The notes beneath the pieces were generated by a model. The model made no database searches. It saw nothing but the letters and a program-made list of their open reading frames with translations, and was not told the DNA's origin. Shown one piece after another: positions 1 to 64,000 of a stretch of DNA of 64,000 nt (position 1 is the stretch's first letter; every line of letters starts with the position of its first letter). The DNA is from Actinernus sp. WN-2022 (taxonomy: Eukaryota > Cnidaria > Anthozoa > Actiniaria > Actinernidae): NCBI GenBank assembly GCA_030867875.1, contig JAOWCC010001589.1, positions 88,621,537 to 88,685,536 of the forward strand, read 5' to 3'. The position numbers and the translations under genes are program-made.

Positions 1-174
1 CCCAAGAGTGTAGAGAGCGAGGAAGTAATACCACACAATCCTGAGACTATTTCAGATACAACGGTAAAGGATCCAACACCTGTGCTTGATCCTGTACCAA
101 GCGTCTCAGATTCTATGCGACCTGCGCGCGTGAGGCGAGCACCGACCTGGATGCAAGATTACGTGCATTCTTAG
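1..174 (+). CDS. C-terminal end of an LTR-retrotransposon polyprotein (partial)
   Basis: Frame 1 is open from the window edge for 57 codons to a TAG at 172-174. The peptide is acidic and Pro/Ser-rich, then ends in a basic stretch (RPARVRRAPTWMQDYVHS). Basic tails ending in 'R-x-P-x-W-x-x-D-Y' are commonly seen at the C-terminus of LTR-retrotransposon pol polyproteins, downstream of the integrase. A polypurine tract (332-340) and a short LTR follow, which supports that assignment. The integrase, RT and 5' LTR would lie upstream of the window, so intactness cannot be judged. Confidence 0.55.
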   Translation, partial: PKSVESEEVIPHNPETISDTTVKDPTPVLDPVPSVSDSMRPARVRRAPTWMQDYVHS

Positions 175-341
175 TGGGGTTATAGGTACACAAGCTTAGG
201 TTTTAGAGATATGTGTTAACTCTATATTATTAAGGATAGTTTACTTGACTTTTATTACATTGACCTGACATTATGGTCATATAAGAGAACTTCTATACAA
301 ACATTGATTTAGAAGAACATTAATACTAAGTAGAGGGGAGA

Positions 342-465
342 TGTGGTGTACGCACTGCATCATGGGATAGAAAGGTCCCGGATGTAGGAAAACAGATGTA
401 AGTCCGCCATTACTATTTGAGACAATAAATGTTGTTGTTTGTAAGTCGGGGTCCTAAATACCACA
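342..465 (+). repeat. 3' LTR of the upstream retrotransposon (124 bp)
   Basis: A purine-rich tract (AGAGGGGAG, 332-340) is followed by a segment starting TGTGGTGT and ending ATACCACA. These are imperfect inverted LTR ends of the TG...CA type. An AATAAA signal lies at 424-429. LINE coding sequence begins immediately after the LTR, so the element inserted into LINE ORF1. The 5' LTR is outside the window, so the target duplication cannot be checked. Confidence 0.6.
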
Positions 466-471
466 TCTACG

Positions 472-609
472 TGATAACGCCAGTGACAAGATTGATAGGG
501 TTTGGACTATTGATGGGACAGTATTTTTTCGTCCCAAAGAAAATATTTACACAGTGGAAAAATGTACTACCCTAAAGGCGTGTCGCCAGATATTGAATAA
601 GTATACTTA
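472..609 (+). pseudogene. LINE ORF1 C-terminal fragment
   Basis: An open frame of 45 codons ending in TAA at 607-609. It contains KIDRVWTIDGTVFF, the 'v.ti.G.vf.k' pattern found at the end of LINE ORF1 proteins with an FP-type C-terminal domain, followed by a short helix. Its N-terminus is removed by the LTR insertion. ORF1 proteins of such elements bind the element RNA. The assignment rests on position directly upstream of the PHD/APE/RT frame. Confidence 0.5.
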
Positions 610-957
610 AATCTGTTTGATATTCCCATTCATTGACATTTTCTATCGTTATTACTTATGACATTTTCACACTATTTTTGCTTGAAATGTATGTTTTTCC
701 TGTTATCATCTTCCTGTAATATTCAATGCATCTCAGCACATAATATATAATTACTACTCTTAATTTCTATTCATGCATTGCACCTACATTGTAGTTAACT
801 TTCTATCATTAACTACATACATGACAGTACATGCATCTTTTCAACACCCTTCTCTCTTCTCTTTCCTATACATTATAATACTTACTTAGTTGACCTTCTT
901 CACCCTACCTTGCCAATTTACCTAGTTCTCTGACTTTCCTATTCTCATCTTGTTGCA

Positions 958-1224
958 CATCTTATGCCGATCCGTTACTCTTGTTCTATATGTAAATTTT
1001 CTGTTCATTCCAATTAATCACAAATCAATTCTGTGTGATATTTGTTTATCCTGGACTCATCTTAAGTGCACTAAACTAACTACCCCAGATTATGTTTTAC
1101 TCTCACAATCCGAAGATGCTTGGTTTTGCCCTATTTGTATTTCTGAAATATTACCCTTTAATCACCTTGAAGATGATGATGATTTCTATTTTGCCATTTA
1201 TGATCTTCATCAGTTCTATGTTTG
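958..1224 (+). pseudogene. PHD-like zinc finger at the start of LINE ORF2
   Basis: Two frames joined by one frameshift near 1010 give a Cys4-His-Cys3 pattern: CSICK, then CDIC, SWTHLKC, and W-F-CPIC. A Leu-Pro-Phe motif and an acidic stretch (LEDDDD) follow. PHD-type fingers of this form sit at the N-terminus of ORF2 in many cnidarian CR1/L2-like LINEs. The frame stops at 1223-1225, and the spacer to the endonuclease is continued in another frame (1092-1490). Confidence 0.65.
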
Positions 1225-1439
1225 AGCCTTCTTTTAATACCTCATCGTTAAAAAACAAATGCTTTAAACCATTTGTTGAAGACCCTGATACCTACCAGTT
1301 ACTGCATAATCCAGATCTTGATCCAGATATTAACATGTTCGTTCCAAACTCAAACTTTCTCGTTAACTGTGCATACTTTACTAGTAAGGAATTTAATTGC
1401 TTATTTCCTAAAATTCCAGACTGTTTTTCTACATTCCAC

Positions 1440-2567
1440 CTTAATGTGGAATTTCCAATCCTAGGAAACATAAGTCAGGTGGATGTGTAGGCCTCTTTAT
1501 CAGATCTTCTTTTGAATTCAAAATCCGCTCTGACTTAGAATGTAATGATAATAGAATTTGTGAATCAATTTTTGCTGAAATACATCAATTGGATAATAAG
1601 AATATCATAATAGGCTGTCTATATAAACCACCAGATGTTTCAATAACTGATTTTATTGAGAACTTAAAACCTACCCTTGCTAAAATAAGTTTTGAAAATA
1701 AATTGTGTTACTTAATGGGAGACTTTAACATTAATATTCTTAATGCTAGCTGACAATCATATGCCATCTAATGATTTTATTGATCTAATGATATCTAACA
1801 GTCTATACCCACTGATATCGAAACCTACCAGGATTACATCTTATTCTGCTACTTTAATTGATAATATATTTACCAATAATCTTGATCACGATAAAATCAG
1901 TGGAATCCTTTGGTCTGACATATCTGATCACTTACCTGTATTTCAGGTAACCAACCTCAAACTTGTACCTGAATCTCAACCACAAAGAATTTACAAACGC
2001 CAAATAACCACTTCCAACATCCAGAAATTTCACTCTAAACTTGTTGACACTGATTGGACCTTTATCAATTTATCTTCTCCTAATGACTCCTATAATATAT
2101 TTAATGATTATCTTACCCCTATTTATAACCAATGTTTTCCTATCAAAACAATTTTAATTAAAAATAGGCCTAATAATAAACCTTGGTTCACTTCAGGTCT
2201 CCGTAATTCTTGTATACGTAAAAATTATCTTGATAAACAAGCTCTCAATAAACCCACAGCTCATAATAAGGCTAATGATACCAAATTTCGCAATAAGTAC
2301 AATTATCTTGTTAAACTCGCTAGGAAAAAATATTACCATGACAAACTCTCATCGGCCCATTCCTCCTTAAGACTTACATGGTCAACAATTAAATCAGTTA
2401 TCTCTAAAAAGCAACCCAGGAAAAAACCTACTTCTATGATTGACTCTGATAGTACTATCACTGACCCGCTACTAATTGCTAACAAATTTAATGACTTCTT
2501 TACAAATATAGGTCCGGCACTTGCAAAAAAATCCCTACCTCCGACATTAAGCCTTGATCATATCTAA
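1440..2567 (+). pseudogene. LINE ORF2 AP-endonuclease domain and linker (frameshifted)
   Basis: Fragments in more than one frame match an APE-type endonuclease: SGGCVGLFIRSS, IGCLYKPPD and LMGDFNI, then after a frameshift near 1740 SKPTRITSYSATLIDNIF and SDISDHLPVF. The last is the conserved SDH motif of the catalytic core. The uninterrupted 1743-2567 frame continues into the linker before the RT (PWFTSGLRNSCIRKN, NKFNDFFTNIG). The enzyme nicks target DNA for target-primed reverse transcription. The frameshifts show it is inactive. Confidence 0.8.
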
Positions 2568-2627
2568 AGAGCTCGTACCAGGACAGCATGTTATTTTTTC
2601 CTACCTCCCCATCTGAAGTTATTTCAA

Positions 2628-4022
2628 TTGTCATGTCTTAAAAAAAACAGTAATAGCGAAGGATTTGAGGGCTTTAACATTCTACCAATCAAAGCTACCA
2701 TCGACTTACTCGCATCACCACTTTCTAATATATGGAATCAGTCTTTGTCATGTGGTATTGTACCCGACAAACTAAAAGTAGGTAAAGTCATACCAGTTAT
2801 AAGAACGAAGACATAAAGTGCTTTACCAACTATAGACCCATTTCTATTTTACCTTTTTTTCAAAAATACTAGAAAAAATAGTATATCATAGAGTTTTCAA
2901 TTACTTTATCAAACTCAACATTCTAAATAATCATCAATATGGATTTAGAAATAAACATTCTACCTACATGGCTATCTTAGAACTCACAGACAAGATCTAT
3001 GAGTCTTTTGAAAAAAATGAATATACCGTGGGAATCTTTATAGACTTAAAGAAAGCATTTGACACCGTCAATCATGCCATACTACTTGACAAACTTGAAT
3101 TTTATGGTATAAGAGGAACTTCATTAAATTGGATGAAAAGCTATCTCGATCAAAGATCGCAATATGTCCAAATAGGTGATGTCAAATCTTCACTTAAACC
3201 AATAAATTGTGGTGTACCACATCCTCAATACTTGGGCCTCTTCTCTTTCTTATTTATATTAATGATATTTTTAATTGCTCTGATTACCTTTCATTTGTCT
3301 TATTTGCTGATGACACCAACATATTCTTTAGTCATAAAAACATTGTTGAACTCGTTGACATTATTAATAACGAACTATCCTCAGTTTCATCCTGGCTGAC
3401 TGCCAACAAATTAACTCTCCACCCCGATAAAACTAAATTCATATTTTTTCATCCTACCAAGAAAAAGGTTAATTTTAATGACATTAGCATATCAATCAAT
3501 CATAATAAGATTGAAAGAACTGAACAACCCAAATTCCTGGGGATTATTATACACCAACATCTCTCCTGGAAACCACATATAAATGCCATCAGTTCCAAAA
3601 TTTCTAAATCAATTTGTATCATCATTAAAGCTCGTCAATTCCTTTGTAGTAAAACTCTTCTTATCCTCTACAATTCTTTAGTATTACCATATCTTCAGTA
3701 CTGTACTATACTATGGGGTTCAACCTATCCTTCTTATCTACATCCACTTCATTTACTCCAAAAGAAGGCCTTGCGTATAATCACACATTCTCCCATTCGT
3801 GCTCATACTTACCCCTTATTCAAACAAATAAAAACTCTCAATATCTTCAACATATTCAAATATCAAGTCTCTTCTTTCATTTTCCTTCACATCAATAAAT
3901 GCCTTCCTATCCCTATATCTACCTTGTTCAAATTTTATTTTGAATACCATAAGTACTCTACCAGACACAAATCTGATTTACGTATCCACTATCATAAATA
4001 TACTTCAAAAACTCATGAATAA
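2628..4022 (+). pseudogene. LINE reverse transcriptase domain (frameshifted)
   Basis: Palm and finger motifs are recognisable in successive frames: IVPDKLKVGKVIPV, then GIFIDLKKAFDTVNHAILL (motif A), NCGVP (motif B region) and, after a frameshift near 3207, SILGPLLFLIYINDI and FVLFADDTNIFF (motif C, F-A-D-D). The thumb region includes KFLGIIIHQHLSWKPHI and VLPYLQYCTILWGSTY. The frame ends in a stop at 4020-4022, where an insertion separates it from the last part of the protein. Confidence 0.85.
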
Positions 4023-4938
4023 TTAATGAGCATTTTGTCCAATCAGATGAAGTAAATCAGTCACGTGCATGCTCCTTTATACCTGATAAAATCTCATCAT
4101 TCTTAAAGGCCCGCGGAGGGATTTGAATTCTGTCCCAGGGGGAAACGGGGTTAATGATTGAGACAATGGAATTTCTATTGATGTTTCAGCTTTCTCATTG
4201 AATTGCTAATTAGGATGAACGTTTTATATAAAGAATACTAATGAACATGAAATTTTATATAAAGTTTCATCCTAATTAAGAATTCACTGATAAAGACCCA
4301 AAGATAGCAAAAAGTACACGGAACATAAGGTACCTAGATAATAATTTTTGCACTAAATTTACTAATATCACCAAACTACCGAGATACACAGATAATTTTT
4401 TTAAAAATTAAGTTATCCAACTACCATTACTTGTTTGCCGAGCCACTGTTTAGTTCCAATTCAAAGCCAAACTCAAAGCCGTAAAATAATAAAAACGTGC
4501 ATTAAACTTACATATTTTGTGCCGGAGTCAAAAATTTAGAGTCTGCCGTCATGTCAGTCACATCGCTTTCCAAGTCTTGAACTTTATCGAGGTAAACCAC
4601 GATACCAAATCCTTCAAGTGCAGGTTGTTCTTGCATTGCGAAACGCCGCTTCAAACAACATAGTATGGTAATTTCTTCATGTCATTCTCTTGAGATGTTC
4701 GTAATTCAGGCGGTGATTACTCGAATATTTTGCATGGCGTTGTGAATACAAAGGTTCAACGCATATGGTTCATTAAGTAACCATTCCCTTGAGATGTGCG
4801 TCTTTCTTTCATTGCATTCTTAAAGCGTTTTTGAAGCCGTTTGAAACACTCACAGCACGTGTTTTATCAAGTCTAAAAATTATCGGGCTTCGCCCTCGAA
4901 TTTTTAAGCTTGATAAAACACTGCTGTGAGTGTTTTAA
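4023..4938. repeat. Insertion splitting the LINE RT, with two hairpins
   Basis: This DNA separates the LINE RT frame ending KTHE from its continuation SLRYQGPQIWNSIPL. No coding sequence is recognised. It holds a hairpin at about 4205-4280 (CTAATTAGGATGAA and its complement) and a stronger one at about 4842-4938 (AAACACTCACAGCA...TTTTATCAAG against CTTGATAAAACA...GTGAGTGTTT). Both look like fold-back MITEs, possibly nested. Exact insertion ends and target duplications were not resolved. Confidence 0.5.
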
Positions 4939-4946
4939 ACAGTACT

Positions 4947-5064
4947 TCTCCCTTCGTTACCAAGGCCCCCAAATATGGAACTCTATACCTTTATCGTTAC
5001 GTGAGTCTTTGAAACTATTTAACCATACGCATGAGTTAAAAGAACATTTTCTTACCCTTTAATC
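4947..5064 (+). pseudogene. LINE RT C-terminal fragment
   Basis: An open frame reading SLRYQGPQIWNSIPLSLRES and ending KEHFLTL plus TAA (5062-5064). 'GP.IWNSIP..lR' followed by a helical tail is the usual last part of CR1/L2-like ORF2 proteins. It matches the missing end of the RT frame stopping at 4022. Confidence 0.75.
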
Positions 5065-5689
5065 CTTTTCTATATATGTATGAATTGTATTAATCGTGCT
5101 CTTATTTCCCCCTGGACTTCATGTATATAATGTATATATATATTGTGATATTATTACATGTTTCGTCTGTATTTTCTTTTATTTTTCGATTCTTTCGCCG
5201 TCCTTCTTGTAACTATATCATAATTTTTTTTCACCTGACCCTTACCACATAAGTCTCTGGCTTCGGTTTGTCATGATTGTAATAATAATTCAATATGAAT
5301 CGAAATAAATTTAAAAAAAATTTTTTTTTTTGAATAATCAATAGTCGGCAGTGTTTGTTTTGCTTTGTGATACATGCACCAAACATTTCCTAAAGACAAA
5401 TTTTCGTTTAGAAATTGAGATACTTTCCGAATCGAATGTTTTGAAAGTTTTTCTTTTATATTCGTTTTGTGTCTGAACAATTTCGCCTGATGCCGGAAAT
5501 GCTTTGAGTCGAACTCTAAAATGCCGAGGTGAGTCGATTAGTTTCTAAATTGCTGTGAAATCGCACTGCCGATACGAATGGATTTACGACTTCTATCTAT
5601 CAAGAACGTACACATGTTGATGTTCCTACGTCTACAAAGACACAACAATTAAAACCTACTATGAGGTACCGGTAATGTTACCTAAATTT

Positions 5690-5908
5690 ACACTGAGAGG
5701 TGCGGGTAATCTGTCGGTACGGGTAATCTGTCGGTACGGGTAATCTGTCGGTGGGAATCCCATATCCCCGAGTTTGGAATCGAGTCCGAGTTAGAGTTAG
5801 AGTCCGAGTTGGAATCCGAGTTGGAATCCGAGTTAGATTCCGAGTTAGATTCCGAGTTAGATTCCGAGTTAGATTCCGAGTTGGAATCCGAGTTGGAATC
5901 CGAGCTTT
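5690..5908 (+). repeat. Minisatellite: GGGTAATCTGTCGGT repeats and GAGTTGGAATCC array
   Basis: Three near-identical copies of a 17-bp unit (GCGGGTAATCTGTCGGT-type) are followed by about twelve 12-bp units of the form GAGTT(G/A)GA(A/T)TCC. The 12-bp motif recurs in the opposite orientation at 11605-11720, while the GGGTAATCTG motif recurs in the same orientation at about 11728-11745. The flanking 5293-5690 shows nothing recognisable. Confidence 0.85.
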
Positions 5909-6087
5909 AAGTGGAATCATGTTTTCTTAACAGCTTAATCGATAACCAACAATATTCGTGTTCTTTACTTATTATTTTTATCAGGTGAGTTTGCATCTCG
6001 CACGAGGTTCTTTTTATCCTTTTTATCTAGACTATTTCAAGCGATGAGGAGTGCGGCGCGGTCCCGAAGTGACTAAATAATAATTTT

Positions 6088-6345
6088 CAAGGGCACACAA
6101 CGAGTACTTTTTGAAATTCGTTTGAAACCAGTTGTGTGCAGCTCATCTAGCCATTTTAAGGCGCCTACTATGTCTTTTGACGTATTCTAGAAAGCTATTA
6201 GCTGTTCGGATTTTCTAGGTGGAAATCGCGTCAACCGAAAATACTATGGCAAAATATTCCCGGCCTACGAATTTGTTAGTAGTCTAGAACAGAAACAAGA
6301 ATTTTCTAGCCCAAGTAACTTCATGTTGCCCTACTGAAAAAACAA
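6088..6345 (+). mobile_element. Partial copy of the CAAGGGCACCCAACGA-TIR element
   Basis: The segment beginning CAAGGGCACACAACGAGTAC is nearly identical, in reverse complement, to the right end of the element at 25447-27132 over roughly 195 bp. Similarity continues with one indel to about 6345. No coding sequence is visible. The other end was not found, so the copy appears truncated. 5909-6087 and 6346-6520 hold no recognisable gene; an A-rich microsatellite lies at about 6375-6415. Confidence 0.65.
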
Positions 6346-6524
6346 ATCAAAAAAGTAAAGGTAGATTAACCATTTAAAACAAAACAAAAACAAAACAAAA
6401 ACGAGAAACAAAGTCTAAGTACTGATATGTATATATACCACTTTTATTTTTAGTCTTCAACTGTATTCTCCACATCATATGTATATCTATACATTATTCA
6501 AGAAACCTCTAAAACCTAAATAAA

Positions 6525-6978
6525 CTAATTTCCAAAATCTATAAGACTCATCCTATTATGCAGTATCATCCTAGTACTTATCATCTCTCTTAATTTCCTC
6601 CCGGTTTGCTTACCAAATAATATATCCCACCTTCCTTTAAAGCCGTTTCCCGCTTTATTTATTATCCATCTCATCAATTTATCCATTCCCGTATATCTAT
6701 CAAAAGGTACAGTTATAAATAACTGATTCTCCCCCGCATTCACTGCACTCACTAGTCTGTTTACATTCCTAGGCTTAACCTTACCCTCCTCATATGAAAC
6801 CCTGCATCCTTGTATTTCCTTTTTTCTGTAACCTAACCTCTTTAAACGTCTCCTAAACAGCGAAAAAGTATGATCATAATCTTCCCGTGATGTTGAATTC
6901 CTTATATAGCGTAAACTTTCAGTTTTTATTAAACCTCTAAAAACACTATTAGGATGGTTAGATTTCCTATTTAAATAC
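6525..6978 (-). pseudogene. Penelope-like element ORF2: C-terminal portion
   Basis: Beyond the TIR insertion the minus strand stays open for about 150 codons. It begins YLNRKSNHPNSVFRGLI, like the RT-thumb passage ('y....S.HP.....gi..s...R') of Penelope elements. It continues ESLRYIRNSTSRED and FRRRLKRLGYRKKEI and ends FGKQTGRKLREMI...IDFGN with a stop at 6525. In endonuclease-bearing relatives a GIY-YIG domain would follow. None is present before the stop or in the next 100 bp. Confidence 0.65.
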
Positions 6979-7420
6979 GTATTTACTCGAATAGACGCCG
7001 CGGCGTTTATTTAAATTTTCATGACTCAGGTGCGGCGTTTATTCGGGGGCGGCGTTTATTCGGGGGCGGCGTTTATTTAGTACCGTAATCCATTTTATTT
7101 CAAGATAAAAAGTGCCTCACTACAGAACTGCGAATCGCCACCATTCTAGAAAGGGAGCTTAGTGAAAGGGCCAAAAAGTATACTCATTTCGAGCTGAACA
7201 ACATTGGCACTCAAGGACAAAAATTCCCATTGCTGATGTAGACATGTTTGTGCTGTCTACCGTAATTAAATACCGTTATATTTGTATTGAAACCAATAGC
7301 TGATTTTCTTCAAATAAACGCCGCATTCAGGTGCGGCGTTTATTCATATTTTTGCTCTCACGTGCGGCGTTTATTCGGGGGCGGCGTTTATTCGGGGGCG
7401 GCGTCTATTCGAGTAAATAC
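6979..7420. mobile_element. TIR element inserted in the Penelope RT (GCGGCGTTTATTC-rich)
   Basis: The ends are a perfect 23-bp inverted repeat (GTATTTACTCGAATAGACGC... on the left, its complement on the right). They are followed inward by copies of GGGGGCGGCGTTTATTC and a less repetitive centre. The arrangement TA-CGTATTT...AAATACGG-TA suggests a TA target and a mariner-type non-autonomous element. RT coding sequence resumes on the other side (YLNRKSNHPNSVFRGLIK), which shows it as an insertion. It has no ORF of its own. Confidence 0.7.
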
Positions 7421-7422
7421 GG

Positions 7423-8996
7423 TAAGCAAACTTATGATGTTCTTTAAAAAAAGTACGTCTATGTACCCTTTGTGTCTCTAAACTAATGTCATCTAAGCAT
7501 AACCTTAAATCTAAATAATTACAACACAATTCATTTACCTCTACCTTAATCTCTAAATTAATAGGATAAAATGCAAACAACCTACACAATTCCTCCTCAA
7601 CTTCGTGTTTCAAGCTATTACTCATTAATATAAACCCATCATCAGCGTATCTCCTCAAAACCCTAACATTAGCAAGTCCACTAGATAGTTGATACTTATA
7701 CTCAGAATACAATAAAACCAAATCGCTTATATCCTTACTAAAATAGCAACCCATACTTACACCCTTAGTTTGCCTAAATACGTCCCTACCAACATTAAAA
7801 TAATTCCAGTCATTACAGTATATATAAAAATCGCTCACTAAATTGCACCTCTTTTCTCCCCAACCTAATATATTACATAAATCCTCTATAGTGCACAATG
7901 CATCTTCTTTCAAAATATTAGTATATAAATCCTTGAAATCATAGGTAATAAACGTATTTCCCTCTAAACCCTCTATTTTTACGGCATCCAAGGCAGTTAT
8001 AAATTCTAAAGTGCTATTTAAAATAGTGTTTTGTAAACCTTGCTCCGAAATTAACACCTTAAACTCACTCAACATCGTTTTCAATTCCCGTTGTAAATAT
8101 TTTGAGGCTTCAAAAGTGCACCAACCATAACCGGTTACAATTGGTCTCCCTCTCAGCATTACCTCCATGTCCACGTTTGCCTTGCCATTAATCTTATGTA
8201 CCTTAGGCATCAAATTTAAACTAGGTAAAATATACTCATCATAGTGTTTACCAGCAAAATAAGTTTTATCAACACTACAAATCTGAGCATCATGTACTTT
8301 CAGTAAACTGGCTAGTTTTTCCTTACACTTCCGTTTCACGCCACTTATGTCATCCACTGTACAAACATACTCATAGAAACCAGACCCCAATTGACGTTTA
8401 TATTCACGTGCATACCAACCCCTGCTATTTATGCTAAAGCCCATTCCCTTGTCCGCCTCCCTCACTATATAATCTACATTTTTTAATAATTTACCAATTT
8501 CCTTTTGCTTATTCCAAGAAAAATTAGTTCTTGCCCCCATTTTACCCAACAATTGTCTTTCACTCTTGCTTATCTTACACGTCACACGATCTATTAACTC
8601 TAGCCCTTTGTAGACAAAAGCCCTTTCATATGCCTTCACCACCGGATGCCGCGCAAAATCCAGCAATCGCCTTCTTATGTTACCCTTTGTCTGTTTTTGT
8701 ATAGTCTTCATTCTTTTTAACCCCAATTTCGTTCCTGTTTTCGCCACTCTCTTCTTGATAATCCTCTCCAACATGTTAGACATGCATGTTTCTGTTCCCT
8801 TCTTCAACTTCCTCACTTTCTTATTGATACTCTCCCCGCGCCGTACTTCAGATGGTATAAAACCGCCACTCAAATTCAGCAAGTCATTCAACTCCACAGT
8901 TGGCTTAAAATCAGTGAAGTTATGATAACCCCCTTCCTCTCGCCTATCCTCTTGGTTTATCTCCTGTTCTAAGTCATCTTGTCTTTTATCCCTATT
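7423..8996 (-). pseudogene. Penelope-like element ORF2: reverse transcriptase, 5' portion
   Basis: The frame is open from 8996 (just after a TAA) and has no ATG near its start. The first in-frame ATG lies well inside, at TCMSNM, so expression may have used frameshifting or read-through from ORF1. Recognisable RT blocks in order: LNLMPKVHK, LRGRPIVTGYGW, NTFITYDFKDLYTNI (catalytic Asp), RQTKGVSMGCYFS, RVLRRYADDGFIL (catalytic DD) and NYLDLRLCLDD. The PKVHK block and 'D-x-x-x-L-Y-T-N-I' form mark Penelope-type rather than LINE RTs. The last codons before the stop at 7371 come from the inserted TIR element, so the gene is broken. Confidence 0.8.
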
Positions 8997-9475
8997 TTAA
9001 TTCTACTTTCCATCATTCTCAACCTCCTTTGGTAAAGTCTTTCAAAGTTCTTAATCGTCCCATTTATCTCATCAGCATAAAGTACACCGCCTCGATTCAT
9101 ACGGCTGCGCCTAGCCTTGGTATAGCCCTCTGTGCGTATTCGTCTTCTCAGTTGTTGTCTCTCTGTTATCAGCAAAATGCGCTTCTGTTCATAAAAAATC
9201 CGTAGTCTCCTCCTCAATTCTTCACATCTCTGCTCCATAACCCTTTCCCTCTCTGCCTCTCCATCTCCTCGATCTGCCTCCTTCAAATTAGAATTACCGT
9301 CAGCATTGTATACATAAATCTTCGAGCCTCCCTTGACCTTTAGATTATACAAGTCGCATGTGCTCGCCTCCAACTCTTTACACAAATCATTCAATGCGTA
9401 CATATCCTCGCTAATTTCACCCTTCATCCTTCTACTTTGCCTTATGGTCTTGAACCAATTCCTTAAAGTGTCCAT
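8969..9475 (-). CDS. Penelope-like element ORF1: charged coiled-coil protein (168 aa)
   Basis: An ATG at 9475 opens a 168-codon frame. The product is highly charged, with Arg/Glu-rich helical heptads in its second half (RCEELRRRLRIFYEQKR, ERLYQRRLRMMESR), consistent with a coiled coil. No enzymatic motif is seen. Its last 28 nt overlap the ORF2 frame in the -1 register. It sits where an ORF1 precedes the RT in several Penelope-like lineages and may bind RNA or form multimers. That role is inferred from position and composition only. Confidence 0.55.
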   Translation of the reverse strand: MDTLRNWFKTIRQSRRMKGEISEDMYALNDLCKELEASTCDLYNLKVKGGSKIYVYNADGNSNLKEADRGDGEAERERVMEQRCEELRRRLRIFYEQKRILLITERQQLRRRIRTEGYTKARRSRMNRGGVLYADEINGTIKNFERLYQRRLRMMESRIKIGIKDKMT

Positions 9476-9576
9476 CTCACTCTAACATATAAACCTCTAA
9501 AATCTCTACAGCATTTTGTATACCCTAGGCCGTACGAACCCTCTCCCTGACATCCATCAATCCTCGCTACTATTAC

Positions 9577-10713
9577 CACAGGCCGCCCAAGTTCTGACTG
9601 TGTAACAAGGTTTGTATGGGAGTTCTTCCGATAACTCAGAATAATAACATAAATCTCCTGTAATACAAGGTAAATAAAGGAAGAAGACTTACTTGAAGTT
9701 GTTTTGTCGTCCTATGTGTATTTCAGGTCGCTAGAACGGTGTTTCATGGAATTCTTGAGTCATACGTTTCACCCCCTCTACCGGAGGGGAAGGCTGAACA
9801 CTCGATACAACACAGGCCTTCGCTCGAGGACGAATTTTACACAAAATATCAATCCCATCGGCGTTTACTCGGCCGCGGTACAATCCATGGACATCAATTA
9901 TCCCTCAGAAGTCCCCAGGCTTGATAACTCCTTTCCAAACCCGTTAGATTTGAACGATTTTTGAAGCAATTCGTGCACCTCAAACGGCCGACTAACCGCG
10001 TGGTCCATGGAATGGTGATTCTTGACAACGCGTTTTGGTAACCAGGCGTTTGGGTAACCAGGCCGTTACAAATTATTTCTTTCCCTGAGGGAGACATATC
10101 AAATTCATTTGACACTTTCTAGTCACCGGCGCTGTCCAGTGGTCTCGTGGGAGGGGAGGGAGGGATTAGAAAGTATCAAATGAATTTGATATGTCTCCCT
10201 CAGGGAAAGAAATAATTTGTAACGGCCTGGTTACCCAAACGCCTGGTTACCAAAACGCGTTGTCAAGAATCACCATTCCATGGACCACGCGGTTAGTCGG
10301 CCGTTTGAGGTGCACGAATTGCTTCAAAAATCGTTCAAATCTAACGGGTTTGGAAAGGAGTTATCAAGCCTGGGGACTTCTGAGGGATAATTGATGTCCA
10401 TGGATTGTACCGCGGCCGAGTAAACGCCGATGGGATTGATATTTTGTGTAAAATTCGTCCTCGAGCGAAGGCCTGTGTTGTATCGAGTGTTCAGCCTTCC
10501 CCTCCGGTAGAGGGGGGGTGAAACGTATGACTCAAGAATTCCATGAAACACCGTTCTAGCGACCTGAAATACACATAGGACGACAAAACAACTTCAAGTA
10601 AGTCTTCTTCCTTTATTTACCTTGTATTACAGGAGATTTATGTTATTATTCTGAGTTATCGGAAGAACTCCCATACAAACCTTGTTACACAGTCAGAACT
10701 TGGGCGGCCTGTG
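9577..10713. repeat. 1.1-kb near-perfect palindrome (arms about 545 bp, loop 47 bp)
   Basis: The left arm (9577-10120) and right arm (10168-10713) are reverse complements with only a few differences; one is a one- or two-base length change in a G/C run near 9775/10510. The loop is 10121-10167 and is purine-rich on its right side. Short ORFs in the arms are mirror copies of each other (for example 9894-10115 minus and 10191-10394 plus), so they are not evidence of genes. The arms stop at CACAGGCCGCCC and its complement. Confidence 0.95.
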
Positions 10714-11600
10714 CTATTACACGCCCCTTCTCCACACCCTTCAACCCAAACCTCGCTCCAATAAAACAAACCCCTCCCCCCCCCCCCCCCCACCCCACCC
10801 CCCCCCCCCCCCTGCTTCCAACAAAAATCACCATCACCCCTCTCCCCCTCCCTTTCCCGCATCATTACCATATATGGTAAGTTTTTCACCAAACTTGACA
10901 CCTTCTATTGGCCGTCTTTAAATAGCATCCGTTTTTAAAACTAAACACCCGCATTCCTTTCCTTGACCTTTACGTGATAAAATACCGCGAGCTGCATCTC
11001 CCCCGGCCCAGTACTGTTACTCTCCTAGGTAAGCATTATCTCCTCCCTTCCTATACTATTTAAGGTCACCATAATCATAACGAGTAGATACACATTGTGA
11101 ACTGAGTATGTAGGGTCAAATCGTAGACGTCTTTCGATTTTGAAACATACGACTGCTTGGTACTTTCTCTCGGATTTTCACACGGTTTTAACTTTCTCCC
11201 GCGTGCATTTTAAATTGGCCAAATTTCCTTCTACAAAATATACAAATTCCACGAAATTACACCAGGCAATCCAGTATAATTTTTGACCCCTGATGATAAG
11301 AATTATACTGTCAGTCTCGCAATCCAAAGTACTCCACTCGTTATACTATAAAATTAAAACGAGCTCGTTTTTAATCTGTTATATATGAATATCTAAAAAT
11401 CCTCCTGTCCCTTGTATTACCTTATTACTTATTATATATGTTTCAACATATTGACTTTGTAGATAGCCGTATAATTGCCAATTTTAGTAAACATGTCATG
11501 TTATACGCTATACCATAGGAATTATTTTCCACTGTTGTACTATATTCAATGTAAGTACTTTATTAACGTAAACTGAAAATCTGACGTTTTCCGTACTTAG
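10714..11600. other. No gene recognised; C-rich tract at about 10770-10860
   Basis: A strongly C-biased stretch with long homopolymer C runs (about 10771-10812) is followed by AT-rich DNA. I see no coding or structural feature in the rest of this interval. Confidence 0.6.
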
Positions 11601-11604
11601 CAAA

Positions 11605-11745
11605 AACTCTGACTCGGATTCCAACTCGGATTCCAACTCGGACTCCAACTCGGACTCCAACTCGGACTCCAACTCGGACTCCAACTCTAACTCGGACTCG
11701 ATTCCAAACTCGGGGATATGGTACTCTGTCGGTGCGGGTAATCTG
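11605..11745 (-). repeat. Minisatellite ACTCGGATTCCA array, inverted relative to 5.8 kb
   Basis: About nine 12-bp units of ACTCGGA(T/C)TCCA are followed by TCGATTCCAAACTCGGGGATATGG, which matches the reverse complement of 5760-5800. A GTCGGTGCGGGTAATCTG motif lies just downstream in the same orientation as at 5.7 kb. Together with 5690-5908 it brackets the Penelope-like element and palindrome. Confidence 0.85.
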
Positions 11746-11814
11746 TTAATATATTTTTCTTTGATACTCTAAAATCAGCGGGTGCGGGTAATAGGCCGGA
11801 AATTACGGAAAGTT

Positions 11815-12166
11815 TTACCTTCTTGCATCTCGAAAAAGTTTTCAGAAACCTTTTATGGTAGGCAAAGCCTTCCCTACAAAAAATCCTCGTTACTCATGTG
11901 TTCGACAAAGTACCAAGATAACTGAAGACACTGAACTGTATGTATGAGGGGTTTTCAGAGGGGTAAATAAAAACTCGAGGCAAAAACTAATTATATGGCT
12001 TGAAAGAGCATATTAGTATCTGAGAAATATAAAATTTTGCAAAATTTGAAAATTTAAGCAGAAACGTACCTATATTGGTAGGCAAGGCTTTGCCTACCAT
12101 AAAAGGTTTCTGCATAAATTTTCAAACTTTACGCCTATAACTTTTTCGATATGCAAGAGAGTAAAA
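11815..12166. repeat. Fold-back repeat (GGTAGGCAAAGCC ends)
   Basis: The left part (about 11815-11873) and right part (about 12080-12166) are imperfect inverted copies. They share GCATCTCGAAAAAGTTTT-like ends and AAACCTTTTATGGTAGGCAA. The right side also holds a small internal palindrome, GGTAGGCAAGGCTTTGCC. No coding sequence. Confidence 0.65.
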
Positions 12167-12311
12167 CGCAATACGCTTTTTCGAGTCGTGGGATTAGTTT
12201 TTGCTTATAGTGAGTTTTCATATCCTGATACACCCTCATTATTTCATTCGATTGTTTACGCAACCGTGTTCGTGTTCATCCAGGATAATTATTTGATTAT
12301 TTCTCCTCATT

Positions 12312-12486
12312 TTCCACACTCCGCATTCATTTTCTACACTCCTCATTTTCTACCTTCCCCATTTTCCACACTCCTCATTTTCCACACTCCTCATTTTCCA
12401 CACTACTCATTTTCCACACTCCATTTTCCACACTCCTCATTTTCCACACTCCACATTTTCCACACTCCGCTGCCCTCATTTTCCAT
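12312..12486 (+). repeat. Minisatellite, 16-bp unit CACACTCCTCATTTTC
   Basis: About nine to ten imperfect copies of a 16-bp C/T-rich unit. The resulting low-complexity reading frame (Phe/His/Ser/Pro-rich) is not a gene. Confidence 0.85.
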
Positions 12487-12597
12487 CCAACCGTATTTTA
12501 AGTTTTTTTTTATTTGATTAATTACTAAATCTGCAGTGTTTTTTTTGTTCGGTGCAACAAAATTTCTGCGCATGCGTTAAATTATGCATTAATTGTT

Positions 12598-14221
12598 AGC
12601 GCTAATAGATTTATCTCCAGTCCAGTCGCCAGCTTCTGTGGACGCTATCAGCTTGTTTGGGGTACGTTTCGTAGGTTTTATGCCACATTTCATTTTACTC
12701 TCGGTCATAATACATACCAGCGCAAACACCGTGATCGGTAGGCCAACACTAAAATAATTTTGACCGCGTTTTTGGCTGGTTTACCGATCTCGTACGATTT
12801 CTCTGTGTACCGCGTTTATATACAGGTATACTGAATAGCTGATTTATAGCGAAATATAGCGATTTACTAGTAAATATATATACTGTGGTTGAGCTGTTAT
12901 GGGTTACTATCCTCTATCGAAGTCTGAAGACATCTGAACTCCTGAACTGTGAGAGCAACACCGTGTCGCTCGCCAGCACAGAATAATTTATGATGACCCA
13001 AGCAATATTCAACTCTCAAGGAACCTCTCACGGCCGAGGTTTTGGTTCGAGAAATTAAAGGCTTCCAACAATTTCCTTTATAGTTCTTTAATATAATGAG
13101 CAGACTGAAGTTTTGGGAATGTGGGTAAAGCTTTTACTTAGTAAATATAGATAACCAACAGGCATTTCAGTTAATAATCTTTAATCCAACAAATACCAAG
13201 ATGGACTCGTAATGGCAAGAACAGCAGATAAAGTTACATAGAGGCACACAAATTGACATAGCTAACTCCATCACAGGATGGACAGGATACAACTTATAAT
13301 ATGGTACAAATATCCACATACATTTGAGACAATCATCTATTAGTACTCGGAACCTGCAGTATAACAGAACAGCAGACTAAATTGTAAACGTGTGTTACAT
13401 GAATAAGTAGTGTTTAAATTAAAAGGTCAACATACGAGAAAAACAAAACATTAAATTACATATATACTAGGGGAGCAGAGAATGAAAGTCACCGCTCTAC
13501 CGGTCACTCCTAAAGACTGCTAAATTCAGCTAATAATTCTTCCCTTTGGTTAATATTACTAAGAGGATTTCAAATGAAAGTGCATTTCATCTTCAATCCC
13601 GGGGGGGGGGGGGGGGGGGGGTACTTACATGAAAAATGGGTATGTATGTGAGGCCAAGAGGCTGAAACCCTGACCCTGTTTGACCCAATTCGAGCTCCAA
13701 AACCCTGATTGCCCCCTTTTGGGGAAAAAAAACCCCTGAATGCCCCTTCTTTAAATTGTTTTCAAAACAAGGTCGGATATATATCCCGGCCGGTATACCG
13801 CGTACTGGGATTGCATGCAAAATACGGAACATTTCAAAACGGGACGTGGCATTGGGTAAACAAATCAGCAGATGAAGTACATAGATAAGTACTGAAGTAC
13901 GGGAACCTCAGTGCTTGCATGTGGGCAGGCGATCAAAATGCGGCAACAGAATGTCTTTTTTTGACATAATAGCTAAAAAAAAACCTAACTGCCTAAAAAA
14001 TACTGAACCCCGACCCTGACTGAACCCAAATTATACTCAAATCCTGACCCTGATCTGCCCAAATCAGGCCCAAACCCTGACCCTACCTGCCCAAACGGAG
14101 CTCAAAACCCTGACCCACCCGGGCGGCACATACATAATACGTCACAAACAGGAGTACCCCCCCCCCCCCCCCCCCGGGTCTTCAATCTCATGTGGCCCGA
14201 GTGAAAGCCCAGATGCGCTCT
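12598..14221 (+). repeat. Interspersed repeat copy A (second copy at 44.4-45.2 kb)
   Basis: Shares long stretches with 44428-45235: GGTACGTTTCGTAGGTTTTA, CATACCAGCGCAAACACCG, GAGGTTTTGGTTCGAGAAAT, TACTAGGGGAGCAGAGAATG and CATGTGGCCCGAGTGAAAGC. Copy A is longer and is interrupted by a G-tract transposon (13598-14178) and, at its right end, by the BEL/Pao element. No coding potential is recognised in either copy. Confidence 0.75.
13598..14178 (+). mobile_element. G-tract TIR transposon, 581 bp, with 8-bp target duplication
   Basis: The element starts CCCGGGG...GGTACT and ends AGTACCCC...CCGGG, an inverted repeat built on a homopolymer run. It is flanked by TCTTCAAT at 13590-13597 and 14179-14186. 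The homologous empty site at 45188-45195 has one TCTTCAAT, which confirms the insertion boundaries. The interior is rich in AACCCTGACCC-type repeats. There is no transposase ORF, so it is non-autonomous. A truncated inverted copy lies at 24405-24916. An 8-bp duplication fits hAT or similar families, but the ends do not decide which. Confidence 0.85.
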
Positions 14222-14622
14222 TGTTAGCTAATTGTCTGTTATGGCTAGCCGCCAAATTCCTTTCGCCTTTTCTAATAACTTAGGAATGTAACTAGGATCC
14301 AGTTTCAGACATCTAGTAGAAGTTTCACGGAGTTCTCGGAGTTTATGGGAGTTTTATAAGCCCCCCGAGTCAAGATCAGACGTAAGTCACACATGTAAAC
14401 CTTTGTTTATTTGATTGCGTTAAACTTGTACCTTTCGTCCCTTTTTAACTTAGATAATTGTGTATTCATTTTTAGTTTTCACCGCACGTGTTGTACATCA
14501 GTCGTAAGCCTGGTTCTAAATAAAAGTATTTAAATCTTGCTGCCCGTCTCGTACTTCACGGTGGTTGACCTGGCGAACTCCGGTGCACAACACCTTGTGT
14601 CCTCGGCACTGGGAACGCGACA
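14222..14622 (+). repeat. 5' LTR of the BEL/Pao element
   Basis: Aligns with 17975-18371 through shared blocks such as TAGGAATGTA, GTCAAGATCAGACGTAAGT, TAGTTTTCACCGCA, TTCTAAATAAA (polyadenylation signal), CACGGTGGTTGA and GTGCACAACACC, ending GCGACA. The exact 5' boundary is uncertain because the first 50 bp are poorly conserved. Confidence 0.7.
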
Positions 14623-14700
14623 GTGAAAAGTCTGACCGTGAAAACTGGAGAAAACACGAGCCTGAGAGAGGTAAGCCGTATCTGTGTAGTTTAACAAAGA

Positions 14701-15234
14701 TGCCAAACACGAGTGAGTCAGGAGAAAGGCCGGATGCAGGAGAAACCGAAGAAGTAGCTGGAGAACACGAAAAGAGACATAGGATTCTATCCAGAAAAGC
14801 GTTACAGAACGCTGTTGAAGAAAAACGCTGTCAAATAAATATAATACATGCTAAGCTCCGAAAAGTAATACAATCCGCCGAAGGGCTTAATGACCGATGC
14901 AGCATCGTTGTTTTGCGTGACCTTGTGGCCATCACGACGCAATTTAAATCAGTACTACAAGAACTACTGAGCCTCTACGGCCAAGATAAATACGAAGATT
15001 TTTAAGATGAAGCACCCCTTACTAACGAGAGCCTCACACTGAACTACGCATACGTGTTAATAGATAAAATAAATAGTAGACAATGCGACAAATTGTCGGA
15101 GATTGGTTCGTATCGATCTCATCACTCGCGCCGTAGTAAATATCTGTCATCGACATCTACATCGAATAGCAAGGCTAGAATGAGAACCCTTGCTGAGGCT
15201 GCAGCGGCTCGTGAAAGCGCGGAGTACGAGTGAG
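14701..15234 (+). pseudogene. BEL/Pao gag N-terminal remnant
   Basis: An ATG at 14701 opens MPNTSESGERPDAGETEEVA, followed by helical, charged sequence (EEKRCQINIIHAKLRKVIQS) to a TAA at 15003-15005. The same frame continues beyond that stop with gag-like sequence: YAYVLIDKINSRQ, then the Ala-rich TLAEAAAARESAEYE up to TGA at 15232-15234. Gag of this family forms the particle core. The downstream capsid and zinc-knuckle parts are absent. Confidence 0.55.
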
Positions 15235-15283
15235 TTATCGCCGAAAAAGAACATAAGCGCAGAAATCTAACTCTATAGAGGCC

Positions 15284-16462
15284 ATGGAAGCGTTCCCAAC
15301 TGAAGACGGGAAAAGACGTGCGCGACTAGATCTACGCCGCGACAGCCTGCCAGCACAGCGGTCGCTTGGAGTGTATTGGGATCTCGAGGAGGACGCATTC
15401 ACCTTCCGAATTTCACCACCAGAGAAACCCTTCACGCGAAGGGGGGAACTCTCGACCGTAAACTCTATCTACGACCCACTCGGGTTGGCAGTACCTGTGC
15501 TATTGGAGGGCAGGCTCCTGCTTCAACAGATAGTTTTAATGGGGAAAAGGAAGAACAACGATGCGCCTCTCGGACGGGAAGATCCCCTTCCCGACGCTCT
15601 ATTGCTACAGTGGCAGCGATGGCGAAGTTCCCTTGCCGATTTAGAGAAAGTATCGGTCCCTCGTTGCTACCATCCTGAGAGTTTTGGCAGAGTCGTCCGG
15701 GCAGAGATCCATGCATTCTCCGACGCAAGCAAAGACGCGATTGGAGCTTCCGTCTACTTGCAACTAATGAACGACAAGAGCGAAGTTAGCACAGCTCTGC
15801 TTCTCGGTCAGTCTAAAGTAGCTCCGGTCCAGACCACTAGCATTCCCCGCCTCGAACTAAGTGGCGCTGTTCTAGCTGCACAATGCGTTGCTAGGATACT
15901 CAAGGAAATCGACATGAAAATCGACGACGTCATCTTCTACACGGACTCGAAAGTCGCGCTTGGCTACATTCAGAACGAGAGCCGGAGATTTTATGTTTAT
16001 GTGGCCAACCGAGTTCAGATCGTGCGTAAGGTCTCCAGACCCAGCCAGTGGAGATACGTCGAGACGAGTGAGAACCCTGCAGATCTCGCCACGCGCTGTC
16101 TCAGCGCCCTCAATCTGGCGGGATCTAACTGGCTGACCGGGCCGAGCTTTCTAAGGGTCCTGACGAGCAAACCAGAGCATGAACAGGAAGACATTCTCCT
16201 GAACGAGCACGACCCTGAAGTTCGCAAAGAAGTCGTAGCGTGCGCCACACTTATACAGAAATACCGGGGCCTCGGAGCCGAAAGGTTTACACGCTTCTCG
16301 AGCCTTCCCTCTCTACAGTGCGCCATTGCCAGTTTCATCGTGATGGTCAAGAAGTTCATGCGCAGGAGGGGCAAGCCTCATGAGAAGGAGCCAAGTTCAA
16401 CAACCGCTCAGAACAGACCAGACTCCGTAGCCCTACAGCAAAGGAGCTTCAGCAGACAATGA
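15284..16462 (+). pseudogene. BEL/Pao pol: post-catalytic RT and RNase H region (392 codons)
   Basis: The frame begins MEAFPTEDGKRRARLDLRRD and reads RSLGVYWDLEEDAFTFRI and STVNSIYDPLGLAVPVLLEG, the passage that follows the YxDD active site in Pao-family pol proteins. Next comes the Pao RNase H: HAFSDASKDAIGASVYL (first catalytic Asp), IPRLELSGAVLAAQ (Glu) and DDVIFYTDSKVALGYI (Asp), then WRYVETSENPADLATR. The frame ends at 16460-16462 in the spacer before the integrase. The RT catalytic motifs lie in the deleted part, so the enzyme is incomplete. Confidence 0.85.
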
Positions 16463-17817
16463 CAATAATTGTACAGGCGGTTCAAGGAGAAGCCTTCAGC
16501 AAGGAGCTTGAGTTACAGTGCCGCGTCGACGCCGACCAGGATGAAAGCTACCGTGGGCACACTCGTACGAGAAAGCACGCGTTGAAGAAGTCAACCGTGT
16601 ATCGCTTAGATCCCTTCAATGACGGCGATGGTATCTTGCGCGTAGGTGGCAGACTGCGACGCGCAGAGCTGGAGTACGGAGAAAAGCATCCTGTACTTTT
16701 ACCCAAGGGGCACCATGTGTCCCAACTAGTGACTCGCCACTACCACAGACAAGTCCACCATCAAGGACGGCAGATAACATATGGCGCCATCCGTCAAGCC
16801 GGATACTGGCTTATCGGTGGTCATCGCTTAGTAGCCATCTGCAAGAAGTTGCGGGTTCGGCTATGGAGCAACGCATGGCCGACCTACCAGCCGACAGAAC
16901 GGAAACTGGTCCGCCATTTACTAAGGTTGGTTTTGACGTTTTCGGCCCCTGGACAGTCCAGACCCGTAAGATGCGAGGATATGCCGCTAATTCGAAACGC
17001 TGGGGTCTCGTGTTCACCTGCCTCAGCAGTAGAGCCATCTACATCGAGGTACTAGAGTCTATGGATACAAGTCTGCGCACTGAGAGGATTCTTCTCGCTT
17101 CGTGGTCCCGCAGCCCGAATGAGATGCGATAGAGGAACGAACTTCGTGGGAGCCAAGTCAGAGTTCGACGAGGCGCTCAAGGAGATGAATAAAGAGGCAA
17201 TAGAGCGATACGTGTCAGAGCAAGGGTGCGAGTGGATATTCAACCCGCCAAACGCATCGCACTTCGGTGGCGCATGGGAAAGACGAATTGGCACCATCCG
17301 CCGTGTGCTGGACGCAATGTTTGCGGAGCTAGGAGGCGCCCAGCTCACACACGAGCTGTTAGTAACGCTTATGGCTGAGGTGACAGCAATTGTCAATGCT
17401 CGTCCCATCGCCAGCCTGCCTACAGATGTAGATGACCCACAACCACTATCACCAGCGATGCTCCTGACAATGAAGCAGCGACCCCTAGGACCCCCGCCTG
17501 GTAACTTCCTACCAGTGGACCTATATGCACGCCGACGATGGAGGCGGGTGCAGTACCTTGCAGACCAGTTCTGGCTGAGGCGGAGACGGGAGTACTTACA
17601 GACACTCCAGACCAGACAGAAATTGGACCAGCTAAAGAGAGACCTCACCACAGGAGATGTAGTCCTCGTCAAGGAGGAGGGGAGTTGTCGTAACGACTGG
17701 CCAATGGGGCTTGTAACACAGGCTGACGCCAGCGAGGATGTAGAGTCCGGAAAGCCCATGTGTCCATCATGCGAGACGGCAATAAAAAGATCTTCCTACG
17801 CCCCATCAAAGAGCTAG
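16459..17817 (+). pseudogene. BEL/Pao integrase and DUF5641-like tail (frameshifted)
   Basis: The three frames used in succession are 16459-16860, 16863-17060 and 17119-17817. They contain the zinc-binding H-x-x-x-H region (GHHVSQLVTRHYHRQVHHQG), KVGFDVFGPWTV with the first catalytic Asp, then RGTNFVGAKSEFDEAL (second Asp) and NPPNASHFGGAWERRI (the Glu-containing block typical of BEL). A C-terminal block (RRRWRRVQYLADQFWLRRRR, QKLDQLKRDLTTGDVVLV) matches the DUF5641-type tail of BEL integrases. Frameshifts near 16850 and 17070 make it inactive. Confidence 0.85.
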
Positions 17818-17974
17818 TCCTGCTAGTGGCAGCAGATTGATGCTAACACCTATAGAGAGTGATAGAGAATGTTGAGAGCAAGGATCAAGACCCTTGGGCG
17901 ATTATCATTTACAGACTTTGAAAGAACTCAAAAACTGTTTGATTGTTTTGTTTATCTTTCCTGATTAGAATCAA

Positions 17975-18371
17975 GTAGTTGATATCCTTTGTGGCCAACC
18001 GCACACACCTTTACGCTTATCTCATACCTTAGGAATGTAGACGTAGATCGATGGCTTTATTTCAGTAGCAAGTTTGTCAGTCTCGGAGTTATCAGAAAGT
18101 AAAGGAGTGAAGGAGTAGTATTTGGAGTGATTTCTTAAGCCCCTGGAGTCAAGATCAGACGTAAGTTATACCTGTTTTTCGCTCTTTTAACTTAGATACT
18201 TGTGTGTTCATTTGTAGTTTTCACCGCATGTGTTGTATATAGCCGGCTCAGCCTGATTCTAAATAAACGAGTATATAAATCTTGCTGTGCCTGTTGTACC
18301 TCACGGTGGTTGAACACTTCCCGATCTCCAGTGCACAACACCTCGTGTCTGCGGAGCTGGGAAGGCGACAC
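17975..18371 (+). repeat. 3' LTR of the BEL/Pao element
   Basis: Counterpart of the 5' LTR, with the same AATAAA context (about 18262) and ending GCGACA. Homology with the 5' copy is lost immediately afterwards (GTGAAAAG... after the 5' LTR, CGATATAT... here), which marks the right end of the element. Confidence 0.7.
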
Positions 18372-18930
18372 GATATATAATATGAAGATTAATAAAGAAA
18401 TAATCTTTGAACGAGCGTGCAAAAAGGCGTCAAAATAGGAGACACAGGCAACCCGAACTTGTCGGTCTTGCTCATGCAACTCTAGTCGATGTTCGAAAAC
18501 CACTGACCGAGAGGAAAGCAAATGGAGAGAAACCATTCCTGTCCGTTGTTTATTTTTAGATGAAATCGCTCTACAGCCGTTGCATTGATGAGTCGGCCCG
18601 CCAGGAGTCCTAAGTTCTTGCTGTTTTTCAAAATAAAAATATTGAGTACAGCAGTGTAGATTGTTAATAAGCGCCCCCCTCGAATAAGCGCCCTTCCCGT
18701 CTCAGCCCCTTCCCGCAACAACGTTCAGTGATATGTATGTATTTGTACTTTGCATTGGACGGATTACAATAACGACCTTTTTTCTTAACACAAGCGACGT
18801 AGTAAGGCGCAAACCTACCAATCAATGGTCAGTGCTGAACAGCGGTCAGTGCTGAACATAGCATTGCCTACGAATTGTTGTTCCCAAACATTTTATTTAT
18901 GAAACAATACATAGAGGTTATAAAACAATA

Positions 18931-19118
18931 TACAGTGGAACCTCCGCTAACGGACACTTCCGTAAGCGGACAGCATTTGACGGACCCAAAACACCATTTA
19001 CCCAGTCAGACATAGCCTGCTATGCAGACGTATTTTTTCACTCTCATAAATTCGAAGAAAAGGTAGCTTTTTTCTTCGTATTTATGAGAGTGAAAAAATA
19101 CGTCTGCATAGCAGGCTA
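18931..19118. repeat. pogo-like terminal repeat plus a palindromic MITE
   Basis: TACAGTGGAACCTCCGCTAA at 18931-18950 resembles the terminal repeat of pogo/Tigger-type transposons; its partner end was not found. Immediately downstream, 19013-19118 is a near-perfect hairpin (TAGCCTGCTATGCAGACG ... CGTCTGCATAGCAGGCTA, arms about 50 bp). 18372-18930 shows no recognisable gene. Confidence 0.6.
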
Positions 19119-19169
19119 AGTCAAACACTGCATTTTTACATTTCCGTACCGCTTACCAAAACGGGACAT

Positions 19170-19938
19170 GTTTTTTCGTACCCTCGACCCGCGCTGATTA
19201 GACAATCTCTAGATCCGGTTGAATCCCTCGGCTTCGAGCTACATCAGTGCAGCGTTCTTGTCTTTGGACGTTTTCCTCTCTTAGCTTTACCAACTGTAGT
19301 CCACTCCTGCGACAGAGCAGTCGAATTAAGAGGTTTTCTTTTGAGATTTAGACTCGGTTTCGTCTTCAATAGTAATGCTCTCGGGTGGCTGAGAGGTTTT
19401 GTTGGCGAACTGAGTTTGATTGATTTGCATATTATGGCTCAGATCTTTAGACAATAATCGAAGCGCTAGTTTCTCTCTTCCTCCACTTGTTTTAACCTTG
19501 ATTGAAGGACTTCGTTCGTTTTCATTAGGTTCTTAATATCTTCTGTGAGGTTAAATTAAAAGATGCACTAACAGATCGAGATTGAGAATCACTTTGGCTT
19601 CGAGTACCTGAACTCTCTGGGGATCGGTGCGGAGCGGGAAATTTAAACTTGGCCTTGAACTCAAGCATCTCTCTTTTAAAAGAATCAAACTCGTCTAGAA
19701 AAGCTGAAAGGCAACTACAGGGATGTATATTAGGTGTCTCTGGAGGTACGTTTTCGACACTGGTATCATGACCAACCTCCGAATCACTTTCAGAGTCAGG
19801 GGCGTAGCCAGAGGGGGGGGGGGGGGGGGGAGCCTGGTCCCCCCTTTCATAAAAAAAAAGATAACTGAAAAGTAGCGTACTGGAAAAGGTTGGTGACTGA
19901 AAACGGAGATGTACCGGCTTTATCGGCTTCGAGTTCAA
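19170..19938 (-). pseudogene. Possible LINE ORF1 remnant (coiled coil, minus strand)
   Basis: Minus-strand frames, joined by frameshifts, give FLDEFDSFKREMLEFKAKF, then MKTNEVLQSRLKQVEEER and, further on, EWTTVGKAKRGKRPKTR. A coiled coil followed by a 'W..V' block and a basic stretch is typical of ORF1 of cnidarian CR1/L2-like LINEs. A homopolymer G run lies at 19806-19830. This is a weak, composition-based call, and no endonuclease or RT follows nearby. Confidence 0.35.
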
Positions 19939-20669
19939 CCATGGCTGATGTATTGGAAACTTGTTTGTTCTGCAAACATGAGCATTTCTGCCTTAATCTT
20001 TTCAGCTTTGGTTCCCTGAATCTGAAGGGTACCAGTAGAGGCAAACCAACAAATAGTAACGTCAAACATGTAAAGCAGCAGGCATTCTTTTTACGATTTA
20101 AATTTTTTTTATGTTATACACAAAAGCTAACATTTTTTACCATCACAAAAACAATTCCCGGTCCCATTTCAACTCTGAACTCCAGCCCCCCTTAGCTATA
20201 ATTAACGAACAGTCCCTAGCTAAGATATGAGCATCTTCTTTTCAAACCCCAAAACCGAATGGAAATATAGGCCTTTTGAGTACGTCACACATGTAGCATA
20301 TTTCTTTTATGTGGCCTGCTGTTTACATATTTCGTAAAATATATTTCCAAAGTACAAGACCAAGAGACATGTTTTGTGCTCAATCAGTCTATTTTTACTT
20401 TAAATTTCAACGTTACATGTCGAACTCTATATATTTATAATTTCAACTTTATCTGAACTAAACTGAATTTGGCCCACAACGTAATCGATAGCAGTCTTTC
20501 TTTAAACTTTCCCTCTCTTGGCGCCACTATATATGCAGGCAGTGGTAGCATATGACTGCTTTAAATAAACTGGGTCAGTAAATAGCACTATATTATACTG
20601 CTAGTAAATACCAAAACTGCTACTACAGTGCAAAGCAGAATACTGTATCATGGGAGGAAGTTGGAATAT

Positions 20670-20960
20670 TGTTTTGTTTTTTAATTTTTATTTCAAGATT
20701 TGCCCAAAGGGCATGCAGGTGTTGTATAATAGGACACAAGGTTCCCTACTAGATACAGTACACCGCAGCCCCTACCTCTAAGAAAATTATTTCTCTAGCC
20801 CCACCCGAACGCTACCCAATTAAAAATATATGTATATGTGTGTACAGAAAAAAATGAAAAGAATTACTATATAGCTGTAAAGATAACATACTTAGACATA
20901 TACAAATGTGTATAGGTAAATGTGTAAAGATAATAAATAAATGAACAGTACTCAAAAATA
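20670..20960 (-). repeat. Possible 3' end of a truncated LINE
   Basis: On the minus strand a GCCCTTTGGGCAAATCTTGA motif is followed by an A/T-rich tail, the style of cnidarian LINE 3' ends. No RT sequence precedes it. Low confidence. Confidence 0.3.
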
Positions 20961-23745
20961 CTGACTAACAGCTAAAGTTGTTGTTAAGGGTTTTACTAGC
21001 TTGGAATCGGGCCCTTTGTGTTCTGCCCTGAATGTGACATACCATACCTTGAACCAGATGAATAGAGGGGAGAATAGAAATAACAGCATTATATATTGTC
21101 GGTTACTGTGATTCATGTTCACTAAATTATCACTGACTGGTCTTGTTTCATTGAATCATAGCTCAGGAACAACATTGTCTCACTGAAACAAAAATTAAGT
21201 CTTGGAGGTGGGGCATTTGTAAGCAAAGAAAAGTTGGAGTGCGGAATTGGTCAAATAGATTCAAAATAGCGAATGTTACACATTTTTTATAAGAGATTTG
21301 TACTCATGTTGGGGCATTTGCATAGCTTAGCTGACCCCACGGTGGGGCATTTGCACTGTCTGCTTCAAACTGTCAAATGCCCCACAAATACCTGGGGGAT
21401 GGACAGATTTGAAATTGATAGAGATCAGGCTCCTGTAGAGATATACATTTAAGGTTGCAAATGGTGAACTCCCCCCCCCCCCCCTAAATATTGCAATTGT
21501 AAAATACTATTTAATCGAACCTGCAAAGTTATACCATATACCCCGGGCACCACACCATTTACACAGCTGGACTTCGCAAAACAAAATGGAAGTTACACAA
21601 TCATTGCAACTGACTTTCTCCTTCTACTATTAAAATTTTAACACTCTAAAGCAAACAATATTTTTGTTTCAATTTGATGCCATACATACGGCCCGAGTAC
21701 AGGCTGAGTACAGCCTCTTGTTTTAATGATCGCTCATCCCGCAGAAGCTGATCTTACAAACTGTTAGCAACCGTATTAAAGCAGTTCGAGCAGCTGTTTT
21801 CATTTATCAGCGCTGCGAATAGTGATGCATTTTGGGATTGTTTACTGACCGCAGGGGTGGCCTGGCCAATCGATCAGGGGTAAGAAATTGCTCAAAAGCA
21901 ACTTCTTAGTCAGTTCATGGTTGAAGAATGAAGAATGTTGCTATCGGACGCATTGAAAGCTAACGCTTGATGGCTAAAGACAATCAGCATTTGCAACATG
22001 GTGAGTTCAAATGAAATGAAAACTAAACTGGGCAAATAAGCCTGGGTGACGGTAACTCTTCTGGTTTCATTTTCACGATAAAGACGTGTACCCGTCGATT
22101 CGAAAACGTATAAGTTGTCTTCCTTAATACACAAAAAGCTGTCCCAAAGTGAGAACGTAATTTGCCGATTATATAATTGAATCCAGAGTTTTTTCGTGCA
22201 GTGAATATGTGTTACCGTGGATTCTAATCCGCCGCGGTACTAACCCAAGCTTCGATTCAATGAAATTGTAAACAGACCGAACAAGAAGGTACTTATAAAC
22301 AATCTGGCCTAAATTAAAATACGTGACAAACGCTGACTCGATTAGAAAGAAATTTGTAAGACACCGTAACGGTTGTAACTCCTCAATTCGAATTATGCTC
22401 AAAACCTTTGCAAAGTGAATGATTTTCAAGTGAAACAGCAGCGTAGCCGATTGTTATTTCCGAGAAAATTCACACATGAACAGGCCGTTGGGAGGATACC
22501 CGTCCTCTTGAAATAGTTCATGGAACTCCACGGCACTGCCACCGTGGTCTGCAGTAACTCTTACACTAATTCAGTAGGATTCATCGACTTCGGGACTGCG
22601 GACCAGAGTGGCAGTTAGTTTCACGGTTTACACTAATTAGAATTCAGTTTTGCTCCGCAGTTGTATATCAGGTCTATGATAGCGTCTACAAACACAGCAA
22701 GTGGTCCCTTTCGGTTTCGAACAATAGCCCAACTACCGGAAGAACTTAGTATGCACGTACCATCGCCAGGAAAACGCGACACGGCCGATTAGCAAGCACA
22801 GTTCATATAAATTACAAGAAAACTATGGGGGGGGGGGGGGGGGACGCTTAATCTCGAGTTCTCACTTTCCTGAGTACGATTTAAAAAATGTCTAACCAGG
22901 ATCTCAATCTACAATAATCAATATGTATTAAATAGTTCTACCTACATTTCTATAATCAGCTCGTGAATTTTAGGTTTCGTGTTTTTCAAACATAAACGAG
23001 TGTTTTGACTCAAATTATTACAGAGCTAGAGTGTAAATTGGCGAGAAAAGAACTTACTTACTGTTTATAACTTGGATTATGAGGTGGAATATACTGCATT
23101 TTGCAAAATGTCTATACTAGGCCTTCTGAACGAAGGGTTAATCGTCGTTAGTAAACGGCGCCATAAGAGCAGCTGTGGTGGATTCCTTTCAGGTTTCGTT
23201 TTTGCAGTTGAATATTTCGATCTTGGGTAAACCGGCAGAATCCGCCATCCCTGTAAATTTGGCTGTCTTGAGACCATCATATCTCTGGCGACGAGCGTCT
23301 AAAACACCAGGAACACATACCAATGGACAAATTGTTCTCTCCTTATGAAACTGCAGTGTATTTGTAACTGACCAGCAGTTATTCAAATGAATTGTCCCTT
23401 TATAAAAATAGGCCATAGCCGGACCTATAGAGAAGAGTCTGCGATACTAATTGTGGTCCGGCGATATCTCCCATTCGTGCCCGTTTTGAGGCTTGAGAGA
23501 CAGTAAACTACAATATTTTAGTATGGAAGGCGGCTCTAGTAGCTCAAAAGTAGAGGAAAAGTTTAAATAAAACTGAGAAAGGAGAAAAAGAAGTAAAAAA
23601 AAATATTTATGTCACTTATTTCTGGCGATACGTACACGGTACAGTCACATCGCCTATAGCTAGCAGCATTTGGCAGCAATGAGTAACTCACGATATGTAT
23701 TACAGCGGAGCTGATGTGGTCGTGCTAAGAAGATAACTTGGAGGC
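20961..23745. other. No gene recognised; scattered short repeats
   Basis: Contains GGGGCATTTG/CAAATGCCCC inverted motifs (about 21200-21390), a C run (21470-21484), a semi-palindrome around 22520-22665 and a G run (22826-22843). Minus-strand open stretches at 21910-22134 (74 aa), 22169-22429 (86 aa) and 23189-23416 (75 aa) match no family I know, show no convincing splice context, and are more likely chance. Confidence 0.5.
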
Positions 23746-23995
23746 GGTGTAACAGCGGATTGGTTCCGCCCAGGGATATGGTTCCGGCCGGAACCATACC
23801 CCTAGGGTTTTGGTTCCTCTCTAGGGAAATGGTTCCGGTGTCATAACATTTCCAGGAATTTGCTTCCTAGGTATCATTTTCAGGGTTTTGGTTCCTAGGT
23901 ATTATTTTCAGGGTTTTGGTTCCTAGGTATTATTTTCATGGTTTTGGTTCCTCCCGGAACTGTTTCCCTAGGGTTTTAGTTCCTCAGGGAAAAAA
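23746..23995 (+). repeat. GGTTCC-rich repeat array, left member of an inverted pair
   Basis: Starts TGTAACAGCGGATTGGTTCC and contains repeated CAGGGTTTTGGTTCCTAGG units (three tight copies at about 23878-23950). The inverted counterpart is at 27688-27825, which ends GGAACCAAAATCCTGTTACA. Confidence 0.7.
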
Positions 23996-24404
23996 GTGAA
24001 AATGAACTGTCCGTAACTAATTATTTTTATTAGTGTCATCGCTTCCATCACTTCATGAAGTTGTCTTGTGCGCTGATGTCGTAACTTCAGTGTTGTTTAT
24101 CTGCTCTATTTTGATGTCACTTTTTTATTTCAAACATTTCAGATAAAACAATCCCTAAATACGTTTCTATTATTAAATTCTAGAAAACACGTCATAAAGT
24201 TCGTTATATCGGGGTTTGGATGATAATATTTCTTCAACGTTACGTCATAAAGAGGATAATACAGTTGAGAAATAACAGTACGTGCCCTAGCATCCTCGAT
24301 AGGACAGCATGCAGTGAGCTGTTGACAGAAAGCTGTATTTATAATGTGTCCATCTGTTTAAATTTTTTTTTATGGAAATCCAGTGAGCAGCACAAGACTA
24401 GACT

Positions 24405-24916
24405 ATGGAGCTCAGTTTGGGCAGGTAGGGTCAGGGTTTTGACCTGATTTGGGCAGATCAGGGTCAGGATTTGAGTATAATTTGGGTGCAGTCAGGGTCG
24501 GGGTTCAGTATTTTTTAGGCAGTTCATTTTTTTTAGCTACTATGTCAAAAAAAGACCTTCTGTTGCCGCATTTTTATCGCCTGCCCACATGCAAGCACTG
24601 AGGTTCCCATACATCGTGACGTCGCTAATTCTATCTATGTACTTCATCTGCTGATTTGTTTACCCAATGCCACGTCCCGACTTGAAATGTTCCGTATTTT
24701 GCATGAAATCCCGGTACGCGGTATACCGGCCAGGATATATATCCGACCGTGTTTTGAAAACAATTTAAAGAAGGGCCAATCAGGTTTTTTTTTTCAAAAA
24801 AGGGGGCAATCAGGGTTTTGGAGCTCCGATTGGGTCAAACAGGGTCAGGGTTTGAGCCTCTTGGCCTCACATACATACCCATTTTTCATGTAAGTCCCCC
24901 CCCCCCCCCCCCCCGG
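24405..24916 (-). mobile_element. G-tract TIR transposon, truncated inverted copy
   Basis: The reverse complement of this segment matches 13598-14090: the CCCGGGG...ACTTACATGAAAAATGGG end, the GGCCAAGAGGCT passage, and the AACCCTGACCC-type interior. The far end stops at GGAGCTC, so about 80 bp including one terminal repeat are missing. Confidence 0.8.
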
Positions 24917-25852
24917 GAATTCAAGCCAGTAATTAATGGGTAACAGGTTCAATCTCAGTAAACGTTCAGTATAGTTAAGGCCAGATTTTTTACATATAAA
25001 CCTAGTAGCTCTTCTCTGGATTTTTTCTATTTCGATTACATTATAAATCAAAGACTGTGGGTGCCCAGACTTGAGAACAAAAGCACAGATTTGAACGGTT
25101 TCAAGCTAAGGCGTCTTGATTTAAGTTTCCCGCACAGTTTCGCTTGATAAATCCTAACATTTTATTGGCTTTGGCAGTAATTACCATAATGTGGTCATCC
25201 CATGCCGAGATCTCATTCTTTGGTGACAATTTGTAGCTGACTCCCTTGCAAGCCGTAATTTCTTTCAGTGCTAGCACGTTTTCGGTTAATGCGTAAGTTT
25301 AGATTAGTTCTTTGGTGCTAAACAATAGCGTGTTTACCTTTTGCAAAAGCCTTTTATTTGCTATCCGTGCTGTGTGTTTTGTTTATGATGTGGAGTGATT
25401 CAAAGCGAGATAACTTATTCAGTACACATCTGAATTGATAAGCTCTCAAGGGCACCCAACGAAGTTTTCGGTTAAAAAGCTGTTCGGGAGAGTAAGTTAG
25501 CCTAAAACTTTCGGATTTGAAAAAATTGTCCCTAGAAAATTGTTTTCTGAAATACTGGCTAGAAAATTTGTTTTCAATCCCTAGAAAATTATAGAAGAAA
25601 AGGGAGACTAAAAGGTTTCCCCTAAAATATTCGTGCGTATTCGTCTGATCAATGGAGTCAGAACGATCCGGAAAAAAACGTTGGTTGGAATGAAAAAAAA
25701 CACCACATATTATCACAAATCATTTAGTGAAGCGGCCACCTAAAGTTTTCGAGAACACATTTTCATTCTCTAAGAAATTCTGACATCTAAAATCCGAAAG
25801 AATAAACCTTTAGCAAATGGAGGTCACCTAAAAGAATTGCCAAAGTGAGAGT

Positions 25853-25904
25853 TAAATACCTCGAACGTCGGCAATAAGCTTATTGCCGACGTTCGAGGTA
25901 TTTA
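25853..25904. repeat. Perfect 52-bp palindrome
   Basis: TAAATACCTCGAACGTCGGC... is followed by its exact complement with no loop, centred on an AAGCTT between 25878 and 25879. Confidence 0.95.
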
Positions 25905-26269
25905 AGTGCCTTATTTCATTCTTGACGAGGTTTTCGCAAAATGTTCATTGATGTAGCTCTTTTTAGGTAGATTTTGGGCGAGTACCAAGACGGAGAAAAA
26001 GTTCTAAATCATTATAGGGATATTTAGTAAGTTTGGCTGAAGCCAAGGTGAATGAATTCCTTGGAGAAAATAATAAAACAAAGTCCTTAATGCAAGCGCA
26101 ATTCAGTGTATTTAAGCTAGAAACAACAAAATATCGTTGATTAATCTATCCGTTGCCTTTGTGAACGTTCGCAAACAAATTCCTCAATGCATGCACAGTT
26201 CAGTGATATAAGCCAAGAAATAACAATATAATATTGATTAATCTATCGGTTGCATTTGCGAACGTAAAA

Positions 26270-26651
26270 AAATAAATGCAGTTGGCCACAACGTCCTGGT
26301 AAATACAGTACGGGGAATGTGTAAAGAAGCCGGGATAGAAGGCTCAGAGCAACCACAGCAACACGAGGTTTGGAAAAGGGAATACCGGAGAAGTTTATAA
26401 TGCAGCGAACTGGCCATAGAGATATCATGATCAGGTCGCTCCAGAGCTATCAACGGCCAGATGTATCGACCAAACTAGACCTCTCCAATGCCTTTGAAAG
26501 TATTACAGAGCCTTTCTTGTCACACAAAAAGAAGATTTCAGAAGAAGAAAGTGCGTCAACGACAGCAACTAAGAAAGTTAAGAGTCGTAACGATAAGGAT
26601 GTTATTTTTGAAAATTGTTCCTTTTTCATATGTAAAGACTTTAATCTGTAA
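26270..26651 (+). pseudogene. Tyrosine recombinase (DUF3504/Crypton-like) C-terminal relic
   Basis: One frame gives VGHNVLVNTVRGMCKEAGIE. After a frameshift near 26340 another gives RLRATTATRGLEKGIPEKFI (the first catalytic Arg lies in the LRAT block) and then IMQRTGHRDIMIRSLQSYQR (His-x-x and the nucleophilic Tyr region). The 'G-I-P-E-K-x-I-x-x-R-T-G-H' passage is characteristic of eukaryotic DUF3504-type tyrosine recombinases related to Cryptons. The tail (KKKISEEESASTTATKKVKS) is basic and low complexity. N-terminal parts are missing and the frame is shifted, so it is inactive. Confidence 0.7.
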
Positions 26652-26721
26652 AATGTTAATTAACTTTAAGGATTAGTTTATTATTATTTGTGTTAACTAG
26701 TCTGGAAAAAATTGATATTCA

Positions 26722-26876
26722 GTAGAGAAAAGTGTGGTTGGTGAATTGAATTGCTCATTATAAATGCAAGTATGAGAAAAGTTCCCGGGATGTATCCAGA
26801 TACACAGGGAACGTTTCTCATACATCCCTTGTATTTATAACGAGCAATTCAATTCAATTCATCAACCCCACTTTTC
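26722..26876. repeat. Fold-back MITE
   Basis: Arms of about 65 bp (AGAGAAAAGTGTGGTTGGTG... and GAGCAATTCAATTCAATTCA...CACTTTTCCCT) form an imperfect hairpin around a GGGATGTATCCAGATACACA loop region. Confidence 0.75.
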
Positions 26877-27340
26877 CCTGCTGAAAAAAGAACCCCTAAA
26901 AATTTGTACCTCCACAAATATTTGCAACATGAAGTTACTACTAACAAATTCGTAGGCCGGGAATATTTTGCCATAGTATTTTCGGTTGACGCGATTTCCA
27001 CCTAGAAAATCCGAACAGCTAATAGCTTTCTAGAATACGTCAAAAGACATAGTAGGCGCCTTAAAATGGTTAGATGAGCTGCATACAACTGGTTTCAAAC
27101 GAATTTCAAAAAGTACTCGTTGGGTGCCCTTGAGCTCTCGCCAGCATTTGGCTCTGATTTAGCCGAATGAGCGGATGAGCGATTTCATAAATGTTTCTCT
27201 CAATTACAATATCGATTGAAGCTATTGTGCTGGTAAATAAACTAGACTCATAGCACTTTGAAGTGATGAAAAAAGTATGCTTGGCGCGTTGCTTTGTTCC
27301 GAGTCATTTTAAGCATACCTCAGATACAATTACATATACA

Positions 27341-27453
27341 GGGCTAGAGTATGGCAATAGATACCATTCAATATACCATCAAGCGGCTACTAATGGGAAT
27401 AAGTGGGAATAAGTGGTAATGTATTTTGAATGGTTTCTACTACCATACTAGAG
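27341..27453. repeat. Short inverted-repeat element
   Basis: CTAGAGTATGGCAATAGATACCATTCAA (about 27341-27370) pairs imperfectly with TTGAATGGTTTCTACTACCATACTAG (about 27428-27453). Confidence 0.5.
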
Positions 27454-27687
27454 AATAGAGTAATTATAATTTCACACCGGAAACATTATTTCCGGTCCAG
27501 TGGTTCGAGACGTGCTATGAAATTCTCGTTTCATTCAAAATCTAGCTGAAATAGATTTATTTACGCAGTAATACTACGAAAGATAACCGTTTCACAGTAG
27601 TATATATTAACAAGCAACAATCAGCTATCGACTTATATTGCATTGTTATCAATCCAGCTGACCACATTTTCCAAAACTGAAACAGAA

Positions 27688-27825
27688 AGAGGAACCAAAA
27701 CCCTAGCTCGATTTGGCACGATTTGTCAAAAATTCTAGGGATTTGGTTCCTAGCGGAACCAGGACCCTAGGGATTTGGTTCCGGTCGGAACCAAATCGGG
27801 TAGGAACCAAAATCCTGTTACAGCG
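27688..27825 (-). repeat. GGTTCC-rich repeat array, right member of the inverted pair
   Basis: GGAACCAAAACCCTAG-type units end in GGAACCAAAATCCTGTTACA, the reverse complement of the 23.75-kb array start. It may mark the other end of a 4.1-kb composite element. Confidence 0.65.
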
Positions 27826-28054
27826 GCCGTTATTGCGCGACAAGTTGCAGCGCCAGGTGGTAACACGAGCAACAAAACCAAAATTTGTTGCAAAAAGTAG
27901 AAGTCACTTAGAAATGTAAATGTGCCATCCCTAGCACATTAGTTATACGAAATTCCCAAATAACAAATTCTGAGAGTATTGCCAACTATTTTAATAATTA
28001 CTTTGCAACCATTGGTTCAAATCTTTCCAATTCTATTCCCATTGTTAATACCTC

Positions 28055-28312
28055 TTGATTCAGAACTATTTATGTAGACCCCAGGGCAATAGCTTTTACC
28101 TTCTTCCAACATCTCCTGATGAAATTGAAGATGAAATTGATAACCTAAACTCATCTAAAGCAACCGGCCCTTTTAGTATTCCCACCAAATTACTGAAAAC
28201 TCTCAAATTACTTCTTTCCAACCCATTGAATCACCTTATTAATTGCTCCTTTTCCACAGGTGTTGTACCAGACAAATTAAAGTTAGCTAGAGTAATTCCA
28301 TATTATTCATGA
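28055..28312 (+). pseudogene. LINE RT finger fragment
   Basis: Contains LPTSPDEIEDEIDNLNSSKA, then TGPFSIPTKLLKTLKLLLSN and FSTGVVPDKLKLARVIPYY, the usual start of CR1/L2-like RT domains. It stops at 28310-28312, where motif A and B sequences are missing. Confidence 0.8.
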
Positions 28313-28334
28313 CTTCAGCAATTCGGCTAAAATA

Positions 28335-28793
28335 TTGAATTTTCATCTCTTTGCAGATGATTCTAATCTCTTCCTTTTCCACAAAAATCTGCAAACTCTT
28401 GAATCAACATTAAATGAACAATTATGTAATACAAATCAATGGTTAGGTGCCAATAAACTCTCTTTGAATATTGAGAAATCTAATTTTGTAATTTTTCATC
28501 CCCCTAAAAAAAAAGTAAACTACAGCATAAATCTTATCATTAACCAAAAGGTATTTAAACAAGTAAGAAGCATTAAATACTTAGGAGTTCTAATAGACTG
28601 CAACTTGAACTGGAAAGATCATGTTCATCAAGTATCCAAAAAACTTTCAAGAGGCATTGGAATATTACTAAAACTTAGACATTTCGTTAATATTCATATC
28701 CTTACCCAACTTTATTATTCACTAATATATCCTTTTTTGACATATGGGCTAATAGTCTGGGGAAATACCTACACTCAAATACCAAACCATTAG
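28335..28793 (+). pseudogene. LINE RT motif C and thumb fragment
   Basis: Reads NFHLFADDSNLFLFHKNLQT (F-A-D-D catalytic pair), LGANKLSLNIEKSNFVIFHP, RSIKYLGVLIDCNLNWKDHV and LIYPFLTYGLIVWGNTY. The jump from 'ARVIP' in the previous fragment to 'HLFADD' shows an internal deletion of roughly 100-130 codons. Confidence 0.85.
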
Positions 28794-29165
28794 TCACTCT
28801 ACAAAAGAAAGCTATACGGATAATAACATTTTCTAAGTTTCGTTTACACACAAGCCCCCTCTTTGCCGATCTCAAGCTTCTGAAGTTTCCTGATATTGTT
28901 ACTTTGCACACTGCACTTTTTATGTACCAATATACTGAGGGTAAGCTCCTACCAATTTTGACAATTTCTTCACATTGGTCAGTAGAAAACATCAATACAG
29001 GACTCGCTTAGCCTATAAATCATCTTACTGCCTCCCAATAGTTCGTACAAATTATGGAAAAAAATAATATTAGATATTATGGCCCCGTAATTTGGAATAG
29101 CATTGATGAACCACTAAAGACTCTTAGTAAATACTCCTTCAAATGCAAACTCAAGGATAGCTTAA

Positions 29166-30189
29166 AGTGCCACTGAAACGAAAATGTGCCCAAAGTTTTT
29201 ACGAAATAAAAATGTCCGTTTGATATCCAACTTTCAAGAATTGTTCTTTGTTTGGGGTTAAAACAAAAGAAAAATCACTATTTCGCCCTGCAAGTATCAC
29301 TCAAAACGGCGTTTGTCGCTCCCTTTTGGCGAACCCTAATTAATATGCGTGACGTCAGTAGTTGTAGTCGGCGAAAGTTGGCACATGCGACAAACTACCT
29401 AAGAGTATAGATTAGAGAGAGCAGGTCAGTTTTCATCCATAAAAAAGTATTTTTGATGTCGGAAAACAAACTCTTGTGAACGCCACAGGGTCTAATTTTA
29501 GCTTGTTTTCTATTGGCTCTTCGGTTTGCCGCGAAATGGGTTCAATCAAGCTAGCTCATTGCAGACTAGAATATTCAGCCAAACCCCAAAACTGGCCATT
29601 GTCGGAGGAAATAGGAGAAAATGCATATCCTGTTCGACCAATTATTGTTGACTTTACTGCAACAATAGTTCTGCGACTATTTCACGTCCAGAAAACAGGC
29701 ACTTTTGCGCATGCGTTAATTTCTTAACTTCCGGTTTCTAAAAATCCTAAACACATTGCGCGCTTTCAATAAACACCAAACTTTTTCCCGTTAAAATGTT
29801 GTTGACCACGTTCTCCACAAAATCGAGCATGGATTTTGGAAACCGACAATAAATGCCAAAGTTATGGCTTTTCATTCGCCAAAAATGCTTAAAATTGGAC
29901 TGAAAAGTGTTCTAAAATCTTTATTTTTTGTCGTAATGGCAAACGCATGCTCGGTTTTATGCGCCTTTATTCGTAGGTTCGGAAAATATTCATAAATTAC
30001 TAGTAAATCAAAAATCCTTTCTGATTTTGATGACGTCATCGTGACCTCACTTGATGACGTCATCAGACTACAAGACTTTACCCTAGGAGTCACCTTGACA
30101 ATAATTATTGCCCACTCTTTAATTTTCCGGGTTTTATGAGACTTCAAACTTTCCCTAGCAACGGCCGATTTAAATATGTCAATGGGCCC
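29166..30189. mobile_element. TTAA-target DNA element inside the LINE (1024 bp)
   Basis: Flanked by TTAA at 29162-29165 and 30190-30193. Removing it joins ...KLKDSL to a plausible LINE ending (INMYSCT stop), which supports insertion at a TTAA site as in piggyBac or Kolobok families. The ends (AGTGCCACTGA and TCAATGGGCCC) are only weakly inverted. It contains a TGATGACGTCATC direct pair near 30025-30065 and no transposase ORF. Confidence 0.6.
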
Positions 30190-30720
30190 TTAATTAACAT
30201 GTATTCTTGCACCTGAGCCTGTATTCATACTGTCTTCCTGCTGCTAACCTGTTACTCTTATAATTTTTTCCCTGACGTCGCACTTTCAGCGGCCCTAGTT
30301 TCCTAGCTGCTTTTCTGTTTTCTTGTATGATTGTAACACATTCTGTACGTCTTAATAAAACGTTGCTGACTTCCGTGCGGCCCCTTCCAATATATTGTCT
30401 CATTGTCATTATTAAAAATGTAAAATAGAAATGTTTTCTATTCGGCTGAGCGAAGCAAAAGAGAATATAATTATATTGTACTTCGTGAATGTCTATCTTG
30501 TAACGTAGTTGTAGCTGTAGTTAAGCATATGTAGTTCTTTCCTATTTCATTATATATACCTGACCACAATATTTATATTTTACTTTTAATGGTCACCTGT
30601 CTAGACTAGCCCATTATGGTTATTACAGGTGTTCTGTACTCATTTTTGTTGTTGCTTTGGTCTTTATTTAGTTTGCACATGTAACCAAGAAGTACAATAA
30701 AACGTTGTTGTTGTTGTTGC

Positions 30721-31000
30721 AACATGGAAATTTGTTGCGTGGCAAGTTGCTCGAGTAGGTGGTAATACGTGCAACATCGCGCTTCAACTCGCAACGCAAT
30801 ATTGTTGCGAGATCTAGACAAGTTGCAATAAATTGTTGCCCGTATTACTAGATTTCTCTTATTATAAAATGCTGATAGACTTTCAATGTTCCTGAGGTCA
30901 TCACAGCTGTGTTCGCGTTATCCTCGAAACTTAATTAGTCGTGTCTCAATAAACGTAAACATTGGTATACGCACTAGCTTAGCTTCCCTTACTTTCGATA
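30721..31000. other. GTTGC-rich repeat; no gene
   Basis: GTTGC/GCAAC motifs are dense at 30705-30850 and resemble a shorter stretch at 27825-27905 (both contain AGGTGGTAA and GAGCAAC-like motifs), probably one short repeat family. Confidence 0.45.
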
Positions 31001-31029
31001 CGGGCCAGTGAGCACTTGTCATGTGTTAA

Positions 31030-32600
31030 TTGATCTGCAGTATTTACGTTAATAATTCAATAACTTTTAATGATAGAAGAGAGCTTGTCCCCAATGAAAT
31101 TGAAGCTGTTTGTATTGAAGTATCAAATCGAAATAGTAGACCTTTCATTATCTCATCAATTTACAGGCCTCCCGATTCTGAATACCTTACTAAAATTGAA
31201 ACTTTACTGATGAAAATTGATTGTGAGAACAAAGAAATGCACCTATTGGGTGATCTAAATTGTAACTTATTTCATCCCAGTCCCAGTGCTCATACAATTA
31301 AATTGAAAGGAATATGTGACTTATATCAACTCAACCAGCTTATAAGTGAACCTACTAGAGTTACATCAAATTCATCCTCTCTCATAGATCTTTTCATCAC
31401 AAGTAGTCCAGAGAAAGTAGTTAAAACCGGAGTTATGCATTTGGGTATTAGTGATCACAGCCTTATTTATGCAATACGTAAAATTAACATAAATAGAGAT
31501 AATGTTAGAGCGAGAAAAGTTATCCACTCTAGATGTTTTCGGAAATTTAATCCAGCAAATTTCCATAGTGATCTCGAAACTCAAAATTGGTCAATGTTAG
31601 AGAACTTGTCTGGAGATCCCGACAATATGTGGCGTAAATGGAGACAAATGTTCTTGACAGTCCTCGATCGCCACGCCCCGATCAAATCCAAAAGAGTTAG
31701 AGCAGCCAATCTTTCCTGGGTTACCAAAGATTTAAAAAGCCTCATGATTGAAAGAGATCGTTTGAAGCGGAAAGCAGTCATCCGTCAGCATGATTGTGAG
31801 TCTTGGACAGCATATAAATACTCACGAAACAAAGTGAATATAGCTATGTGTAAGACTAAAAGTGATTATTATAATAATATATTAGACAAACAAAAAGACG
31901 ACCCTCTAAATAATCTCATGGACAATCACTCAAAACACGATACTATAAATGAAATCAAAGTCAACGAAAAATCAGTTACCTGTCCTACGGAAATCGCCGA
32001 ACATTTTAACAAATACTTCGACGAAATCGGACCTAACCTAGAGTCAACTATTGATCATGACCCTGACAATCGTAAAAACTTTGAAGAATTTATAGCACAT
32101 ACACAAAGTGTATTTGAGTTCGAGGCAACATCGACGGTCAAAGTACTTAGTGCCATTAAGGGCTTATGTGCTTCTAAGGCCACAGGCATAGACGAAATAC
32201 CCGCCAAAATGATCAAGGAAGCTGCCCCAATTATAACCAGTTCTTTAACTCTACTCTTTAATGATATCATAAGGACAGGAATTTTTCCTAACGAATGGAA
32301 ATTAGCAAGGGTAACACCCATTCACAAAACTGGTCCTAAAAATATTCTCGATAATTTCAGACCAATCTCTGTTCTTCCTGTCATTAGTAAACTCTTAGAA
32401 AAAATTATGTACGAACAACTCTACAACTACTTAATGATAAATAACCTACTTTCTGATAACCAATTCGGTTTTAGGAAATTCCATTCTACTGCAACAGCAT
32501 TGCTAACAACTACAAATGAATGGCTAGTTAATATGGATCGTGAGTTACTTAATCTTGTAACGGATTTCCTAGACGATTATTCAACTGCAAATCGATTCGT
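31030..32600 (+). pseudogene. LINE ORF2 fragment: AP endonuclease to RT fingers
   Basis: A long open frame with endonuclease blocks (ISSIYRPPDSEYLTKI, MHLLGDLNCNL, SEPTRVTSNSSSLIDLFI, GISDHSLIYAI), a linker (WVTKDLKSLMIERDRLKRKA, EHFNKYFDEIGPNL) and RT fingers (LCASKATGIDEIPAKMIK, GIFPNEWKLARVTPIHKTG, NFRPISVLPVISKLLEKIMY, NQFGFRKFHSTATALL). After WLVNMDREL the family sequence is lost, so motifs A-C are absent. The 5' end starts within the endonuclease. It is a different subfamily from the copies at 0.5-5.3 and 28-30.7 kb. Truncated at both ends. Confidence 0.85.
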
Positions 32601-32636
32601 TACTCTCATCTTGCTCCATATATATATGTCTCCTCT

Positions 32637-32782
32637 ATTGCTGGTTTTCACTTGACGTCATAGACGCCATGTTGGTGCCCTTAAACAATAGATTCCTCGT
32701 TAGCTTCTTTTGTTGGGGCACCAACATGGCCGCCATGCCCTTTGTCATTTGAATCTCTGGGGATTGAGTGAAAACCAGCAAT
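32637..32782. repeat. MITE with ATTGCTGGTTTTCACT ends
   Basis: Inverted ends ATTGCTGGTTTTCACT (left) and GTGAAAACCAGCAAT (right). Inner CCAACATGGC/GCCATGTTGG motifs resemble the MITE at 35410-35541. Confidence 0.75.
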
Positions 32783-32911
32783 AGACGGCCTTTCCCACGC
32801 CGCGGCCATCTTGGAATATACCTATTGTTAATTAATGCTTACCCAGCCTCGGTTCAACACGTTTGAGACCGAGGCTGGGAAAGCATTAACAATAGCGTGG
32901 GAAAGGTCTAT
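32781..32911. repeat. Palindromic MITE
   Basis: ATAGACGGCCTTTCCCACGC at the left pairs with GCGTGGGAAAGGTCTAT at the right. An inner hairpin (CTATTGTTAATTAATGCTT...CCCAGCCTCGGT) folds on its complement. Confidence 0.75.
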
Positions 32912-33124
32912 ACTCCAACGAGCCACCGACACGCTAAATATGCTTGACTTTCATCGTTATTCATGGCCGTGATCAACTCGGTTCACGCGCGCTGCGGCAG
33001 TAACTAGCGAGCTTCCCTGCTTGCAGAACCTTCTATTCCTCCCTTTCTGTAATCGGACTGGCGGGGGAAAGAAGGAACCAGACCCATGGTCACGCACACA
33101 GGTACACAACACACGAAAGCCTTC

Positions 33125-33156
<32 letters not shown>

Positions 33157-33274
33157 TAGAAGTAATCATAGATTATCAAAGTGCGTTCGACATATATTTT
33201 TGTATGAGAAAGGACTGGGCTTCCTGTGGTGACACAAATTAAAGTACACACCCTTTATTGCTACAGTGGTGTTT

Positions 33275-33333
33275 GCCTGCGTACAGCATCCCCTACTTGA
33301 AATTTACTCAAGTAGGGGATGCTGTACGCAGGC
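33275..33333. repeat. Short hairpin element with direct-repeat flanks
   Basis: GCCTGCGTACAGCATCCCCT and its complement enclose a small loop. CTACAGTGGTGT flanks it on both sides (33261-33272 and about 33333-33345), suggesting a target duplication. Confidence 0.7.
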
Positions 33334-34138
33334 TACAGTGGTGTGGACTGTGTGTGAAAACAATTAAAATCCTGATCAAAAATGTCTGTCTTTAAATAAA
33401 TGTGAACAGTTTTGAATGTCTTGACTTATAAGTTATTCAAGGGGATGGACTTGTTCAGTTAAATATGTAATCAAATGACTGAAAATCAATGTGGACCTTG
33501 AGGAAAGTTTTAACAAATTCGGCAACAGATATAATGCACATTGATAATTTAACCATGTGGTGTATAGCATTCAGATGACCAAGGCTGGCTCCACAATACT
33601 GACTAATGTTGGTGATTACACTCGATTCAGTGCAGAACTTAAACTATATACCCATGTACGTACACAGCAATAAAGAGTACTTTAAATTTCTCTCACCTTT
33701 TATTGATATTTTTAAAAGTTCCTTGACTTATCCAACTCCAAGTGTGATTATAGATGCATGAACTCTTAATTTGCCTGAATGCAGTGTTCATATGCATTAA
33801 ATCTTCACAACTCACACAAGACCCTGTCAACTATTTCACTTCAGGTATAAATATATTTATAGTATCTTGATGTTTGCAGTTTTCGTATCTGTTCAGCGAA
33901 AAGCACAATCCAATACAGCGAGCAAGCCAACGGAATATTCGATCGCAGATTCACTCGGTTTGTCGATAATTTCAGCACAAACTATATGGCCGAGGGATTC
34001 GACTGTTCAACTTCTTGTACATGTACACGCGTCTTCGACTGTGCCGACAAAACAGATCATGGTTGACTTGATGTAGTAGTACACACTTTCCTCGGGCACT
34101 GATAAATCGTACTTGCGAACTTTTTAAACATCACTGCA

Positions 34139-34388
34139 TTACCAGTTCCCGGCCGAGATAATTTATTCGGGAAGTGTGCCACACCAGGACGGACACGAAC
34201 GGACAAGAATAATTGCGTTCGACGAAGGAGAAAGCATCCTAATCTTGCAGTGGACTCCTTGTGGTCATGTGTGGGCTACCTGTGCTTTCGTAGGCGAAAT
34301 AAATCGAGATTCGTGTCCGTCCTCATGCGGTCCTCATGTATGTTTGTACTTTTTGGAATAAATTATCTCGGCCGGGGAACTGGTAACT
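34139..34388. repeat. MITE with 28-bp TIRs
   Basis: TTACCAGTTCCCGGCCGAGA... on the left and its complement on the right (one-base indel in the G run). It sits at the axis of the larger palindrome. The open frames inside are not recognisable genes. Confidence 0.75.
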
Positions 34389-34449
34389 ATACGATGCTCG
34401 GAGCAAATGAAAATCGCCATGTGAACGTCGACTAAGTGTCTTATTTTCC

Positions 34450-34647
34450 GGCGGATGTAAAGTACAGGTCAGGTTACAGGTCAGGTCACAGGTCCGGTCA
34501 CTTCTTGTTTACCTGTGAACCCTAGCTTTAGGTGAATGAGAACCCGTCGTTTACCTGTGAACTCGTCCGATGGTTAGGGTTAGGTTTGGGTTAGGATTTG
34601 CCTTAGAATTAACAACCTGACCTGTGACCTGTACTTTACACCCGCCA
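34450..34647. repeat. MULE-like MITE with 9-10 bp target duplication
   Basis: Ends GGCGGATGTAAAGTACAGGT and ACCTGTACTTTACACCCGCC form a TIR. The flanks CTTATTTTCC (34440-34449 and 34648-34657) are identical. A 9-10 bp duplication is the size made by Mutator-like transposases. Confidence 0.7.
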
Positions 34648-35074
34648 CTTATTTTCCCAATCCAATGCAATAATGTTTAAAAAGTTAGCAAGTACGATAT
34701 ATCAAAGCCTGAGAAAAATATGTGCTATCTCTGTAGCATTCGACAAAGTCTGATGTCCAAACTATATCAAGTCAAATATGGTCTGTTCTGCACTAGCGAA
34801 GTTGAACAGAGAACAGTCAAATCAACTCGGCCATATATCCAGTAACATCCGAGTGAATTCTGTTGGCTTGCTTGCTGTATTGGATTCTTCTTTTCGCTGT
34901 ACATAGAGATACCAAAACTACAAACAGTAAGATGGCCTGGCTGAAGAGAAATCTGGGTCTGAGTTTTCTAGATACCCGTTATCGCCGTATCTTGTGAGTT
35001 GTGTGAGTTGTAGCGAGTTGCGACACTATACACGTCGGTTCAGGCAAAGAGTTAATATATAGCGACACTTTGAT

Positions 35075-35110
35075 ATGCCAAGGAACTGGAATATCAACCG
35101 ACAGTACAAG
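35075..35110 (+). CDS. SAMD9-like gene, predicted exon 1
   Basis: An ATG at 35075 gives MPRNWNINRQYK, ending exactly at a strong donor (AAG/GTGAGG). Phase 0 matches the acceptor at 36336. It lies in the right arm of a diverged palindrome, so a repeat origin is possible. The next intron contains two MITEs (35410-35541 and 35577-35835) and a LINE 3' end. Confidence 0.4.
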
Positions 35111-35418
35111 GTGAGGGAAAATTAAAGTACTGAGTTCGTTGCTGTGTTCCCTAATCAATTAATCTACACTGAATTTCTACACTGAATTAATCTACACTGA
35201 ATTTCTACACTGAATTTCTAACGGGACCTGAAACAAGGCTGATCAAAGCCAGGATCCGGCTACCAACATAAATTATTCTGCAACTAACAATGGCACTCAA
35301 CATTCTGCAGCCAACCTTGTTCTCACTTGATAATGTGAATGCTGTGAAGGAACTGCATTATGAATGCTCAAATGAATGCCATATAAACCATATAAAACAC
35401 ACATGTATTCTTGGTTTA

Positions 35419-35449
<31 letters not shown>

Positions 35450-38400
35450 ACATTAACAAAAGATTACTCAGTGTCCTTTGTTCGGTCCTCCAACATGGCC
35501 GCCGCGTCTTTTGAATCTCCAGGGATTGATTGCAAACCAAGCATACATATAGCCACATTGGCATCGCATGTTATGCAGCTATCAATGTTGAACCCGAGAG
35601 GGAGGGGGCAGGCAAGGGGTGGGGATTTGACAGGGAGAGCTACCCTGAGGGTGGGGACTTTGACATAACCTGCCCGCCCAGGATGGGGTTATTTATAGGA
35701 AACATAAGGAAGATAGGCAGATATTTGATATTTTTGACCAAACATGTTGTCCTGAGGTTGGGGAATTTGACATTTTTTTGGGAGAAAATATCAAATCCCC
35801 ACCCCCTCCCCCTTCGGGCTTAACATTGATAGGTGCATTACACAAAGATAATTACAGTTTTATACCCAGATGTATCCCCTTGTATATTAACTTATAAGTA
35901 ATCTTTCAGCCTTTTGTGTTGCCACAGTCCTTTCTCTTACAAAAAAATTAAGTTGAACGCACTTTGATGATCTATGATTACTTCTAGTAATAATAATAAT
36001 TTATTGGCAATATCCCCACCAGGTGGCTCTTCACCTGCAAAACTAATCTACAATAACTTACATGTATAATACTAATGATAAAATGTAAAAGTGTCAAGAG
36101 ATGCAATTACAATAATTACAATAATCGATTACACAATAATTACACAATACCAACGCACTAATCAATTACACAACAATTACACACAATTACAACGCACTGC
36201 AAGTCTATTTAAATCTAAAATAAAGTTCAATTCAAATATACTCAAGTCTAAGTCACTTTAACCTCTATTCCCGTGGAGGCATATCATGGACCTTGATACA
36301 TGCTTTGTTGACACTCTTTGTCTTCTTAATTGACAGAATTTTGTTGAAGCTTTGCGGAAATGGAAGGAGTATGCTAGAAGAAGTCAAGACATTGACTTCT
36401 CAGTTGCACAGATTGTAAAATTAAAACGGGAAAAGAACAAAACACTACACGCCATGATATGGAGGAACAATACATATGATAGAAAGGAGGAAAAATGCAG
36501 AGGCAGTAACGCCAACAGAAAAAGCAATGGAAAGAAAGTGGAAAAAAAGAATGACATTCAAATGTAAGTTCAGTATTGAGTCGCCTTTAAGGTGGCTCGC
36601 CTGGATTTTCCAGGGACGCACCATACCCACTTTGAACGGCTGATACTCCACTGTCAGAGCTCAGTCGGGCTAGATACTTCACCCATTTACTAGAAATAGA
36701 ATAAACTTTCCAAAAATGTAGGTTTGTTTGACATCGGTGTTACCATAGCGACACAGCGTTGACGTCTTGTATTTCATATCATAAATTTTCTCGAAATCTA
36801 GACCTAAACTTTTAAAACGACCTTGTAGTCTAAATATAGGCCTTCGATACTGCAAAGTCAGTTTCAAAAAATTGTATGAGAACGCTTTCGAAAAAAATTG
36901 GATTGAATATTTTCGTTTAAAAATAAACAATTTGCCTTACCTTTCTGTTTAGTCATCGAGAATAGTGTTTTCCGGACCGATTCAAACGATGTTTTTAGCA
37001 TATTTCCTACCTGTGGCATAGGACTACTTCACATGAAAATTTCATTCCATTTGCTTTATTCGATTTCGGTTTATGGAATCATTAGTAATGTCTTAAATAT
37101 TCTCATTTTACTCAAAATAGTAACGTATTTGTTACGGAAGCTATAATTCGAAAAGTAGTCGCCTGATAAATGTGTTTTTAAATCTTTTCACTTGAAGTTC
37201 AACATGTACTACCCTAATCCTGTAAATTTCAAGAGCATTGAATCATTGTTATAATATAAGTTATATAAGCGGAATCAGTAACCGCGTTATTTGTTTTGAA
37301 ATTTGGAGTTTTTCCGTCAGCCAGTTCTATGAATCAAGGGTGGATTTTATTGGGTTCAATTTTATTTCAACCCGAATGCGTCTGATATGACAAAAAAAAT
37401 TGAATTGAATAAATAAGACCATGAAGTTTTTTTGTCATGAGTTTTTCTCTGAAAGAAAAACAAAATTACCCCTGGTTGTATAATCCTTTTCCCTTGCATG
37501 GTACATATTGTCATTTACCAAAAATGTTTATTTATTTACAAAACTTTTATAATATCACTAATACAAAATCTCGTTTTTAATTAATATTTAGATAAATGTG
37601 TTTTTGGGTATTCTTCTGTCTAAAGGTGTGGTCTAGACGTCACGGGCACTTTTTCCCGATTATTGAGAAGTGACATCCTTATAAGGAAGTCGTACGACAG
37701 ATACTCTTGGGATTATTGTATTGATTCAAAAGCGTTACTGGCTGCCATGATATTTGCATGTCATTGTGCTAAGAACAGAATTTGCACGAGCGATCCGGCA
37801 GTAGCGAAGCGTAGCAGGCGTGCATAGACTATATCGCAACCCCGCCGTCGCAGTGCACTCTGGGATGGATATCTCAGTTTTCCATTGTTGTTGCTGGGCG
37901 GCCATCTTGGATTTAACAATGGAAACTGAGATATCCATCCTGCGCCCATTCTGAGATATCCATTCTAATAATAATAATAATAATGTCTTTAATGAATCAC
38001 TGATAAAATTCATATCGTGTGTTACAGCTATAAGTAATAAAGCATAAATATACAACTCTCATAATATAACAAATCGAAACAAACGTGTAAAGTATGTGGA
38101 AACAAAGACTATTAAATAGCTAAGTTATACCTAAAGAATAATCTATTTACAAAATATTTTTTTAAACAAACAGTATTAATTTTCGGCCACTGGGAAGACT
38201 GACATCTTAAGGTTCTAGACGAGGGCTTGATTTTGGGCAAAAGTAGCTGTTGTTACATAGTTTGTGAGAAAGTTTCTTATCATATTGTTCAAGTAGTTCA
38301 GTCTCTAATGAGGATATTCTTAGAAGTGTAGCGTCTCTTATAGCATCTGTCTAGGAAACATTGGACAGTGGACAATTAGTCAGCCTCAGAGGAGCCATAT

Positions 38401-41400
38401 ACGGATAGTCCATAAGTAATCTTAGGAATAATTATACTGCTAAAGAACAGGTCAATTTCAGACTGATTAAAACCTTCCTTTCTAAGAGATCTTAAGACGA
38501 AAAGACATTTGTTTGCTTCACTAAGCTTCTTTTTAACGTGAATAGAGAACTTGCAATCTTGTTGGAAAGTGATACCTAAGATATTTAACTCATTTTGTTG
38601 AGGAATGCCTTCAAAGCCGGTATAGTGTTCGGTGTTACCTTTTTTGCGAAACATAAGCTCCGATTACATTTTGATGGGTTACATGACATTTGATTCGTAT
38701 AGGACCAGTCTCTAAAATATCTAACGCAATATTCAGCTACATCAGCCGTGTCCTTCCATACTGGAACAATAATTGAGGAATCATCAGCTGCGTCGGTGTT
38801 AGGTTTAACATTGAGATCGTTTAGGAAAATATTAAAAAGATAGGGCCCGCTTACATTCCCTTGAACTGTGCCCTTGTTGACATGTATCCAATCACAAGAA
38901 ATACTGGAAGAGACCACCCTCTGTTTTCTGTTACAAAGAAAGCTTATGTACCAATTAATTATATAAGAGTTCAGTGGGAGAAGTTTAAGTTTAGAGGAAA
39001 GTATACTATGGTTAACAAAATCAAAGGCCTTCCTAAAGTCCATGGCAAACAGTCTAACCGCATTACTTTTCGGATCATCTTTTTGGATCATTCTGCGCCC
39101 TTAAAATGATTCAATGCTCTTGAAATTTACAGGGACAGGGTAGTACATGTTGAACTTCAGGTGATAAGATAACAAAAAAAAGTTATCGACTACTTTTCGA
39201 ATTACAGCTTCCGTAACAAATACGTTACTATTTTGAGTAAAATGAGAATATTTAAGACATTACTTATGATTCCATCAACCGAAGTCGAATACAGTAAATG
39301 GAATGAAATTTTCATATGAAGTAGTCCTATGCCACAGGTAGGAAATATACTAGAAACATCGTTTGAATCAGTCTAGACGACTAAACAGAAAATAAGGCGA
39401 ATTGTTTATTTTTTTAACGAAAATATTCAACCCATTTTTTTCGAAAACACTCTCATACAATTTTTTTAAACTTTGCAGTCTTGAAGGCCTACATTTAGAC
39501 TACAAGGAACACAAGCTTTACTTTTAACAGAGAACCCGAACGTAAGACAGTAAATTACTCCGCCTTTCTTTCTGCTTGTGCAGCTCATCCTATTGTTTGA
39601 AAGTGTGTATGTGAAAAGCAATAAAAGAAACATGAACATCAGGGCCGGGTTGTTCGAAGCAAGGGTTAGCGCTATCCCGGGGTTAAATCGCTAACCCGAG
39701 GGTAAACTGTACAGATTACAATTACACATTTAGCACTATCCTGGGGATGAAGTTATCCTTGCTTCGAACAATCGTCTTTGCCACTCGAACTTCATGTCCC
39801 CATAAATGGATTCCAGTGACCTCCAGTGGCCCTAATCCACAACAAATACCAATAAGGTGTTTTTCTTTATCTGCGGAGGTGTGAAATTTGGATGCTGGGT
39901 AATATTCTTATAACATCTTCTTAAAGTTATTTGCCTCGCTAAGCTTGCTAACGTACCGTTTATTATAAGCACAAATTATTTTTTCATAGATTAAATAGTA
40001 TACTTTGTTCGTCCATGTTTTTGTCAGGTCCACTGTCAGCATACTACAGCTGTTTGTGCACTGTGATGTTGGTTCGTCACCTCTCGTACTTCAAGTATCC
40101 TCGCAAGATGCAGTGTCCACTGTAGCTGCGGAAATCAGCGAAAGATATGGTGTCTCTCCTGATAAAATGAACCTATACGACGAAAGGCACAACAGGGTAA
40201 GTGTTCAGCCAATACAGTTTAACGCATGAATCCTACCTTTTATAGACCTTATTCATAAATACGTATTTCTGTTTCAATAGTTTATTCACATGTACAGAAA
40301 ACATTATCATTACCACGTGAAAGAGCATGTTAAGTGATCTTGTAAAATTTAAAGGTTGTAGCTTAAAAAGCAATGAAGAAAACAACGGAGGCCTTTCCAG
40401 CCTCGCTTTCATATTTTTTCAGCATTTGAAATCGCTACAACTCAACAGTAATTCTCCCCATTGCTCTAAAACTCAAATCAATTACTAGTTTTAATGTGGT
40501 CTTTCATGTGGTAGCATTAGTTGCCCTCTACAAATTTATCTTCCAAATTATGCAAATGAGGAGGCGGCCATTATGAATTCAGACTATACATTGTTAAATT
40601 TCCTCTGCCGGCCCTTTTTTTTCATGTCCAGCTCTGTCCACTACTGTCATTTGAAGATAACGGGATAATAGACGAAATGAACATTCATGTGAAAGTTGTG
40701 CGAGGATTGCTTGGAGGAGTTAAACCCGAGGGCGCAACAGGTATTTTATAGGAACAATTAATGTCAATATACTGCGGTCGCGAAGTGCAGTCCCGCTAAA
40801 AGCGGTCCACTTATTTTGCAACCAAAATTCGATTTCCATTGTTTTGTGGGTGAATAGGGTTTGCTACACAATTATTAAAATGCAGTTAGTTTTTCTAATT
40901 TTTCTAATGTGTTTATATTATTATTTTATCATTAAAAAACAAAAACGGCAATATCCACTAGTCTGAACTTATAATTTGAGACTGGGAGGCAAGAACGGTC
41001 TGCTAAAACACGAATTGGCTTTGATTTAGACCCCACATTTGAGATATCGGCCCTCAAATTCGGCCAACATGGCTAAGTGATTGCAGCGAGGTTCAACTGA
41101 GTTTTTTTCACCAGAAGGCATCACAGAGTTTACAACATGCCGCTGCGGGAAGTCAGCATGTACACGGAATTGTTCATGCAAGTCGAACGAACTTTCCTGC
41201 ACAGAAGCTTGCTTCTGTATGGCTGATGAAACATCGCCAACTATTCCGGTCTTGACAAGTCTGCGGTACGTCAGCGGTTGTCCCTGTGAATACACTTATT
41301 TTTCATATACCGGAGGCTTTTGACACTGTCAATACTCATGTGTTACTTAAAATATTTCAAAGTTGTAAAGATTAAGAACGTCGAACATTTGGAAAAATAG

Positions 41401-44400
41401 TGATTTTACGCTCCTGTGTGAGATGGAAATCATGCGGATATTTTGGTTTTCGCGCGAAAAATTTACCGAAAGTGAAATGTTCGCAGGTTTAATTGCTGAC
41501 AAAATCTACCGTTTTTACAGATATCCCACCATAGGCCCTTTGCAGCTAACAAATCACGTGGTTGTACTGGAGAGCAAAAAATATCTGACTTCATTTATTT
41601 ACAGGCCTTGTACGAGATCGGTGTTGTTATTAGCAAAACCTGTTTGTAAATGCTATTTTCCACCTCCAATCGATTGCCGATCTTTCTAAAACTGTGTTTT
41701 TGAAGATATCTTGCTCTCCAGTATTCATGGCAACGCCTTTCCCATGGGGATCACGAGCTCAATTCATTCGTTAATGAAGTATTATATCAGCACTTGACTG
41801 TTAGCTGCAAAGGGCATATTAACTGTATGCTTGGATAGCTGAGTTTTAGGTGTAAAGTTTGATACCAAATATGTGAACCTTCGAGCGATTTTTCTGGATA
41901 AAATCACCTTGAGATTCTCATCGATTCACGAACCGGAAACAACTACGACGGATGGAGCATCGTGTTGGATTTTAGTTCGATTTGTAGCGACTTTACGGGA
42001 CAACGGAAAAAGGAATTCTTAAGGGTCTGAGTGTATAATTTTGGATTACGAACGAGAACCAGGTCTAGTATGTGTATCCAGTTCGGCAAATTGAGTAATC
42101 GATATTGATATGTTTGTTGTAATTGCAAAATTGTCAGTGACGTTGTTCCATACATTCTGTCATTTATGGTAAAAACCGCTTATGTACCACGGGCGCAATG
42201 TCCGTGATTGTTGGCGATGAGTTGCAACAATCCCATGAACGATGCCATAACGTGCAATTCAGATGATTCAAGTGACGCAGAAAGTGAACAATGATCCAGG
42301 AATTGCATTGGCAGAAATTATGGACATCAGCGGAAAGGTACTGCGGGCGCCCTTTTAGCCGATTCAAAATGGCGGCTTATAGACCCTTATAGTGAGTGAG
42401 TAGGTTCTTTATAGACCTTCCAACGCAAAGAAAACCGAAACTTTCTGTGATGAAATAAGAATAGAGAAGCGGAACGAGAGTTATGTTAGCTTAAACGTAG
42501 CAATTGTGATTAAAAAGCCATTTTTAGGATTTGTCCTCTCTCCAACGTCTGTCTGTCCAAATCCAGCTGTTTGGCGGACAGAAAGCGGTGACGTTTCTCT
42601 CCTTTCTCGTTGAGTTTTCTTCGAATTCGAAAATGCAATCCTATTTGGCGTCCTGGCACTAACATTATTTCGACAAAACTCAGACGTCTTTGGAAGTACT
42701 TTGGAGGAGTTTTATTGTACGTTTTATTGGCGATATGGATGCATTGAACACTGCTTTATTGACATCGAATTTGCCTCACCGAAGACTTGGCGAACTGTTG
42801 TACCTCAAACTGTGCATGGGTTCAGCCAGATTACAAACAACAACATGGAGAACGAGGAGCATCTGAAGGGCGAAATGAACTTCTCGGGGAAATACTTTGC
42901 CAACGATCTAAGGTATTGTTTCATATGAAACTTATCCCATACAAGCGAGAACATTTGCTCTACTTGCTAGTGTCCAGGCCAGTGCGGACAGCTTATTTCC
43001 GTATTCCGCATGCGTAATGTAGTCGTTGAAAGAAATAAAGCAGACGACTGTCAACACAGAGGTCAAACGTGAATCCAAAACCCCTATGCAATATAAAATT
43101 TATCGACGAGATTTCGTCGAATTCGTCACCAATAATGAGGAAAAAGGCAAAAAGGATAATAAACTTTACGATGAGGGAGCGAGTAAAAATAATGATAAGT
43201 GGATACCATTCGGTGATGAAACTATATATAGCCCGCTCTTATTATAAGTATTCGCATTGAAAGACCTTAGTGTTCCTTCAGACAGTTCAGAGTTTCCCTG
43301 ACAAACCGGTCAGTCTTATTTTGCGGGATTATATCGAGAAGTTAAGAGAAAATTATATTCTGAGACGATCGAAAGTAGGACGATCCAGATGTTGCGGATA
43401 GAGGTTTGTGTTGAACAGGATATGTTCGAGGGAGGACTCACAACGTCGACAGCAAAATATTTTACAGAAAGAAACTAAGACTGTCCTGATCAGCAATTTA
43501 AAAAAATAACGTAAATATAAGTCCCAAATTCGACTCATAACACCAGTGTTTGCTTATCAATGTTTGCTTAATATTATTAGTGTCACGAAATGTGTCCGTG
43601 CTACAGCCGAGGACAAGGGAATTACTCTAATCGAAATCTCAGACATCCATCTTAGGGACTGTTATTTACACCTTAAACAAAGATAGAATAGTTACTCGGG
43701 CTGCCTGTCTTAAAATTAAAAGTCTTAAAATGCAAGTCGTTTTTTTTTTTTTATTCAGTGTAGCAAGCGTTCAGCGCATGCGTTAAAGGTCAAATTCACA
43801 CCAATCAGATCGCACTGTGCTGGTCACGTAACACTCGCCAGGTTAATTTATTTACATAATTTAATACAGTAAATAAAAATGGTGGATCCGCGAGCAAATC
43901 TCTCAAATGTAAGCAGTTTAATGTTTTATTTAACTTCACTCGTGCGAAAGCCTTCCAACAGGCTCAGGATATTGCAACTGGCGCTCTTGTCGGAGCCGAA
44001 GGACCGCGTTTTTTACCCAGATGGCCTGTGATTTTATATACGACACGACGCCGGACCTGAAGGACTCAAAGATCCACACATATCGAATTGGAATTTAGCG
44101 TTTTCCTTTCTGCTGAAACCAAGGCTTCTTCGATAGAAAGGGCAAGATGTTGTGTTTTTCTAGGAGGACAAAATATTTCTCGTTTAAGCTTTTCTTTCGC
44201 CACGGCTTTGTTATTGGAATCTCTGTGGATTGGTATACTCAAATATATATACTGCACAATACCATACAACTGAATAAGAAGTCTTTAACAAAGCCGAACT
44301 CAAACTCAAGAGCAAAGCTGAGAGTGAAAGTGAAACTGAACAGTGTCTTGTCAGGTCATGAATTAAGGTACGGTGAGGTTGAAATCATTGCGTGTTTATA

Positions 44401-47400
44401 TTTGCATTTCTTTGTCGATTTGTTGACCTCGTGGCGCTGATAGATTTTGCCATCGGACGGTATTCTTGTTTGAGGTACGTTTCGTAGGTTTTATGCCTCT
44501 CGGTCATAATACATACCAGCGCAAACACCGTGATCTGTAGGCCAACATGCACTAAAATAATTTTGAGCGTGTTTTTGGCTGTCAGAAATACCCCGGAGAA
44601 ATAAACGCTCGCACAGAATAATTTATGATGAGCGAAGCAATATTCAACTCTCAAGGTCAACTTAAACAAGAATCCTCTCACGGCCGAGGTTTTGGTTCGA
44701 GAAATTAAAGGCTTCCAACAGTTCCCTTTATAGTTCTGTAATATAATGAGCAGATCAGTTTTGGGAAGGAGGGTATATAACCAACAGGCATTTCAGTTAA
44801 TAAATACCTGATATGGACGCGAGCTGCGATAAAGAGCCGCAGGGTAGAATGAACAGTAGAGAAATATATCATATGATAGCTCCATCATAGGTGGACAGGA
44901 TACAACTTATAATATGGGACAAATATAAACATATATTTGAGACACTCATCTATTAGTACTCTGAACCTGGAGAACAGCAGACTAAATCGTAAGTGTGCGG
45001 TACATGAATAAGTAGAGGTCAACTTCTTTAATTTGCATACACGAGAAATATATATCAATGATATATACTAGGGGAGCAGAGAATGCATGTCACCGCGCTA
45101 CTGGCCACTCCTAAAGACTGCTAAATTCAGCTAATAATTCTTCCCTTCGGTTATTACTAAAAGGATTTCAAATGAAAGTGTATTTCATCTTCAATCTCAT
45201 GTGGCCCGAGTGAAAGCTCAGATGGGCTCTTGTTTGAATTAGACTGCCGGGTATCAAGTATTTTGAAAACCGTTCCCGGCTGCCGGGTATCTAGCCACAG
45301 TGTAAAATAAACTTATGCCGAATCACTCCAATATTTATAGTAAAACTGTACTTACTTGTTAATGTCTTACATAAACGATGGACATTCAGCGCGTCGTGAG
45401 CCAGAATTTCCAGTATGTTGCTCCCCGAGCGCTTCGACGACAGGAAGAACAAGTATTGCAAGCAGATGCAAGATTTTCGTTGTCATTTTGACCGCGCTTA
45501 TTCGTTACGAATGTGGGCAAACTATACATCAAAACGCGGGAATTGAATTCGGTTGTAGGTTTTCCCAGCCTTTTATAGCCCAGACTTCCCTGGCAAATGC
45601 CCAGAAATAGAGGAACGCCTTCTATATTTTGACTCAACCGGTCGAAACAATTGCAAATTGACCGAGAAAAATAAGCGACTATGGGGTTTAAACTATTAAA
45701 ACTACAGAGAAAAGGCATTATTGTTTTTAGTTTTTTATTTACGAGGCATAAAATTAAGAAATTGCAAGAAAATTGCGTAATTTTGGCGAACAGTTGAGTG
45801 AACTCCCAGAGTGGGCGTGAGCGTGACTCACGTCTAGTGACCTTTTGTTAAACGGAAGTTTGATATGTGGCCTCAATACACTGCTTAATCCGTAAGTTAT
45901 TGGTCTCGAGGCGAACAAATATGAAATCAAACTTCAAATCTGGAAGGTTTTATGTTTTTCATACATTTTCTTATACGAATCGACAGCCATTTTAGACACT
46001 AATGCGCATGTGCGCCGCCATCTTGTCTCATATTTCTGCCAATGATATTTAAGCATTATTGGCACATATGCAACTATACAAGATATATTCGTTATGATCA
46101 TGAATTTTCTTGTAGTAAACAACGGAAAATGTGAGAATTTGTTAGAAGACCATGTGTGACCAAGCCTTCAGAATGAAATGTGTTCATGTTTGTTATATAT
46201 AGTTAAGGTTAGAAAACCACAGCAAAAACCGTGTACAATCAATCCTGCCAGCAGACGTTGGATCAAAAATCAGATCTTGATCAGCAAGAAGAAGAAAATA
46301 TATTGATAAAGTGTCCGAAGACTACTGCAATGCTGATCAAATACAACTCTTGTCGAGGTTTATACGATGTACCAGCCTTCTTCAGGTTTATTTTACAGTG
46401 GAGGTCACAAATGGATACAAGGCTTATATAAATTGTTAATTACGTAACTATGAGCGGAAATTACAAAATCGATGACATATGTTTTATACAATAGTAACAC
46501 ATAAAAGGAAATTACGAAATAGGTTTGAAAAGATAGTACAGATAGAGTAACAACCGACAATAAAGGTCAAACGGTGAAATTACATTTCATCACGTCTATT
46601 CATTCCGAGTGGTTCGAGGGTTTTAGCTTTATAGATGAGATATGATTCACGTGCTTTTCTCACGGAGTCGCGTTTAGAAAAGGTGACTTCTAAAGGAACA
46701 AGAGGCCCTGAGTGGCCTTAACTCGGGCCATCTATAGCATGTACTGCATGGAGTTCTAGCATAATTTTGTGTCAACATGGTTTGTGCTAGAGTAGCCAGA
46801 GAATTGGTTCTCTACTGATGCTCTTGACTGATGGTCTTGTCTGTCAAATGTCAATGTGCAAATGCCCCATGTATTCTTGGGGGGGGGAGGTTAGGGTTAT
46901 GGTATGCCAGGGGGGGTTAGGGTTTAGGGTTATGGTATGCCAGGGGGGGTGGGGTGTTGGAAATGATAGAGCCATAATACACACACAACACACATATACA
47001 TACATGCTGTGCATGTACATTTCAGCCACAATTTTCTTCAATTCTGTAGTTTAATATTACTTTCTTTTCAATATTATTGTTCCTTGAGGGTCGTTAGAAT
47101 TATAAAACAAAATTGGTATATGGGTGTTGTTGATTGAAGTGCAATGGTTATTTGAGTAGTCTGCACGATATTGAGTCACTCAAATTTGATGCAGTGTAAT
47201 TATATCAGGTGCAGTACGACTATTAGAAATCAAGCAATTTAGAACAAATGCCACATAAGGTTGCTATTCATTGTGAATAGTTAGGTAATGTCGTTCTACA
47301 TGTGAAATAAAGTCATATATCTGTAATTCTCAATAACAAACCAGTGGAGATGGCTGAAATTCAGGCTAAATTCTCAATACAATATTTTCAATTGAGGTTG

Positions 47401-50400
47401 TAAACTACAGAACACCATTTTCTAGTATTAGTGAGCTAGTGCTAATTTTCTACACCTTGAAGGAGACTGAAACTTATAATGGCAGGCCACAAAGAAACAT
47501 GCAATGTCCACTCATTTTTTTCTATCATTGGGGTCACAGCAAGATTAATTTTCATTCCCAAATAATTCTTAAAAGTACTCATACTCCTGATCATGACCGA
47601 GTGAAAGTGGCGATGCTGACGCCAAGAACTGAGGACAACAACAACAATTACATTTATTTTCTCATAAGATGATGGAAATGTATACGAGTAATAAGGCATA
47701 ATAAGAAATACAATGATGAGAAAGTAGGTCCTTAAGGTAACCATCAGATGGAAAACACTGAAACAAGATCTAGCTTGCATGGATATATAATGGTACCAAG
47801 AATGGGGAAGGGAAATAAAGAGTGCTACTTGCATTTAAGTATACTCTCTCAGTTCTGGACCAAATTTAGTTTATTTTATAAACTTGCAATAATGATAAAT
47901 ACACTACTCTATGCATAATATCATTATGTCAGTTCTAAAAAAACAAACATTAAATACACTGTAGAATGCCTGAACCAAGAGATGATAATCAAATACAAAG
48001 AGGTACAGGCCAGATGTAAATAGACCCGGGAAATAGAACAAAATAAAAAGTCAATAATTGTGTTTGGTGGTAACTGTCCCTTGCCCTTGGTCTTGTGTTT
48101 AGGAAAGATTGGTTTTTACCATGCAGTGTCAATAACACGCCACAGATAAATATGCGATTTCCACATCAGAGTCATTTATCGTTCGTTTGAAAAAATCTTC
48201 ATTTCGGATTGCTTACTCAGTTTATACTCACTCACCGCATGCTAGATTTTCGTTCCCGAATTTATAAACATTTAAATACATGTGCATATAATATTTTAAA
48301 AGGCCCTTGTCAGTCAGAGAACTGAGACATCGGGTCATTTCTACTATACTTTCGAGAGGTTAATAACAATAAATAACAACACAACGACAGTCAATTGGTA
48401 TAAAGGTTATCATGTTCAGATTAGCGGCTACTTACATTTACAAGCTGTTGTCTTTATACTTATAGTCAGTGCTGATCGCAGAGCAGATATTTGTCAGTGT
48501 CACTAGTCCGACACGAGTGTATCTTAAAGCGTGTCGCATAATATGTGATAAATTCCCGTCCAAAGCCCGTAAAACACCTCTCAGCTTTAGAAAAGACAAA
48601 AATCTTGGTATTGCACTTGAAGGAACCTTTGGTTTACAGAAAAAAACAGCTGATATAAAGCCGGGTTTTGCTAAGTCAAAACTCCCATTCGCCGCCATCT
48701 TGAAAACCTTGGAAATGTTGTCCACTGTTCACGTGACCAGCACAGTGCAATCTGATTGGTACGGTGGCGAAAAGAACTTCCAAAGAAGGTGCTATCTGAT
48801 TGGTTAACGGCGAAAAAGTTCGACATTGAAAAAAAAAACATTTGCGATTTAAGACTCGTGCCGGCCAAAGGCCTGGCCCGAGTAATAAGGAGCACTGATA
48901 TCAGTACTAGAATGGTTAGGGCTGAGAAAATGTTCAGAAACGGCTGTAGGTTTAGATTTGAGGTCGTCTGTGTTCGTTAAAACGGTCTTTGAGGCATCGT
49001 TTTGTTTCTCCGATGTATTGTGAATTACAGTAGTGACATTGAACCATGTAAATTACGTTTTTAGTATTACATGTAATGTGAGATTTGATATGGTGAGTTT
49101 CGTCAGTGGAGGAAAAAGTGTATTGATTGAGGTGAAATGTAATTTCACCGTTTGACCTTTATTGTCGGCTGTTACTCGTATCTGCACTATCTTTTCAAAC
49201 CTATTTCGTAATTTCCTTTTAGTTGTTACTATTTTAAAAAACATATGTCATCGATTTTGTAATTTCCGCTCATAGTTACGTAATTAACAATATATAAGCC
49301 CTGCAACGAGTTTGGTATTATAATTTCGGATTTGGCCGTGCCATTTCCATTTTGCACTACTAGATCCCCTTCGGAGAGATCCACATTGCTATTGCGCTTG
49401 TTCACATCTCTAGCTCCCACACGTGTAGCGTGGTGGCTGGGGTTTAAAGCAGCTTTCGAGCTCGCCGCTAGAGTAACCAGATTCTGAGGCCTATGATCTA
49501 AAGTGAGGCTGACGGTCTTGGGGGCTATGCCATGCTGATGAGTCCTAACAAGGACGAAACAGCTGTACATGGTTGCCACTCTACCGGTAATAAGATGTGA
49601 GCATGCGTATTAGGCGCTAGCTACGTCATAGCGTGTGTTGTGTAGTGCCATGCAACGAGTTTGGTATTATAATTTCGGATTTGGCCGTGCCATTTCCATT
49701 TTGCACTACTAGATCCTCTTCGGAGAGATCCACATTGCTATTGCGCTTGTTCACATCTCTAGCTCCCACACGTGTAGCGTGGTGGCTGGGGTTTAAAGCA
49801 GCTTTCGAGCTCGCCGCTAGAGTAACCAGATTCTGAGGCCTATGATCTAAAGTGAGGCTGACGGTCTTGGGGGCTATGCCATGCTGATGAGTCCTAACAA
49901 GGACGAAACAGCTGTACATGGTTGCCACTCTACCGGTAATAAGATGTGAGCATGCGTATTAGGCGCTAGCTACGTGATAGCGTGTGTTGTGTAGTGCCAT
50001 GCAACGAGTTTGGTATTATAATTTCGGATTTGGCCGTGCCATTTCCATTTTGCACTACTAGATCCTCTTCGGAGAGATCCACATTGCTATTGCGCTTGTT
50101 CACATCTCTAGCTCCCACACGTGTAGCGTGGTGGCTGGGGTTTAAAGCAGCTTTCGAGCTCGCCGCTAGAGTAACCAGATTCTGAGGCCTATGATCTAAA
50201 GTGAGGCTGACGGTCTTGGGGGCTATGCCATGCTGATGAGTCCTAACAAGGACGAAACAGCTGTACATGGTTGCCACTCTACCGGTAATAAGATGTGAGC
50301 ATGCGTATTAGGCGCTAGCTACGTCATAGCGTGTGTTGTGTAGTGCCATGCAACGAGTTTGGTATTATAATTTCGGATTTGGCCGTGCCATTTCCATTTT

Positions 50401-53400
50401 GCACTACTAGATCCTCTTCGGAGAGATCCACATTGCTATTGCGCTTGTTCACATCTCTAGCTCCCACACGTGTAGCGTGGTGGCTGGGGTTTAAAGCAGC
50501 TTTCGAGCTCGCCGCCAGAGTAACCAGATTCTGAGGCCTATGATCTAAAGTGAGGCTGACGGTCTTGGGGGCTATGCCATGCTGATGAGTCCTAACAAGG
50601 ACGAAACAGCTGTACATGGTTGCCACTCTACCGGTAATAAGATGTGAGCATGCGTATTAGGCGCTAGCTACGTCATAGCGTGTGTTGTGTAGTGCCATGC
50701 AACGAGTTTGGTATTAAGCCTTGTATCCATTTGTGACCTCCACTGTAAAATAAACCTGAAAAAGGCTGGTACTGGCCAGCCGAAATATCGTATAAACCTC
50801 GACAAGCGTTGTATTTGATCAGCATTGCAGTAGTCTTCGGATACTATCATCAAGTTTGTTAGCAAGATGAAGCTAATTTACAAATATATTTTGTATTTGA
50901 ATCAGAATTTATAGAAAAAGACCTTGTTTTCACCCGTTTTCTTGACATGTGATCACGTGACTTATTGCTGCACCTTTATAATGTTAACGTTATTGGCGTA
51001 TTTGTTTATTGCTTATTTTTAGAATGTTATAAGACATTTGGTACGTTTTGGGCAGTTTTATAGTTCAGCCTCGTTTTCATGCCGACACTGAATCACGGAG
51101 GATGCATTCTTATTCTTTTAATTACTCTCTCCAATTCGGCTTTTCTTTTACCATTGTATTTATTATGTCCCAATTAACAATCGGAAACTGTTTATTAAGC
51201 AGCAAACATGTCCTTTGGGTTTTTATAGAAAACGTGGTCTTATGTTTAGAAAAAAGATGTTTTCCTGGATTTAGCCACCACGTGATAAGTCACGTGACAT
51301 CCAGTTACCCTAATTGTACCCAATGGAAAATCCTCAATAGTTTCTTTTGTTTCTGACCAGTTTTATGACGATTGAATCAGAACTTTGTATTTTATAAGCC
51401 GAAAATGCCGATTGCCTCGCTTCATGCTGAACACGAGGCCGTGACAGAAAAAAACCTTAATCTCGAAACTTGTACCACAATCTGAGTGTATGCATTAAAG
51501 GGCGGATATTGTTCCACAAGAATCAGGTGTCAAACCTTTTCTGTAGTGTGGGTTGTGCTCCTGAAATCCTAAAATAAGCCTTTCTCAGGAAATAGCTCCT
51601 TGCCTATATGTTGTTTTGAAAGTCGTCTACAGCTGGGGCTAAAATTATTGAAACACTTTGCTTCCATAGCGCCCCCATTTCCCCTGTGCAATGTTGGTTA
51701 CAAGTGCGTTATGACTATCTCGCACTTGCAACTCTGACTTTGCACCCAACATTGATACGAGGAAGGGGGTTCCAGTCCGACGATCAAACCATGTCGAGTG
51801 CTCAACTAGTAATACGAATTTCAGCTTTCAAACAACGAATTTCACCTTCAGAACTATTCTGTTGCGAGTACCAAATGATCTAGAAACACAAAAATGCGAT
51901 TTGATGAACTGAGAACGGAGTATAATACGGATTACGCTGTTCGTCGAACGAACTACTAGACTGTGAATCGATTATACAGCCCACTTCATTACCCATACCC
52001 ACTGCGCATCGAAGTTTTAGCAATTGGTGACGGTGGCATAATACATTGCATTCATTTCTATAATCCAAGATGGCAAAAGTTTTGTTTAAATACATCGCGA
52101 TTGGGTAGATTATACAAGTAGAAGATTGTGGTACGCTTCACTAATTGCTAAACAAAATGATGCGCAGAAGGGGATATGAAATAAACTAGGCTGAAAAAAA
52201 TATATCACCGGGCCATTTGCAAATTTGCCTGTAACATATCATATATGTAACAGGCTTGGGTCGGCTTAGTTGGGTGATGAAAAATGAAATATTTTATGGG
52301 GAGGCTTTAACTTCATACATTGTTGTTGTAAATTGTGTGAATGCAAGAAATAATTTCAGGTTTTACAAATAAATGGATAAAGAATAGCATTAGTTTTTTT
52401 AACCAATGAGGAGTAAAATTTAAATTATCAATGAGGACATTTTCATCACTTTTTAAGAATGAAATCATGACTTGTGGAAGTATCAGTTCTTTTCAATGCT
52501 GTAAACTAAAAAAAATATCACCTTGGAAGTTGTTGTTGTCTCAAGTACATTAAGGCCTGAGTTTGACCTTGTTCAGTGCCAGGCTCGCCCCAGAAAATAT
52601 TTAATGTTTTCTTGTCTTACTTTACTAATAGTTACTATTTTAAAATTATAACTTAACATTTTGTTGGGTTTGACTTCCTCAACATTTGCAGTTCTTCTTA
52701 TGGTGATCACGTGATTAGTGACGTCATTGCTAAGAGAAATACATTATAAAGAATGGGGCTGCTAGTTCTATACATCGGAGAAAATTGATCATGAAAATAA
52801 GATTGCTTTAACAAGTCAAATAGAATCACGGTTAAACATGTTGTTTTTATTGATTAGGGGATATGATATTAAGGGGGGAATTTGGTCACGTGACCTGTTT
52901 TGCTGAATATCCCCTTAACAGTAAACGATAGTCAAGTTCTGTAAGCGTGACTTTGTAGAAATCAGTATTCAAAATATACTGGATATAGAAACTTGTTAAC
53001 TTGGTGAAAACTCGCAACCCCATTTTAGAAGGAGTTTCCCCTCTGACACTGACTCGTGTTAACAGGTCACGTGACTATCCAAAAACGCTAGTTATGGTTC
53101 TTTATCACGTGAAGTTCTATTGATGTACTGAGTTTCACATATTTCTGTGAAGGTTCTAGTTCATAATCTTGAAAAATGTGTTTTCCTATTTTCGGTCAAT
53201 GACCCAGGCCTTAACGTACTTGAGCTCCTCTTCTAATGCGCAGAAGGGCATGCGCATACCAAAGCTGATTTCGTATCCCTATGTGATAAGTGAAACATAC
53301 ACCTATTTCGTCATACTGAGGTTGTCACGGACAAACTACAAACGACAAAGGTTTGTGGTTATAACTGTCCAGCTATATGCAAAACGGATACACTACGGTA

Positions 53401-56400
53401 TGATTCGAAAATCGATTCGCAGAAGACCATTAATTTGGACATATATTTCATCATTACATTAGATTCAATGGATAACGGTAGTTCCTGTAAAAAAAAAAAC
53501 TAGCTATAGTGTTTGCCTGCGTCGGCGGGGAAGATAAACACTGGTATGATCAACTAAAAGTCGATTAAGGTATGCTAACCGTCGTGGGGAGCGAGTAGCA
53601 GCTGACGTTTCGAGCGCTAGCCCTTCGCTGATAGTTTAGTTGATTATACCAGTGATTCATACGTTACAGGTTATACAAGTAGACACACGTACATGTACGT
53701 TAGAAATCAATAGACTACTCAATAATAGTAATATAATACTATTGCTCTTACTTTTTCATAATCAAATTTACTGTAATGCATAATTTCATTATTTTACGAT
53801 TATTATTACAATGAGTAACTGACTTCACAAGTAGTTTGTTAAAAGCTAAATACCATGACACTTCATGACAGAGTTATCCATCCATCCACAAAAACAAACG
53901 CATTCACCAGACGTTCAGCTACAACCACATTCCATTTTGGTTTGGGTTTTTAACGTTTGTCCGTGATAACCATTTTTGAAAATAGGTCTATACCGAAAGT
54001 GAACTATTCTACGAGGTGTTGCTTAAATGTTTTTTAATGCACAAATAAAGCATGTGTTCCGTCGTCTCTAACTAGGTGTTGAAGAAAACCTACCGGAAGA
54101 TATAAATCAGTGGAAAAAACAGCACATTCGCATTTGGTTACGGGATGAAGTTGAAGTCGAAGACAAGTACGTTGAGCAGCTAATCGACGGTGGTCTTACC
54201 AAGATTAGTCTCGTGAGGTATACGACAGATAAAGACGCTTTTGATAAAGAGTTTAAAGAGATCCCACGCACGGTCAGAAGAAATATTATCGACGCATGGG
54301 AAAAAATAACGGAAAGGGAGATTTTGCAACAAAAGCATTCGAGTGCTGATAAAACTGACTACTCAAAGCCTCCTCAACGACGAAGGAGTCACTCACCCGT
54401 CTCACAAAACTCGCCGAATAATACCAACTTTTCAGCTACTGGGCATCAAGATGAAATCAACGATCCTTTAGCTTTGAGGAGGGATACCGCTACACCTTTA
54501 AGTAACGACAAAACGTCAAAGCAATCTGAATCTCAAGTTAAACATGATTTAGCTCAAAAAGCAGCAAGCAATGTTTCTAAACTTCAAGAATTATTCCGTA
54601 CATTTGATACCGATGAAAATTGTAAATATCACAGGAATTGTCAACTTTTACCCGAGACAGGACCGGATGATTTGATGACACCTTGCCACGAATATAAAGC
54701 TTTCCAGGTTGCTGCGCAAGCAGAAAAAGTTACGAAGCAAATTAACTTCATGAAACATCTGGTAAAATTTGCCTGTGCCTGTTTGAATGAACGCTCCAAC
54801 GGAACAATTCATTTCGGTGTTGGCGACGACATCGAAAAAGATGATAAAGGAAAACCAAAGTGCAAACATGGCGAGATCCTTGGAATTGCAGTAGGTGAAA
54901 ATGATCGAAAGTATTTCACGGAATGGACCGAGGAAGCTATTCGAAAGTGCTTTAGAATCTGCAACACAAAGGGGAAAGCCGTGTCACCAACGGACTGTGA
55001 TTTATCCAAATGCCTTCGTCGACCAAAGTTTATCCCACTTTATTCAGCAGAGATGACACAGTTGTTCGTAGTGGAAGTTGATATCGTTCCAAATTCCTTG
55101 GTGTGCGAGGATTACCATTTCAAGGTCAGAGCTCCTACTAAACCTGCGAAAGGAGGACGCATTCAGTTTACACAAAAGTATCTATTATATCGACGTATTG
55201 GAGCCTCTTCAGAACCGGCCAATGGAAAAGCACCAGAGACCACCTTTGTAAACGATGAGCTACCGGTAAAAATTAAATTGCGAAAGGACGTCGAACAACA
55301 GCAGGCGTACAAGAAAGTTCAAAGCGAATCATTACTAGATAATGAAAAAAAGTTGACAAGTTTCTTATTGAACGGTCACAGGAGTATTGATGACGTGTAC
55401 CCCATCTTAGTTTGCAGCCGTCCTGATGAGCACACGAATGCTGCGAGAGATCTCTCGTTTGTGGCGCAGTTGGATTGCACCGTAGTTTTCGACTTTGATG
55501 TCGATTCAGAAAACCATGGATTAGCCGGGGCTTGCAAAATTAAGTTTGAGCAGGGAAATATCAAGTACATTCGATCTTATGCCATAGAAAGTGAGGTATT
55601 CTCGTCTGACAAGTCTACGGATAAATTTTGTGAGAGCTTAAACTTCAAAAACGATGTTGTTTGGATATATCCTAATGGACATTCCAAGTATAACAACGAG
55701 GGGAATTGTGATCAGCCAGAAACTGCCATGTCTCTTCAAGAGTGGACTGAAAAAAGGAACCGCAAAATTGGTGACGCCATATACATGCTTTCCAATGCTG
55801 GAGTCATACCAGAACACCGAGCGTCTGTAATGTGCATTTTACTTAATTCTGACCCAGAAAGCATGAAGATCATGTGTGAGTGCATTCATAATTTACTCGT
55901 TCGCTTCGGGTTGGATAAAATGTTTTTTATTATCAATAACGACCGTGTCCGCGATGCCTTTCTTCGACACATAGGCGAGAGGTATACAAAAGATAAGCTA
56001 GAAAAGCGAATGATTGTCGGGATGCCGTGGTCACAAGTCAACAAAGCCATTGCACATCTAAGAGGCTACGTTCCTGACAACAGCTGTGTAGTTCGCTTTT
56101 CTAACGGTGGGTTGTGCGAGATTGATATAGCTACACAACGACGTCTTAAAAATATCACCATTGTTGGAGTTAAACAGTGCGACGACAAGAACATGCAAAA
56201 CGATGAAATTTTTCAACAGGAAGAGGAGCAAACATTCTTCAATGGTGAGAAGGCAAGTTGGTGGAATTTTTTCTTTCCGGGACAAGTATGTAGAAGAGAG
56301 ATAGTAGATGAGTACTACTATAAAATCTATCACGCAAGGTACAGACAGCTTGAAGAATATGTGTATCTAATGGAGCTAAAGCACCAGCGAGGAGCAGGAG

Positions 56401-58928
56401 GATCAACCGTTGCACGAAATCTCCTCTGGGAGCTGCGAAAATATTTCCGTTGTGCAGAAATCACGGAAATCGACAAAGACGCAACAAACGAAACCGCAAA
56501 ACAAATCTTCGAACTTTATCTTTATGAAGAGGATAATCCGTTAAACTGTTTGCCTGTATTTGCTGTTTTGGACATTGAATGCGAAGATGAAGTTGTAAAT
56601 GATTTGAAAAACGACCTTGAAGAACTCTTTCGCGTGAAAGGAGCCCGCACGCCAGCTTGTATCCTTCTTCATTGCTCATCAAAGTTCAATGCAGATGCAT
56701 GCGACATAAAGCAAGAGCTCTCTCAAGGAGAACTGAAATGGTTTGAGAACAAGGAAGAGGAAATGCAGCAGCACATATCAAAGGAAGCCACTGGTGCACA
56801 ACACTCTGAACTAACTGCATTCAAATCTCTCAATACAATGCTCGGATTTCAGGTGTTGAGACATAATTTTAACTTTGAACGGATAAAACAGATCGTATGC
56901 AGCTTGGTGGATAATGTCAAACCCGATGAGAGAAATTTACTGAAGTTTTTGGCCTTGATGCAGTTTTATGTAAATGATTGCATTCCACTGCCTTGCTGCG
57001 ACGCCATCATGGCCCCTATGTGGCAACGCGAGTTAAGTAAAGAGTTTGAACAGTTAACCGTTTGGTATCGTGGCACCATCTCTCCCAACCAGCGAATAGT
57101 CTCAAGCGTCAACTTATTGACGATTAGTCATTATTATGTTAGCAAAGCCCTGCTGGAAGATAATGAAAAATTGTCACAGATAACATCAAAGTTTCTGCAG
57201 TCCAATTTGCTTCGATCCCATTCACACGCAAGAATGATTCTCTGCAAGTCAGCTACGACTATGATGAAACTTCGCAAAGATTCTGATGACAAACAAAGTT
57301 TGACAGCACCCAAGCACAAGTTCTCAGAATTTATTACAGACATTATTGAAAGAGAAACTCCATTGATGGCGGCAGAAATCTTACAAGAGTGTTTTGAGGC
57401 CTTGACGGAATTTTACACAGATCCTTTTCTACTCCAACAAGCAGCGAGAGTTTACTATTTGAAGACAGATGATTTCAAAGAAGCCCTGCGTCTTGCGGAA
57501 AAAGCAATCAAAGTCCAAGGAACCCCAAGTTCCTATCTGCTTGACACAAAAGGTCAAGTCTATAAAGAACAACTAAAGCACGACTTTTCGACGAATCAAT
57601 CGAGCAATTGGACCATCGACGATGGGCGTAAAATTATTGACCTTTCTTTGAAAGCCATGGATGTCTTTAAGGAGTCCCTGAAAGCGGCGAAAGATGAAGC
57701 CTTGGAAGCATTTGCGAAGTATGAACGGCGGAAGTTTAACGATGCAGGCTTGTACGGTAGCCTTTATATTACTTATGACCTCATCGAAAGGCTTTCTCAA
57801 GTGGAGCATATCGACTTGGACGTCGTAAAGTCTTACATCCTTAATCCTAACACAGAAATTCCGATTGAATGGTGTCAGTACCATTCGTGCATCAAAAGAA
57901 TCAAGCCATATGTCGACCAACTTATGGAAAAATTAGCAGAACGACAGCTTGGAGCAAACCAGTTCGAAGAACTGCAAGCTACGATTGATATGCGTAATAA
58001 GAGCTACAATGACATAAAAAACAAGTACAAAAAGTACTTCGGAAGTTCGTTTCCTCCAAGTGAAGCAGATAATCCAGATATTTCTGAGCAAAGGAGGCAG
58101 AATATCAGATCCAGAGCTATTTCAGTGTGTACGCTAACTGGAGAGCAAATTCGAGATAACCGACCCTCAGCTAAAGTACTTGGGTTTGCGAACGTGTTCG
58201 ACCTTTTCCAGTGGTTCTGGATTTATTACGGGAAGAAAGAGGAGACTTGCACCTTTGCAATAAAAAATCTACGTGAAGTAAGAAATAGTCTACAGCAAAA
58301 CACCCCAAAGTCAAGTTACGATTTGAAGATGCTAATTTATATTAATCTGTTTCTTGCCAACTTCGAAGATAATAAAACTGATACACAAGCATTTTACAGA
58401 GAAACGGTTGATTACTGCAAAGAATATTTTACTAAAGAAGTGAAAAACATCTATCCAGCTTCCCTAATGGTGATGTTAATGTGGCCGCGTGAAGATTTAC
58501 CGGTACCATACGACAACGCACTCTTTGCTGCCGCCTTGAAACGCCTAGACACTACCAGAGATTTGGTGGATAGCGCGAAGGATACCGTTCAATTTTACTT
58601 GGGTAAGGGCCGCGGACTTCAGGTATTTGTGCAGCCCAAGAAATTGTCACATGGTAGCAAATTTAGAGTTGACAGAGATATCTTCTGGAGGGAAAAGAAT
58701 GTGGAAGAGAAGGTTTGCCGAATGAAAGGATATTCCAGTCATGTGACACAAATCCTAGCAAACAACGTGTGCAACATCAGGGAGCCCATTCTTGTACATT
58801 CTAAAAAAGCTCTGCTAAGATTTTCACAAGAACCAGGAACATTTGTTCTCGGATTCAGAAAGTCTGGACCAATTGCCTTTGACTGGCAGGAAACGGGTAA
58901 GAAGCAGTCCAAGTTCAAAGTTATCTAA
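35075..58928 (+). CDS. SAMD9-like: SAMD9/SAMD9L-like protein with ubiquitin-like domain (5-exon model, 1797 aa)
   Basis: Join 35075-35110, 36337-36563, 40028-40196, 40632-40740 and 54076-58928. All introns are GT-AG and the phases match (0, 2, 0, 1); the total is 5394 nt. Domains by residue: basic N-terminus 1-88, ubiquitin-like about 89-173 (ending RGLLGG), SAM about 187-260, a low-complexity linker, AlbA_2/Schlafen-like about 385-560, STAND-type P-loop NTPase (GAGGSTVAR about 953; FAVLDIE about 1010), helical repeats about 1150-1600, C-terminal OB-like region. Vertebrate SAMD9/SAMD9L restrain viruses and translation in the cytosol. Function here is inferred from family. Exons 3-5 are firm; exons 1-2 rest on splice sites and phase alone. 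Confidence 0.7.
35410..35541. repeat. MITE with CTTGGTTTACA ends
   Basis: Left CTTGGTTTACA and right TGCAAACCAAG are inverted. Inner CGGCGGCCATGTTGGAGGA and TCCTCCAACATGGCCGCCGC also pair. Related in style to 32637-32782. Confidence 0.75.
35577..35835. repeat. MITE with TATCAATGTT ends
   Basis: Ends GCAGCTATCAATGTTGAACC and GGGCTTAACATTGATAGGTG are inverted. The interior is rich in GGTGGGGATTTGA motifs repeated in both orientations. Confidence 0.7.
35985..36300 (-). repeat. Truncated LINE 3' end (minus strand)
   Basis: On the minus strand the sequence ends GGTGAAGAGCCACCTGGTGG...AATAAATTATTATTATTA, a 3' UTR with microsatellite tail in the style of cnidarian LINEs. No coding part remains. 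Confidence 0.5.
36337..36563 (+). CDS. SAMD9-like gene, predicted exon 2 (basic region)
   Basis: Open throughout between a good acceptor (TTCTTAATTGACAG) and donor (CAAAT/GTAAGT). It encodes NFVEALRKWKEYARRSQDID, then a Lys/Arg-rich helical stretch (IVKLKREKNKTLHAMIWR, KKVEKKND). I do not recognise the domain. The split codon AT+G joins exon 3 in frame. It could instead belong to a different small gene, but both boundaries and both phases fit. Confidence 0.5.
37860..37942. repeat. Hairpin MITE
   Basis: GGATGGATATCTCAGTTTTC (37863 on) pairs with GAAACTGAGATATCCATCC ending at 37940, around a CGGCCATCTTGG loop. Confidence 0.75.
37964..39098 (-). pseudogene. 5'-truncated LINE RT fragment (minus strand)
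   Basis: Minus-strand frames give RLFAMDFRKAFDFVNHSIL (motif A), NKGTVQGNVSGPYLFNIFLN (motif B), DAADDSSIIVPV (motif C) and, in another frame, NELNILGITFQQDCKFSIHV and IIIPKITYGLSVYGSSEAD. The copy ends in an ATT microsatellite at 37965-37983, the target-primed 3' end. Several frameshifts; inactive. Lies in intron 2 of the SAMD9-like gene, antisense to it. Confidence 0.8.
39642..39774. repeat. MITE with GTTGTTCGAAGCAAGG ends
   Basis: GGGCCGGGTTGTTCGAAGCA at the left and TTGCTTCGAACAATCG at the right are inverted. Paired GCGCTATCC/GGGTTAGC-type inner motifs. Confidence 0.75.
40028..40196 (+). CDS. SAMD9-like gene, exon 3 (first half of ubiquitin-like domain)
   Basis: Bounded by TTTTTGTCAG and AACAGG/GTAAGT. 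Encodes STVSILQLFVHCDVGSSPLV, then VSSQDAVSTVAAEISERYGV and DKMNLYDERHNR. The alternating strand, turn, strand and amphipathic helix order, with short hydrophobic strands, is that of a beta-grasp/ubiquitin-like fold. It joins exon 4 in phase 0. Confidence 0.75.
40632..40740 (+). CDS. SAMD9-like gene, exon 4 (second half of ubiquitin-like domain)
   Basis: Encodes LCPLLSFEDNGIIDEMNIHV, then KVVRGLLGG and VKPEGAT. 'L..y.I.de..I.v..R..GG' is the closing part of ubiquitin-like folds. It splices to exon 5 after one base (ACAG/GTATTT, next AG/GTGTTGAAG), giving ATGVEENLPEDI. Confidence 0.75.
41076..41322 (+). pseudogene. CXC-like cysteine cluster fragment, probably transposon-derived
   Basis: A short frame with CRCGKSACTRNCSCKSNELS then CTEACFC, resembling the Cys-rich tail found in many cnidarian transposon-encoded proteins and, more distantly, tesmin-type CXC domains. 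No adjoining domain, so the parent is unclear. Sits at the start of the large intron. Confidence 0.45.
41531..41820. repeat. Fold-back MITE
   Basis: ATAGGCCCTTTGCAGCTAAC at the left and GTTAGCTGCAAAGGGCATAT at the right; inner GTACTGGAGAGCAAAAAATA pairs with TTGCTCTCCAGTATTC. Confidence 0.75.
41821..44427. other. Intron sequence, no gene recognised
   Basis: Open stretches at 42164-42367 (minus), 42701-42928 and 43026-43247 (plus) and 43353-43538 (minus) match no family I know and lack clear splice context. An inverted pair, CAGATCGCACTGTGCTGGTCACG (43805) and CGTGACCAGCACAGTGCAATCTG (48736), suggests a further diverged repeat. Confidence 0.5.
44428..45235 (+). repeat. Interspersed repeat copy B (empty-site copy)
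   Basis: Counterpart of 12598-14221 without the G-tract insertion; one TCTTCAAT at 45188-45195. Overlapping short ORFs are not conserved in copy A. Confidence 0.75.
45236..46229. other. Intron sequence, no gene recognised
   Basis: No coding sequence, TIRs or arrays stand out in this stretch. Confidence 0.5.
46230..46705 (-). mobile_element. Penelope-like element 3' fragment with GIY-YIG tail (copy 1)
   Basis: On the minus strand the end of a GIY-YIG endonuclease frame reads VTFSKRDSVRKARESYLIYK, then LEPLGMNRRDEM and a stop, typical of Penelope C-termini. A long terminal sequence follows down to about 46230. It contains the uninterrupted sequence TATATAAGCCTTGTATCC (about 46415-46432), the empty version of the retrozyme insertion site at 49.3 kb. 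A hammerhead-like motif at 46361-46405 is damaged by a deletion. Confidence 0.75.
46361..46405 (-). ncRNA. Degenerate Penelope-type minimal hammerhead (copy 1)
   Basis: Minus strand: an intact CUGAAGA and the first side of stem II (GGCUGGUAC), but about 14 nt carrying the other side of stem II and GAAA are missing, so it cannot fold. The defect differs from that in copy 2. Confidence 0.5.
46706..48437. other. Intron sequence, no gene recognised
   Basis: Contains a G-rich patch with repeated GGTTATGGTATGCCAGGGGG (about 46877-46955) and a short CA-rich tract. No coding evidence. Confidence 0.5.
48438..48725 (-). other. Unrecognised ORF (95 codons) starting AAGATGGCGGCG
   Basis: A good start context (CAAGATGGCG) opens MAANGSFDLAKPGFISAVFF, with a basic, Leu-rich middle (FLSFLKLRGVLRAL). 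I recognise no domain and see no clear donor site. It could be a first exon, a repeat or chance. The GCCGCCATCTTG motif is common in MITEs in this window, which lowers confidence. Confidence 0.2.
48885..49132 (-). pseudogene. Penelope-type GIY-YIG endonuclease fragment (copy 2)
   Basis: Minus-strand frames give SHITCNTKNVIYMVQCHYC, then NSQYIGETKRCLKDRFNEHR and, after a frameshift, KPTAVSEHFLSPNHSSTDI. The Cys-rich lead-in, 'Y-I-G-E-T-x-R-x-L-x-x-R' and 'EH' spacing are those of the GIY-YIG domain in Penelope elements. It is truncated at both ends and points away from the adjoining long terminal sequence, so the junction near 49133 is an inversion. Confidence 0.75.
49529..49573 (+). ncRNA. 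Type I hammerhead ribozyme, unit 1
   Basis: Stem I GCCAUG pairs with CAUGGU. The core is CUGAUGA, stem II is GUCC/GGAC around UAACAA, then GAAA. Stem III is the self-complementary ACAGCUGU, too short to close stably alone, so activity as a dimer is likely. The cleavage triplet is GUA, with the predicted cut between 49567 and 49568. All core residues are present. Confidence 0.93.
49878..49922 (+). ncRNA. Type I hammerhead ribozyme, unit 2
   Basis: Same core and stems as unit 1, 349 bp downstream; predicted cut after 49916. Cleavage here and in unit 1 would release one 349-nt monomer. Confidence 0.93.
50227..50271 (+). ncRNA. Type I hammerhead ribozyme, unit 3
   Basis: Identical in the ribozyme segment to units 1 and 2; predicted cut after 50265. 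Confidence 0.93.
50576..50620 (+). ncRNA. Type I hammerhead ribozyme, unit 4
   Basis: Identical ribozyme segment; predicted cut after 50614. The remaining array 3' of it is only about 100 nt (incomplete unit). Confidence 0.93.
50750..50800 (+). ncRNA. Degenerate Penelope-type minimal hammerhead (copy 2)
   Basis: CCUGAAAA is followed by a stem II (GGCUGG...CCAGCC), then GAAA and AUAUCG. It fits the minimal hammerhead known from Penelope long terminal repeats, where stem III is two pairs without a loop. The core G before the last A of CUGANGA is A here, so it should be inactive. Confidence 0.55.
50881..53499. other. Intron sequence, no gene recognised
   Basis: A small inverted pair (TTAGGGGATAT at 52855 and ATATCCCCTTAA at 52910) brackets a 67-bp segment. 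Open stretches at 51048-51356 and 53169-53462 show no domain. Confidence 0.5.
53500..53660 (-). repeat. Fragment of a second Penelope-type terminal repeat
   Basis: On the minus strand CGAAGGGCTAGCGCTCGAAA precedes CGTCAGCTGCTACTCGC. This resembles the region of Penelope terminal repeats that carries a minimal hammerhead (stem II, GAAAC, GUC triplet). The CUGANGA part is not preserved, so any ribozyme here is dead. It belongs to a different subfamily from the 46-50 kb copies. Confidence 0.45.
54076..58928 (+). CDS. SAMD9-like: SAMD9-like gene, exon 5 (SAM, AlbA_2, STAND NTPase, TPR-like, OB-like)
   Basis: Begins after CTCTAACTAG in frame with exon 4 and runs 1616 codons to TAA. The SAM part is NQWKKQHIRIWLRDEVEVED...LVRYTTDKDAFDKEFKEI. 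A Ser/Pro-rich linker follows. FMKHLVKFACACLNERSNGT and IHFGVGDD match the AlbA_2 domain of SAMD9, the nuclease-like effector part. HQRGAGGSTVARNLLWELRK is the P-loop; like vertebrate SAMD9 it lacks the usual Lys. VFAVLDIECEDE is the Walker B candidate. AARVYYLKTDDFKEALRLAE starts the helical repeats. The C-terminus (LQVFVQPKKLSHGSKFRVD...FVLGFRKSGPIAFDW) matches the OB-like end. About the length of vertebrate SAMD9. A single uninterrupted coding exon is also usual for vertebrate family members. Confidence 0.93.
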
Positions 58929-59085
58929 TCCTGATTCTCGGACTGCAATGAAGCGAAGTCTTTCAAGAGGACAATCAGGATTGTAAGAACCGTTTCACCA
59001 GTGAACAGTCTCATGACTTCTTAGTCAACAAGAACGACAGGATCTATGGTCAGAAGGAGAAGAAAAACGGCGATATACAGCTCTT
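58929..59085 (+). other. SAMD9-like gene 3' flank
   Basis: No AATAAA lies close to the stop; a polyadenylation site could not be placed. An inverted-repeat element begins at about 59086. Confidence 0.4.
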
Positions 59086-59688
59086 TTTAAAGTGCATATA
59101 AGCCCAAATTAGTTATATTTGATATCGATTGTACATGCATGAAGTAGATAGTCCAATGGTAGAATATTTCTTGATTTGGGTGCATGTTGCGTTTACTTGA
59201 AGGTAAAGGTTTATATATAAAGGTTTGTATCACGATTCACTGATCACTTTGTTTACTTTTGAGACGCCAATATAACATGGTATTGCGTCTCAGAATACCA
59301 GCCTCTGATTGGCTCTTGCGCGAGCCCTTGCAGTTACATGGGTTCCAGGTCAAGGTCAAAAGTCGTTTGTTCAACAGCAAGATTTCTACAATTTCACCTT
59401 CAAAACACTGTAAATTACAAGATAAGCATCATTCAATCCTAAAGGTAAGGTTGGCATTGTAGTTTCCGTCAGAAATCTAACACTCTTATTCGCTAAAAGT
59501 ACAATTTTCATAATTTTTGAAGAGATTTCAAAACACGTCGCGAAAGTTTTCGCCACTCAAGCCGTGAAACCGTTGCCATAGATATACTAGGCGCCTTTTG
59601 AGAATTGAAATTACGATCAGAATAAGTTTGGTGCTTCATTCTCTTCTTTCTTTTAACAATTCCCGACTTAACTGTTGAATCGCGATAC

Positions 59689-59862
59689 AAAACTAATTGA
59701 GATTTTGAGACGCGATACCGAATTATATTGCCGGCGTTGGAAGAAAATATATTCTTCGTATTGGGCTTCGTCGCTGCGCGACTCCGCCCAATACGGAATA
59801 TATTTTCTCCCAACTGGCCGGCAATATAATTCGGTATCGCGTCTCAAAATCTCAATTAGTTT
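59689..59862. repeat. Palindromic MITE
   Basis: AAACTAATTGAGATTTTGAG, then ACGCGATACCGAATTATATT and GCCGGC, is mirrored at the right end; the loop is TTCGTCGCTGCGCGACTCC. Confidence 0.85.
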
Positions 59863-60092
59863 ATAATATTTCCAATATGCTAATGATGTAATGTCATCAC
59901 CGACATTTGCTGAATTTCTTTGTGCTTGTGAATTAAGCTATTTTCTAATTTAATTTTTTTTGTAAAATCACTTTGAGAAGCTTCAAATATAACATAGAAT
60001 TTAAAAATAGGTAATTTGTCTCTACCAGCATGCTTTTGTATAATAAGTGATGTCGGTGATGATATCACACATTAGCATATTGGAAATATAAA
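59863..60092. repeat. TIR MITE
   Basis: TTTCCAATATGCTAATGATG and CACATTAGCATATTGGAAAT are inverted; ATGTCATCACCGACAT pairs with ATGTCGGTGATGAT. Confidence 0.8.
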
Positions 60093-60774
60093 CCTTTATA
60101 TCTCGTAGACGTAACACCCAAATCAAGAAATATTCTACCGTTGGACTATTCACTTCATGTAAAATAGATATCAAGTATAACTAATTTGGGCTTATATGCA
60201 CTTTAACAGTTTTACGGGAGTTCTAGCTCCATCAACAATTAGTCAGTTGGATCTATAATCTTGGCAACCAGAACTGACGCCATCAATTTTTCGATGTGTA
60301 TTCCCTGGCTAGTTCTTACGGTGTCAATTTGCTACCACATTTTAATTTTATTTAGATATCGTATCTATCGGGAGGGGGCTCATAATTCTGATAATTTAGT
60401 TAGAACAGACAAATAATATGGAAAATGTTAGTGCAAAATACTAAACACAAGTTTAACGCTAATTTATATATAACTAAGCATAGGATAAATAAGAGCACAC
60501 ACCAGTCAATTATGGCACCGTTATTGCAGAGGATAGAAAAGATGTAGCAATAAAATAGCTTTCAGAAGGATACAAGCACCCCGTTATACGCCTCCCCCTT
60601 ACGAAGTTGTAATAAGCCCTGCAAGGCTTGCTTGTTAGCAAGATCGTTTTCATTCATCGTTTTTTTCTTGCCAACAACGTTTTACAGGCGACAATGTCAA
60701 CCTTGTTATTAGACAACAAGTGATATATACTGAACCCAAATCTTCGCGATGCCAATATATTAAATACCGTAACA

Positions 60775-62563
60775 TTCCGAAAATAAGGCCTTGGCCCTTG
60801 GCAGATTTTTTACCAAAAAGTTTTTTTTTCTTACGCGTATATTTTCGGTGAAGGGGGTTATTATTGCGTCTCGAAAAGTGTTGGGCTTATATTTGGAAGG
60901 AATTTTTGCGTCCCAAACAAATGCAAGGTGCGAGCAAGAGTACTGTCTGGTAAGTCGTAATAATGAGCAATAGCAAGAGACCATAACCTAAGAGAACCGA
61001 TCTCCCATACTAGCCTCTCTCCCCATGATAGTCTGCGCCGATTTATTTTTAGCTTGCATAAATTAGTTGGACTATTTTTACCACTCTATCCGATTGGTTG
61101 TGGGTGTCACGTGTCCGAATGGCCTGGCGGGCGGCGAGAGCAGAAGAATGCATTCAGGGTTTTACTCAGTAATCAAAGCATTCACAATTTTCTACTTTCA
61201 CGACAGTTACTCTACAGATTCATATTGATTACGGTGTTGCAAAAGCATGTCCGATTATTTACGATATTATAGGTTCTATTTCTAATTTCTTTAGCGAATT
61301 GTAAGCGTCTGTTTACGATAATTCCAAACTCAGTCAGTCAGTGTTTCAGATTAACTGGATTTATAATTTCGCAAACTTGTGGTCAAAAGTCGATGCGTGC
61401 TTGCTTGCTATAAACTGAACGTTTCTAAAATTATTAGCCTGATGAAAGAGCAAATAATCCGGTCAGTTCCCTAGGTATGTTATCTAGCTATACATGAATA
61501 TGAACTACAGGGAACGAGTATTTATAAGGTAAGCGAAGTTTCAATAACAACGATACGGGATTGTTAATTTATTGAAATTTTTGGAAGACTCCATGCTCGC
61601 CGATCCGGCTACAAACTGAATGGAATACGGCTTCATTTCCTTTGATAGTTTCACGAAATTCAGGTCACTCTAGCTTCTTTTCACGGCTTCCAAGTCACAT
61701 CCGAATTTCTTACGGGTCTGGCTTAATACAGCCTACAGTTTCCCAGTCAAATCCAAATTACACTCCGTAGCTTATATTAATAATAAAATTCAAAGTTCAT
61801 TTTCTCGAGTCTTCAAGTCAGCTGAGGTCAGATCCGTCTATACCAGTCCGGGTAGTAAGTTTATGGAGCAACACATAATTCAGAGCCATAATTCAGAGTT
61901 TTGAAGCTTCGCATCCATCGCCCCTCTTTCTTTGTTGAAATCAAGGTTGAATTCATGAGATGGAGCGATGAAAATCCGTGAGGAGCTGGAACCGAATCTT
62001 AAAATAGCATCGTGACGTCCACTGAGCCAAAAATAGATTGGCGCAAACTATCATAGGGTACGGAGATCAGTTCTCTTAAGTGATGGTCTCTTGGCAATAG
62101 CCACAACAAAACTACAAAACATTTATCCCTAATTTCACTCGTCCCCATTTGATTACCTATACTTATAACCCATCAAATATTTCCCCTCGCGTGTGATTGG
62201 TTGAATGCATCACGTGACCCGATATTTTCTCTCCGCGAGCGTGAAATATCAGCGAATACACCCCTGTGAGCGTATAAGCGCGCATCGAAGAAAATATTTG
62301 AAGGATGATAACAACAATAACCTACATTGTGGCATCGAAATATTCCTCGAAGCTCACAGTTTCCCTCGAACTTCGCTCTCGTTTCACTGTTCTCTTCTCG
62401 GATCAAATAATATCCGCGGACAAAATATCAGGGCAGATTTCGACGCCACAAATAGCTTATTGTATTTCTATTCACCTCCACTTCGGTGAATAATTGTTAA
62501 TTATAACCGCCGTTATTTTGCTTTTTTTTAGGGGGGGGGGCTTATTTTCGGAATTTTACGGTA
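60775..62563. mobile_element. 1.8-kb TIR element, no transposase seen
   Basis: Left TACCGTAACATTCCGAAAAT and right ATTTTCGGAATTTTACGGTA are inverted with one mismatch. TA at both tips fits a mariner-type target. Inner segments 60955-61005 and 62050-62105 also pair (AAGAGACCATAACCTAAGAG and its counterpart). A G run lies near the right end. Short ORFs are not recognisable. Confidence 0.65.
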
Positions 62564-63866
62564 CGATATGTATAAGCAAATAGAGAAAAAATTGTTAGAA
62601 TTATTAAAATGTTTGATAATGTCTTGTTGTGGCGACTTCAGGCCTTGGTCCAGTTTTCTGGTTGTTCTCCCTGTGCCATAAAGGCTTCAGTGTGTTTATT
62701 GTGGTGCATAATCTCCCAGTTGTTCATCCAAGGCCCCATGATGATGGGAGTAAACCTATCGTTCGCATCATCCTGATACAATAAGGTTTCAAGATCAGAT
62801 GAACTATTCGTGATGACTCTTCAGCATTGTTTTTTGATGAACCAAAAGACAGCCCGAGTTATATAAGTACAGAATATGGTCAGAAAATGGGCGGAAATGG
62901 AACCAAGATGTCATGATTATTTATTTTCCTTATTTTTTTAAATCGCAGCATAGATCACTTATCCGCCAACCCGGCTCTTGTGAAAGTCCCTTCCCTCCGG
63001 CGTTTCGTTACTTTCATAATTATTTTAGAAACAGGATTCATTCGGTACGTATGTAAGAGAGGAGGATATGGGGCCACGTTTGGCGACGATCGTGGCGTTT
63101 CTTTTAACAGCACTGACAGCGGGCTTACAAAATTGAACGAGGATGACTACAATATGGAATGTTTTGGTTGAGGTTTCCAGTAATGTTTTCAGTTCTTGTT
63201 AGAAATATTTGGACAAGTACCTTGTGCCATGACAGACTTGCGTTATTCTGTAGCTCGGTTCTGTCAAGAGAGGCAAATTTGACCAAATCTGGTTTGTAGT
63301 GGGGGTCTTTGGAGGTTCTCAACAATACGTTGTCCTAAAAATAAGAAAAGATCAAAGCTATAAGCGCTGAGCTAAGACTGAGTATGAAAACAATGCATAA
63401 ATATCATAGTTGTGGGAGCCACGTGAACATAAATTACTGAGCATTATGTAAAAGAGGGGACCGCTTGAAAACTATGTTAAAACGATGTGAACATAATAAT
63501 GATTATGGCAGGGTCTTCGTGGCGCAGCAATCATACGGCCTAATTTATTTAACCTTGGTATTCATTTGAGTACTGCAGCCTTTACAGATTTGGTCTTGCT
63601 TAACAACAAAAACTCTAAAGAATAAAAGGACCCAATCGACAACAATAGAAAATGATTCTGGGACGATTATTTTGCTTTAAAATTGTCAAAGCTTGAACGT
63701 TTTTGTTCAAATTGGCCTAAGTCAATTTTATTTCGGTAACTCAGAATAATTAATATTGCATATAGATAAGGCTTTTACCCTTTTGACCAGATATTACAAA
63801 ATCAAAAACCCTGCATGCAAACCAAGTTATATCTCAGTTGTGGCATAAAGAGGACGAAGAGGGACG
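62564..63866. other. No gene recognised
   Basis: AT-rich sequence. A possible short exon-like frame at 62980-63171 (63 codons) has no domain or clear splice sites. Confidence 0.5.
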
Positions 63867-64000
63867 GAGAAGGAGAACAACCACGTGTGAAAGAGTTTAG
63901 ATTATCAGTGTGGAAGGAGAAGGAGAACACACGTGATAGAGTTTGATATTATTGGAGAAGGAGAACAACCACGTGTGAAAGAGTTTAGATTATTAGGAAA
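63867..64000 (+). repeat. Tandem repeat (GGAGAAGGAGAACAACCACG), runs off the window
   Basis: Three imperfect copies of a unit of about 45-50 bp (GGAGAAGGAGAACAACCACG, then TGTGAAAGAGTTTAGATTAT). The middle copy is shortened. The array may continue beyond 64000. Confidence 0.85.

Follow-up and report, generated by a model that had tools for sequence, protein, structure and literature searches.

The question raised by this locus is what kind of element gave rise to a short tandem array, each repeat of which carries a hammerhead ribozyme. We consider it most likely, at a probability of roughly 0.85, that a metazoan non-LTR retrozyme, a small non-autonomous retroelement, is present here as a genomic copy of four units. 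The array and its borders are located as follows, where the window denotes the entire 64-kb stretch of DNA analyzed.

49301..50714, plus strand: retrozyme array of four 349-bp units with a terminal overlap of 17-19 nt; the periodic identity extends to 50716
49295..49300, unstranded: TAAGCC, left copy of a probable target-site duplication, from border comparison
50715..50720, unstranded: TAAGCC, right copy of the probable duplication, the first two bases of which also continue the unit

The preliminary description of four nearly identical units at a 349-bp period is borne out. Tandem Repeats Finder reports a period of 349, 4.1 copies, 99% matches, and 0% indels at 49298-50716, and at the right end of the array the first 17-19 nt of unit 1 recur. 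A comparison of the four units reveals four variable columns, each with a single deviating unit: 49301 (unit 1, at the left edge), 49368 (unit 1), 49976 (unit 2), and 50516 (unit 4). No difference is common to two units. Such private differences are expected if the units were copied at once from one template, and they fit the recent insertion that had been proposed from the near identity of the units; to that extent the earlier claim stands.

The TAAGCC found at both borders is probably a target-site duplication. It can be read either as six exact base pairs, with one additional C on the left side, or as nine base pairs with one mismatch. The six exact bases would be expected by chance with a frequency of 0.59%, or 0.79% when either form is counted. 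These borders bear on the possibility that the array is ordinary satellite DNA, grown from a single copy by unequal crossing over or by DNA rolling-circle amplification with the ribozyme as a passenger. Animal hammerheads were first seen in satellite DNA, according to the available part of PMC6155905, and there is a single array in the window, both of which would be in keeping with such an origin. It is nonetheless unlikely given the sharp borders with their duplicated TAAGCC, the presence of only four units, and the restriction of every difference to one unit. A search of the 64-kb window for diverged copies of the 349-bp unit elsewhere yielded none, the sole match being 13 nt in length (E 0.76).

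Within each unit the preliminary description had placed a complete type I hammerhead, and both the core and the stems were found as claimed.

49529..49573, plus strand: type I hammerhead of unit 1, RF00163 33.3 bits, predicted cut after 49567
49878..49922, plus strand: type I hammerhead of unit 2, RF00163 33.3 bits, predicted cut after 49916
50227..50271, plus strand: type I hammerhead of unit 3, RF00163 33.3 bits, predicted cut after 50265
50576..50620, plus strand: type I hammerhead of unit 4, RF00163 33.3 bits, predicted cut after 50614

The covariance model Hammerhead_1 (Rfam RF00163) was matched in all four units over its full length (model positions 1-45 of 45), with E-values of 4.6e-6 over a 1.6-kb stretch and 1.8e-4 over all 64 kb. 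The score of 33.3 bits lies 0.7 below the curated gathering score of 34, and the matches are thus reported at an E-value threshold; at the curated score there are no Rfam matches anywhere in the window. No minus-strand hammerheads are listed by Rfam at the E-value threshold in either the array stretch or the window. The core consists of CUGAUGA, GAAA, and a G-U-A preceding the cut. The inner portion of stem I contains six base pairs, including one G-U pair, and is followed by an internal loop (UAU/U) and a 3-bp outer stem, whereas stem II has four base pairs and a loop of UAACAA. Canonical contacts between loops 1 and 2 characterize metazoan non-LTR retrozymes, and a candidate for each loop (UAU/U and UAACAA) is present. 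Helix III is formed by the palindrome ACAGCUGU, which is weak within one ribozyme and provides eight base pairs when two ribozymes pair. The bare pattern CTGANGA-N(8-25)-GAAA carries little weight by itself, with nine matches (four of them from the array) where 3.3 are expected and shuffles yield up to 8. Unlike that pattern, the full motif, present four times in register, argues against chance.

The anatomy of the array, namely its size, tandem repetition, hammerheads, GC content, probable duplication, and lack of a recognized coding domain, supports the retrozyme identity. That this kind of element is already known in animals, as had been stated, agrees with the available text of Cervera and de la Pena 2020 (PMC7229834, cited below in the same partial form). 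There, metazoan non-LTR retrozymes are described as tandem units of ∼170-400 bp with a type I hammerhead and a self-paired RNA. The array shares with the class (∼150-450 bp) its tandem 349-bp units, a type I hammerhead in four of four units, and a self-paired RNA. The target-site duplication of such retrozymes, when present, is given as >4 bp (PMC7229834); the probable duplication of the array has 6 exact bp, or 9 bp with one mismatch, and no LTR was seen. Elements of the class are further marked by the lack of an LTR, a primer binding site, and a polypurine tract, by numerous copies dispersed in the genome, and by expression as linear and circular RNA. The GC content of the class is <50% in the text of PMC7229834 and <45% in one figure legend, and the 49.6% of unit 1 lies below the former value but not the latter. 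As in the class, no coding domain was recognized: Pfam revealed none in the one unit-long frame tested (mostly in unit 3), a 113-aa frame whose open length was equalled in 8.8% of 500 base-order shuffles. There are no tRNA genes in the window. A tRNA-like start or pol III promoter was considered and rejected, the best A-box being reached by 13-14% of shuffles and the best B-box by 100%.

In one respect the array departs from most invertebrate retrozymes as portrayed in the part of PMC7229834 at hand: its helix III is weak and palindromic, as in amphibians, whereas its host is apparently an invertebrate. The newt and axolotl hammerhead repeats of the HHR_Amex1 type, to which the array is likened by description, likewise have 330-350-bp units, a one-pair helix III capped by a palindromic tetraloop, and a described dimer cleavage (same excerpt of PMC7229834). 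Also by description, the array is set apart from them by its four units and by a genome with invertebrate-looking proteins. It adds one clean case to the known metazoan class.

The array can be accounted for by the following scheme. Transcription would proceed through several units, and the hammerheads would then cut the RNA every 349 nt, probably best as palindrome-paired ribozymes; the motif is present in the DNA, and its activity is predicted. By analogy with published retrozymes, a host ligase would circularize the 349-nt pieces. A reverse transcriptase, most likely Penelope-like, would copy the putative circular template for about four rounds, and the product would be inserted with a short target-site duplication, a step to which the observed tandem identity and the probable duplication correspond. 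The predicted RNA is:

49568..49916 (likewise 49917-50265 and 50266-50614), plus strand: predicted 349-nt RNA monomer or circle between predicted cut sites

Its linear fold has an energy of -126.6 kcal/mol (z -3.36), and none of 100 shuffles was equally stable.

The preliminary description further held that the self-complementary stem III favors dimer cleavage. When two ribozymes lie in tandem in one transcript, the paired hammerhead reaches -153.8 kcal/mol, compared with -154.0 kcal/mol for the unconstrained fold, and is far better than two single hammerheads (-139.7 kcal/mol, with 26 of the 30 wanted pairs formed). The energy model, however, prefers neither state but rather a lock formed by pairing between the palindrome and the catalytic core. 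In transcripts of one to three units this lock prevails at predicted equilibrium with a probability of 0.92-1.0; predicted probabilities of 0.02-0.37 were obtained for those inner pairs of stem I that were checked. When the two ribozymes are instead modeled as separate 67-nt segments, a double hammerhead (-44.3) is worse than either two locked monomers (-51.8) or the best joint fold (-54.2), all from energy models that omit tertiary contacts. Cleavage as a dimer via paired palindromes is plausible from the tandem transcript, where the paired hammerhead is favored over two single ones. The palindrome ACAGCUGU ranks second of 64 for the gap between the best fold and the hammerhead (-11.4 kcal/mol). 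Because the median palindrome also shows a gap of -7.7 kcal/mol, part of the difference is due to the rest of the segment, and the lock was rejected as a peculiarity of ACAGCUGU.

Two features flank the array.

48955..49155, minus strand: decayed fragment, partial GIY-YIG endonuclease domain (PF01541), ∼150 bp to the left of the array
50756..50785, plus strand: motif resembling a hammerhead but defective in its core, ∼40 bp past the right end of the array, its pattern having been written after the motif was sighted

The first matches PF01541 over profile positions 2-32 of 78 with an E-value of 4.4e-4 and 20.9 bits against a curated cut-off of 22.6. We take it to be a probable Penelope-like remnant. 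The second, which has no Rfam match in the 64-kb search, presumably resembles the minimal hammerhead motifs of Penelope-like elements. With the endonuclease fragment on one side and this motif on the other, on the array's own strand, the array might be regarded as the pseudo-LTR of a Penelope-like element rather than as a separate retrozyme. Penelope-like pseudo-LTR hammerheads are likewise type I, tandem, and minimal in helix III, according to the portions of PMC7761336 and PMC11167929 available, and a likely Penelope-like remnant lies beside the array. This reading is decidedly improbable. No reverse transcriptase was recognized in or attached to the array, nor by eye in the frames translated to its right (minus, 50710-53400; plus, 50710-51500). 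Furthermore, the units are near-identical, whereas the GIY-YIG fragment has decayed and occupies the opposite strand. Finally, stem I of the array is extended, with an outer helix and an internal loop, whereas in the available part of PMC7761336 Penelope-like hammerheads are described without helix III or loop contacts.

The array sequence had no convincing match in the searched viral, bacterial/archaeal, and phage collections. Animal genome sets are not among these, and absence from the collections thus says little. The exact ribozyme core with loop II left free had no matches in viral contigs or in bacterial/archaeal genome contigs, a 22-base unit probe had none in viral contigs, and three 29-nt matches in phage records (E 0.03) were taken as chance. 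Integration of a viroid-like, infectious circular RNA, suggested by the small, strongly self-paired, ribozyme-bearing design, is most improbable given a hammerhead listed on one strand only rather than ribozymes on both polarities, two exact probes unmatched in viral contigs, and phage records yielding only those 29-nt matches from three records, although neither collection need hold such an RNA.

Returning to the retrozyme, the array makes it testable which enzyme mobilizes animal elements of this kind, for which Penelope-like elements are strong candidates in the available text of PMC7229834. The GIY-YIG neighbor, together with the resemblance of the terminal overlap to a Penelope-like "tail," suggests that the copying enzyme was of this type. 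Both array ends fall in sequence corresponding to one predicted structure:

49641..49671, plus strand: 12-bp hairpin predicted in the unit RNA, with coordinates given where units 1 and 2 meet

The stability of this hairpin was reached by nine of 500 shuffles. The coincidence is weak because eight terminal hairpins cover 63% of the unit ring, and it serves as a lead toward Penelope-type initiation rather than as proof of it. Should arrays of the family prove to have both termini within one hairpin and to overlap briefly, they would provide genomic evidence for internal initiation of the Penelope type.

The array also makes testable what keeps the ribozyme from re-opening its circle. According to the accessible portion of PMC7229834, a factor other than self-pairing probably blocks the ribozyme of retrozyme circles in vivo. 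One may conjecture, albeit doubtfully, that the palindrome acts as a copy-number sensor, locked onto the core (GCUG with CAGC) in the unit or circle, with cleavage switched on when two palindromes pair in multi-unit precursors; the circle would be copied by a Penelope-type enzyme from one hairpin, and the 17-19-nt overlap would be the "tail." If true, such a switch would account for the failure of animal retrozyme circles to re-open.

The surrounding region is rich in transposons, and the GIY-YIG fragment, on the strand opposite to the array, may be a mere part of that neighborhood. A search of solved structures for the Penelope-like frame gave no matches. The window also contains a second Penelope-like reverse transcriptase, apparently without an endonuclease.

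The array at 49301-50714, extending to 50716 with the alternative border, is a real four-unit animal retrozyme and thus a further example of an already known kind of small non-autonomous mobile element. Its position and its four 349-bp units, as given in the preliminary description, were borne out both by Tandem Repeats Finder (49298-50716, a period of 349 in 4.1 copies, with 99% matches and indels absent) and by comparison of the units. A column-wise alignment of the four revealed four variable columns, namely 49301 (the left-edge base), 49368, 49976, and 50516. Each deviates in a single unit, and no difference is common to two units. The unit identity extends beyond the four complete units, with TGCAACGAGTTTGGTATTA present at both the left and right ends. 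The resulting terminal overlap is 17-19 nt, as set by the choice of border.

The type I hammerhead proposed for each unit was recovered with Hammerhead_1 (RF00163), which in a search with an E-value threshold matched 4/4 units across the full model at 33.3 bits, slightly below the curated cut-off of 34 bits. The E-values were 4.6e-6 when a 1.6-kb stretch was searched and 1.8e-4 for the whole window. With the Rfam curated thresholds no family was reported anywhere in the window, and no hammerhead was listed on the minus strand in the E-value search. All of the stems previously described are present. The inner part of stem I has 6 bp, one of them G-U, and the internal loop UAU/U separates it from an outer part of 3 bp. 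Stem II contains 4 bp closed by the loop UAACAA. Helix III is the palindrome ACAGCUGU. The core positions were assigned by the standard hammerhead scheme, and the predicted cuts are as follows.

Predicted hammerhead cuts
after 49567, plus strand, unit 1
after 49916, plus strand, unit 2
after 50265, plus strand, unit 3
after 50614, plus strand, unit 4

According to PMC7229834, metazoan non-LTR retrozymes are built of tandemly repeated units, each a few hundred bp long and bearing a type I hammerhead. Their RNAs measure ~170-400 nt, their GC content is below 50% (below 45% in a figure legend), and their target-site duplications, if present, exceed 4 bp. The same source describes abundant RNA circles, with tRNA ligase as the most likely closing enzyme, and efficient cleavage by the hammerheads of most invertebrate retrozymes. 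The array agrees in the features tested, in keeping with the earlier statement that the family is known in animals, except that the GC content of unit 1, 49.6%, exceeds the legend figure. In the amphibian hammerheads of that source, helix III is a single pair with a palindromic tetraloop, and these function best as dimers; helix III of the array is alike, yet its host is probably an invertebrate.

In a single motif of the array, helix III is limited to two pairs, the A-U of the core and a C-G, capped by a loop of four bases. According to PMC7761336, many type I hammerheads are kept from cleaving as monomers by a weak helix III. For a 67-nt segment the hammerhead has a predicted energy of -14.2 kcal/mol versus -25.9 for the best fold. 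This predicted best fold is a "lock" in which CAGC, part of the palindrome, pairs with GCUG, the latter including the first core bases. Among the 64 possible six-base palindromes, that of the array gives the second-largest gap favouring a non-hammerhead fold (-11.4), although the median palindrome already shows -7.7.

The dimer cleavage suggested previously is favoured by one set of predictions and opposed by another. When two neighbouring ribozymes share a transcript and pair through an 8-bp helix III, the double hammerhead has an energy of -153.8 kcal/mol and forms 34/34 wanted pairs, far better than two single hammerheads (-139.7 kcal/mol, 26/30 wanted pairs) and close to the unconstrained fold at -154.0. 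For two separate 67-nt segments, however, the values are -44.3 for the double hammerhead, -51.8 for two locked monomers, and -54.2 for the best joint fold. In partition functions for one- to three-unit transcripts, the lock pairs have probabilities of 0.92-1.0, as against 0.02-0.37 for those pairs of inner stem I that were checked. The separate-segment energies and the partition functions thus count against the dimer reading. In the predicted 349-nt circle, a hammerhead formed of stems I and II lies only 1.7 kcal/mol above the best fold, and 6.2 kcal/mol above it when the 2-bp helix III is included, so that the lock there would not be deep. Note that the energy models omit the hammerhead tertiary contacts, and the fold energies are therefore no measure of ribozyme activity.

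The array is directly abutted on both sides by a short repeat, a probable target-site duplication.

Border repeat
49295-49300, TAAGCC, left copy
50715-50720, TAAGCC, right copy

A looser reading of the repeat gives 9 bp with one mismatch. When 40,000 pairs of positions were drawn at random from the window with equal freedom of border placement, pairs less than 50 bp apart being skipped, the chance came to 0.59% for six exact bases, 0.27% for the nine-base form, and 0.79% for either. For Nematostella repeats, PMC4918200 gives duplications of 15 bp. The AT content is 80% in the 20 bp and 70% in the 40 bp to the left of the array, and 65% in the 40 bp to the right, as compared to 61% for the window. 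The TAAGCC copies and the private-only differences among near-identical units point to a single and probably recent event that inserted a copy already in tandem form, which supports the recent insertion first proposed. Such a copy would be expected if copying ran several times around a circular RNA.

The setting of the array is likely Penelope-like.

Probable Penelope-like surroundings
48955-49155, minus strand, decayed fragment with a partial GIY-YIG endonuclease domain (PF01541), left of the array
50756-50785, plus strand, hammerhead-like motif with a defective core, right of the array
6528-9457, minus strand, reverse transcriptase frame set with a broken frame, separate from the array

The PF01541 match (E 4.4e-4, 20.9 bits versus a cut-off of 22.6) covers profile positions 2-32 of 78, and the fragment is probably the end of a Penelope-like gene, which it resembles. 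The motif on the right, apparently akin to the minimal motifs that Penelope-like elements carry, has no Rfam match; a pattern for it, written post hoc after the motif had been seen, hits the window a single time, with an expectation of 0 from shuffles. Translated frames of the right flank, inspected by eye, showed no recognisable reverse transcriptase. The motifs of 6528-9457 are presumably those of an endonuclease-less Penelope-like element. Its 19 listed relatives show identities of 35-50% for 18 and 25% for the remaining one; Pfam gave no match for its three frames. A 444-bp MITE-like insert interrupts this frame set at 6978-7421; its terminal inverted repeats are 24 bp long and perfect, and its interior carries direct repeats of 17 bp (GCGGCGTTTATTCGGGG). 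Given that the region is transposon-rich, adjacency to Penelope-like pieces proves little.

Penelope-like elements are named as strong candidates for mobilising retrozymes (PMC7229834), and their hammerheads are described as lacking helix III or loop contacts (PMC7761336). In PMC11167929, a Penelope-like enzyme begins reverse transcription internally on its RNA at a stem-loop, has AT-rich targets, and may leave an optional 30-40-bp "tail". With both ends of the array in one predicted 12-bp hairpin, the 17-19-nt terminal overlap resembles that tail, although it is shorter, the terminal hairpins span 63% of the ring, and there is one array only. In the literature, as partly covered, no mention of terminal overlaps or core-palindrome locks in retrozymes was found. 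Three aspects of the array merit testing: a dimer design although the host is probably an invertebrate, the lock predicted between core and palindrome, and the likely association with Penelope-like pieces.

Additional features of the window include a long open frame.

Open frame
54072-58928, plus strand, single frame of 1618 codons related to SAMD9-like proteins

Of its 26 listed relatives, two are 65% and 61% identical and the other 24 are at 23-29%. The best-scoring named one is a SAMD9-like protein from the hemichordate Glandiceps talaboti (28%), and further named relatives among the matches listed are from fish and one snail. Pfam gave no match at E 0.01. For a LINE frame, four of the best 120 of 649 relatives carry a source name: the top match (47%), from a metagenome-assembled "Gammaproteobacteria" genome taken for misassigned animal DNA, one protein from Oculina patagonica, a coral (43%), and two with generic names. 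The relatives of both frames point to an animal host, probably an invertebrate. At 15257-16462 a plus-strand frame includes a peptidase domain of the Pao retrotransposon type (E 3e-40), and thus BEL/Pao-type remnants are present in the window. Finally, mir-3130 is matched weakly on both strands at 32824-32893 (E 0.023 and 0.12, with 32.1 and 29.4 bits where the curated score is 95), and a transposon palindrome may account for this.
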